Of a stretch of 64,000 nt of DNA, positions 1 to 64,000 are shown piece by piece (within the stretch, counting starts at the first letter, position 1; the number at the start of each line of letters is the position of its first letter). The stretch lies in the NCBI GenBank assembly GCA_009869945.1, contig WIXG01000344.1, forward strand, positions 1 through 64,000. Direction: 5' to 3'. This stretch comes from Mesaphorura yosii. Taxonomy: Eukaryota > Arthropoda > Collembola > Poduromorpha > Tullbergiidae. Below the pieces are notes generated by a model. It did no database searches. It was given only the letters and a program-made list of their open reading frames with translations, and was not told where the DNA came from. Position numbers and translations under genes: made by a program.

Positions 1-1684
1 CAGAGTAAAGGCGTGAGCGTGGCGATGATCGCATTCGTCTACGGCGTGTACGAACTCACGTCTTTCGTCGCCTCGCCCGTCGCCGGCGCCCTCATGACGC
101 GAATTGGGCCCGTCTCCGGCCTGCATTGGGGCATCGCACTCACGGGGGCGGGGACACTTGGCCTTGGGTAACTAGGGAAATCTCGAATTTTGAATTTCGG
201 GCCCCACGCCTACCTTCCTTCTGTCTGCCTTGTGGAGTATAATTTATACTTTAAATTTCCCACCTTTTCCCAGATTCATTAGCTTCCTGGCCCATAAAAC
301 TCTCTTCATTGGCCTGTTGATCGTGTTTCGAATTATGCAGTCGGTTGGCGCCACTTTTCGAGCCATCGCGATCCTCTCGATGGCCGCGTTCACGTTTCAC
401 AATGCGGTCGCGACGACTTTGGTAAGTTATTTTAGGCGCGAAAACCAAAATTGGACCGTTCTTCGAACATTCCGTTTTTTAGGCCTCGATTGGGGCATGT
501 TCGGGGTCGGCATGTGCGTCGGAGCTGTCGCGCGTGGCGCCCTCATGGAAATTTCCGGGTTTAAAGAGACATTCATTATCTCCGGATCCTTGCTGTTCTT
601 CACTCTGCCCGTGTCCTTCGCGATTCTTCGTAAATTTACGCCACAGTGACATACGCCTTCAGCGCCAGCGAATTCGAAGGACTGCAGCCCGCCGCCCACT
701 GCAGGGGCAAACGACGCCTTACGGCCCGCGACGGGCCACAAAACAATCACGCTCTGGACGCTCCTTCGCTCGCCGAGCATCGCCCTCTCCGTCTTTGCGC
801 TCGTCTCCGCCGCAGTGAGCCTAGGGTTTGTGATGGGTGTGATGGAGCCGCATCTGAAGCAGTTTAAACTCACCCCGTTTCTGATTGGCCTCATGTTTTT
901 GTACCCTTCACTGGCGTACGTCATTGCGTCCCCAACGCTCGGCTACGCCTACGACCGGCTCCAGTCTCCCGTATCCCTGCTCTTCATTCAGTACGTGGCT
1001 CCTGTCTTGTTTCTCATCACTTTCTCGATCATTGGACCGGCGCCCTTCCTCCCCGTCGCTTCGTAAGACCGTTTCCTTGATTTTTTCTTGGCCCGCGTCC
1101 TACCAATGTCAACGCCAACGGCAAAACCAAAGCGTACAGTGACGTGTGGTGCTTTTTTGTGCTAAATTACTACAGGTCCACGTGGTTGACGGCTGTGGGG
1201 CTCATTCTTCTGGGCACCGCCGTCAGCACGGCTTTCGTGTCCTCGTTTCTTATTGCCATACGGGACGGAAAGTAAGATAAGAGTTGCTACCTCCATTTTG
1301 AAGGGTTATTGCATTACAAATTCGTACTGGTTTGGGTATTTGTCCCCGCTTAGGATGCTTGGGTCCACCGCCGACGAGCTGAAGGTCCACGAATTGATCT
1401 CGGGCATCTGGCGCGCGGCCATCGCGCTGGGTCTCTTTGCGGGGCCGAGCATCGCCGGAATCCTCTACGAGGCGATTGGCTTCCCAAACGAGTGCCTCTT
1501 CATTATCGGGTTGCAACTACTTCACGTAAGTTGGTGCCTTTTGGCTTGGCACGGAATTCAGTGATAGTGAATGGTATTCACGGAATGAACTTATACGAAG
1601 TGCTAATTTCTTGATATTTCTGCATAGATTCTTCTTATCTCACTCTACGGCTGCTGCTGCAAACGGAGCGTGAGTCAATTGTGA
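1..1684 (+). CDS. SLC18B1: SLC18B1-like MFS transporter (5' partial)
   Basis: Membrane transporter of the vesicular-amine branch of the major facilitator superfamily; the substrate cannot be read from sequence. Proposed exons: <1-167, 274-425, 483-629, 705-1062, 1176-1271, 1354-1525 and 1628-1684, giving 382 residues with the N-terminus outside the window. Family features visible are a first-half segment ending in AVATTL followed by a glycine-rich helix with GVGMCVG, a second half opening with a helix before GVMEPHLKQF, and a late GIWRAAIALGLFAGP helix. These match the SLC18B1 pattern (NVATVLG, LETFSGLG, DPTL, GLFSAMWSIGAFMGP). An apparent in-frame TGA at 647-649 falls inside a 75-bp intron (gtaaat...ctgcag) whose removal keeps frame. 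The 425/483 junction is the least certain: the stronger gtaagt donor at 422 would break frame, and reading straight through is also open. Family assignment is firm; exact exon edges are moderate. Confidence 0.82.
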
Positions 1685-1758
1685 ACTCGTCGTCGATAAG
1701 ATAACGGAAATTCTACTTCACGGAGCGACATCGATCCTTTCCCTGTTCGCTCGCTTTT

Positions 1759-1764
1759 AATAAA
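1759..1764 (+). other. Poly(A) signal of the MFS transporter
   Basis: A canonical AATAAA lies 75 bp after the MFS stop codon, giving a short 3' UTR. Confidence 0.5.
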
Positions 1765-1848
1765 CTACCCTAAAGCGTACTAAAAGCAGCACTTTTATTA
1801 CTGAACGGGTTAAGTAAATTGAAAATACGCAATAGATCGGTCAAGATT

Positions 1849-2279
1849 ATGATTTTCGCGGAATCTCTTGAACTTGATCGCCCCAGTGTTGACCCCGGTC
1901 TGTCGCCAGCCCTCCTATCTTCCCGACCCCCGGCAGATGTAAGCCTGCACTGCGTATAATTTCTTTTGATTTTCTTCAGAGAAACTGGTGCAAATGTGCT
2001 CTGTGGGTTGTTATCAAGCTATTCATGCTTTTCATGGTCCTTGGCTTCATCACCGGAATGCAAAAGGCGTCTCATGCTCTCCCATGGCAGTTCTGGCAAG
2101 GTTGCACCGTGCCATGCTCTATTCTAATGGGATTCGTCATGGCTATGATCGGTTATCGCTGTTTGTCAACCGCCATCATGTACAGGTACATCAGACTCGC
2201 CCGAGCAGGAGAGGTCAAGTTTGATGCTGCGACTGGAACTAATCCCTTCGTTATGATCAACCAGCACATTGCAGTTTAA
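1849..2279 (+). CDS. Small two-helix membrane protein, unknown function
   Basis: Two exons, 1849-1938 and 1980-2279, joined in phase 0, predict 129 residues. The intron is only 41 bp (gtaagc...cttcag), short for this window. The N-terminal 30 residues are polar and proline-rich. Two hydrophobic stretches follow, roughly residues 37-52 and 70-95, separated by a loop with several Cys and Trp, then a polar 25-residue tail. I do not recognise the family. The downstream exon is well supported by its length and membrane-like composition. The first exon rests on the splice sites and an ATG only, so the true start may lie elsewhere. It sits head-to-tail behind the MFS gene, 165 bp after its stop. Confidence 0.5.
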
Positions 2280-2693
2280 AAAGAAACGTGAATATGCTAT
2301 TATGTAGCTAAGTGCTCATGGTTGTGATTCATTCATTCATTGATTTCATTCAAAATATAGTGATAACGATAGTGTAGAGTAATGAATAAATTCATTATTG
2401 CATTCAGAACCAGCCATGGAGCCATCATCTCTGACCTGACTCAGTTTTGCCCTCAATCTAGAACAAGCACAGAAATCTCGCAAGTTAAGCCCGATTTCTT
2501 GCCAAAAATACCGAACTCCAGAGTTTACCGATTGGAATTGCACATTACGAATTTCTTGCGATACGGTATGAAGTTAAAGAAAAACGACTTTAACAATCTT
2601 CGAAGTTATCTTACCACCGCGTTAAAAACTGAACTCACTGAACACAAAAAAAAGACGAAGAAGAGACTCCTCCTTTCGTGAACGTACACAGCC
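2280..2693. other. Spacer with an unsupported 99-residue ORF
   Basis: Contains an ATG-started + strand ORF at 2382-2681 that is lysine-rich at its end and resembles no family I know. It ends just before the 3' end of the opposing chemoreceptor gene. No splice or promoter signal was identified to support it as a gene. Confidence 0.3.
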
Positions 2694-2699
2694 TTTATT
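2694..2699 (-). other. Poly(A) signal overlapping a stop codon
   Basis: On the - strand the chemoreceptor TAA is followed directly by ATAAA, so AATAAA starts with the last base of the stop codon. The 3' UTR should therefore be very short. Confidence 0.5.
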
Positions 2700-3925
2700 T
2701 AACGTGATCGAGTCAAAATAGTCAGTTTTCCCGTGTAGAACATGATTGCTCCAATTAATTTCAGGCCAGGATCAGAGTCAACATATGCGACAGAGCTGAT
2801 TTCATACTGAAGCGGTCTGCATGATCGCAACTGCCTCTGCATTACGGAGTGATTTCCCACGCGACATGCAATATTCTCGATCTCGATTTGCCTGGATTCC
2901 TTCAGCCAATCCTTTTTCCAGATGATGGACAACTTGCTCTGCTGGTACAGTTTGCTGAAGAGTAGAATCTCCAAGCGTGCCATAGACGAGGACAATGCAA
3001 GAACACCTACACAGATCCCATCCAACTTGAGGTTCGTGGTTGCAAATGTGTTGAGAGAAACGAAGAAGGAGACTGAGACTACCAGACCGCAGAAAATTTG
3101 ATGGCGACAAATTTGATTTCGTTCAGCCATTAAAATTTGGAGACACCGGAAGCTGAAAAATGTGCTTTCGAAAATTGGTCGTTGTCGTTGCGGATTTCTG
3201 TGATGCAATATATTTCCGGTGAGCTCTTGCAGAGCGCTCATGGACTGCTCCAACCACAAAACGTACAAAGCATACGATCCAGTGCCAAGCGACCACGCGA
3301 ACCAAAATATGACAAATTGCAAGAATCCAAGAACCAATACAATGAAGCACTTCGTTTGAAAAGGCGTGAGAAGATTGGGGTCGAGAAAGAGGTACCACAT
3401 TAAGTAAATTTGATGCTCATCTCTCAAAAAGAATCCCAACGTGAGAGCTGATTGAATCACTGGCACTGACGCTGATAGCACGATCAGAGACAAAATGAAG
3501 CCTCTAGCCCAAGGTGACCCCTGGCGAAGACGATCTTTGTCGTAGTAATTCGTGACAAAGTATTGAATCGAATGGTTTGTATGCACAACCATCGACTCCA
3601 TGTAGTATACTGTACACGCTACAGTAATGGCTGGCAAAGCAAATTCGACGTTGCCAACCACAAGCGTAATCTTACGAACTTCAGCGGGAGCGTTTGTGGA
3701 ATCCACGCTAAGTTGTACAAATCGGGCCAAACCAAGTCCGGTAATTGCTAGAGAGAAAAGAAAAAACCCCATGCAGCATGCCTTCCATGCAAGTAACCTC
3801 TGTTTTGATTCAGCGAACACAAGCCGACATGACTTGTCGAAATAAAATGGAATACCGTAGAAATTATAGGCACGATTTACAGACCACACTGAAAGGTCAA
3901 GCAACGAGAGACGATTTGGGCCCAT
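2699..3925 (-). CDS. Chemosensory 7TM receptor (gustatory-receptor-like), single exon
   Basis: Uninterrupted 408-residue reading frame from the first ATG (3925); a longer frame upstream lacks an ATG. The protein is polytopic with about seven hydrophobic segments (near residues 40-60, 75-100, 140-165, 190-215, 265-290, 300-320 and the C-terminal end), few acidic loops and no signal peptide. It ends in a short basic tail after GAIMFYTGKL. This layout, the length near 400 and the lineage-specific sequence fit the insect-type gustatory/odorant receptor superfamily, which forms ligand-gated cation channels with an intracellular N-terminus. The classic TYxxxxxQF motif of many gustatory receptors is absent at the end, unlike the two receptors at 35-38.5 kb. 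It shows only distant similarity to those, so it is a different subfamily. A missing small last exon is possible, but the stop and poly(A) signal argue against it. Confidence 0.7.
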   Translation of the reverse strand: MGPNRLSLLDLSVWSVNRAYNFYGIPFYFDKSCRLVFAESKQRLLAWKACCMGFFLFSLAITGLGLARFVQLSVDSTNAPAEVRKITLVVGNVEFALPAITVACTVYYMESMVVHTNHSIQYFVTNYYDKDRLRQGSPWARGFILSLIVLSASVPVIQSALTLGFFLRDEHQIYLMWYLFLDPNLLTPFQTKCFIVLVLGFLQFVIFWFAWSLGTGSYALYVLWLEQSMSALQELTGNILHHRNPQRQRPIFESTFFSFRCLQILMAERNQICRHQIFCGLVVSVSFFVSLNTFATTNLKLDGICVGVLALSSSMARLEILLFSKLYQQSKLSIIWKKDWLKESRQIEIENIACRVGNHSVMQRQLRSCRPLQYEISSVAYVDSDPGLKLIGAIMFYTGKLTILTRSR

Positions 3926-4190
3926 TTTCGGTCGAGGATTTGATGGATTTAGCAATAGAATCTAGAGTGAGCCCTTTTTGAGATGATCGTCTGTCAAATT
4001 GAAGAGGAATACTGAATGCCCTCGCCTTAAATGAAATATTTTTGCACGTACGGTAATAGGAAAACAGTAAAATTAAGTAAGAATTGAGTTGTACAATTTA
4101 TTTATGCAAATTGATATTTATCAATGTTAAAGCCTTGCAATTGATGACGAAAACTGTTCGTCATTCTATTTAACTTAATTAACAATACTA

Positions 4191-4771
4191 TCATAATCTC
4201 CAAATTGAGTCGTCTGGAATTCCACGCCCCACAAGCAACTTCGTCATTTCCTCGGTGAAATTGTTGCAATTATGTGAAATTTGGCGGTACAGATGCGGCT
4301 GGTACGTGGTCGCCTTGTAATACTGAAGATACGCCTTAAATTGCTCTTCGCTGAGCTTCGACTCGCCCATGGAAATGGAATGATGGTAGGTTGCGAGCTC
4401 GTATTCCTTCTGCAATGAAAGAACAGCGGTTGCCTGATTATCTTACTAATTACACGGCACGTAATGCCGTGGTGGAAAGAATGCTTACTGGTATACAAGT
4501 CAGAACTCCGTGCTTGCAGTAGAAATATTCCTGACCGAACACTTCTAGCCCCGTGTGCCAAATTCCTTCTGCAAATTCAATTACTTCAAGGGTAAAGGTC
4601 AACAATTCCTTTCGTCATTGTCTTACCCAATAATCCAAGAGTATTCTTCTTCGCCTTCCCTTTTGTGATATCGTACACGTGGATGTTGACTTGAATATGA
4701 TTTGCATTCCTGGAAAGCTTATTCTGAGACGAGCCAGTCGCACTTGTGTTAGGGTCGTTCACGTAGTACAT
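4191..4771 (-). CDS. DESI1: DESI1-like PPPDE desumoylating isopeptidase
   Basis: Exons 4771-4627, 4568-4489 and 4409-4191 give 147 residues. The PPPDE fold is a papain-like cysteine peptidase that in DESI1 removes SUMO from substrates. Visible motifs are the first strand NIHVYDITKG, the catalytic-histidine segment EGIWHTGLEVFG (about residues 49-60) and the catalytic-cysteine segment ISHNCNNFTEE near residue 118, followed by the LLVGRGIP helix typical of the family. The second exon closes the EGIWHT motif exactly across the phase-1 splice, which supports the model. The start ATG at 4771 is the first in frame. The protein stops soon after the GRxIP segment, so it is shorter than vertebrate DESI1 (about 168 residues). 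A possible poly(A) signal lies at 4097-4102 (-). Confidence 0.85.
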
Positions 4772-5504
4772 ATTCTCAAACACCAGCACAAGAATTCGGC
4801 TAAGTTCTAAATATTGCTTTTAGAATTAATTTCTGAATTTGGCGTTATGCCCTTATACTTTAAATCTGACTCGTCATTACAGGAAAAAGTCTGTGAAATG
4901 AGAGACCTTGTGTGCCAATCGCAATCGCTAATGTGAGAATGTGCTTTCAGTCTGTGTAAAATGCCTGAAGCAAATTTCGTGGAAGAATCTCACATGCAAT
5001 CGAACTACAGAGCACATTCGCGATTCAAGAATTACATGTTGATAATTAATACAGCATTAGGAATAAGGTTGAGGCTGAGTTGAGGCTCACAACAATCAAC
5101 AGTGCGAGTAAGACGATTGTTCTTGTTTTTTCTGCGTACAGCAGATTTTGTGATCTCCGTACGCGCATGCGAATCGCAGGTACAAGATTTGTTGCGAAAA
5201 GAGCTTTATTTGTCCAGAAGCTAATTATAAATATATTTGTTACGTTATCATAAATTAACATGGACTGATAATACTGTACTAAAGATTAATCATGAGATTA
5301 GGATTAATGCGATGATCCTAACGTTTTAATGGCAGGCATTCTTTGGCACGAACGGTCAACTTTGGCTTTGGCATTGTGGTCAAATGAGAAACGACGCTCA
5401 AACTAAAATATTAAAGGCCGCATACAAAACACACCTCAGCAGCTTGTGGGCTGAGAAACTGCAATGTTGTTGACTCACCATCGTCAGTTTATACATTTTC
5501 AGGC
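4772..5504. other. Intergenic spacer
   Basis: No convincing gene. A - strand ORF at 5046-5261 encodes a hydrophobic C-terminal stretch, but it starts without support and matches no family I recognise. It could be an alternative last exon of the neighbouring four-helix gene. Confidence 0.3.
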
Positions 5505-6229
5505 TTAAAAATCTCTGACCTTGTACAAGAACAAGGCGAGCGTCAAATACACGAAAGAGTTGATTAGGCCGAGAAACTGAAAATTAGAAAAAGTGCATTC
5601 AGACAGGTATCCGAGTGCACTATTTCAGGATTGCATTCGCTCAATTAAAGTGGGAAGCTATTTGGACTTACGGCTCCGAATATTCGGACCACGAAGTTTT
5701 TGTACGGGCAGTCCTCGTCACCCCGGTTGAAATGGTCGCAGAGGTTTCCAGTACTGAACACAATGACGATCATCATCATACTCGTCACGAAGAGCAGAAA
5801 TCCAGCAATGCAGTGGTACGCTGCGTCCTGTGTATGAAATAATGCAGGCAAATTATTCTTGCCATGCGTCCATGCTTCCGTGCTTGTGCGTTTCACAAGC
5901 ATTTTCATGAGGACTCGTCTTACGATCATTTGAGTGTACTGATCCAAACCCAACAGTTCCAGCACGAACATGACAAGGAGGACGACTGAGACGATGAACA
6001 CAACGACGGTCATGGAAAGGAAACATATTTCCACAAAGACCTGGTATAGGCCGCCGGACGTGAAACCCAGGACGAGAATCCCGAGAATCTGCATTAAAAA
6101 GGCGAATCTTAAAACATTGAGAGATGACACAATTTTCCACAAGTCGTCTCTCCAAAACGACTCGACCACGCTTACCAGTGTGACAATCCGAAGAACTCCG
6201 TTTATGCCTTGCAGTTTGGTCAAATCCAT
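5505..6229 (-). CDS. Four-helix MARVEL-like membrane protein
   Basis: Exon 6229-5672 (186 codons, ending gcc|gtaagt) joins in phase 0 to 5576-5505, giving 209 residues. Hydrophobic helices lie near residues 39-62, 67-93, 138-162 and 187-205 (the last in exon 2), with a basic cytoplasmic-type loop (RRVLMKMLVKR) between the second and third. Four helices with short termini and an extracellular Cys pair (NLC, EDC) after helix 3 suggest a MARVEL or claudin-like tetraspan protein working at cell junctions or in vesicle membranes. The family label is inference from topology, because no diagnostic motif is visible. It lies in the same orientation as the DESI1-like gene. Confidence 0.6.
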
Positions 6230-6557
6230 ACTGAATGATAGCTGAACACTCTTGGTTCGTGTTTGAGACTAACTTGAATTCAACCTCATGAATATTAATC
6301 GGCTATCTATACGACTATGCGTAAAGATCAATCACGTTCAAGGTTAACGCTATATACAATTAACGATTACGAATGCACGCACCAACAGATTTGATTCCTT
6401 ACAAATCTGTATCGCTAATCGCGCAGCGTGTGCGTATCGCGTGTGATCTCGACCACTTCCACTGATCACTGATGAATTGCGTGAGGTTTGCGCAAGGCAA
6501 GCTAGTGAATGCTACAGAATAGTTCGTGTTTCAAAAATAGTAATCAACACCCACATA

Positions 6558-7034
6558 TTAGCAACGGCAATGTTTGTCTTGTCTTGTGTCTTGCGGTCCC
6601 GTACCATTGACGGACGCGAACGCGAAAGATGTAATCACATTTATTATGGCAATGGCAGGATAGGCAACTTTTGTGCAGTGCTGCGGTGTACGCATCTTAA
6701 GCTTGGCATGAGTATTATGTAAGAGATTTTTTCTAAGAGACTGGCACTGGCAAGAAGGAAGACTACTTTCAATCTCATCCACCCATTTTCTAAATATGGT
6801 GATTGAAAAATGGAACCACGCCAAACTTATCTTGTACCTTGTGTGCTGTGAATTTGGATCGTGTGGAATGAGAATGTGAATAGAGTAACAAAATCCATTG
6901 CAGTCTTTTATGCGTGTGCACTCTTCTTTTGCACCGTTGCATCCATCAAACCAGGCACAAATTTTATTGCCTTGTCTTCCATAAGTAATGGAAATGAAAT
7001 GGCCACTTAATCCCAAGAAGCTTTTGGCAAGATC
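6558..7034 (-). other. Possible exon(s) of a secreted cysteine-rich protein
   Basis: A long - strand frame has evenly spaced cysteines in its first 55 residues (KICAW, DGCNG, EECTR, KDCNGFCYS) and a possible donor (acaag|gtacaag) near 6837. A second Cys-containing segment follows, and an AATAAA lies at 6640-6645 (-), fitting a 3' end. Just upstream a hydrophobic start (MLLLQLLIF, ATG at 7068) looks like a signal peptide, but I could not connect it in frame with a normal-sized intron. I recognise no family. The coding status is weak. Confidence 0.3.
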
Positions 7035-7227
7035 TTACCAAAAATATCAGCAACTGCAATAACAGCATAACATAACAGCCAGCAGCGTGTCGGATGTTTG
7101 GAGTCTTTTACCTCAAAATTATGTTCAAAGCAGCTTTACGACTCCAATCAAAACCTACACAAGCCACGAAGCCGAAGAATCTTTGTTATAAGTAATAATA
7201 GTTGGCGAATCATTCTTCTAAGACAAC

Positions 7228-7362
7228 TTATTTCCAGAGAAGTTTTTTAAGAAAAATAAATTGTTCCCAGGCAATTGTTTCCAGAGAAATGTTTCCAGTA
7301 AATAGTTCCCATGAAAGTCTTCCGTCCAAATTGTTTCCAGAGAACTGTTCTCTCTGGGAAAA
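7228..7362. repeat. Degenerate 14-bp minisatellite
   Basis: A gtt(t/c)cca(g)-type core recurs with 14-bp spacing: cores start at 7263, 7277, 7291 and 7305, then 7333 and 7347, with a weaker copy near 7230. Copies at 7277 and 7333 extend to gtttccagagaa. Reverse-strand ORFs here are by-products of the repeat. Confidence 0.7.
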
Positions 7363-7743
7363 GGTGGAAATCCAAGAAATTGCTTGCAGGGAAAATACTC
7401 CAAACCGCTTTATTGGATCCGTTTGACAGCGTAATGAGTAAAAACATTTATTAACAATTTTATAAGAACGTACAGGCATTAGAATATGATAGTATGAGGT
7501 ATCGCAGCAATTTAGGCCTTAGCATTAAGGAATTTGTTAAGTGTAAAGATCTCAGTCGAGTCGAGGTCTAAGCGACTAAATGCGAAATAAAGTAGCGTTC
7601 TTGGATTGGTACGTTACGAAAGAGCACAGCGTAATTATCCATACTTCAGTTGTACTTTTGCATAGTTTAGTCACAGCAGAAAAAGGCGAATGCATAGATG
7701 CGAATTGTACCAGGTTGCGAGGTTATCATCACACTGTAGAAAG

Positions 7744-10700
7744 TCACTCAACTTTCAGAATCTTGAAATTTTCACAAATATCTGAGACAAGTGAATCGAA
7801 TTTTTCTTTCAGGAGCTTGGCCTGTTTGGAGTTATCTTTGTACGAATACCCTTGAATTTCGTTTACGTAATGAATGCTTTCACTGAGCAAAGAAGTCCAG
7901 GAAGACGGCTGGTCAGTTGGTTGCACGGGTTCTTTCATACAGCAAAATATAATCATGTTCACTTGATCTTCAACGCGATACCCGTACACAAAAGGAAAAA
8001 TATGAACAATAGTGTTGAGGTAGTCTGTTTTGAGCTTGATACTTCGACAAGTAAGGTTAAGTACGAAAATGCCTTCAGTTGTCAGTCGCGATTTGATGGA
8101 TTCCAAAGCTTCAACGGTCAAGAATGCTGGTGGAGGAGCTGTCAGACCTTCTTTCAGGTCCTTGTTATCCACATCAAGGAGGATGACATTGTACTTCGAC
8201 TCTGGAATCACAAAATTAATTCGTTACGTATTTCACAAAAACGAAAGTGTAACGAAAACGCTTGGCGCTTGAACTAATTTCAGGTGGTTACTTGGCTTCA
8301 TTTCAAGTGCAACCGACTAAAGATTATAAAACCAGTAGCCCGAATCACTCTCAGGCCGATAACAAGATTCATCATCAATACCGTTTCTGAACTATAAAAC
8401 CAATGCAGTGAGTTTTGTTTGCTTACCGGTGCTCTGTAAAAACTTCATCCCATCTTCAATAACAATGCGGAAACGATCACTCGCTTCTGGCAAGCCAAAG
8501 TACTCGTGAGCAATTTTGACAATCTTTTCGTCAATCTCCAAACTTGTTAGTGTCAGCTAAAATGAAGACACACATTATTTGACATTAACCTTAGTGTTTT
8601 AAGAGTAACATTTTGATTTTTTTTTATTATTTACAGTGGGAATGAAGTTATGTAAAAAAGAGGCCAGCAGTCCTCCTCCAAGACCAACAAGTAATCCATT
8701 AATTGGACCTTGAACATTGAAGAAGCATTTTTGGATCCCAAAAGCAATACACATTATGCCGTGATGCTGGCACGCTAATTTCTTCGACACTGTGTACATT
8801 ATCGCTGGCAGGGCCTTAGCCTTGTCTGCGTCATTCTTATTTTTGCTCTTTCGTTTCTTCTTGCGGGAATCGCCTGACGTGTGAGTGGGCTCAGAACCTA
8901 GCAAATATAATTTGTTTCTATGACCCAAATTAGATTAACCCCAGCCTCGTGCACGTAAAGTTGTCGGGTAACTTGGAGTAACATACCTCCCGGCTCCAAC
9001 TCGACCTCTGATTGAATAATAGTCGGATGTGCAAGAAATATCAGTCTTCTATACATTCGTTCTTGGTACGAAACATCCTCCACGACCATTTCACCAGAAA
9101 ATTCTGAGGTTTCAGTTAGCAGAACTCTCCTCTCGCCCATATCATCGTCAATGGTTAAAATTGGTGCCTGAAAACAAAAACGAATGAACAAAACACTTTA
9201 ATTTTAGTACTTGCGAAAAGTTGGTGATGTCCCAACCTAAAAACAGATATCCTACGCGCACAATCTACGTGGCCCAAAGCCGCTTGCCAATCGCAGTTGA
9301 AAAAGGTTTAGCTAGGCCAACAACTGCTGCCGCCAGTGCTGGTGACTACGAGACTTACTGTCGTCCATTTACAGCTTTACCACGATCAAGCTCTACGAGT
9401 ACCAGCACGTATTCTGTTACTCTTTCAACAATGCCGTCCGTTTCCGTTTCTCAATCTCAGCGCAGTCAGCAGCGGAGTGACTTTGGTTCAAGATTCGCGA
9501 TTGGCAATCGCAGCCTTCCACAAGTCGGGAGCAGTCACAACATCGACACAGGCGTTACAACAATTGGAGGATCATCCTACAGTAAGTCGGTGTACACAGC
9601 GACAGCGACTTCTGCGTTAACAAAATCAAAGATTCTACCGAGTCGGAAATCGTTTAGCGCTGAAACCTACTCACAACTTGAACGAGGGACTCAGCTGGCC
9701 GCAAGCGCCAGCAGAAATCCTCTTGTCGCAGAATACCAGCGGAAGTTAATGCAGTCGCAAGCGGAGTTACGAAAACTAGAACAACGTGTCCTCGAGTCAG
9801 AAAGACGAGCGACATTCAAGCAACGTGAGCTGCAGAGAAAACTACAAAACATGGAATTTGAGTTGGCTGAGTTATTACGAGAGAAAGAGCAGTTTCAGAA
9901 ACAATCTTGGTTAAAATCATTGGCAGAAATTGAAGAGAAGGGCAAAGCCGCACAAATTAAGCTACAAAACGCGTTGGAAGATGTTTACAAAATCAGGTAA
10001 AGAGTAACGAGTTAACTTGTTTACAGCTCAATTAACTCGGTCATACGTAACTAATCTAGAAATGAAAACGTGACATTGAAAGAGGCGAAGCAAGGTATAG
10101 AGAAGGAGCTAGGAATGCTGAAGAAAAAATTAGAAGAATCTAAATCAGAGCGTAAAAATTACAAGATGCTGCTCAAGGAAGCTGAAAACCACAAAGCTCA
10201 TACGAAGAAACAATTGGAGGAAGCAAAGCGATTATTACTCAGAGCGTTACAAGGTGACGGTCCCAATTTCAAATCAAATGCCGGACAAGATAAGGAGGAG
10301 CATTTCAAAAGGGAAATGGACACGATCGAAAAAGCTCGCCAACTTTTCCAGCGACAGCCAGCCAGCCAGATCGATATCATTAGTACGACTTCGCCGAATC
10401 AGTCTCAGACGACGATTACAACTACAATTCATTCGGTTCGCCCAGAGTCCCGGAGCAAGAAACAAAAGGCACAAATTCCGTATGTCGCCTCATCGCCGTC
10501 CGCCACACCCGAATCAGAAATTAATAGTTCCGAACGCAGTGAACGTGAACACAGCTTTGAGGAAGACATGACCGAAGCACTCTTGCGTGATCTCTTTTTC
10601 CCGTTTTCGTCTCAATAGCAAGGCTTCATCTAATTCAGTTTGAAAACTGAAGAACTCAATACTCGGTTATCCTAGCGCGTGTTCCATCCAAAATTTTAAG

Positions 10701-12270
10701 CAACTGGTGACAATGATAAATGGTAATGACTCACGTTTACATTTTCTGTCATTACTTTCGTTGGTGCGAATAAATACAAGTATGCTGAAATTTCATCCTG
10801 GATACTCTTGAATGATTCGTAGTGTTGTCCCCTTTCCAAGTGCACGACTATTAAGCGAGAAAACCCTGTCTGTAAAGCCAATTCGATAGCACCTTCGTGT
10901 GTTCCAAAAATATATTCGCATTCCCTGTAATTGTAATTAAAGCCATGGTCAGGTCTCAGTTAGTGAGACTGTTATGTTAGACCTTACCTTCCGTGTGGAA
11001 CAATGAAAACAGCAAACTGCTTGTTGACAGGATTCTTGACCAATTCCATCACGTCAGCAATATGCAAAGAGAAACGAGGTTGCCCGTCAGCAGAAGCCAA
11101 TTTCATGTCCAGTCCAGTTTCTGCGCAGAAACCAAGCGTCCCGATGTTTTTCTTAATTAAAGCAAATGTTAGTTGTTCCTTGATGTTATTTGATAGCTCT
11201 TCGACAGAATTCAGTCGTGTCAGAACACTGTTATCGTGTTCATCCAATGTCATTTCAATCACCTACGAAAAAAGAAAAATCAGTCGTTTATTGCCAAGAT
11301 GCCACTACCACATGGTCAATGATGAAACCTTAATCTGAACCTTACGGGCTTAATTCCAGCAGGTAGCACAACCTTTGTAAATATGTTCATGTACACAGGG
11401 AGAATGCTTCCACTGGACGAGGCAGTTGAAGTGTTCAGACGATTTTTCAGTTCAGCAAGCGGGCAGCGGCACACTCGTATCATCCACCCACGAGAATGGA
11501 AGAAATTGAATAGTTTCTTCGCTACATGATCTTGCAGTAGTGAAATGCAAATAAATCGACCACGAAGTTTTAGAATTCGATCTACTTCCGCCAGCATTTT
11601 ATCACTGCTTTCTACAGATTCGGTTTCATCAGATTCAGACTCATTGTTTTCAGGTACAGTTGTAAGAGCGTCAAAAGTCCCTTTGTCAAGTATGCAACTG
11701 AAGGTTTCGTCCTGCGTGAACAGCAAAATGACATAATTAAGTTGATTAAACCATGAAGTACAGGAATGTCGGAACGTGCTCGTTGAAGTGAACGCTTACA
11801 GCAAACGTGGTTTTTGTAACGTCTTCTACTTGGTACTTCAGAAACGGGTAGGCAGCCTTCATCCGTTCAATTACCAATGCACTGATGTCAACACTTATCT
11901 GGTTTCTAAGAAAGTAACATGAAATATTGCTGCAAATTCTGGTCCATCATTCAGAATTAATAAGTAGAAGCTTACGTTAGTCCATTAGCATGAAGCCTTT
12001 CGCTGAGGTTTGAATTTCCACAACCAACAATCAGGAAATTATCTTTCGGGGTGATGTATTTGTGTAGCTGCTGAGATAATTCGTCATATTCTCCGTACCT
12101 TCAAAATCGTGCAATCCAAATTATTCAGTTGCAGGTAGAAAGCTTCTGATTCAGTTCAGTAAATTGCGTACTCACCATTCGAAAGCGTTACTCTTCGATT
12201 TGAAAAAGTGATTCCAGTATTCCTCCTTAGAAAATTCCGAAGTTGTCTTGGGTAGCAATGCAGAAGACAT
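7744..12270 (-). CDS. METTL13: eEF1A lysine and N-terminal methyltransferase METTL13
   Basis: Ten exons: 12270-12176, 12098-11976, 11905-11800, 11711-11346, 11262-10988, 10924-10735, 9167-8987, 8897-8635, 8556-8427 and 8201-7744. All join in frame to 728 residues (human about 699). The N-terminal methyltransferase opens with the family signature (EFSKEEYWNHFF) and carries the SAM-binding VGCGNS near residues 56-61 and DKGTFDALTT. The C-terminal methyltransferase has the GLGGGLL loop, ILLDVDNKD and APPPAFLT, closely matching METTL13 (DVDSKDP, CPPPAFV). The family's two 7-beta-strand domains methylate eEF1A: the C-terminal one its N-terminus, the N-terminal one Lys55. It probably acts in the cytosol. 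A poly(A) signal lies at 7447-7452 (-). Intron 6 (9168-10734, 1,567 bp against 60-90 bp elsewhere) holds an opposite-strand gene. Confidence 0.93.
9227..10618 (+). CDS. Coiled-coil protein nested in a METTL13 intron
   Basis: Exons 9227-9996 and 10060-10618 (63-bp intron, phase 2) give 442 residues. Residues 1-165 are Ser/Thr-rich and probably disordered. Residues 170-345 are a near-continuous coiled coil rich in Glu, Lys, Gln and Leu, running across the splice junction without a break. The C-terminal 95 residues are again Ser/Thr-rich and end in an acidic patch followed by LLRDLFFPF. No enzymatic domain is present, and I do not recognise the family; a cytoskeletal or centrosomal scaffold is conceivable but not shown. 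The ATG lies only 59 bp from the edge of METTL13 exon 7 on the other strand, so the promoter or 5' UTR must overlap METTL13 or be very short. Coding confidence is high, since the helical periodicity persists through the splice. Confidence 0.8.
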
Positions 12271-15200
12271 GATGAAGCCCACCAGACCACCACGTGGAAC
12301 AGAAGTCAGCCTAACAAAGATCAAAACAAAACGAGATGAGATATCAACTAATATTGTTATGCAATAGAAAACGGATTCCTACCTTACTCCTAATTGCTAG
12401 TCGTTCTAATGCCAACCGCCAAAGATATAGCCAATTTACAAATGAACTTCTTGAAATAAAGCTGTACAAAGTTGTCACATTGCGACAATCAAACAAACCG
12501 ACTTAAAACTCGGACCCACCACCTTTCTACATCATGAAATTGTGTAGATTGAAGTTTTCAATTTACAATTAATTTTTCCCATACTAATCACTAAAAAACC
12601 GAAACACGCCTCCCTTGTTTACATTTCAATTAGCCTAAACTCATGCACACAGCCTTTTACATCTTAGAACACTTTATCCAGTTCCAGTCCAAGTTCCATG
12701 CAAAGTGCAGGACACCACACCGCATGCTTTCCATGCAGCACCAAACAAAAGAAAAGCTTGCAGTTTGAAACTGTTCGAAAGGCCGCTTCACCCAGCCAGA
12801 CACGCCATGAGCAGAATGAGAATTTGCGAATGCGTACTTGAATTGAGGGACGAAACTACGGAACGCCGGAACATGAGTGAGACTCGCAATTCAGCGAGAC
12901 CACCCACGGCTGCCATGCTATGACGTGGGATAAGTCCGTGAATCCGAGAGTCCGATCCTTTGAATCCTTTCCCATAGAGTTGCTGAATCCATGCAAAACT
13001 CTTTTCACTGCAGTAGTCTCATCATTTTCCAGGGCAGGAATCCTCCACGAATGCAACATTTGGAATTCGGAGTAAATGTTGGTTCGACTACCATTTTTAA
13101 TTTCTGTAACAGCACACTCAAGCATTGCTAATTGAACGAGCGCGAACAATGCATTATTCATGTCGCTGTCAGTCATGCTTTGAAGAAACGTCATCACCTC
13201 ATCACGCGTCTCGATTCCCCTGGTGACGGTTTGCGTGTGAATGACTAACCTCATCAGTCGTAGTCGTCAGCCAGATTTACCAACCATTACATTTCACATC
13301 GGGTTCGGGCATCGGCATCGACTCGACAAATGACTAATGAAAAGTCCATCAAAAAAGTGCATAGTTTGGAAGTATTGGAAAGGAAAGCAGCAAAGCATCG
13401 AACCGGGAAAGGTGAAATGAATTATGAATTCAGAAATAGCGAATGACGCACGTCGCACATGAGCCGGTGAACCCATCACGTCGAATCTAGCTCAGCTCTC
13501 TTGCTTCTTTCTAATTTTCCATTCCATAGTGGCTCGCTTTACCACTTCACCTGCCATTATGCTGTTCGGCACAATTCTGCCAATGCCAAAGCAGCAAAGA
13601 AAGGCTTGCAATTGCAGCCGGGCAACATCCATCAAAATTCTCCAAAGATCCGATGACGGTGACGGGAATGACGGCATCCGAACCCGGCAGCAGGAGCGTA
13701 GCACAAGATTCGCGACGCGATTTGCATTCCGTTAGAATTCGCATGAACCCATTGTTTCGCTCAAACTGCATTTTTCGCGAAATACCAAGTTAAAATTGTG
13801 CACCTCCTCCGCACACTTCTTCGTTCTTCCCATCACACTTAGCTTGCCCACGACCGTCAAATGTTCGTCTGTATTTGTGCCATAGTCGCGTTTTACGTAA
13901 ATTCGCATTCTTCTTTACCCAATTGTCGTCATCACTCGCAAAATGCGAATCTGTGTGTGTGAGGCACAATAGCAGGAAGGAAGCACAGCAAAGCGACGAG
14001 CAACGCACGGAGCACGAGACACGGACACGGACACAGCAAAGCAAAGGCAAAGAGATTTCGAGAGCATACACGTCGGTGCAAGCAAGGACCATTGACTTTC
14101 GTAACGTTTAGCGTGTACATAAACCCGACGTGCGTTCAAGTACGTAAGTAGCTGGCCACCCGTCCATAGTTAATATGGTGCAAAGCCTCAGAACGTGATC
14201 GAACATGAACCATCTTTATTTCTTGTGTATACGATTCACATGAACGTCCGACGAGTAGTAAAAGTTGTGGCTGGCTGTGTGTGGGTCTCTTCGGTCGAGT
14301 GACTCCGTTGGTTCTACGTACAGCTCGTCTCTTCTCATCAGGAGAGAACGTTGTACAGTCGCAGCAGTGACGAATAGGAGAGGACGAGGGACGGATGACG
14401 GCAGAAGACGCAAGCGAGCAACCCAACGCAACGCAAACGCGACTCGACCGAGGCACAAGCCACTGTGTGAGCCAGCCACCAGCGAGTGCAGTGCAGTGAG
14501 GGATTTGAATGAGTGACTCACAAAAATCGTCCAGTCCACAGATTAATTCATCAAGTACAGGACATTTGAGTGCTGCACTGTGCTAATTAACGAGTAGATT
14601 AATTAATTGGGGTCGACTGGGTCCAGATTCTGCTTGATCTGTGTAACAATTGGATTACTGCAACAATGGACTGCTAACAGCAAAAGAATCGAAGACACGG
14701 ATGCCTCCTGACTCCCGACCACCGACGACGGCCACTCGGCTCGACGACTGATACGCGGTGACCTTCCTTCAGTGCATTTCCAGTACTTAGGAATCGAGTC
14801 TTCCAGTCTCCTTCGGTAAGTCTTTAACCTGCATTGCATTTAGTTAATTACTTAGTACCCAAACTGGCTGCAAGTCTGCATTTGGATCCTGATCAGACCA
14901 CGCTTTGGGGAAGTTCCTTATTGGGGGTAGGAAAAGAGAGATTTCGTCATCTTTAACCAATATAACGTTTAATGTTTGTCTTATTCGTTCGTTCATCTGC
15001 TGCGCTAGTGGCTGGTGCTCTTTTGCATTTAATTTTGCTGTGCTGTGCGCATGTGATTTAATGCGAAGCATATTAAACCTAATTCGCCCTTCACCACCAT
15101 AGCCACTCCATTTTGCCTTTGGTATTCGTGAGGCCTGGTGCTGGCTCTTAGGCTCTTGCTACTGCTCTGTTCTGTTTGTTGCGTTGCGATACTTCACCTG

Positions 15201-18200
15201 AAGTGCTTAAGCCGAATTGGGATATAAGCGTAAAGAATAGAGATTTATACCGTATAACGGAACCTCTCTGAGATTTTGTGCTCACCTCTCTTGCGTAACA
15301 ATGCGAATGTGCGAAACTACGCATTTAATACATGCAAAAGAAGGCGTAAAGACGAGAATAATCTGAATCTGAAGGCGCTCGGTGCAGCGTGCAATTGCCA
15401 CGGCTTGTGCACATAAGGCCAGTAATGAATGAATTATCATTGGAATTGGCGAATCGATGAAGTCTGAGGGTCAAGCCAGTCGGGGGCAGCTTGTAGAAGA
15501 CAAAGGCATTAAAGACTTGAGGCCTAAAACTTTGTCAACAAAAATTGCAGTGGGAAGAGTAAATTGTAGGTTCCGTGCTTGACTGTTGGGTCAAGTCGGA
15601 GTCAGACAGAAGCATTGCATTTTGTATTTTACATTAAGTAGCTAATTCTAAGCTATCGATACCTTGGTAGCCGCAACCCGGTTTTATGAAAAACCCAAAA
15701 ACGGTTGAATTTCGGTTCTTAAAAGCCTTCAAAAGCGGTAAATTGATGATTGATTCGTTGATTGTGCGAATGCGTGCCGCATTTCCAGCTTCACAAGCTC
15801 TTTGTTATTTGTCCCTTGTAACTTGTCCCATTGCAGTTGGCGATTCATGTATCAGGAATTTCAAGTGATTTCACGATCGTCGTATTTTGTCGTCGTCATC
15901 TCGTCACCGACCGATCGACCTTGGTTTGGAAATTTTATGAGATTTAATGCTAACCTTGCATTGCTCTCATGCGCTGAGCACGTGAAGCCCATTTACTGTC
16001 AGTGCTACAGCTGCAAATGTGTGAATTAAAAGTTATAATTCCGTAAACTCCCGACTTGAGAACATGTTCCTGAAGTATGAAGTCTGTGGAGCGCAATCTT
16101 AAATCAGTTTTATTGTAAACACAGTGAATAGGAACACTGTTAGATGTTAGATTGCTTGCTGCGTTGTTCTTAAGAAAAAGAATTTAGGAGGCTGGGAGGG
16201 AATCATCGTAAACATGGCATTTGGTATGGCGCATTAAAATTGAAATTGAAAAAGAAAGTTTTGCTTTTGCTGTTAAAAAAGAGAGTTTCGATGTTCAGTT
16301 CTTAGTTCAGGTTGTCTGCCCTCAGTTGGCTTCACTGCAACTGCAACTGAGCAGAGAGCATCGTTACATTGTTGATGTTGACTCTTTATTTGCACGAGCT
16401 GTCGCTCGTACGCGATTCGCTCATGCACTGCTCATGGCTCGTGCTAACATTAAGCAAATGTTGTAGTAGTGCTAAATGTTAATGCCTTGTTTAAGGCTTG
16501 GCTTATATTTTCAATTCAATTATTTGAAGTTGCAGCAGATCAGAATGACACGAACTATGAACTCTTGTTTGTTCCAATCCCAAAATTTCTTGAGGACTTC
16601 TTCCCTTCGTAATTTTCCTGCTTCTTTTTGCATCTCTCACGGAAGAGATCTCAAAGCGGAAATCCAGCAACTTTTGGCGTATTGAGCGTAAAGCCTAGCG
16701 GAATTCAGCAAGGCCGCTCAGCTCAGGTGTGATCTGTTTACTATCCACAAGAATGAAAGAAAAAAGATGGTTGGAAATGGTTTATGGAGATTTTCCACAA
16801 TGTTAACAATTAACTTAAACAGTACTAGCTGAAATTGCGCACTGGCATTGTGACATTTGGTCTTTTCTTTTTATTCCTGTCCTCAAAGTTATCGTTATCA
16901 TTCACCAAGCCCTAAGTCCAGGCCTTGAATCATTCGCATTGTTGATGAGTTGATGTTGATGCTGATAGCAAATCTTGAGAAGGGAATGGGAACTGACTGG
17001 GAAATCCTTTGCCTTTATGGCTCTATTATATTTTTTGTTGCCAATACGGTACATTACGGTACGATGCGACACGGTTCCCTTCCAGCAGTTACCAGTAACA
17101 TCGACAGTGCCAGTCAGTCAGTAGACCAGCGAAAAGAGAACAGTAAGTCTATTATAATCTTTCAAGGTCGGAGCAAAGCAGATACTCGACTCGCATCGCA
17201 CATCGCACTCACACTTTTTGTGACAAGTGGCAAATCTGATCGTATTTCGTATTCATGGCTCACGGCGAGCTTAACTCTCATAGAGTCGAACAACTTAGCT
17301 GAATTTGCTTAATAAAAGCAATGCTAGCGGCTAACGCATTGACAGTGGGAGATAAAATGATATTCCAATATTCAACGGGGATAAAATAATGAGCAGGGCA
17401 CAGGGTGGTCATCCTCTGATGAATTGGTGGATAAACATTCAGAACCAATATCTTGTTAATCCAATTTATCCAATTGAAGTGCACCTAGTATGATGTATTT
17501 ATTTTATTGCATGCATAAATTAAATTGTGGCAGTAGCATCTTATTTTTGCTTCGTGCGACAAACCACAACGTGACAGTGGCACAGCGGCAGCATTCAGCA
17601 TTAATTGCAGTAGAGAAGGGAGATATGGAGCTGAATGCCCACAAATGAAATGAGGATAGTCCATTTAACTTTCCATCTTTAACTTGCTTAGTTGGTGGTA
17701 ATGCTAATGCTGATGTGTCCTGAACACAAGCCGCGTGTGATTGTGCTGTGTGGTGGCTGTGCTTTTTGGTGCTGTGGGGTTTAAAGACAATCATTATTCT
17801 TATTCTCCCACTGCCACTGCCGCTGATGTTGATAATTTAACTAAACTACTGCTATAATGTAATGTAATGACAATGAGTAGGTGAGCGGGAGGCATGTGGG
17901 ATGCGGACGAAGGGATTTGAATTCAATCCCTGTCGCTTATGCGTTTGCATTTGCAGAAGAGCATTGTCCCACAGTAGACAAACTTTACACTTCAGACCAT
18001 CAGACTTTGCAGTAGCACGAAAGAATCACGATCACGAAGTGTACAGTTGATTATTTGGACTTTATCTCATGCACGAGTTGTTTCGTACTACTGCAGCCCG
18101 CAGCACAGCTGCTCTTTTTATGCTCCTCGTGCGAGTTACCGCTAACTGACATTCATTTTTTCATTATCGTTTATACACATACTATATACTAGAATGTAGT

Positions 18201-18750
18201 ATCAGTATCCGTTTTGCTCTTGAAATTGGTATTGAAATTTGGATACCGGGTGGCAATGTATAAGGTGTATGAAATTTCAAATGCCAAATTATTCTTCGAA
18301 TGTGCGCTTACTTGGTTTGTTTTCTGCTAAAATTGAAGTGAAATCTTTTCATTTACGGAGCGTAGTTTGCTGTTTTGCACCGGTGTGACATGCGCTTGTC
18401 AAAAAACCATGAATTTGATTTTAACTTCCTCTCTCGTCAGCGCCCAACCTCATGCTTTAATCGCAAGGAGACAGGGTGGCTTCGAATTTGGGCCGAATTT
18501 AAGCATTTTAATTGAGCTACTATCCAACCTGTGTGCTGTGTGTCCCTGCTCTTCGTATCGTTTAACACCCGGGTGTGATATTTTTGTGGTCTGCCGTTCG
18601 TTGTTTGTGGGCAGCAGGGGACAAATCTATAATATTACACTTAAATCATTTGCTCGTTGGTCAGTTGATATAAATATATCAGGAGGTGACAGTGACAGCT
18701 GACAGCTATGGCTGTGACATCATGCTCATTATATTCAAAGGCAGAGTATT
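12271..18750. other. Long stretch without convincing genes
   Basis: About 6.5 kb between METTL13 and the IER-like gene. ORFs are short and compositionally biased. The best is a - strand ATG frame at 12856-13254 (132 codons) with a natural-looking amino-acid mix but no recognised domain or splice partners. Around 13985-14050 and 14340-14490 the sequence is rich in ACG/CGA-type triplets without a clear repeat unit. I see no tRNA or other structured RNA. Part of it is probably upstream regulatory DNA of the IER-like gene, by position only. Confidence 0.4.
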
Positions 18751-18752
18751 AA

Positions 18753-18759
18753 TATAAAA
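18753..18759 (+). promoter_or_regulatory. Candidate TATA box of the IER-like gene
   Basis: TATAAAA lies about 290 bp upstream of a 5' UTR splice donor (gtaagt at 19042). A TCAGTC initiator-like element is at 18807-18812, farther than the usual 25-30 bp, so pairing of the two is doubtful. Just upstream (18684-18721) are several TGACA/GACAGC direct repeats ending in TGACATCA, which resembles a CRE half-site. Confidence 0.35.
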
Positions 18760-19173
18760 TGCGAGTGATGGTAGGCTGCGCTTTGGGAAAACGTTGCGTT
18801 AACGGATCAGTCAGCTTGTAGACTTGCAGCCAGAGTCATTTCGGTGTTCGGTCACGGATGAGAATCCCCGACACCAAGAGTTTGACTTTTGGTTTCAGTC
18901 TTCAGCACCTAATTTTAATTTTTCTCGCCTTGTGCTTCATTTCAGAACACCTCGACATCCGAATTTTATACTGAAACTTTCACGCGTTCATTCCTGATTT
19001 CAGTACATTGAACCTCAACTCGAAAAAGAATCGAATTTTGGGTAAGTTGTGCAGTTCAAGAAAAAGTGGTGGAAAATGTATCTGGGAAGTGATTTAAAAT
19101 CTTCAAACATCTTTTTTATTTTTATTTGTGCAGCTCACTGTTTGTGCCGGCTGAAGTTTGCAAAGCATCGAGA

Positions 19174-20628
19174 ATGACCGATGAAGCTGCAAAAGTCATT
19201 AATCTCTCGATTTGCAAAATGGCCGAGTCAAGAGGTACTCGCCGTGGGGGAACAAGCCTGCACAAGCACTTGCTGATCGCCTCAGTTCTAACCAAAGCTC
19301 GTTCTGCATACATCGAACACTTGTACTTCGGTGATAATGAAGCCACAACGCTGACTCCACTTCCAAGTATTAGTACCTTTTCTGGTCAAAGTCAGTCGTT
19401 TGAGATGGGCGACTCGTCTGCCTTGGGAGAAGACTCCAATATTGCCAACCAACCTGTAATCATTGACTCGTCGTTTTTTGTCGAGGGCGAAATTGACTTG
19501 CCCTCCGACATTCTCAACTGCGTCGAGAAGTTCACAACCATCAACGGCGAAGAAATCCATTTCCTGAGCGGAGAGCAGCAGACTATTGACTCAACTGAAT
19601 TGGCTCAAAATGCGGGGGAAATGATTCTGGCAAATCTTAGCAGTATTGGCAGTTCGTCCACGCAAGCAGGAAACTCTCTCATTTACTTGGGCGCAGAAGT
19701 CGAAGTTCACTCCGACTCGAACGGCACACCATCAAGTAGTTCATCCGCTTCAGTAGAAGCAAAAGTATTGGCTGGACCAATATTGGAACCTAAAGGTATT
19801 AAACGAAGACGAGTCTGGAGCTTCGAGGAAGACCATGAGTATCTGAGTTCGAGCTCCAGCGCGGACGAGAATCAAGAGTACGACGACCACGACGAAGGTT
19901 ACTCCGAGGAGAAATTCAGCTTTGAGCAGTTCCTACCGCAAGAGCTCAACGACAAACTCAAAAAGAATGGTATTAGTGTAACCAAAAACTTCACTAAACG
20001 AAGACGTTTGTCAAAATCAGCTTCAGACATCGCCACAGGCAATAATGGCAGGGATGATGGCTTAACCATTTCAAAGATTGAAGACGCGAAGACTTCTCAG
20101 TTTTCATCCTCCAATTTCCGGACGCGCCAAGAAATTGACGACGCTGAGGAGAATGACCACGATGAAGAAGACTTGTTTTTGGACGAGGATGACGTGTGGG
20201 GCTCCAAATCACAAAATGAAACCAACGACGAGGGCCTATCCAGAAACGACCGCCGTGTTCCTTCAGCGTCATCAGGGTCCAGTGGAAGTGGAAGCGATGA
20301 AGAGGCGGACTTGAACGATGGAGGCTGCGCTATGGAAGTTGACCAAATCACTAGTTTAGTACAATACATTTCATTCAAGCAGCAGCAGCAAACTGGTTCA
20401 AGCTCACCGGCCTGTCCGCCTTCGTCGCCAACTTTGCCCCAGTCAGTGGTAAACTCATTGGCAACTGGTAGCGGTAGCGGCAGTGGCCTTACCCGTTCCG
20501 TGTCAACTCCAGATTTATGCAGTGTTCAAAAATCCAGGGAAAACTCTTCACCTTCAAAGACCAACAATGAGCATCATCACATTTACGGTACTTCTTTTGG
20601 GAATCGCGTCCTTTCCGTCAAAGTTTAA
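19174..20628 (+). CDS. Immediate early response (IER2/IER5) family protein
   Basis: Single coding exon of 484 residues starting at the ATG at 19174. Residues 5-48 match the IER family N-terminal helical domain: AAKVINLSICKMAESR, then RRGGTSLHKHLLIASVL, then ARSAYI, as in vertebrate IER2/IER5 (SLGKI, RGGIKLHKNLLVSLVL, ARQVYL). The family comprises stimulus-induced nuclear regulators; IER5 binds PP2A B55 and promotes HSF1 activation. The rest is disordered: Ser-rich runs, basic KRRR patches near residues 211 and 275 that may be nuclear signals, and two acidic blocks. A 5' UTR intron is likely (donor 19042, acceptor ending 19133, poly-pyrimidine tract before cag), consistent with a single coding exon. 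The protein is longer than IER2 and similar to or longer than IER5. Confidence 0.8.
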   Translation: MTDEAAKVINLSICKMAESRGTRRGGTSLHKHLLIASVLTKARSAYIEHLYFGDNEATTLTPLPSISTFSGQSQSFEMGDSSALGEDSNIANQPVIIDSSFFVEGEIDLPSDILNCVEKFTTINGEEIHFLSGEQQTIDSTELAQNAGEMILANLSSIGSSSTQAGNSLIYLGAEVEVHSDSNGTPSSSSSASVEAKVLAGPILEPKGIKRRRVWSFEEDHEYLSSSSSADENQEYDDHDEGYSEEKFSFEQFLPQELNDKLKKNGISVTKNFTKRRRLSKSASDIATGNNGRDDGLTISKIEDAKTSQFSSSNFRTRQEIDDAEENDHDEEDLFLDEDDVWGSKSQNETNDEGLSRNDRRVPSASSGSSGSGSDEEADLNDGGCAMEVDQITSLVQYISFKQQQQTGSSSPACPPSSPTLPQSVVNSLATGSGSGSGLTRSVSTPDLCSVQKSRENSSPSKTNNEHHHIYGTSFGNRVLSVKV

Positions 20629-23146
20629 TTAGCAATAAGTCCCCTATTCCTACTCTTACAGTCCGTGATCCTGTCGCAATTTGTTACAGAAGTTGTCGAA
20701 TTCCTATATCTGTATCTCGTTCACTGAATTAATTATGTTATTGTTACCTTTTGATTATCTACACGCTAAGTTCTCAGTTTTCAGAAATCCAAAGTCATAC
20801 CCAACTGTATTTATTTTTACTTTAAAATAATTTAGTCGATGATGCAGTGCAGAGTGCAGTCCGATTTTCCAGTGGATTGAATTCCTGTTCCTTCTGCATT
20901 TTGTAATACAAAATATATACTTTCGTTTATATTCTTTATCTTCTGTCTCTCTTCCTGGTTTTAGAGAATGACTTGTGACTTTTGTATGACTGGTGTATGA
21001 AATGTGAACTAGAAACTGACTTATTCGCAAAATCGTACCTAACAAAAATGCAACTTTTCGGCTGGGGAATTTGAAGGCCTTATCACATGCCATATTCGTC
21101 TGATTCGTGGGTTAAGGTAAAGCAAGGTACCTAAGTTGAGAAAATTGAATTCAAAGGGTTACATGCAGCCAATATTTTGTCAAAGCAATGAACGTCTAGC
21201 AGACCATGCGAATAATTTTGTAAATTAAGTAATTAGTCAGTATTTAATTCTGGTTGCCTGTCCAGACTCTTGTACTTCGTCTTGAAACAAGTACTGATTA
21301 ATGATGGCACTGTGTGATTGAACTGGTTGTGTCTTGCGTTAGAATGAGATAGGTATAGTATTAATTACTCTACTCTACTCTACTGCATCGTACTTTAATT
21401 ACTCGTGTACTGTCGTGTGCCTTTAAATTGGTGTATTTTAAACGAATCGATGAGAGAAGAGAAAGAAATGGTTTCTTAATAGGAATTACAGGGTGCGTAA
21501 AGTAAATAACGTTACTTTCCTTGACGCCTGTCAACCCTCACAAATGCAAAGGCAAATTCTCTGCAATCTCCTTTAACAAAAGTTGGTCGAGTGCAGTTAA
21601 AGTCAGGGATATTCGTGTTTAGTAACTTTATTTAATGTCATGTGCCTTTGACCTTACTCGAACGGATGATACGGTTGATATTTCTGACATTAATTCCTGT
21701 TCTTTTCTTTCCTGTCTTGGTTTAGCAATTGAAACCAAAAACTCATATTTTACTTACCTTAAGTAGTCTGTAATGTGCATATATTCAATTAATTAGCCAT
21801 TAGCGCAGTTAGTTAGTAAATGCGACGTTACAGCAGAAAAAAGGTTTGTTTTGTTTCAGACTTTTACAATTTCAAAATATATCATCAGATGTCTATCTAT
21901 ATTCTATATTTATGACTGTTTGAGCAAAGGCCAATTTTCTAAAATTGTGCGACAAGAATTTGCAAAATTGACAACAGCTGAAAATATCAATAAAAATTTA
22001 CAAAATATTATTGTTGCGTCGTGCCTCTTGCATACAATTCTTTTATGTTGGCTTCATTTATGTTGCGATTGTGTCCGCTGTCCAGAATTATTTATCAATT
22101 CAATACATCATTTACACGAAGAAAATGCAAGGAATAATTCACAAATTTGCTCAGATCACAAAAGAAGTTGAATTTATTTTAACTCATCGTGTCTCCTCAA
22201 CTCACCGTAATTAATCAACTCGCGAACAGCGAATCAATGCATAGTACCATTTAAAACAATTGCCCAAGGTTTTGAAAAACTTTAACCTCGAAAATAATAT
22301 CTTTCATTCGACGACGCTCTCGCTTTCACTAAAGTTAGAACTAGAAATGGCTCTAATCCGAAAATATGTGACAGACATTAACAATTTTAGCCGAGTGTTT
22401 TAATTTCCGTGAAACGCGCGTTTGACCTTTGACGTTTGAACTAATTAATTCTTAATTAATTAATTTTACTTTTCAAGTCTTGCGAGAGTGTAGTCGACTA
22501 CGTGCTGGTAGGATTTACGGGTTACGCTTGATTGACTTCCAAAACTAGCTAGTAAAGTTTGGGCTAAAATTGTTATTTAAAAAGATTGTAATATTGAATG
22601 AATGGATGTTGGGACCGTAAATGTAAATCGGTTAGTTCGTTGGTGTTGGTGAGATTGTACAAAAAGAGAACGAGTGCTAGGTAAAGTTTGCAATTTCTGT
22701 GAGGAGTGTGGATGTGGAAACTTCGGGTTCGGTGTTCTCATTCGCGGAAATCTTCTTTACTGCGGTGTCCTGTGCATTTCGACTCCTAGTTTATCGCAGC
22801 GAAGTCCTTAACTTTAACTGTACAATATTTCAATTACAGTACTTATAATAATTTACACTTTACACAAATCTGCAAACCTACAATTTGCGTTACGAGTTCA
22901 TCAGGTTGCTAGAACTAGAGTGGTGAAAGAAAATGAACCCAAAACAAGAATGCAATAAAACCGTAGCGTCGCCGCTGGCCTTTAAATTAATGGATAAACA
23001 GACCCGACCATGACGAGGCTTACGATCTAAAACTCGTGAGTAAAAAATCATGTTGAAACCAGGACATTGTTGCTGCTAGTTAATGTGTATTAAGAATCCG
23101 AGTCAATGAAAAAGTGGAACTTAATGGTATGCATATCCTAAGCCTA
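20629..23146. other. AT-rich intergenic stretch
   Basis: Contains the IER-like 3' UTR at its left end and the RAB14 3' UTR at its right end. A short (ctcta)n run is at 21367-21384. ORFs here are short and AT-biased; no gene is supported. Confidence 0.4.
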
Positions 23147-26521
<3,375 letters not shown>

Positions 26522-27428
26522 TTAGTTGTTGAGCTGGACAGTGCGAAGATATTTCTTTCCTGAAGGCACATCAACTTGATCAACCCCTTGAGGGAAATGC
26601 TTTTTAACTTCCTCGTCGGACAAGACCGGCAATACCATGCATCGGGTTCCAGGCTAGAATTGTAAAGCAAAACAAAGATTTTAGGATTCCGACTTGCGCC
26701 TTTGAAAGTGATAAAATGAAAACGGATACCTTCCAATCAGCAGGCGTAGCCACCTTTGTAGTCATTGTCAACTGAAGTGAATCGACAACTCGCAGAATTT
26801 CGTCGAAACTGCGTCCAGTTGTGGCTGGATACAAAATGCTAGCCTTGAGTTTCTTCTCCGGTCCAATAAAGAAAGCAGCACGGCACGTCAATGGAAGTCC
26901 TGTAGCGTCTTTCTCATCCGGATCCAGCATTCCAAATAATGTGGCCAAGTCACGACTCGGATCCGCAATAATTGGGTACGGAAATTGGTTGTTCCCGAGT
27001 GCAGAGTACGATTTGATGTCCTAAACGAAGCAAACAATTCTTGTAAAATATTCTGAGTCATCTGAATACACTTTTAATGGAACTTGTCACTTGTGGAGTC
27101 GAACCTCAATCCATCCTTTATGGCTTTCCACAGAATCACAGGACAGCGCGATCAGCTTCACGCCTCGTTCAGCAAATTTCGGCATTAAATTAGCAGCACG
27201 GCCAAGTTCGGTGGTGCACACTGGAGTGTAATCAGCAGGATGAGAAAACAGTACGGCCCATCTAACATAATAGCAGAACGCAGAGGTTAAGCTTGAAGTA
27301 CTACAGCACAGTAGAAATTTTTGTCAAGCCAGAACTTACGAATCTCCAACCCATTCATGAAAATCAATTTCACCAATGGTTGTCTTAGCCTTGAAGTTCG
27401 GGAAAATGTCACCCAGTCGAAGAGCCAT
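26522..27428 (-). CDS. PRDX6: 1-Cys peroxiredoxin PRDX6
   Basis: Four exons: 27428-27340, 27261-27105, 27020-26730 and 26653-26522, giving 222 residues (human 224). It reduces hydrogen peroxide and phospholipid hydroperoxides with one catalytic cysteine, seen in [17 protein letters not shown] (Cys near 46). The downstream family signatures [34 protein letters not shown] and the 1-Cys C-terminal PSGKKYLR are present, separating it from 2-Cys peroxiredoxins. The phospholipase motif GDSWG of vertebrate PRDX6 reads GDSWA here, so the final glycine of GxSxG is lost. It is probably cytosolic, with no targeting peptide. Exon 2 ends at a less common donor (gag|gttcga), but frame and conservation support it. 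Confidence 0.95.
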
Positions 27429-28648
27429 ACTTCAATCGTTTCAAATACTGATTTCCTGAAAGATTATAGAACAGAAATAGAGCTCAACACTTGACAATTG
27501 ACCGACAAAAGCTGCGCACGACTGATTAGACTCAAGAAGTATGAAGAGAGGATTTAATAGAGTTGTGAGTCACATAACGTCGCATTGACACAATGGCCCA
27601 ATTATCCACTTTCATAGCAAAGCTGGTTCTTTTCATGTGTCACAAGCTAAGGACTTGTAAGTAAAATCTTTCTTGTCTATGCTTCTGGAAACCACCCACT
27701 TTAATTCTTGTCAGCAAGATGATTGCTAGCGTTAAAGGAGGTTCGCGATAGGATTGACTTGTGTACGTGGTTCTTTGCTTCGGATTCAGGGCTCAGGGTT
27801 TCCGCCTACTACAACTCCCATTTAAACTCAACTACGAAATGATTAAACTCTCTCGTTGGCGACAATTAGCCCTATTTACAAAATGATCATTTCCATTTCC
27901 TCCTTTTTGTCGCTTAACGCACTTGACTGATTTGACCTTTCATGCCTTCCGCACAAGAGATGAGACTTCCCACGCTCTTTCATTGGTGACAATGACAAAA
28001 TTTGAAGCGACGTCATATGTGTGGTTTCACGAATATCTTATCTTAACCTTCTGAATGTCATTGTCATTGCCTCACAATCAACGAATCAACCTGTTATGGG
28101 TTGGACACCATCACTGTCAGGCGGCCACGGTCGTCCTTCTTCTTATGACATCAATATCATAAGCTGATACGTCAGGCGAATAACAATGCCGAAACGTTGA
28201 GTTCGACTTCAAAGCATACAATTACTGACTTACTTACTTTCAGCTATTCCAGTCCAGTAGTGGATTATTTGTAGAGCTGAAACTAATTCGGCAACAATGA
28301 CGATGAAATACTGACGAGCGAGTAGTGAGCACCAGCACAGCACCGTTTAACTACAACTACAACTTAATCAGCGTTCCAAAAATGTTTATTTACAAGAAAC
28401 TGCAAAGGTAAGACACTTTCACAACTTTGAATGCCGGCTCCTCTTGCTCTGAAACGTGCTCAAATGCAAGAGTTCAATTACGCTGGAGAGCCGCGTGGTT
28501 TAAACCCTTCAGAATCAGTGATCTCCAACAAAATCTCAAAGATCAAGCGTAAAAGATTGAAATTAAGGTCAACCGTGTGACGTGTTGACTTGAATTACTT
28601 AACCACTGACGAGTTAATTAGTGGGAATATCATTCTAATCACCTAATC
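27429..28648. other. Divergent spacer between PRDX6 and PTPA
   Basis: The two genes are transcribed away from each other, so both promoters and 5' UTRs must lie here. I see no clear TATA box, no coding exon and no repeat. Confidence 0.4.
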
Positions 28649-30073
28649 ATGGTGTTCATGGCTGAGCTCGGTAAGTAGTAATTAAAGTTGAATGCAGCAG
28701 TCATATTCTAGGTGTACGTTTTGTAAACGAATTGACGAATAATTTAATCTTGGAAATAATTTCGCAGCGTCAGATCATAAATACGAGAAGCCCAAGCGTG
28801 AGATACTCTCTCCAGATGATTTGGTAAAGTGGCCCGTTTCGGAAGCGTACAATGTAAGTAGTAGCTTAGTTTGCATTTTAAATGTAATGTTCATAAGCTT
28901 GACATTTGACAAGGTATTAACGTAACGTTGATTTGGAATTTGGTTCTACAGGAGTACATTGAGTTCATCCTGAAGCTAAATACGGCAGTAATGGGCAAGA
29001 AGTTATCTTACGCTGTCACACCGTCACAGAATCTAACAGCTATTATTGGAGTCATATCTAAGCTAAGTGAATGGGTCGACCAAATTCCACCGATTGACCA
29101 GCCCCAGCGATTTGGGAACAAAGCATTTAAGACATGGTTTACAAAGGTCACGGACAATGTGCTGGAGTTGCTGCAGTCGGTTCTCGATCCGCGATATCAT
29201 CCAGCATTAGAAGAAATCACATCTTACTTAATCGACTCTTTTGGAAACTCTACAAGAATTGACTACGGCTCTGGTCACGAGATGAATTTCGTGTTGTTCA
29301 TGTACTGCCTGTTTCGAGTGAAGATTCTGGATTGGTCAAATCAAAATGATCAAATTGGGAGTGTACTTAAACTCTTCGATTCCTACATAACTCTTGCAAG
29401 GAAATTGCAACTCACGTATAGAATGGAGCCTGCAGGAAGTCATGGTGAGTGCCAGAGGGTTTAATTTGAATCGCTCCGTTTCTTTGTCTTTCTCATTATT
29501 TAATTAATTTGACGAACTTCATAGGTGCTTGGAGTTTGGATGATTATCAATTTATTCCATTTATTTGGGGAAGTGCACAGCTGATGAGTAAGTTAGCGGC
29601 AATTTATATGTAATTTCTTGTATAGTTGAAAGAGCACATTATGGTTCTGAATTGTAGGAAATGGACAACTTGAGCCGAATAATATGACTGATGTGAAAGT
29701 CGTAAATGAAGCGAAATCAGAATTCATGTTCTTCGGTTGCATTGACTACATTCTCCAGGTAAAGACAGGCCCCTTTCATGAGCATTCAACCCAGCTCTGG
29801 AACATTAGCGGTGTGGAGAGTTGGACAAAAGTTAATACTGGATTGGTCAAAATGTACAAGGCGGAAATCCTAGCCAAGTACCCCATAATTCAGCACGTGG
29901 TGTTTGGTTCACTCCTCAGTATTAAGAAAATGGACACGGCAGGAAGAGTTCCACAAGTTGGCGCATTTTGTGTTTCCCCAGCCATGAAACCCCCTCCATT
30001 GTTTACTCCACAAAGTCCAGCAGCCACACTCCCTGCAGAGAGTGCCAAGCACGAGGGGAGTGGCGAAAGTTAG
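28649..30073 (+). CDS. PTPA: Serine/threonine-protein phosphatase 2A activator PTPA
   Basis: Five exons: 28649-28670, 28768-28853, 28952-29444, 29525-29587 and 29658-30073, giving 359 residues. PTPA is a peptidyl-prolyl isomerase-like chaperone that activates PP2A catalytic subunits. Conserved blocks include FGNKAFKTWF, the DYGSGHEMNF signature, WSLDDYQFIPFIWGSAQL, MKTGPF-type KTGPFHEHS, QLWNISGVESWTKVN and the MYKAEILAKYPIIQHVVFGSLL C-terminal core, matching the animal protein throughout. The first exon contributes only seven residues, and its ATG is the first in frame with a good gtaagt donor. The last 35 residues are proline-rich and variable. AATAAA follows at 30206-30211. Confidence 0.95.
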
Positions 30074-30205
30074 TCGTGTGCGAATACTGATCCAAGTTAA
30101 CTTCATTCTATATTTTCTAAGTTGTATTAACTTATTATATACTACGTAGTTGGTATTGGCCACTGTAATCCCGGCGCTATTATTTTCATGGTTCTCATCC
30201 TGTTG

Positions 30206-30211
30206 AATAAA
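30206..30211 (+). other. Poly(A) signal of PTPA
   Basis: Canonical AATAAA 133 bp after the PTPA stop codon. Confidence 0.55.
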
Positions 30212-30470
30212 CTAGAGCAAGATCAAGACTGCAAGATTTATGTTCGCCAATATACGTAGTACACGAGAAGTGTAAAAATGGCCTTCCTTAATCAAAAACG
30301 TGAATCATGCATTTATTGTCAAGGTTCATTAAGGATAAGAGCGAGGATCTTGGAAAATGGAGATAAAAAAATTAAGGTAATTAAAAACCGTAAATTCGAT
30401 GTTTGTTTACAATTTTATCATCCGAAAATAACCTGCCGAACGGATTGTTCCGCTTCTTCATCCATGTTCA

Positions 30471-31887
30471 GTGTTCGCAACTCTGAACTTTGCGAAAAAC
30501 TTCATCTCGAAAGCAGTGATCATCTTAAAATTGACACCTTCCTCTTCCATGGCTTCCATCTCGCAATGAGCAATGCTCATTGAGTCCACATCGTCGTATT
30601 GCGCAAAGGGAATATCGATGGCACCGGATTCCACTGTGGCGTTTCTTCTTTGAAATCATCCAGTGGTTTGGTCAACAAAACACAGGTGGAATGTGACTTT
30701 AGAAGGTATTTGGCGCTCAGAGATCAGTCCTTGACAAATAAGTTTCTCCATCAGATCTTCGGAAAGGTATTTCGCCTACGACCAAATGTCCATTTCACTG
30801 TGAAGTCCATCACCCCAAAAACCTTCCTACTGAGATCCTACGACCCGTGCTATTTCGCGAACGGTCTCGCTGCACTGTCCCTTCACACATTCTTCAGCCA
30901 AATCCAATCGTAATGACGATAAATAAAATGCTTGAGGTTACGAATTGTCATACCCTCCTTCTGTAAAAAAAATAGAAAACTCCAATGGTCGACGCCCGAA
31001 CTATAATGATGTGAGAAATGGAACCACTCTAGGCTTATCTTTACCCCAAATCCAAATCCTTAGGCACGGTTTATGGCTCTTCCTTTGACTCCCCCCGAGG
31101 CCGGGAAATTGCAAGTTGACCGAGGAGTCTTTTGAAGCCGGCACGAGTCAAGACGGTAATTCCGCTTGGTTTGTGGAGTCTAATGGCAATCTTCGACAGC
31201 AACTTCTTTTCTGCGATACCCTTGAAGCCAGTTGTCCGTTCAATTGTCCGAACAATTTTCGCAGCAACAAGTGCTCCACAAATCAGTCGAACCTCTTGAA
31301 GACAGTGGTCGCGCAGGATCGCATATGCATTGTAGACTGTGTCAAACCTGCGTTTGAGTCCAAGGCCAACGCACTGGAAAGCACTTTCTGAGTGCACATT
31401 CGTATTTTCCACCACCTGCCACTCTGGGATAAAAACAGGGATCGAGTTCGTCGGCCCATTTGGTGCTGTCCAAAAAGAATTTGTCCTTGACCGGGAATTC
31501 AAGAATGGTCAGGTCTGAAGGTTCTGAAGCTCCTTCGCGCACTCCCGCAGCTTCAGGTACCCCTCCAAGGCTGGTCGGTTATTGGCTTTGCCGTATTTCT
31601 CGTTTTTACAAATTACTTCGATTCCGAACTCAGCTTTCACTTGATGCGCTCTCTTGCCAGAGATTTTCGTCTTATTGATGCCAAGGGCACGAGCTTCCGG
31701 CGTCACCGACGTAATCCATATGCGTGAATTGGACAGTAGTAGAAATGAGACAGACTTGACAAATGTCAACTCACACGCCCTGTCTGTTCGCCACGATAAA
31801 AGACCGGTCTTTAAGATGGGCATACTTCGGCATTTGAGTGAACACTTGGCAGTCTAATGGATAATTACGCGTCCCAAGGTCCGCCAT
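30471..31887 (-). pseudogene. Decayed intronless copy of DNA polymerase eta
   Basis: Read on the - strand, fragments in shifting frames follow the order of a Y-family DNA polymerase eta. First comes RVIIH then DCQVF, then a HLKDRSFIVAN segment (31.89-31.77 kb). EARALGI and EKYGKANN follow (31.71-31.55 kb), then DEAFLDLT-like FFLDSTKWADEL (31.48 kb). Next are LICGALVAAKIVR, FKGIAEKKLLSKIA and RLHKPSGITVL (31.3-31.1 kb), and the little-finger start LSEDLMEKLICQGLISERQI (30.77 kb). Frameshifts separate these blocks and at least three in-frame stops interrupt the last third (one TGA at 30656-30658). No introns interrupt the blocks, whereas animal POLH genes are multi-exon, so a retrocopy is likely. 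The active-site Ser-Ile-Asp-Glu motif is destroyed. The left border is approximate, and no poly(A) tail or target-site duplication was identified. Confidence 0.75.
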
Positions 31888-34512
31888 CGCAGGTGTGTCC
31901 TACAAAAGGCATTAACCATTTCCCGAGTGTACTTCTACAAATGAAAATAGAACGTACACCGATATCTTGTTACTTGCTCGATTACAAGGGTATTTTAACT
32001 TTTGAGGCACAAAGACCTGAATCATTGTCAAACTCACCTCCATAATCGGCTCGCTTGCGCTTGTTTCCAGTTGAAGACTACAAAGATCAAAGGATGAATG
32101 GAACTCACGTTTTGATTAACTTATCCAACAAAATGACTCCACAAACTAAACACATACTGGCAATAGAGAGACGAGGGATGTCCTCATGGCTGATTGAGTG
32201 TTTCGTAGAAGATAACGTAGACGGTAGACGTTTTGAGCGAAGAATCTTATACAAGTAGCAATAACGCCAGCAACAAAGTTGTGTTTCGTTCTTGTACTGT
32301 GTACGTGCTTTTGTTCTGGTGATATACTCACAGATGAGAAGGACGAAGAAGATGAAGATCATTTCTCAGAATGGTACATGGAATACAACGATACTGTTGA
32401 AATTGTGTGTACAACAGACTGAATATTGCGCTACCTTGAGTTTTTTCACAATTTTTTTACAATTTTTACGACCACCTCATATTTTTTGGGGTGCGAGATG
32501 GAATTTATTGGCTCCCTGTGCTAGTCCTGCAACATTTTTAACAGCCACCTGCTCAAATGAAGTCCTTGATTGCTCCATTTGCCTGCAATGATCATGGATC
32601 CATCCGTGTATTTACTTGTTTCTTATTGACTGTCGCTATAGCTTACCGTTCATGGGCAGTTTGGTAATATCCGTTTGCCGAGTAGGCATAAGCAAGTTAA
32701 AATAGAGTTGTTGACAGCTGACACTTGTCAGCGTCGGTGTCAGTGTCAAGTCAAGCCATCGAATCAACACTTGCCGTTCGTTCCAGTTCTACTTTGCTAC
32801 GAAAGTACAGCGGCATCCAAGCTGTCGCTGTCGCATCTCGCGTGGCGACCTGGCCTTTTATCGAACTTTCTCTGTCAATCCAGGCGCGCAAACGGCTCGT
32901 GGAAATGCGAACGTGAGCCAGATGTTGCTTTTCCTGTGAACTGTGCCCTGTGCAGCAATTTTAAGTTCCACATGTCCCTTTTTTCTTTGCCGTAACCCGT
33001 AAAGCGTTTTCCGTTGTTCCCAAATGAATTTTCAAATCTTTCTCCCGATTTACGTCGCTTTCACTGTCGCCGTCACGAAATTCTGCCAGCGATCCTTTCT
33101 TGACTGACAAATACGTGACTTAGCTTGGTTTGACGTTGGCATTTGCAGGACCCAAAATACAAATCAAATCGATTTCCTTTTCGTGAAATGTGAAAGCGCG
33201 TCACGTGCTTCTGTTTCTGTTTGGTCTGGCCATGCTGCACTAGAGTGAAGTCGTGAAGCGAGCTGCCTTCGTATTTATTTTTGTTTCGGATCACAGAATT
33301 CCATTCCAGAAGCCCTACAATGACGATGACAAGGTAATTCGTAGTATTCCGAATACACGCATTATTGCACTGCGCTGTTCAGTTCTATTTTGCGTACATA
33401 TTTGCCTTTTATTAGGTTGATTCATGACTTTGTCAGCTCTACGCTCGAAATTCGCTTATATGTAAAGCCATAAATAAACCTTCATATTAGAGTCAGACGC
33501 AGGCGTAGAGTTGACATTCCAATTTAGGGAACTCGAGAAATTCCATACCATAAATCTACAGTACAATAATAAAGATACTCACAATATAATACGTCATATC
33601 GCTTGCTAGCTGCCTTTTTGAATTTCAGCGTTTTGGTTCCGCATATGGCCAAATTTGTTCCAGTAGCCGGAATTGGTTTGCATGAGAAGAGCTGATCATA
33701 AAATACTTCGTTTATTTCATGTGGAGAAACCTGGTATTCTAACTTGCAAGCCTTACGCGTTCTCCTTAATTCAGTTATCAGAATTTTCAGAATGCGCCGT
33801 GACGCAAAGACTCGAGTAGACTAAACGAAGACGTGATTGGATTGGATTGTCTCCGTGATTTTTGCTGTGTTGGTGCCGTATGGGCTGGGTATTTCATCAT
33901 ATTCATATTTACTTTGTAGCAGTGTAACAAAAGAAAAATGAAAATTTATTACATCTCAAGCCAGAGACCAAGGCCAAGAAATATGTCCTTTTCCACTGTG
34001 ATTTTATGACGCTATGCTATTTTATGCTATCCTGTCGTGCTATACGATACTGTTCAGGCGTTGTTTTCTTTGAGACAGTCGTCTCCAGATGTTAGCTGGA
34101 TTTCTTGACTCGTAAAAATTCATAAATCATAAAAATTGAAATTCTAAGACGCAAAAACAGAGAATAATCAAGTCAATTTTTTTAATTTTTTGCTCGAAAT
34201 CAAATTGGGACGGATGAATCCAAGTCGGTCTGAATTTTCCTGTTGAAATGATTGTGAATTTCTCAGCGTGCTTGAATTTGTCGGAGAAGTCGAGATTTTG
34301 CATTTGCGTACTAGAGTCAAAGTGCAAAGATCCCGAAAGATGAAGCGACAAAAATCATCAAGGGACAAGGCCACGATTAAAGATCTGCGCCACAGAATTA
34401 GCGTTGGGATTCGAAGATTGCTTTCGGAATCACAGAATAGAGGCAAGACGGTTAATTCGGGTTGCAGTGATAGTCCTGCTATGTACTCCTACGTTTGTCT
34501 TTAATTAGAATT
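31888..34512. other. Intergenic stretch
   Basis: AT-rich with short ORFs only. The largest - strand frame (32105-32362) is hydrophobic at its start but has no recognised family. I see no gene or structured RNA. Confidence 0.35.
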
Positions 34513-34735
34513 CAGCTCACACTCAATCTCATTTTCTACTGAGATTCCCAACAGCCAGCCGAGCAGCCATAGCCAAGCGTCAACTTAATTCCTGTTCTCA
34601 CTCAGTGGCAGCTCGAAGCTGTGATAAGAACAAATAGGAAATGCGCAGTTTCTTGGCTAAACTGAAATGATTTCGAATTGTAATTATAATCTTAATAAAG
34701 AAGTTCCTGCGGCGTGAATTATTTGGCGAAAGTGG
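34513..34735. repeat. Left-flank copy of a tandem duplication unit
   Basis: Shares stretches with 36605-36810 in the same order: ttca(g/c)ctcacac-t-aatctcattttct, cactcagtgg/ttcagtggga, ttataatcttaataaa and gtgaattatttcg/ggcga. Each copy precedes a receptor start codon by about 350-500 bp. AATAAA lies at 34694-34699 here and 36768-36773 in the second copy. Confidence 0.6.
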
Positions 34736-35090
34736 CTAAAGTTGATCCTCCATCCGCCTTGCGCCAGAAAAGTAAAGGTTTAGAAAAACTACTCGAATGC
34801 TTGACGTGACGACTAATCACACATTGGAATGGAACTTATTTAACCATATGTGGTTGGAAATTTCTTTCTAGGATTTCCTGTAGAATATTGCGTAGCATTT
34901 TGGGTCGTATTGTTTAATTAATCAATTAGTGAAATTAAGGTGAAATTGAAATGCTTATCCTTCAATTAACAAATTAAATTATGCAACAGCTCGGCAAATA
35001 TTGAATATCTTGAAGTACTCGAAGGAACTTCATTCGGCAGCTCAAGCTTGGAAGGACAACATGTCAAAGTCGAAGTGAGGCTCTCAGATC

Positions 35091-36364
35091 ATGGAGTCTT
35101 CATCTTTGTCTTGGCTTATCCTGATCTCGAAAGTATTTGGGCAATACCCAGCCGGTATTTTCAGCGGTCACCCCCGGACACGAATTCTTCACGCAATTTG
35201 GACCACTCTGGTTCTCGTATTTCACGTGGTGTTCATTCAGACTTTGTTTGCAGCACAGTATACACTAAGAGCAACGCTGGAGCCAGAACACAACTTCGTG
35301 CTCAATCTGGGCAGTTTTCTGGTGTTGGTGCGATTCGCCATGTCGGCGCTGATTTATGCCACGTGGTTATACAGTACATGCAAATTTCGACGTGCCTTCG
35401 ACGCAATGAGTGCGGTAAAAATCGGTTTTAGTCGTAAACCGCTGTCAGTGACAGCTAGCTTATGGTCAAAATGCCAAAATGTTTGCTGGGTTCTCATATG
35501 GGCAGCATACGCGGTTGTGAACTTGATTGTGGGCGGAACTGTGATTCGTGGCCCTTCGACCAATTACTGCAAAGATTACAGACCCGAATATTTTGCTGGT
35601 TTGAAGAACAGATCATGGATCGCGATGTACTTGGATCTTAGCCACGAATCCCTACCGAAGTTGGCGACGGGCACAATGCCGCATATTTTCGGGCTTTTTC
35701 TGGGAGAAATCTTGGCCATCAATTTCGTTGTCTTGTTTGCGTACCAGATTAGGAGGCGCCTGTACGAATTGACTGAGGACATGGTCACTGCGAAAGCAAG
35801 CACTGCGGAACATATTTACCATCAGACTTTGCGTGTAAGGCGAGCGTTCTTCGCTTTCCAAGCCGCAGCTGGCCCGTTAATTATTGTCCAAATCAGCACA
35901 TTCCTTCTGATGAGCACTATTTTGACCTTTGTATCGGCATCGTTCTTCTTGAGTTCCACAGTTCGTATTATTTATGCTTTTCTCTTACCTGCTCTCTCGG
36001 TGTTCGAGATCCTAAAGGCCTGGGCACTGGCCAGCTGTGGGGAAAGGCTCACCGTGCAAGCGAAAGCTTTTAAATTCGCCGTTTTGAATGCAAGCATTGG
36101 TGGCTCCGGAATTAAATACGGAGCCGGTCACGAAAGTTTAGGCCGGCTACAAAAAATTGTGGACAGCGACGATATGAAGTTTCAACTGACTGGCAATGGG
36201 TACTTTGAACTCAATAAGAAAATGTTGACTTCTGTAAGTACTTAAGTACACATCTTAAGAAGTGCCAATTACTACACTCTTTAATGATTAACCATTTATT
36301 ATAGGCTCTAGCAGCAATCGTGTCATACAATGTGGTCATTGTTCAGTTTCAACTGGCCAACTAA
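35091..36364 (+). CDS. Gustatory-receptor family member, tandem copy 1
   Basis: Exon 35091-36233 joins in phase 0 to 36305-36364, giving 400 residues. About seven hydrophobic segments are visible, starting with LHAIWTTLVLVFHVVFIQTL near residue 33. The short last exon encodes SYNVVIVQFQ, which fits the TYxxxxxQF signature at the end of the last helix of arthropod gustatory receptors. These are ligand-gated cation channels of sensory neurons. About half of the residues are shared with the next gene, including the start (MESSxLxxLILI), QYPAG, IVHGPST-type loop and the segment before the splice (DDMKFQLTG-GYF). Start choice is supported by the matching ATG in copy 2. Ligand unknown. Confidence 0.85.
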
Positions 36365-37287
36365 ATTCGTGATTTTCGTGCTTATCTTCAGTTCGGTGGA
36401 AGAAAAGGATAACTGAAGAAAATGAAGCCGAGACGAGGCGGCTAGGCCCACCAAGCGTTAAGAATTAAGACCAAACACTACAAAATCCCGGTGGGGCCCG
36501 GAAAATGGAGATTGCGGCACACTTCCCCGAAGACGAATGCAATCAAATCGTGCACAATTTTCCACGTTCTGTGCGCTGTTTCTAATTCCGTCCTTCATCA
36601 AGCATTCACCTCACACTTAATCTCATTTTCTGCGATTCCCTGCTGCTAAATGTCAAATTCATTCGTGTTTTCCTTCAGTGGGAAGTTCTTATCAGGTCCA
36701 GACGCAAAGGAGAAATGAGCGCTTTCTAACCCAAAATAAAACGAATTGACATTTTAATTATAATCTTAATAAAAATGTCGTGCTGGGTGAATTATTTCGC
36801 AATCGCATGTTCTGTCGAAGGCAATTAAGGGCTAAAGACTCCAACGGAGAAAATAGCATCTGAAACATTTGCTGAACGGGACCTGAAAAGTGCTTGGAAT
36901 CGAAAAGATGCGAACCATAATCTGCAAAGCATTGTTACGGAAAATCCTTTACTCAAATGGCATTCGATCATTCTTGAATGTATACAATTCTGCATTGGTG
37001 ATTGATTAGGTTGAACGTTTGCCCAGAAGTTGTATATTTAATCGATTTGCTTGTGGGTAATCCTAATTGCAATTAGAAGATTGACTGATTGACTCCTAAC
37101 ACATTTCATCCTTCGCCCCTCAATTAGGAAATTAAAGTTGTGTAACAGCTGAATAAAGCAAACATTGTTCAGTGAATTCGTGAGTTGTGAATTTCGTAAT
37201 ATTGCAGCGGAAGGTTTACTTGACAGCTCGCCCAGTCGCTCTTAGACGGCAAACCCGTTAAGTCCAGGCCAGATCAGTCGTCGAATT
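36365..37287. other. Spacer between tandem receptor genes
   Basis: Holds the copy-1 3' UTR, the second duplication flank (36605-36810) with AATAAA signals at 36735 and 36768, and the presumed promoter of copy 2. No other coding sequence is seen. Confidence 0.45.
36605..36810. repeat. Second copy of the duplication flank
   Basis: Counterpart of 34513-34735 with the same order of shared blocks. Distance between equivalent points is about 2.1 kb, matching the receptor-to-receptor spacing (35091 to 37288 is 2,197 bp). Confidence 0.6.
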
Positions 37288-38552
37288 ATGGAGTCTTCGG
37301 CTTTATACCAGCTAATCTTAATCGCGAAGCTGTTTGGGCAATATCCAGCCGGTGTTTTCACCGGAAACCCGCGTACACGATTGTTTCACGCAATTTGGAC
37401 CATTCTGATGGTGGGGTTTCATGCAGTATGTGTTCAAACCGTGTATGCAGCAATCTTCTCTCGAAGAGTAGCACTGAAACCAGAAGAGAACTTTTTGACC
37501 AATGTCGGCATCATTCTTGGATTCGTGCGATGCACGAGCTCCATTCTGATTCATGTCACATGGTTGTATGGTACTTTCAAATTTCGCCGTGTCATCAAAG
37601 GGTTGAATGATGTCACGTTTAAGGAAAATTTTAGCTCCAAACCGACAGCCTGCCGAATCTGGCCCACATACAGGAAGCTGTGCTGGGTTCTCACCTGGAT
37701 TGTCTACGGGATTTTGAACGCGGTGATTGTCGGAAGTATCGTCCATGGCCCTAGCACCGCTAGTGGCATAAAGTACAGACTCACGTACGTTGCCAAGTTC
37801 AAGACCGGATCATGGATCATGGCGTATTTGGATCTTAGCACCACCACCGAATCCTTATCAAAACTGTTGGCGGTCATAATGTCGCACATATTCATGCTTT
37901 TGCTCTCTGAAATATTGACTATCAATTGCACTGTGCAGACGGCCGGCCAAATTAGAAGGAAATTGCGGGAATTGACGGGAGATTTGACCACGGCAAAGCC
38001 AGACGCTTTGGAACATGTTTATCGTCAGACTTTGCGCTTGAGGGAAGTGTTCTTCGCACTCCAAGTCGCAGCAGGACCTTCGATTGTTGTCCAGATCGGC
38101 TCATTCGTTCTGCTTGGCACTATGTTTATTTTTGTGTCCGCATCTTTGTTATACACTACCGTAGCGCACCTTCTTTTTGCATTTACCATACCCATTCTGA
38201 TGGGATTTGAAATGCTCAAGCCTTGGACGCTAGCACGCTGCGGGGAGGAGCTGACCGTCCAGGCGAAGGCATTCAAATTCGCTGTTTTGAGTGCAAACAC
38301 CGACGACAGCAGATTTGGACACAAAAGTTTGGATCGATTGCAGAAAATTGTGCACAGCGATGACATGAAATTTCAGCTGACTGGCAGTGGATACTTTAAA
38401 CTCAATAAGAGAATGCTGGCTTCAGTAAGTATACAGCGAGTTAATACGTTGCAATGCTTATAAAAGTTAATGCTCTCGTTTTGAATTAGGCGCTGGCAGC
38501 TGTAGTCTCCTACAATGTGGTGATTGTTCAGTTTCAACTCTCAAGTCATTAA
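37288..38552 (+). CDS. Gustatory-receptor family member, tandem copy 2
   Basis: Exon 37288-38424 joins in phase 0 to 38490-38552, giving 399 residues. It has the same two-exon structure and intron phase as copy 1, with a polytopic body and SYNVVIVQFQ in the last exon. Both exon-1 ends read SDDMKFQLTG followed by GYF and a gtaagt donor. Divergence is spread along the protein, strongest in extracellular-type loops (after IVHGPST and near residues 115-130), as expected for receptors with different ligands. No stop or frameshift breaks it, so it appears functional. Flanking similarity shows it arose with copy 1 by tandem duplication. Confidence 0.85.
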
Positions 38553-40925
38553 ACCGAGTCTTGCCATCAACTTGCCATCAAACCGTGGCCAGAACTCAAA
38601 CTGAAGCAAGTAAATCGTGTATGTTGTATCTTACCAAAGTTTCAAATGGTAATTGCGATGACAGGCAGACTCTCAACTGCCTCAACAGCGAAAGTTATAT
38701 TGAAATAATTTGTGGATCATTTAGTCGGTAAAATACCTTGTTAAATTAAATTGCCGGTGCGGTATAGCGAGAATAAACGTTACATTACCGAATTACTGTA
38801 CTGCATTGTTGACGGCTGGATGATGATGAGGTGCCCAATTCTGGGCTGTCCGTCCGCAACAAAGTTTATTCTCTTATTATCCGGGTCTTGCCATGACCAA
38901 CTTTTCTTAACAAGAACAGCCTCAGGGTATTAAAAGAAAGAGGTAGTAAGTGAGTAACGAAGTTGGGCTGCAAACGCGAATAGGCTGTTGGAGAAAGCAA
39001 CTTTCTACACGTTTACTCATATGTGTGTACGAACGTGTTTGCGAAAGTGGAAGCCAGGGCTTCTAGGACGTTTCTGGCCATGAAGCTCGTGTCCAGCGTC
39101 CAGCCTCGTCAAATCTTTGCTCTAAGCGTCTAAGCCCTGCTCAAATCTAGCCTTCATCATTTTGCCCGCTCAACCAACTTCAAATTCGGGGCTTAAGACG
39201 AACTGAGACAGGAATTTTGTGCTTACTTTCACCATCGCCTCGCCGCTTCAAGACAAGAGTACACAAAGCTTGTGTCTTAAATGTGGATAATCCAATTTGG
39301 GGCCCATTCAACCGTGAATACAACAGAACAGAGTAGCAGCACAACACTTTAATACTACAACAGCGCCCGCCGTGCTATTGCCATTGCCATTGTTATTTTT
39401 GCGGTTCTCCTTTCTTTACTTTTTCTCGTCCGGTCTCAAAGTCACAGCTACAGCATAACAGCACAGCACGCCAAGCCAAGCCGTGCCAAGTCCGGCATTG
39501 TTAATAAAATATGTAATAAATCCAGCTGGCAGTCTCCACCACAAAGGACGATTCGTCATTTCCCGGTGACTGGACAGGACGTAGTCGCTGGCAGTTCCTG
39601 TTCTGTTCTTATTCCTCGTAGAGCTTCTTTATTCCCAGCCTTCTCAGCAGTCTTCCATCCAGCTTTACCGGTGCCACAAAAGGAAATGTTGAAATGTAAT
39701 TCCGTATTATAGCCATGGCTATTGTACTACTACGAATAGAAAAGCCCAAGCCAAGTTCATAATACTTGTAAGAATAGTTATAGTTAGTCAGCGGTAAAAG
39801 TGGTTGAGGTTTTAGTACATCAAAAACCAGACCTTCTCAAGGGTTTGGTTTCAAAATTCCACTTAAAAGCATGGACGCGGACGGGAAATTTGAGACTTTA
39901 ACCGAACAAAAGCATTGAGAAAGAGTAGAGTCGAAATGAAAGTTGGCCTGGTCGGTTGAACGATTCTCGAGAGGTGCGTTATGGTAGTGTGAAGCGAGCG
40001 AAAGCACTCGCACTCCACATCCCGCATCCACACAAGCTTCAGCTTCAGCTTCATCTTCAGCGTGATCCATGGTCGTCGTGGCGTGGTCCGGGTTTTGGTT
40101 TCAGTCTCGTGCTCGTAGTGAAACTTCGGGCTGAGAGAAACGGCGTTCGTATTTGTACACTGCACTTTGCCGGATTCTTCCTCATTCAGCGTACTGAAAG
40201 TACCCAGCGAGGATCTGTTCTCAAATCTTAACTTTCTCAGCTCTCGTGTCTCATCAAACACCAACAGCGCGTCTTGTACCTCAATTTAACCGAATTTCTC
40301 AGTTTAGTGCTGATAAAGGACTTTATGTGTGCATTCATTGTGCCATCGCACGTTGTGACATTTAAAAGTTGAAAGACCGGATCAGAGAATTCGTTCTTGT
40401 GAGCAAGGAAGTAACAGTGAAACTGTGAAACATTTTGGACCTGCGAAGAAGGAGTCAGTTCACCAAATCAGAATTTCACACCCAACTAGCTTACCCAAGA
40501 CTCAAGACTGATGGAGATTCGAGACAGTACTAATTAAGCTACAGAGTGACTTAAATAAGCTAACAAAGCAACAGGGAACGGAACGTACCCTGGTTTCGTG
40601 GTTTCCATTTTAATCTTCGAAGATCTGTTTATTTTCTCTTCTCGACTTGCCCATTCTTTTCACAGCAGTGTGTAAAGGATATAAGTGTACCGTGACTCGC
40701 TTCTGTTACACACGCCTCTTATTTCCAGCCCAGTTCATACGTTTACTATCGGCAACAAAACTGTATCTTCAAATATCAAACAGATCAAACCCTAGAACCT
40801 TCTTGCCGTTCGGGTTACATCGTAAAAGGAACAAAGCGGTGCTAAGTGATACAAATTGAAGACGCACGACGAACAAGACAAGAATTACCAAAGAGAAGAA
40901 AGATCCCAGTAAGCAGCAAGAGAAA
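38553..40925. other. Spacer and presumed 5' UTR/promoter region
   Basis: Between the receptor pair and the cysteine-rich gene. ORFs are short. A cttcag-type hexamer run is at 40035-40060. The last several hundred bases are probably 5' UTR of the downstream gene, by position only. Confidence 0.35.
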
Positions 40926-43900
40926 ATGGCACTGTCACCTCAATTAAATCCTCTGCGACCTCGGTCGCCTATGAGCCTAAGATCCCATCCACGGGCAGGC
41001 CAACGCCTGAGCTTCGGCGGCTTCGAGCAGTTCACGTTTCCGCTCTTAATATTAACTTTCGCTGTAGCCACACTGACTTGTCAAGGTGTAGATGTGAACA
41101 GTATCGATGTAAATGTGAAGCAAGTTAATGTGCGTAATTACACGAGCAACAGCATTGCTCGCGGGAAAAATTCAGAGTCACGTAGTGGCAACGACAACGG
41201 CAGCACGTTAATGGCTCAGAAGTTGACTGACGTTTTAATCAAATCCACAGTTACCCCTGAGCCTTCCACAGCAGGGCCAAATCCACCATCACTTCATCCT
41301 ACGGATTCACCAGCTTCTTCCAGACATCAAACCGAATCATTGTCAGCTTCATCGCCGCCGCCGCTGTCAACATCAACAACGACCTCTCCCCCGCAAATCA
41401 GATTAACAACACCAGCCTCTTCATCTTCACACTCAGGCTTGGGCCCAGTCTCGGGTTCCGATAATGTATCTGCTCAACAAAAACGCAAATATGGCGACGA
41501 TTCGTCAACATCAACTGCGTCTGAGACGACGGCAGACAGAAACTTTCCGACACATGAAGAAAAAGAAGAAACTGACCACAGCACACCCACAAACGCTTCT
41601 AAGCTTGGCAATGTCAGCGGTAATGGCAGCGACATAAATGACGGCGGTGGCTACTACGGCTCGGCCGGCAAATCTAAGCGCCATGCACAAGAGGACACGC
41701 TTCAGACAGACGAAGAAAGTTATCACAAAACCTATCGTGCATGCAGAAAGGCCGTGCGAAAATGCTTGGATCAACTTCCACGCTCGCCGATTAACGCGAT
41801 CCCTTCGACGGTGCAGGACCTCGGTAACTCGTGCAGGTGAGCACTCTAATTGATAGGTCAGGTACATCAACACGAGAACACGAACCCGGAATCGAAATCG
41901 GACACAGTTTATTGGCTACTCGGTCTCTCAGCTTTTGGGTCGGGAGTACAAGATTTTTGTTAGGACTAACAAGTTTCATTGGAACCGTATTCTTAACGTT
42001 CTTATTACAGCACAGCACCAATGCATGTACTGCACTAAAGTCAACCATTCATTCCTCATAGGAAGGTACAAATTCATGTCATGCTCTTATAACTTGTAAT
42101 TATGAAGTTGTCAATCCTTGTCTTGTGGTCCTCGCCTTATTAATTCCCATCCCTTTCTTGCCTTGATGTCAAAATGAAAGTTCCTAATTACTTTTGTAAC
42201 TTTCCGTGTCAAGTGTCCATCTTTGCACTTTGGAGATTTTCTTGTGTCAATTCTTTCACTGTTGCGTTTCGCCTTTTCGTGCTGTGTTGTATTATTAAGA
42301 ATTGAGGATCTTGTCTTTATCATTGGACTACTTTGTAATTGTGTGGGTTGGTGTTTCGAGTTCTAGAATTTTACAATGACATTGCAGTAATTTGATAATA
42401 GAAAACACGTTTTGTAAAAGAATCTTCTAGAACACTAACACAAGACTCACTGGAAACTGGGATTAAATACCAGAAAATAGTAACAATCAGAAATTACCTA
42501 CAAGAAAGGCAGAGCATGACATTTAATTAGCATGCTAATGGTTCCAAAATTGGGGCGAGCCCGTGTACCACCGCATTGTAACATTACAAAATTGGTAACT
42601 TTAGACGAGGGTCCTCCGCAATGGGGAATGTATAAAGCTCCTTACAATTTACGAAGGCATGAACAGGAATTGCGTAATTTGAATGGATGTACGCACACAG
42701 TGGCGGTGCAGGTAATTTGATATTATTTTACGTCATTGCTTTCTGGCTGATGTCGGTTTCAACGAAATTTCTTTCCCATTCATGTGCCTAACAAAGTTTT
42801 AGTTTGCTGAGGAAGAAGACCATTAAATTGTGGGAGAAGCGAATTAATAGCCTGGAATTTAATACTGAAAAGTTTCAGACAGGTAGGCAGGTAGACGGAA
42901 ACAACAAGTAGAACGTCCATGTGTTATAAATTCTCCAGTGAAGCCAAGACAAATATTTGTTTACCGAGATCACTTTAACTTTCAACTTCACTGACGACTG
43001 ACGACAATTTCTTTTCTGTCAACTTTTATGACCGAAACGGAAACTGAAACCGCAAAACGAGAAAGAAATTATTGAAAAATGAATCGTGCTTTACGGTCGA
43101 CATCTTCATAAGCTCCTGTCCACATTATTAACATTCATTTTGCTCTTGTTCGCCATTCGTGTTGCGCACGGAGAATGATAATACGGTTGTGCCTTCATTT
43201 GTATGCAGCCCAAGTAAATACTTTGGGACAGAATGCGAATTTTATCACGTCTTTTGCGTCACCATTTGTTATTCAGTATTCGGTGGTCTCCGCGCTGCGA
43301 CTACGATGTGATAAAATATGGTCCAACTCGGCCTGGCCAAGTCCAAATATATTAAGAAGTCAGTCGGTTTATTCGAAAGTGGTAAAGCTAATATGAGAAT
43401 CGTGTTTGCTTCTCGCTTTCGTGCGCTGTGTGCCTGAATGTAAGCCTTTTAAGTTTCCAGTTTCTACCGTGGCCCAACCAACTTTTAGCATTATTTAGCA
43501 ATAAAACACCGAGACCTTCGCGTTTAGGCTTTGCCGGTCTGGATAATGCGGGATTATGTCGTGCGTCGCGGCCTGGTGGGCTGGTTGCTCGGTGTCACAA
43601 AGGGAAAATTCAATTTAGATAATCATGTGTCTGGGATTTAGATATGAGGCTCGAGCCAGTCGGTAAATTCAGCATACGGTAGCAATGAAGTGATGCTCGG
43701 AAGCGGGTTGCGGGCAATTGGAAAGCAGTCCATTTGTATGCATGACGAAGAATTTGCGACGAAATGTGGCAAAAGGGCGAACCATTTCATTTCTTACTAG
43801 TGGAGGGTTGATTGAAATTGAAAATTTAGGTCGGTCTGGTTCTGGCATTTCTTGTGCACGTAATTTATTCAATTCCGAGCCAAAATCTTAATCAAATGAT

Positions 43901-46900
43901 GAACTTTTTACACAATGTTCCTGGTCTGCGAATTAATTAGCATCGGAATGGTAAAATTATAATTTTTTAGGCGCATGTTTACGAAAGCCCCACGTCACTC
44001 TCTTGACATTTCAGGAATTTACGCTCAAAAGCAGAAAAACTTGTGAAAAAGAAAGTTCAAGCGAATTGTTGTAGTCTAGCTCGCCTTCTGTTTTCTTTGT
44101 GATTGTGATGTCTGATGAATGTACTTAGATAGTTTTGGTTCACTGCTCTAGATCATTTGAGAACTCGGCTCAAGAGTCTGTAGAAACTTTTTTCTTAACT
44201 CCAATTTCTTTCCAGCACTTCGCGGCCTCAACTTTCTTTTCAATCGAGGTGTGTGTTTAGTTTGTATGGATTAGTTTGATCTCATTTTGTTTTAAAACTC
44301 TACCTGCTTGTTTTAAAAGTTCTGTCAATGAAGTCTCTACTTTTCGACTCGTTATCTCGCTCCACACACTCGACGCCTGCCTTTCAGTGGTAACATAATA
44401 GAATCTAGCCCATACCTTCGCTGTCTTGCACATCTTTTTGACTCGTTCAGGGTCGCACTTGGATAATTGGCTGCAAACTTTTTCATGAATAATTTTCTTC
44501 TTTCTTTTGAACCGCGGACCGGACTACACTGCTTTTGTTTCCACGGAGATTTTTCAAGTTTGGGAGATTTTTCACGGTAAAAACATCATTCTTTGACGGA
44601 ATGATGAAAGAATCCTTCCGATCTTGCCTGAATTAAGCCCTACTTTTATGAAGGGCTCTGAATTTTGCTGAATAAGACGCAAAACACTGGTGCAGAACTA
44701 TGCATTTTGCAAGACAAACTTTAATTGCCTTCTTTACAACTAGTTTCTTGTTCGGCCTCAGTTTTTTGCGTCTCGCTATAAGCAGACTCAGCGGAAGTGA
44801 CTCGGAGCCTAGATACTGAATACAGGCAGTCAAGTAAAGTAATTTGCATTAGCGCAAGACACAAGCCAAAAATGCTGGCAAACCATAAAGTAAAGTAGGA
44901 TGAGACAAATTAATGAAATAGCGCAGCGCGTGGGTAATTAATTATGTAAGGGTTTAAGACGCACGCACGGCAAGGCAGGGAAAAAGTTTTGCGAGGATTT
45001 CTTATTTTTGTGTTCCAAGAAAGTGAAGCTTCTCATTTGACTTGAAAATTGGCTGACGTTAAAGGCAGATCTGGGAAACTGGGATTTCTGGCAAGAAATA
45101 CTTCAAGAAGATTATGCTTTAAGCCTAATTAATTAATTGTTGTATGGAGATATGATGCATGAAGCAGACTTGGACGGAAGTTCATTCGCTTCTCAGGCTT
45201 CCAGCAAATTCTTGTACTAGTCGGTCTCGACTTGTTAATTCTTTTGTCCCACGCAAATTCTGAACTTAAGAAATACTTTTAGAATTAAGCTAAACAATAC
45301 TCCGAATTTTGAGCTTGCCTTTACGTGCATTTGCTTGAAGTATTTACGGACACTTTCTAAAGTTCAATTTAGGATCAGACGAAAATGGAAATATAAATAT
45401 TTTGTTCCTGCCTTGTCTTGCCCTGTTTTTTCCCACAACCCCTCCACTGAGAGAAGCAAATGCGGAGTAAACGCGTAGTGTATGAGAGCGATGAACGAAT
45501 AAACTCTCTCGGGCAAAGTTTATTTTATGAACGCCGTTTCGCTTTCGAGAAATGCGACGCAAATAATTTAAACATCCAGTTAATATGCAATATGCAAAGG
45601 TAAGTGGATACTTGACTACCGTGCTTGATGCATAAAATATTGCAAATTTGCCTGCGTGGTGCCCAGTGACAGAGTAACTTTGCTTGCTCACCTGCCCGTT
45701 TGCGCATCCATTACTTTTCTTGCGCACGATTCCGCTCTGCACAGTTCTCACATGAATCTTGCTTTCCAAAATATTACTTTTTGGCAAACTTTCCCATTTT
45801 TTTGAACATCAGCTTGACTGACTTTAGTAAGTCTCGCGCAACAAATTAGATTGATGTACAATCAACAACCGAAGCGAAAGGCGAATGCTTTGCTCGGCTC
45901 GCTGAAAATAGAAAATATACATTGTTGAATTCTTCCTTTGTCTTTAATTATAATTGGAACGTGATTACCAGTCAACAGTAATGAGATGTTGATTCAAATG
46001 CTAATGAGCGCATTGCGCATGACGCTTGATTTAACGAGACAAATGAGAGCTCAACGTTATAGATGAGCCATGAACTTCAAAGACTATTTTTAGGCCTGCC
46101 GCTTTATCAGTTTTCTTTTGTAATTACAGGGCATTCGAGAATGGTGTTAATTGCTTTAACAACGTGTCGTGCTTCGAGGAAGACCACCGCGAGCATCTCA
46201 TCATGCACATTCATGCGGAGTACGAAATCCTTAAATTCTTATGCTATAACGACTCGTTTCGAGTCTCGTGTCTACCCATACCCACCACGATGACGCCAAC
46301 GACCCAGGCCGGGGAGTCCAGGCCCCGAGAAGAAGTTCGCTACAAAGAAGTAGCTGACCGGTGGAACAATTGCACCAAGACGCAAATGATGCGAGTGAAT
46401 ATGCTTCACGCTTGGAAGAAATCTGAGGATTTTTGCTGGTAAGCGAAAGCAGTATGCTCAAAGCTCGTTTCGTATTTATTGCATTACATTTTGTGTGCTT
46501 GCTCTTCTAGTATCAAAATCACATTCACTGAATGCATCTCAGCCGGTAGTAGCGATAAGAATGAGCACAATACTACTCGATACCTGGAATCAATGAGTAG
46601 AACTTACGTGGAATTGCTTCGTCGTGAGAATAATCTGACGAGAACAGACGTGGAGAAGTGTGCGGCCGTAAAATCGGAGGCGTGTGTGCGGGGAAGTGAT
46701 AATAAACCGAATAATGGTAAGACTCATTACGAGCTGGCAGGCAATAATGTAAGAAGCTTGCGCTTGGTGGTTCTTGGAAATGGTGTACAAGAAGGAATTT
46801 TTGGAAACAGGAAACGAGAACACGCACGCTTTGACCGACGTTCATCTCAGCGACGATACAAACACTCACGCCGCCGCCCGCGCGTCGCAGAACAAGAGGA

Positions 46901-49900
46901 AGTCCATGCAGGATCAATATCATTATGAGTTTGAGTATGATGAAGACGAAGATGAAGATGATGATGAAGATAATGATGAAGATAATGACAGTTATCATCG
47001 CCATTATCATGATAGAAAAAGTGCGGGCGACAACGGGAAAGCGATGACAAAGTTGAGCAGTGCCAAGAACGCAGGCGGTACCGACGGGAAAGGCACAACT
47101 ACCGGAGGAGGAACCAAGAAGAAACTGCTGAGCAAGTGCAGCGAAGCCCTGGAAAAGTGTATCGAGCAAATCCCGCCGATGCCCGACGCCGGGATTCCTT
47201 CAACACTTCAAAGTGTCAAGAAAGCTTGCAGGTAAGCAAGCATCACATCATTGTCATTCGTGTGACGCGTCACGCCACAGCTAGGCTCTTGGTAAACAAG
47301 ACGCAGATAAACCCAGACTCGAACACAGACAAGGCAATTATAGAGATTAGTTTATAATTGCATTAACGTGAAGCAGAAATTGACACAGCAACCCAGTGTC
47401 TTCAAGTCATGAGAGATGAAGTTTATTCCAAAGCACTCCGTGTGCTCTCGGACGATACGCGCTAAGCAGTAAGCGGCCGCAAAAGTTTCGCGTACACAAA
47501 GTAAAGTTTGAGTTTTGAACCTCATCTCGGGCGACCGTGTTTACTGAAAACAAAAAAAAAAAGTTTTTCCAATCATGAAGATGTCAACTGCTGGCACGAC
47601 AAGCTGGTTGCGGAGTCGCGTGGCATTTAGCTGTAGGAGTCCCAAGAGTGAGATCTTTTAGTGGACAATCTATTATAAAGTTATTTGAGTTTGTACCTCC
47701 ACAACTGCTTCACATAAAATACCTTTATCACTTTAATTTCAATCATTGAAAGCGTAGGAGCGGAAATTGGAGTTGTTATCTGCTATGAAATTCCCTCAGC
47801 ATTCCAGTGCTCTACTCTACTGGAGTGCGGATAGAAAGAAAGGACGTGCCACATGCTGTCCTGTTCGTATTTTCGCATTAAAATTTCGAGGAATCTGAAC
47901 GCAAATACTAATGCTTGTAGTAAATTCAGAAATTCTGTGGAATTTGACTTACTTCATTCGCCCTTAAAGTTAGTTCTCTCCATTCTTGTCCGTAAACAAA
48001 CTATTGTTGGAAAGCATAATTTGCCTTGAACTTGAATTGTAAAGTTTAAATTAAGCTTTGTGAGTGAGAAGTTTGGCAAAAACAATTTCTAGTTCATGGC
48101 TTAAATATTCGCTGGGTGATCTAACAACACTACATTGTGCCTAAATTCTTGCTCACCTAATTGCGAGTCATGAGGTTTTCGCTTCACGCTTCCTTAGAAT
48201 TGAAAGTGTAAATCGCGTTCTCAGAAAGAATCCACGCTGCACTGGGCTCACAACTTTGTTTCGGCTGAACTTTGGCATGTGTGGAATAACACAAACTGTG
48301 AAGAGACGCGAGCAAATGTCGGCTCACTAATTAATTAACATCTTTTTTCAGTCCAAAGCAGTCCTAAAATCTCATTACTGGCTTGTTTTCAATGAGTCAC
48401 TGAAACGTTTCGGAGAAAAAGTACAAAAACTCCATAAAATGTCTCCAAGACAGGGCACCAGGCACAATAGTTACCACTTTTCGGAGAAGGTAATAACTTG
48501 TCAAACTGTACATGCATCTGTTGAATTGATGGGTACCAAATTCTCAGAAGTTCTGTCTCACTAATGCTAATTGGCTGTTGGACGCCTTCTCCGCGAAAAG
48601 ATTCGTGCCTGCGTTCTCAGTTCCATTTAATATTTGAATTTATACGACCGTAGGCGTTTTCGTGCTAATGGAGGCGCAATGACAAAGCTCAATTGCATTT
48701 GTGACTTACAAAGCCGACAATATCAGGGAAGAAATTGAAGTTCTTGAAGAAACTTGGAATTTTTGGAATGCAGAAGTTTAGCTTGTCCTTCTTTATTTTA
48801 ATAGTTTATTAGAAAATTTTACCATGCTAGACTTGCACTTCCATTCAACAATCACCTGCAGCTTTGGAGTCTTTTTCCGCCTCTCTGCTGCAGAAATTGA
48901 ATATTTCATAAGGAGAGACGGGAATGAGAGTCTGACCGAGATAAAAAGTCTCATGTCTCATCAATCTTTCAGTTACTCAAGAAAAAGATCCCAAGAAGGC
49001 TTCTTCGACGTTTAATCGAAATCTGCCTTCCATACGGTCGGCTGGTCTGAAACACTTGAACACGTGCTTCCCGAATAAAGCTTCACATCGAAGATATTAA
49101 AATTCCAGGAAATCGAAGTCAGCCGACTAAAAGGGAACAGGACGGCAATTTGAATTGAATTCTTTCTGGGTCGATGAAATTACTACAGATGCAATGCTTG
49201 GAGATGTGAATATGTGCAACTGCTCTAATGCAAATGATAACGAGTAAAACGAGATATTTTATTGGAGTTCTGCTCCTCAAATGAAGTACGTACTTCCCAA
49301 TCTAGTAATTTTAGGGAGATTTTGCTTTAGTAATTCGACATCTGTTCTCCTTTACTGAATTAATTCAAATGAATTTTTAAAGTCTAAACTTTAAAAGAAG
49401 TCATTCCAGCCAAGCAGATAACTATGTCATTTATTAAAAAGCATTTTGCATTGACGCACGTCGGAAGTCAGTACACCGGCTTCTTTGTAAAGATAAAAGG
49501 CGTGGAAAGACACGGGAAGAGTTCACGTTTTCCGCTCCGCTGAATTCTGTGTTTTAATGAATGTTTTAACGTTAATTAATTGAAAAATGATTAAAATCTG
49601 GCCTTCCTCTTAATCAATCATGAGACGCTGTTGTGATCGACCTTAATTAAAAGTTCGCCATATAAGAAATTGCATCGATCGAAGCCATGATTACGAATAA
49701 TTACTTGTCATTCAAATACTTGGACGTTATCGTCACTCAACGTCAACAGCAGTGGGCCCATTAATTAGAACGAACGGTATTTTACATATTGTAATTAAAT
49801 TATGAGTGTGATGAAGAAAATACTGCAGAGCTCTTCTCATTAGATTTCTTAGAATGCCGCCTCAGAAAAGTTCCAACCGGTTTTGTTTGTGCAGAATGCA

Positions 49901-52641
49901 GACTTATTTAAATGGTAATGAGATTTGTTTTTAATTGCTAGTGAGCCAGAATTCACTCCTAGAACTTGAGCCAAAGTATAATTTATGAGTCACATGGATT
50001 TTCGATTGCATTTTCCGCACCTGCAAAATTTTAGCTTTATTCACACCGTAAATATTGACATTTTGTTCAGAACGTGTCCTTCTGCACTCATAAATCTTTC
50101 TCTTTGAACAAACGAACCAACTAATGCCACTTCTGTCCCATTCGTGGGAAATCTCCCAACACAGCGCAGAATTCCAATGAAAGGAAGAAAGCGGTGAAGA
50201 CTTTCTCTAAGAGTACGGAAAGAGGTATTTCAGGAATTCACGTTATGAGTAGTTAACAATAATTACAAGAAATCCTTAAGCCACAGTAAGAGTTATTTTC
50301 GGGTACGGGTTCCCAAAATATACAGCCAAGGCCAATTTATTGCAGTACAGTACATATGTGAAGGTAGTAAAGGAATTCCAATATCGGTACTTCCAGAAAG
50401 TCCACTTGTACAACTGCTGAGTTGTAGTTTTAGTGTTTGAACCCAAGTATCACACTCAGAGTAGCATAAACATTCGAAAATTAATTAATCGCATTGTATT
50501 TTGTACGCGAATCGTGCAAGAACAGCGGAAGCATTTGAATGAAAAAAGTTCTCCCGTCGGCGATTGAGCTGGAATTGGAACCTTGTTTCTAAATACTTAT
50601 TTTCTGTATTTTGTACTTCATTATCATTGCAGTGCATTTCACAACGGGACTGAATGCGTGAACAGGGCGACAAAGGACTGCTTGAATGAAAAGGAACGCC
50701 AACAAGTCCACAATTCAATTCTTGGTGCCCATGAAACCTTCACGTTTCTCTGCAATGATGACACATTCCGGTCAGCGTACCTGAAGCACGGCCCCTGCTA
50801 CAATAAAATTTCAAAGCACTGGGATAATTGCGTGAGGAAATTCATCTCTGCACTCAGACAGCTGAAAGACTCGCAAAAGTCCTTGGAAGTTTGCTGGTAA
50901 GCGAAAGTACAGCGCAGCATAGAATTTTCCTCGCGTCCGCGTCGCATAGATTCCACCAGCTCAAGTTATACTTAAGTAAATTGAATTGAAGATTTGCCAA
51001 CAAAAACGAGCGAAAACAGACTTCCGAAGAAAAATGTGGCTGTAATTCTGTGAGGAGACAGAGAGTAAGGCTAATGGCGTAAGGATAGTATAATTCGGTG
51101 CATAATACAATAATTTGGGCGATATGGCACACTATTAGAATCGCGTGCTGAGGCTGAAGAATCAATTTACGAGATGCGAGATACGATTTAAGAATATATA
51201 ATTTATCGGATTACGATTATGCCAAGTCGACCCGAGCCGCCGAAACGGGAAAGTCGTCACCCTTGCAATGCCATTCGACGCTTTCGCACACTAAATCCTG
51301 GCGTGGCACGGCACGGCGTAGCGGTGGCCCTGGCGCTGATTTATGCCAATTGCCTAGAAGCCTATAAAGTACATGCCAAACTAAAAGAAAGTAAAGTCAG
51401 AGTCGGATGAAAGTGAACTCAGCGTCTCCGCCGGCCTGGCCCAGTTTATGGCCCAACTCAGAATCACTGACTTTGCTGGATACGTGCAAGGCCTGAGAAG
51501 AGACCCGATATTAATTTTCCAAGTGAGCGACTTAACATAATGAGGACAAGACGTTCTGTGGTTGTGGCTGTACTAACGACCAGGTTCATGCTCGAGACTC
51601 AGGGCAAATCCTGGCGGGGTTTTTGGGCTTTGCACTTGACAACTGTACTGCGCGTAATCCCATCGTAAGATTCAGAGTCAGAATGCAGTGGTTTATGATT
51701 TTTTACAATATGACAAAACCGCTACACAAACCACTCCTGTTCGGTTCCTGGCTTCTTCCATTATTTTTAAGGAAAAGGAAAGATTCGATTTATTTCGTTT
51801 ATACATACTCCTGGTTTCCTCGAAGAATTTTGGAGAAAGTCGAAACGCCGAACGCCTGAGCGACAGACTTGTAATTGCGACAGTCACGTTTCCGCTTTTC
51901 TTCACAGAAATTTTCCTTCTTTTACGGTGACTGAGTGACGGTGTTCACTTGATTAAGAATGTCGCACGTCGAAGAACACCGCACCATGATTGAATAACAA
52001 TGATCCAAAGAAGCGTATCAGTCTGTATTGCAGAAAGGCGAAGGCCAACGTTTTGTATTGCTCTTTTACGACAGTACCAGAAAAGCGTCGAATCGAACTG
52101 TGGATTTTCCATGCGAGCTTACAGTTACTGTCGTCAATAAAAGTCCGAAGTCAAAGAAGTGACTCTGGTCCAGAATAAATTTACTGCTAATTTAATAGTG
52201 CAGGTCTCATCCGTTGTTTTTGTCCAATATTGATTTTCCGCTGTTTACTTATTCATTACATTACTGAGCCGCGTCTAGCGTCTGGAACTGACCGTCGATC
52301 GTGAACGTGTTTTTGTTTGTTTCAGCTTGCGGATGGCGTTCCTGCACTGCGTCATGGACGTCACGAACCGGTACTGTGATCACAACGCGACACAATTCAT
52401 GCGACTTCTGAGCGAGACGTTGATCCGTTCCACGATGCACAGCCACACGCCAAATCAGTGTCTCACTGTCAAAAGAGACCACTGTCCCATCGTCCAAAAC
52501 TCTGCCGGCCGCTTCGGTCGCGCAGTCGGCCACCATGAAGGCTCAAGTCATCGTTTCACGTGGATTCTGGGACGCGTGGTCCTGTCGCTGACAATGATGG
52601 ACCTCGTAACGGTTTATTACACTCGGTTTATTATTACTTAA
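40926..52641 (+). CDS. Secreted two-module cysteine-rich protein, unknown family
   Basis: Six exons: 40926-41836, 46130-46438, 46511-46716, 46811-47231, 50633-50896 and 52326-52641, giving 808 residues. The N-terminus has a hydrophobic signal-anchor or late signal peptide (LLILTFAVATLTCQG near residue 40), then 210 Ser/Thr/Pro-rich residues. Module 1 is CRKAVRKCLDQLP, IPSTVQ and C at the end of exon 1, AFENGVNCFN in exon 2 (ending FCW) and exon 3 with TEC, EKC and EAC. Module 2 repeats it: CSEALEKCIEQIP, IPSTLQ (exon 4), AFHNGTECVN ending VCW (exon 5), and HCV, NQC, DHC (exon 6). Both modules have phase-2 splices at equal points. An Asp/Glu-rich linker lies between them. A hydrophobic C-terminal stretch may be a GPI signal (inference). 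The exon 3-4 junction is uncertain: an acceptor at 46756 is also in frame but leaves a 40-bp intron. Confidence 0.8.
41837..46129. other. Large first intron of the cysteine-rich gene
   Basis: 4.3 kb, the longest intron seen here. Only short ORFs and AT-rich sequence; no nested gene or element is supported. Confidence 0.5.
47232..50632. other. Large intron between the two modules
   Basis: 3.4 kb separating module 1 plus the module-2 start from exon 5. It contains only an A-run near 47551-47563 and short ORFs. Its size mirrors the large intron at the equivalent point in module 1. Confidence 0.5.
50897..52325. other. Intron 5 of the cysteine-rich gene
   Basis: 1.4 kb with no supported internal gene; ORFs at 51219-51410 and 51623-51930 lack recognisable features. 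Confidence 0.45.
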
Positions 52642-54914
52642 ACGAAGAGGCATATGTGCACAGAATTTTAGTGCGAGTAAAGTCGGTAAAGTCGAAGGAG
52701 CATCGCATCAGGACAATAGACGATACAATCGGAGTATATTTTTATGGAGCATTAAGCAGAATTTTACAAGGCCCGGCCGTAGGAGAAGTGCGGAGTGCGG
52801 ACCAAGACCAACTTTTACACAGTACTAGTACACGTATTATTATGGCATTTGCGATTGCCATTGCGATATTTTGTAATATAAAATTTTACTGCGTGCGGCA
52901 GCACCCATTTGGAAGGATTTGATGAGTTTTATATCCATTTCATGATTCGTGTGCATGCAGCATTCGTGGAATTCAGCAAGCTGAATAACTTACTTAAATG
53001 TCTATTTAGACGAACACGTATTTGTTGTCCTGCCACTATTGCTTTATATTGGCCCGTTTTGAACTTATGACCTGGAAATGAAACTCTGAATGCTTGACTC
53101 AGCTGCATCACTAGAAGTAGAATTCAAATCTGGAGACGCTTATCTCATTTTTATAGCCAGGCATAAATATTTAGGCTGCTTGTTCGTGTTCTGCCGTGCT
53201 GTTAATGTCATTTATTAATATTGAATTCTTTGCAAGACAGGTGTCATGTGTCGTATTGCGAATGTGCGAGCCAAATGCCATCAGCGTCGTGAGGCGAAGA
53301 GCGCCAGATTGAATGAACATTCGCATTAGCTTTACTGTAATTCCGAAATTCGGATTATGGCAGGTTGTGCTTCATTGTCATTAAATTTTTCTTTGAAAAT
53401 CATGGCATGGTGGTGCGGCCACGTCATAAGCCGCCTGGGCGGTCGCTGCCACTGCCTTCCCAAGAGAGATTTTTGTCATAATTGTTATGGATTCTATCCT
53501 GCTTGCCACCCTAGATAATGCCCTGCTGGCTCGTGGATCACGTATCCTTGCTTTCTCTTTCATCTTGCCTTTTGCGTTGGGTCCTGCTGCAGGTCATTTT
53601 TTCCTGAAATTGGGATCTGTCACCGACATCAATTTGTAATATGAAACACGATGATGATGGCAATGGCCATTAAATGTAATGAGAATTGGGCTTAAAGCTT
53701 AAAACCGCCCAGCCAGCATAAGACCAAGTGGCTTAATATTATTATGGCTTATTTGGAGCGAACAGCGAAGCAGCTTGTGAGCTTATGTGAGCCTCTAGCA
53801 AGCAAGCTAATGCTCTCTGGAGTCAGGATAGCAGCGAAATCGAATTCTCTTGGGACTCGACCATGTAAACGCAGAAGCGGCAGCAGTGCGTCCTTTTCCC
53901 GTCCTGGCCCATTAACATTTCTCGCACAGAAATGGTCCTCGACCTTGCCCTGCCTGCCTGCTTTCTGCATGCTGCGCCACGCCATTAAGAGCGCACATGT
54001 TCTTAAGTACCGTACCAGTAGTCCAAGAAAAGTGGAAAGAAGGTTGGAAAAACCAATTTACTTGCTTAATTGCGTTAAAAACCAAAAATGAACTGCAAAT
54101 TTCATTTTGGAGTGTGCATGCATGAGACACGTTGATGTTCTTGCTTCTTTCTAGGGTAAATATTTTACTCAAGCGTAAATCGTCGGTCCGTCCATTCTAA
54201 ACATTGTATGCGGGTGTTAAACTGAAAACAGCACGAATCTGTGTTTTTAACCCATAAATTAAAAAATTGACGTTGTTAGTTCCTAGAATACCTGAATCTT
54301 ACGTCTAATAAGATCAGTGTTTGAGAAAATTAGCTCATAATTCATGTTGGCGCTCTTCGACGTTTCCAACTTTTTTTTAGGACAGCACGAACGTAAGCGC
54401 CTGACTGAGAGTAGAATGCGCAGGATAAAGTTGATGTCCGTTGGCATGGAATATGAATGAGTGAGGCTGCACTTCTTTACTTCAAGAATGGAATAGGAAA
54501 TTAAATTTATGAGCCACGTGCAAAGTGCAAATTGGCAAATTCAATTTGGAACTTGTTGACTTTTACTAATGGAATTACGGTTTTGAATTTCCTGTTACAT
54601 CTTTCATTTAGAGGTGGAGTTTTATTTTATTTTTATGAATAAATTTTCAGTGCAAATATGGACGAAATGAGAAGTTGGAAGAGATTCATGTGATCTTTCT
54701 ACTGATAACTAATTGCGCGCTTCTTGATTATTTGTACCTACGAGTGCAGAATATGATATTTTAAGTGATAGTACTAACCTGATATGTTATCTAAATTAAG
54801 AGTCATAGCAGAAACACATACTATAGTAGAATGTACGTAATTGGACAATTATCCCGTTGTGATTAACTTGGTGATGGTGATTACTCTGATTACTGAATAA
54901 ACTTGTATCTCTTC
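52642..54914. other. Intergenic stretch
   Basis: Carries the 3' UTR of the cysteine-rich gene at the left. No gene supported; short ORFs only. Confidence 0.35.
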
Positions 54915-55178
54915 TTACTCGCGTTTCATAACAAATTCACGCAACTTTTTTCGCGAAAGTTCGGTTTCTAACTTCCGTTTGGTCATAATAGTGGGCTTCT
55001 TACCAGAACCAGACTTTCTCTTCATTGAAATTCCATTCTCCTGCCTTCTAATGATGTACATTGTGGATTTGGGCACACCTTCCGCTTGGAAGTGTTTGAC
55101 GACATCTTGTTTGGCCCAGTCTGGATGCAGGTCTAGGAGTCGTCCGACGCGCTCACAAAGTGTCTCTTGTCTCGACAT
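54915..55178 (-). mobile_element. Mariner-type transposase N-terminal fragment
   Basis: An 87-residue - strand frame from an ATG at 55178 reads as a DNA-binding helix-turn-helix followed by the linker typical of Tc1/mariner-like transposases: VKHFQAEGVPKSTMYIIRR, then ENG, then KRKSGSGKKPTIMTKRK. The frame stops after LREFVMKRE, and no DDE catalytic domain follows, so it is a truncated relic or a solo domain. No terminal inverted repeats were identified. It could alternatively be a short domesticated HTH protein. Confidence 0.6.
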
Positions 55179-56541
55179 TTTGCTTTGATCCACGTTCACG
55201 ACAAACTCACAGAAAATCGTACTGCCTTACTCAGAATTAAATGAGGAATGAGAAAAAAATTGCTTCTAATGAAGAAAAATTCATCCCGCGCGAGGAAGTC
55301 GAAAATGAAGCCAGTCCGGATTTCATGTTGCTACCCGTTACTTCTGATGTGCTCGGCTTTCATTCTGAAAGGCGAAACTATCGAATTCTTTTGCCTTTAC
55401 ATGCATAGAAGAGCAACTGAGTTTATACGTTTTTCGTTTGCGTTGGGGGGTGGTAACTGAAACCCTAGACCTCTTCACCGGCATTTGCACTCTTTCATCT
55501 CGCCGATTTGCTCTTTATGAAATTAACATTTTTGCTCTCCGTTTACTTTGAAGTATTTCACCTCCGGCTGACAATTGTGAGAGCTTAGGGCTTAGAAGCC
55601 TAAAAAGTGCACAAATCTCCTTTTGAATTGGATGCAATATACTTTTACCAAGCTCGAGTTCTCACTAACTTTAATCAAGTAAATTTCATTGGGCTGAATT
55701 TTAGAAGGGAATGGTACAGAAGGTTCAAAGGAAAAGAGAAACCTCAGGATTTCAGCAGTTGTTGGAAAAAACATTTTTGATTGTATTCTTCCGCTACCGG
55801 AGCGAATGAGCAAAGCCGAAGCTGACGCAAGAATGGAAGACCAGAAAATGAGTAGCCTGTAGCCGGAAAGGATTTGTTGACTTGTCAGTGTCCGTACTCC
55901 GTGCTCGCACAAATAAAACGACACCAAACTTCAAGCGAAACGCGAAAAGCACAGCACAATGAGATAATGACATTGGGTTCCGAATAATTCGTCATCCTTT
56001 GACTGTACATATAAATCGTTGATGCGTGGAGAAGCTACACAAAATACCAGAACATTAAAACTATGGGTAATATTACAGGTGAAAGCGCTCTCTCGAGAAT
56101 CCTGAAAATTCAGCTCTACGCTAGCGCTGGTACCTAGCCTCATGGCCAGCTTTATGACTACAACCCATTAAGGATAATTATTTATATGGCGGACGACTGA
56201 GCCCTTGTAAGACACCCTCAAGCACACCTGCGCCCTGCTGAAAAGAATTGAAATTAAATTAAATTAACATAATACTGGCTTTATTCATACAATTAAACGA
56301 ACAAACTAAATTCCAGTTGAAGCTTCTTTGTCTACGAGGGCGCATTGTCAGAAATGTTTTAAATGGCACAGACTAAAATAAATATCCTGAAATTGAAATG
56401 ATCGAGAGAGTCATTTTCTATTACAATTATGGCCAATTTAGCAGTGCAGCGATACTTTCGTCCTTCGTCGTCAGGTACATCCACAATGCACAAGCCCACA
56501 CTTTCGGCTCTTGCTTCGCTAATTAATGCAGTATCTCTTGT
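55179..56541. other. Intergenic stretch with the 3' end of the hydrolase gene
   Basis: A - strand AATAAA at 56280-56285 lies 257 bp past the hydrolase stop and is its likely poly(A) signal. ORFs at 55248-55460 and 55592-55927 show no recognised domain. Confidence 0.4.
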
Positions 56542-58952
56542 TCATTTCTTCCCATATCTTCTCAGATGATGTGCATAACTGGTAGGTCCGCCCAAAGCAT
56601 TTGACACTGGTCCGGGATGAATTCCGTTAAGTACAGGCCCAATTCCATTTGGCGCCGGCAGTGTGTGCGGGCGTACGTGCGGATGTGGCGGAACTCTGCT
56701 CGGCCCGGACAGAGGCAGCAGTCCGTTACCAGGCACCGGGACAAGTCCGTTCGGCACGAGCGATGCCAGCACTTCATCCTCACCAAGTACTCGAGCCAGC
56801 ATATTGCGCACGGCTGTTATTTGAGCTCCTCGTTGAGTGGCTGTGTGAAGATGAAACATAAACTTTACCTTAAAGATTTTATTGTGCAAACAAGGCGTGC
56901 CAAGTGTCAGGTACCATAAAATCGTCCTGTGTGTCCATACGTGTCCCAGCAACCGATTTGATTCTGACCGTTGTTGCGCAGCACTTGTGGGAAAACCATG
57001 ATGATATTATTTAATTCAGCCACTTCCAGGTATCCACTGTTAATAATGTGATTTGAGCCCACAAATTCTCTGCAATTGCAAAAATGAGGGCCCCATGAGT
57101 GTCATGAACATGAGCATAAGCAGCGCACGTGGGCTGACGGATGGGCGTACCTTCCAGCTGAACATCCGTGAAAATAGAAATGAAGCATGCAACGCTGGCT
57201 TCGGCATGACGTCGGAATGTAAAGGAACCCAAGGTTATCCATTTCATAGCGCTCTTCTGATCCATAAAAGAACTCAGTTTGGTCAAAAGTTTGCAGGGGC
57301 TGAAGTGGGACCGCTTCTTTCACTGGAAAAATGACAGAACATCAAAGTCTGAAATTTCACGACGCAGCAGTGACGAATGACGTAATTACCTTTCGGATAT
57401 CGGACCACAGCTTCGCCAAGCAGAAAATGAAGAGATTCAAAAGCTCCGGGAAGGTCACAGTTGGAAACGTAGAACGTCGGAGCTGAATCCGCAGCACAAG
57501 GAGCACCGAAGGAATGAGAAGGCTAACTCGCAAAGCAAACGCGTACAATTATCATGTAGGTATTTAGATGGATTAAGATTTGAGCCAATTGGTCTTGATC
57601 TTTGATCGGATAACGAGCGCTTACCAGCGTTAAATTGGCTGCCTTCACACGCGTCCGAATCGCCCTATTATTCAAAATGTACGGTTCATAGACGTTGAGC
57701 ACTGCGAGCGTTTGATCTATAACAAGTAAAAAAGATCAAAGTATTCTGTAAACTTGTTGACTGATCGTTATGTGTATCGTCTCAGATTTCGGCGAAGTTC
57801 ATACCATAAAGGATTCGAACTATAGTATATGTCACAATGGAGAATGATCTTCTAGAAAGACTCTACTTACCCGTTGTGAAAAGAGCGTTTTGTGTTCCAG
57901 CAAACACGTAAAGCCGCTTATTTCTCAGATTCGCCGGGTTTTCAATCAGACCTTGACGAAAGTAGCTTTCGATGTCAACAAGTGCTAAATTTGGATGCCA
58001 GAGGCGTTCGCGAGGGAAGTTTCCAAGCGTCGTGCACACGTTGTCGTAATTCGCTTGGATGCCGTCTCCTGGACCACATCGGTAATAAGCTGGAAGCAAT
58101 AAGCGACAAATTTACGGCATTGCTGATTTGATTGATCTTCTGCTTCTACTTTTGTCGAGTAGAGTTACTGCTTACAATGTGAGAAGGTAGCGATCCCGCT
58201 AAAAAGAGACGAGTAGGCGAACTGTAGCTGCTGGGCAAAAGTTCCACCGCTTGAGAATCCGGAAAGTGTGATGTATTCAGGGAATATGTTCAGCTTAACT
58301 GTAACAAGCAAGAAAAAGACAATTCAGGGCCATTCAACAGCATTAATTTCCGAAGTATTTTAATTAGGCAGGAGTTATGCACTCGTGCATCGTGTTAGCG
58401 CATGGCCAGGCCCCGCCGTTATACGAAGTATAAATTATAATTTCACGGTCTTTAACTTTAATTCATGTCTATGGTCAGTTTTGGCTGATTTTGGCTTGGG
58501 AGACCGGTAGCGACCAGCGAGCAAGTAAGTAATACGTTCTTAGCCTACCCAGTCAGCACGCAATTAGGGATCAGTGACCACTAAAAGACTTGAACACTGT
58601 ATACAACTTGAACCATGCAATAAAATTCGACTCAATGATTTTCCCATTTCTCTCGTGTTCGTGGTCGCATTGCGTAACTTGACCGTGAAGAACGCGAATT
58701 TTTAATGCAGCACGAGAATTACATACTGTAACTCGCACGAATTCGCTTTCAGGCAAGCACTTAACTCTTAATGCACTTACCTAATCTCGTGTCCGCCAAT
58801 TCGGTGGAACCTGGGGCTGCGAAGAAGGAAATTTGGCCTGCCCTCGGCCTGCCCAGCTTCTGACAGGAGGCGAAGAGGTGAAGGTGAGTGATGGCCGTGA
58901 ATAAAATGCAAAAACTGGCACAAAATCGGGTTAATTTGGTAGGGAAAAACAT
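56542..58952 (-). CDS. Secreted PHB-depolymerase-like serine hydrolase
   Basis: Eight exons: 58952-58781, 58298-58176, 58089-57871, 57716-57625, 57522-57390, 57322-57151, 57069-56915 and 56840-56542, all in frame, 454 residues. A signal peptide (FCASFCILFTAITHLHLFASC) starts the protein. The lipase box GFSSGG lies near residue 71, then IENPANLRNKRLYVFAGT, the catalytic-His segment SHSFGAPC, then SNCDLPG. The oxyanion-type HFYFHGC follows C-terminally, then GCWDTYG and the QRGAQITAV helix. These are the blocks of poly(3-hydroxybutyrate) depolymerases in the order of their type-2 catalytic domain, which hydrolyse bacterial polyester to hydroxybutyrate oligomers. In family members FSGTAD carries the catalytic Asp; here it reads FAGTQN. 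The C-terminal 75 residues are Pro/Gly-rich. Activity on PHB is inference, and the family may have another substrate. Confidence 0.8.
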
Positions 58953-60480
58953 TTTTTGGACGAGAATGCGTGCGACGCGAAACGGGAGATGAAAAGGAGA
59001 GCAAAATGAAGCTGCTGTATCACTCTGCCTCAATTAAATCAAATAGCAGGTAATTATGGTAGGTGCCCGTGCCACTCAGCTGCTGCCCTGCACTTGCACT
59101 TTTAAGTTAATTGTGACTCAGCACAAAAAATCACGAGTAATTTACGTCCGTGAGTTCACGGCACAACAAGCCACGCCACTGTCACGATGAACATCACAAA
59201 AATCACAATTCACAGCAATGCGAATGCGTCTGGTATCCTGTCCCGCACTGAACTGAGACAATAATTTCAAGAGTGCAGCCTTAAATTAAATTATAGCGTC
59301 GTCCGTCGTAGCGTCGATGAGAATCGAGACGAATTAAGTTAATGAGTTTGACACACTGCACTGCAGAAAGTAAAAATTATTCGCGTACACGTACGAGGCA
59401 AAGGCAAAGAAGAAGTACGCATAGTACTCCGCTTGCAATTATGTAATATTTTGCTCTACATTGTTGTAGATGAGTAGCACGGTGCAAAAAACTTGTGCAG
59501 TAGTAAAAACCAAAGTATAAGACTGCTTGGGGAATTTTTATTACGAACAGATTCGCAAGTGCAAGTGAAAGGGTACATTCGTGCTGTAATGCATTCTGCA
59601 GAGCACGAGCACGAACGCGAACTCGCCCTCACAACGGTAATAATGCACCAATTCACGTTAATTATAAATATTAATATTTCTCGACCGCTGCAGTATTGTT
59701 ATGATTAGAGTCGTATTGCTGCAGTCATAATAAATGAAAGCGACAGTGGCAAGTAATACGTTAATTTAATACGTACGTATGAAATGTGAAAGTTATAATT
59801 TTTTCGAATCGCGATGCGATTTGCGATGATTTTTTGTGCTTAACAAGCCTGCAATTGCAATCGCATTGCACTGGCAATAACTATAAACAAGACTACTCAG
59901 CAAGTACAAATGAGAATTCTGATGCGTCGGGCCGTAATGCCAGTCATGTGCTGTGCCGTAATCGTAACATATCCTGGGTCACAATGGCATGGCAGGCGGC
60001 AGCCGATGGGCAGTTGACGTATTGGTGTACACAACGATTAATGTAACCTTCTAAGGCAATTAAAGTGGAAGTGGCCTAATTAATTATGATTTGTGATTTT
60101 AGTGGTGTACAGGCAATCGTGCCGCGCATCGCGTATTGTCGAGATACCATCTTTCCGACACAAATCACACGGAAGGATTAATTACCATATTACCACCTAC
60201 CTATCAGTTAACACGCCGATGCTTCAGGCTGAGGCTACCGCAGGTGTGACGTATGTAAACAAATATTACATAATCGACACGCGCGCTCGATAAAGAGGAA
60301 GTAAGTCAGATCGCCAGAATCTTCCTTCGGAAAAGGTTTTGGGTGCTTCTTGTATCTCATTTCTCATACGGCCCTGTGGGAGAAACTCGGATTACTTCCA
60401 TTTCATTGCGAACGCGGCTTTGACGAGGCTGAGGTTTACTTTCAGTTTCATTTCAGGCTCAGCGTCCCCACGATTCCAAA

Positions 60481-60500
60481 CCACGCCACGCCACGCCACG
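60481..60500. repeat. (ccacg)4 microsatellite
   Basis: Four exact tandem copies of ccacg. Confidence 0.8.
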
Positions 60501-63500
60501 CGTTGTTTATCTGGGGCATGCTGAGATTTGAGACCATTTTCATGCGTCATGAATGAGTCTCAGCCATGCGAATCCGTAATTATGCCTCCGTATCTCTTTT
60601 ATCTCGTCCATCATTGCTGCTGGTGGCTGCTGTCTTTGTATCGTCAAATCGCTGGGCTGATTGCTATCTATGGAAGCCGTTGTTTTATGTTTTGATGTTT
60701 TTAGGACAATTCTCAGTGCATTTACGTAAATGACTGGTAAATAATGTCAAATTCGTGTCAAATATTAATTTACACGTCGTGCCGAGTCAATTTTGCCAAG
60801 CTTTGTCAGGTAATTCCGGCTGGTGGCTGCAACTGCGGCGACGCCAGGCAGATGCTAAATTTTCTGCGAAATTCTGTGAATGAACAAACGATTAAGAGGC
60901 CTTGCAACCAGGAAACTGACTAAGTCCAAAAATGTTGCTATTTATTGCTTACCGTGATAATGACAGCTATTTGGGCTTGGCTTGGCTTTGGCGCTGGCTG
61001 TCTAAACTTAAATCACGTTTAATTGCAGTCAGAGCACACGCCTTTTAATGATAATCACATTTAATAGCGTTCATAAAATTGATTATGCATAACAAACTTG
61101 CATTACACTTGCACTTGCGCTGGGAGAGATTTTGCCGAAATTCAAGAAAAACTCGTTTCGAGGCGTAATGGGTAATAATAAGTTAACTTAAGTGCTAAAT
61201 TATAAAGAAATAAAATCAATTTATTCACCGCAGTTGAAGAGAGTAATTATACTTATTATAGTGGATTATCAACGACTCCCTCCTAAAAGAAATTTGAAGC
61301 TTGTGGTCGTCCTCATTGCTGCGTATTACGGATTACGATAACTGAGTGCATGACTATACATTCGCCATTCGCACTTCGCATGTCCAACGTCCTTGATGAC
61401 GATGACTGCATGACAAATTCTAGCCTGCAGAGATGAAAGTGCAAGTTCGTTCGTACCACGCTACGCACCTGTCTGGCGTAATTAAAAGTTGTCTCGATTC
61501 TAAGTAAAATCGACTCATTCATCAGCTCGATTAAAATGTGAAAAATTAGCACAGACTTTGTTTTGCAGTGCGAAAAGGTTCAAAATTCAGGAAATTGAAA
61601 CCACGTTTAATTAAGTTTTCAAGTTCAAGCACAAATTTGCTATGTGAATGTCATTTCCCATTCATTGCGCTACAGCACTGAAACCGAAGCTCATCTGATG
61701 GATGAATGGACTGTGTGGGCTCGATTTCAAAGGAATCTGTTCCAATGCAGACACCCACTGACCTATTCCTCTTTCCGCTTGTACCCCGTGCTCTCCATTC
61801 GACATCAATTACGGACGAGCATCGGCTATGATGCAAATTTTGCAATTTGCATTTGCAAACAAAATCTGTTCCACATCACCTTTACGTCACTTGTGCTGCA
61901 TTTCTCATGTTGTGATGTTACGAAGATTTAAAAGAAAATGTCATATGTATGAAATGAAAGGAACTCGTTAATAGAAACATCGAATATCAAGTGCAGAGAG
62001 AGTAGAAAAGATGCGCTGGGCGTTGACAAGAGACAGAGACACATGAAACGAAATGAAATGCACTTTGATCATCATCGCTTGGTAACTGCCCACACGTCCA
62101 CGTCCCTCATTTCGGTCATTTTGCGGGAAGAGTCCAGATGCTTGGCAACTCTCCGTGTATTACTTTGAGATCTTAATTTAGATTTTCCTGAATAGAACGC
62201 ATACTACGACTACGCAATGACATGTGAAAGATCAATTTGACACAGCGTAATGTACTTTGTGTAAAGACGACAAAGAGATAAATGAAATAACGACGACAAC
62301 GGCAACGACGTGAATGAATGTGAAATTGAAACTGAAAGGTGTTAAAAGAAGTTGTCGTTCATCATATCATTTCGCGAAACAGTACAAAAGAACACAAAAA
62401 CCTTTCTGATGTGATGCATTTAAGAATGTAAGAATTTACGACTCAAGATCCTGTGGTGCTATATGTGATTGTGGTTCAGTAAAACGGGAGTGACAGGCAA
62501 GGCAAGCATGCCATCGCCAGCATCTCGTCAGGATTAAAATCTCGTGAAACTTGAGAACTGAGGGCCTGAGACTGCGACGCACTCAGACGGAATTGACAAG
62601 AGAAAGACGTACGCACGCCACAGCACGGCACTGCTCGCGCTTGGCCGCTGGTACAATAGAAATATGAAAATGAATTTGCATCAATCAACAATGGGAGTGG
62701 ATTCGCCTCATATTTGAGCAGGAGCAGGAAGAGAATTGCTGCCATTGTTCGGGTCCCATTGAAAAATGACATTTTAATGCAGCCTCCATTGTATCTGCTA
62801 ATAAATTATAATAAATTCATAGTTGCCTACATTTATCGCCAGCGCTGCCACTACCAATCTCCTCAAAAAGGTTTTAGTGGTTCTTGCCAGTTGCAAATGT
62901 GATTAATATTGCTTTGAGTCTTGCAGGCATAATTTATTATCTGTTGCAAAAACCCCAATTGAAATTCCAATCCATCATTCGTAATTTGATCATTAGACCC
63001 CTGTAATAAGAACGAAATTGATCGGGGGATCGTCGACTGACTGATTAGTAACTCATTAACTCGTTAAATTCACGATACGATAACCGTTTTAACCTTGTGC
63101 CATGTCTTGCTTGTTTATGCAAGGCAATAAAACTTTACCGCGGCGGTACGCGGATGATTGACTGCCAATGCCTCAAAGCATTTCACCATTTCACGTCGGC
63201 TCGTGTCTGCGTCGGCTTTGTTTTTTATGGCTGATTGTGATTGAGAAATAACCTTTTTGCAAGAAAACCAAAGCAAATCATATAATAACCGTAATAATAA
63301 TGATGGCAATGACTTATTCTCTTGCGTGATGGGTCCTTGAGGCTGAGACACGCGAGACGCAAGACGCGAAAAGTGAAGACAAGACATGAGATGCAGTGCG
63401 AATTACAGTGATACAAGATCATGTAATAGTAATAGGTTTTGTTCTCTTTACCAGATTGCGATCCTGTAACACGCGCTGGTATTAAAAGCGGCATGCGGCG

Positions 63501-63583
63501 GCTTGTCGCATTGAATTTTGAAATGACTGAAATCTTGAAGTATAAATTACGCTTAAAGTTTGAGATGCAAGGCCATAATTTCT

Positions 63584-63625
63584 CTTGATACTTGATGCTT
63601 GATACTTGATGCTTGATACTTGATA
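63584..63625. repeat. 7-bp tandem repeat cttgat(a/g)
   Basis: Six head-to-tail units of cttgata or cttgatg in the order a, g, a, g, a, a. Confidence 0.85.
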
Positions 63626-64000
63626 CGAGATTCATGGATGAAGAGTTCACAATAATTGACTGACGACGACGAGACTACGGGGATCGTAAACTTGACATGA
63701 ATCTCGCTTATCGCTGTCTATTTGTTTCAGTAACACCAAAACGGGCTTAAAAAGAAATCAAATGTCATGTTTTTAATTTTCATTGTGTAGTCTTTATGCA
63801 AGTCAATAAGTATTACTATATACTACAATTAAATGTGGTGAATATCACGGTTGAAGAATTCAGAACTTCGTTTATGAGTTATTTGCAATTTGCATGCCGG
63901 CGACAATGGAAAATGCGCAGAAGTGAAACGACACGAGAACAAATACAAAGCAAAAGTGTCGCAGTCATAAAATCCATAAATTGTCATTATGACATATGCA

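Follow-up and report, generated by a model that had tools for sequence, protein, structure and literature searches.

The window, that is, the whole stretch of 64,000 nucleotides analysed (contig WIXG01000344.1 of the collembolan Mesaphorura yosii), carries on the + strand a predicted gene of six exons that join into a single open frame of 808 aa; the introns, all GT-AG, measure in order 4293, 72, 94, 3401, and 1429 bp and lie in phases 2, 2, 1, 2, and 2. The features are the following, 1a, 1b, 2a, and 2b being the proposed half-domains of two cysteine-rich modules:

40926..41836, + strand: exon 1, with the start, hydrophobic segment, mucin-like region, KSKR, and the beginning of half-domain 1a (Cys1-Cys3)
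41034..41090, + strand: hydrophobic segment, best 19-mer of a Kyte-Doolittle scan (aa 37-55), candidate signal peptide (long n-region) or signal anchor
41094..41729, + strand: mucin-like Ser/Thr/Pro-rich region, aa 57-268
41670..41681, + strand: KSKR, putative furin-like processing motif by pattern only, aa 249-252
46130..46438, + strand: exon 2, completing half-domain 1a (Cys4-6) and opening 1b
46511..46716, + strand: exon 3, with the second Cys of a CC pair and the remainder of half-domain 1b, ending in phase 1
46717..46810, + strand: predicted 94-bp intron between module 1 and the linker
46811..47231, + strand: exon 4, with the linker and the beginning of half-domain 2a (Cys1-3)
46930..46989, + strand: acidic Asp/Glu run inside the linker
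50633..50896, + strand: exon 5, completing half-domain 2a (Cys4-6) and opening 2b (Cys1-3), the best DUF1397 match
52326..52641, + strand: exon 6, with the second Cys of a CC pair, remainder of half-domain 2b, hydrophobic C-terminus, and stop
52555..52638, + strand: hydrophobic stretch at the C-terminus (aa 781-808), candidate GPI signal

Both borders of exon 2 are phase 2 and fall in the codon that follows a Cys3, that of 1a at its start and that of 1b at its end. The intron at 46717-46810 is required for joining the frames because its 94 bp are not a multiple of 3; it has a GTAAG donor, a phase-compatible acceptor, and a poor polypyrimidine tract. This poor tract and the exon-3 frame, which stays open up to 46925, would suit two genes or isoforms in which module 1 reads through the intron as far as the stop codon 46926-46928, module 2 being encoded by a different transcript. 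Such an arrangement is very improbable, since inspection of exon 4 by eye shows no start followed by a signal peptide from which module 2 could be made on its own, and the donor and acceptor preserve a single frame.

Module 1 (aa 270-465, 13 Cys) and module 2 (aa 579-757, 14 Cys), with 27 Cys together, arose by duplication of an exon triplet. They are identical at 51 of 195 positions in BLASTP (26%, 97 bits) and their Smith-Waterman score is 244, while 2000 shuffles reach a mean of 33 and a maximum of 69; the duplicated, cysteine-rich, two-module protein described in the first-pass annotation is thus borne out, and the motifs listed there as common to both modules (C..A..KC..Q.P, IPST.Q, AF.NG..C, and three late cysteines) are columns of identity when the two modules are aligned. 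The "C-W" module endings given there result instead from translating on into intron sequence: once spliced, the codons read TG|T and TG|C, both Cys, and therefore a CC pair is present in each module; likewise, module 2 after splicing reads C-S-A-F and not C-R-A-F.

The same annotation assigned the modules to no named family, and in fact none of the 24736 Pfam families reaches its curated cut-off with any query from the window protein, the full 808-aa sequence giving 0 families at E≤1. Against this claim, sub-threshold matches recur to the secreted Cys-rich families DUF1397, CPG4, and DUF19, matched by 0 of 10 Cys-fixed shuffles, and the Cys framework and one intron position agree with the DUF1397 genes of the same genome. 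DUF1397 (PF07165), known as the insect 27-kDa hemolymph glycoprotein, has two sets of six Cys, as is also proposed for each window module. The exon-5 ORF matches it with E 3.2e-5 and 23.8 bits, under the cut-off of 25.7 bits and with a query that includes some intron-coded residues; the spliced module-2 forms of 143, 89, and 167 aa give E 4.1e-4, 8.2e-4, and 1.9e-3, the best spliced form scoring 20.2 bits, and exon 5 is among the six places listed in a genome-wide DUF1397 search, with 21.7 bits. The DUF1397 match is absent for the ORFs of exons 2, 3, and 6 and for the 104-aa exon 2.

CPG4 (PF15481) and DUF19 (PF01579) are nematode families for which the matches cover part of the profile. Half 1a gives 19.7 bits with CPG4 (profile 3-63 of 94), 15.1 with DUF1397, and 14.3 with DUF19 (profile 12-76), and half 2a alone gives 17.4 bits with DUF19 at profile 83-152; a longer form of module 2 aligns in register with DUF19 positions 11-143, and human neuritin covers positions 10-84 of the same profile. 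All window queries stay below the cut-offs of CPG4 (32.7 bits), DUF19 (23.2), NRN1 (27), and RGM_N (24.2). The 208-aa module-1 query matches CPG4 (E 0.013) and not DUF1397, the 194-aa module-2 query matches none of the DUF1397, CPG4, DUF19, and neuritin-type families except RGM_N (E 0.77), and half 2b alone has no match to DUF1397, CPG4, DUF19, neuritin, or RGM_N. Neither CPG4 nor DUF19 exceeds its cut-off anywhere in this genome, which for DUF19 does not amount to absence.

The three DUF1397 proteins of this genome (C329, C85a, and C85b) permit a comparison of cysteines and introns. In module 2, 11 of the 12 Cys are in register with all three and the twelfth (b5) lies one column off; in module 1 the agreement is 10 of 12, without b1 and b5. 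The b3 Cys of C85b is itself displaced by a gap in the alignment with the modules. In both window modules and in C329, one of the three DUF1397 genes, a phase-2 intron interrupts the codon that follows b3. The DUF1397 genes differ in that introns separate their halves and, in two genes out of the three, also precede Cys2, neither of which is so in the window gene, and their products are single modules, to which the window gene adds the mucin-like region, the linker, and the CC pair. The similarity is marginal: shuffles score as well as module 2 in 6/1000 cases against C329, 21/1000 against C85a, and 62/1000 against C85b, and as well as module 1 in 73/1000 against C85a, 111/1000 against C85b, and 591/1000 against C329.

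Each module is proposed to consist of two halves of about 75 residues with six Cys, spaced as in neuritin and the N-terminal domain of RGM. Counting the CC pair by its first Cys, the spacing is 6-22-8-7-23 in 2a and 10-20-8-8-27 in 2b, compared with 4-22-8-7-21 in RGMB-N, 9-24-8-7-27 in neuritin, and 10-17-8-7-23 in the second half of C329. The spacing pattern, chosen post hoc, occurs twice in module 2, and in 200,000 shuffles it was found twice in 0 and once in 977; in its strict form it is not found in module 1, whose half 1b is without Cys1 and Cys5. All four half-domains are interrupted by a phase-2 intron in the codon right after Cys3, a coincidence between a-half and b-half that counts as one independent event. 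Since each half-domain is split in this way, no contiguous piece contains a whole one, and since each module looks like two six-Cys halves, the exon-triplet duplication was probably the second of two.

Direct similarity between halves is at chance for 2a and 2b (Smith-Waterman 21, 336 of 400 shuffles as good) and for 1a and 1b (277 of 400), and profile-profile comparison of small alignments with hhalign was uninformative (probabilities 1.1 for A1 against A2 and 0.3 for A3 against A4). Half 2a is equalled by 3 and 8 of 400 full shuffles in comparison to RGMB-N and neuritin, respectively, and by 27 and 28 of 400 when the Cys are fixed; halves 1a, 1b, and 2b are at chance with both. The second half of C329 aligns to neuritin with a Smith-Waterman score of 67, attained by 0/400 full and 0/400 Cys-fixed shuffles. 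The predicted structure of exon 5 is all helical at low confidence (mean pLDDT 61.9); its best PDB match in a structure search has E 1.1, and none of the 41 matches listed reaches E≤0.001. Sequence searches of the PDB returned nothing convincing, whether started from module 2, from the alignments of half-domains (A4 and A5), or from that of DUF1397 (A2); a BMP10 match at E 0.2 is judged due to chance.

Neuritin (NRN1, PF15056) is a single unit, in contrast to the two proposed for each window module, with a C-x8-C-x7-C centre and a spacing close to 2a and 2b, which 1b does not fit; the neuritin sequence used scores 136 bits with NRN1. The second halves of the DUF1397 proteins C85b and C329 reach 18.7 and 19.6 bits with NRN1, which is matched neither by halves 1a, 2a, and 2b nor anywhere in this genome. 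The RGM N-terminal domain (PF06535) comes close to 2a in Cys spacing; module 2 attains just 9-12 bits with RGM_N, and the RGM C-terminal domain is absent from the 808-aa protein, which matched 0 families. Three RGM_N matches in the genome (E 0.35 to 5.8), one of which (L015) was inspected at the DNA level, look like chance. GFR-alpha (GDNF) domains are present elsewhere in the genome, but the module queries gave no match to the GDNF family. Pattern matching retrieved 5 stretches in a viral contig collection and 64 in a bacterial and archaeal one, with 0 confirmed in either; given their composition, these collections are uninformative on arthropods.

The link with DUF1397 lies under all curated cut-offs, so the modules might instead be an undescribed extracellular domain unrelated to DUF1397 and the neuritin-type families, with a Cys spacing that is convergent among helical disulfide proteins. 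The lack of any Pfam model above cut-off, the chance-level similarity between halves, and the marginal one between modules and DUF1397 speak for such a domain, as does an HMM of the two modules that fails to retrieve the three DUF1397 proteins, ranking them 345, 378, and 404 among shuffled decoys. It is nevertheless rather unlikely, because the same few secreted Cys-rich families recur out of all those in Pfam, the Cys-fixed shuffles do not reproduce them, and the Cys alignment and intron site are common to the DUF1397 gene C329. To judge from sequence, the modules look like distant, doubled relatives of a known group of secreted animal proteins about which little is understood, and not like a wholly new domain.

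Outside the modules, the mucin-like character of the N-terminal region noticed on first reading is confirmed (79 of 212 residues are S, T, or P), and the hydrophobic C-terminus is also found, though modest, the last 20 residues having a mean Kyte-Doolittle value of 1.27. The protein, which bears 14 N-glycosylation sequons, is probably secreted and perhaps membrane-anchored. The C-terminal segment is not an ideal GPI signal because it contains Arg and Asp; a hydrophobic C-terminal tail is also present in 3/3 DUF1397 paralogues of the same genome, and therefore anchoring is favoured. A different role for the same domains is that of a matrix protein, secreted and either structural or proteoglycan-like, in which the mucin-like region would bear glycans and the modules would cross-link or store instead of receiving signals. 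The Galleria 27-kDa hemolymph protein is presumably a DUF1397 protein. This role, a real though doubtful possibility, is consistent with CPG4 as the best match of half 1a, C. elegans CPG-4 being counted among the core proteins of chondroitin proteoglycans that possess a low-complexity domain (excerpt of PMC11632948), with a DUF1397 protein among the secreted peritrophic-matrix proteins of Aedes, with Anopheles orthologues (excerpt of PMC5865745), and with the occurrence of the 27-kDa protein in Galleria hemolymph (excerpt of PMC7141616). Ser-Gly pairs, however, are not enriched in the mucin-like region (4 versus 3.0 expected, p 0.34), a count that speaks neither for nor against chondroitin attachment, and the hydrophobic tails of the window protein and its paralogues argue for anchoring.

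The most likely product is a glycosylated protein anchored at the surface that binds a ligand through its helical domains, its function being suggested by analogy. The 808-aa protein would enter the secretory pathway, as its hydrophobic N-terminal segment, sequons, and Cys-rich modules indicate, and each module would be a divergent DUF1397-like domain, that is, a tandem pair of six-Cys helical half-domains of the neuritin/RGM-N/CPG4/DUF19 type, so that the protein would carry four such units. In a first step, a single unit that carried a phase-2 intron behind Cys3 may have been duplicated; in the second, the unit pair was doubled through the exon-triplet duplication evident in the alignment of the modules. 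The mucin-like part would space the modules away from the cell and might be removed at the furin-like site, and a C-terminal lipid or membrane anchor would retain the remaining protein at the surface. The N-terminal domain of RGM folds into a bundle of three helices, has three disulfides, and binds BMP2 and GDF5 (excerpt of PMC7354924); by analogy with this bundle and BMPs the paired helical bundles may bind an extracellular ligand, which would result in a co-receptor or ligand trap. Taken as a whole, this explanation, from DUF1397-like tandem half-domains in four units and a two-step duplication to an anchored co-receptor or ligand trap, is somewhat more probable than an even chance.

A broader proposal, put forward tentatively and a little short of even odds, is that arthropod DUF1397, nematode DUF19 and CPG4, vertebrate neuritin, and the RGM N-terminal domain form one animal superfamily whose building block is a six-Cys helical unit split by a phase-2 intron behind Cys3; the window gene would then be a four-unit, mucin-carrying surface co-receptor showing the origin of tandem forms. 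A joint treatment of neuritin, DUF1397, CPG4, RGM_N, DUF19, and T20D4.11 was not found in a literature search that left most subscription papers outside; the one paper there that mentions at least two of them deals, by its title, with BDNF methylation in stroke. If the half-domain reading is true, DUF1397 and DUF19, both of unknown function in Pfam, would join neuritin and the BMP-binding domain of RGM, and this would provide a first testable idea of the roles of the secreted DUF1397 and DUF19 proteins of arthropods and nematodes.

The gene under study (plus strand, 40926..52641) is read from six exons as a single frame of 808 amino acids, in which all the introns are GT-AG with phases 2, 2, 1, 2, and 2.

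Layout of the 808-aa protein encoded on the plus strand
Hydrophobic segment near the N-terminus, best 19-mer at aa 37-55
Ser/Thr/Pro-rich region, after the N-terminal hydrophobic segment and before KSKR
KSKR, furin-like, between the Ser/Thr/Pro-rich region and module 1
Module 1, aa 270-465
Acidic linker, between modules 1 and 2
Module 2, aa 579-757
Hydrophobic end of the protein, after module 2

The origin of the two modules by duplication, proposed in the first-pass annotation, is confirmed by this frame and by their alignment (26% identity across 195 aligned residues), whose SW score of 244 exceeds the highest of 2000 shuffles (69). The introns of the modules sit at corresponding places and, in the second half of each, one interrupts a Cys codon to give CC after splicing, which corrects the "C-W" exon endings described earlier. 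Searches of the genome (93.0 Mb, 1127 contigs; match counts are lower bounds) with the exon-5 ORF and exon 2 returned only themselves, each other, and one match at E 1.99; thus, no further copy of the two-module gene is seen among the matches listed. Despite the mere 26% identity between modules, the donor ends of exon 2 (46432-46449) and exon 5 (50890-50907) have 18 identical bases in common (TTTGCTGGTAAGCGAAAG), 11 of them intronic; this may reflect common descent of the junction, conversion, or chance.

Ordinary neighbours in the window are an IER-family ORF (19093-20625) and a PTPA exon (28910-29461). Two similar-looking 7-TM chemoreceptor-like ORFs lie in tandem, the second of which (37246-38460) matches 7tm_7 (chemosensory receptor) while the first (35079-36242) matches no Pfam family at E<=0.01. 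The 7tm_7 neighbour and the DUF1397 genes of the genome point to an arthropod host.

In Pfam scans, where no form of the protein reaches any family cut-off, DUF1397 is matched by the exon-5 ORF (E 3.2e-5), by a mis-spliced module-2 form of 174 aa (3.9e-4), and by spliced module-2 forms of 143 aa (4.1e-4), 89 aa (8.2e-4), and 167 aa (1.9e-3). No DUF1397 match comes from the 194-aa form of module 2, from the 208-aa form of module 1, from the ORFs of exons 2, 3, and 6, or from the whole protein. Among the half-domains proposed within each module, 1a matches the nematode family CPG4 (E 0.0012), DUF1397 (0.015), and DUF19 (0.038), 2a matches DUF19 (0.0041) and DUF1397 (0.024), and 2b alone matches none of the three. 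At a threshold of E<=10, ten Cys-fixed shuffles (four of module 2, three of half 1a, three of a DUF1397 half) matched none of these families.

Three DUF1397 genes of the same genome, spliced by eye, were compared with the modules: C85a (domain, 93 bits), C329 (domain, 68), and C85b (protein, 50). In the five-way alignment, 11 of the 12 cysteines of module 2 are in register, the fifth of the second half (b5) being one column off; module 1 is devoid of b1 and b5, and b3 of C85b is displaced by a gap. A phase-2 intron in the codon directly after b3 is common to C329 and both modules, unlike C85a and C85b, which are devoid of it. An apparent GC-AG intron separates the two halves of the C85a gene (L010, reverse strand). 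Pairwise comparison with these proteins gives module 2 marginal scores and module 1 scores mostly at the chance level, and in a search with an HMM built from both modules the three proteins rank 345th, 378th, and 404th among shuffled decoys; therefore, the DUF1397 case is carried by the Pfam profile together with the cysteines and the intron rather than by pairwise similarity.

The 27 kDa hemolymph protein and the 27 kDa glycoprotein of Galleria and silkworm are presumably DUF1397 proteins. In the excerpts consulted, these names appear in Galleria hemolymph (PMC7141616) and silkworm hemocyte data, a DUF1397 protein is included in a peritrophic-matrix list (PMC5865745), centipede venom lists give DUF1397 with function unknown, and DUF19, a domain of unknown function, is listed for a C. 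elegans family with 51 genes, most of them encoding a signal peptide.

Halves 2a and 2b can each be read as a six-Cys unit centred on C-x8-C-x7/8-C, a pattern set after the data were seen; in 1a the centre is C-x8-C-x5-C, in 1b four of the six cysteines remain, and a phase-2 intron interrupts the codon after the third cysteine in all four units. The same cysteine layout is found in the N-terminal domain of RGMB (spacing 4-22-8-7-21) and in neuritin (9-24-8-7-27). The DUF1397 second halves resemble neuritin beyond the cysteines, with SW scores of 67 (C329), 61 (C85b), and 44 (C85a), equalled by 0, 1, and 4 of 400 Cys-fixed shuffles, respectively; against the Pfam neuritin family NRN1, the C329 half reaches 19.6 bits, under the cut-off of 27. 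Against the half-domain reading, the window halves' own likeness to neuritin and to the RGMB N-terminal domain is weak or absent, and no direct similarity is detected between a and b halves within one module. A literature search did not find the likeness of the DUF1397 second half to vertebrate neuritin in print. Elsewhere in the genome, C132 carries an exon (L017 1405-1683) for a GDNF-receptor domain of the GFR-alpha type, which scores barely above the Pfam cut-off (22.4 against 22 bits).

In GPI-anchored neuritin and RGMs the last cysteine is followed by a hydrophobic tail, and such a tail is present in the window protein and in all three DUF1397 proteins. In the portions consulted, RGMb is termed GPI-anchored (PMC11488336) and BMP2 and GDF5 are described as ligands of the RGM N-terminal domain, a bundle of three helices with three disulfides (PMC7354924). 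The low-confidence structure model of exon 5 (mean pLDDT 61.9) is helical throughout. A short resemblance of the BMP10 ligand to the QLKDSQKSLEVCC region of module 2 (50633-52641; E 0.2) is judged to be chance. Based on the BMP-binding RGM bundle, the helical prediction, and the hydrophobic tails, the first choice is that the window protein would act as a surface co-receptor or ligand trap, the second being a matrix or proteoglycan component. The two-module Cys-rich protein of the first-pass annotation stands, and the interpretation given there finds support in part: the gene product is most likely a divergent, four-unit, mucin-bearing form of an already known type of secreted Cys-rich protein.
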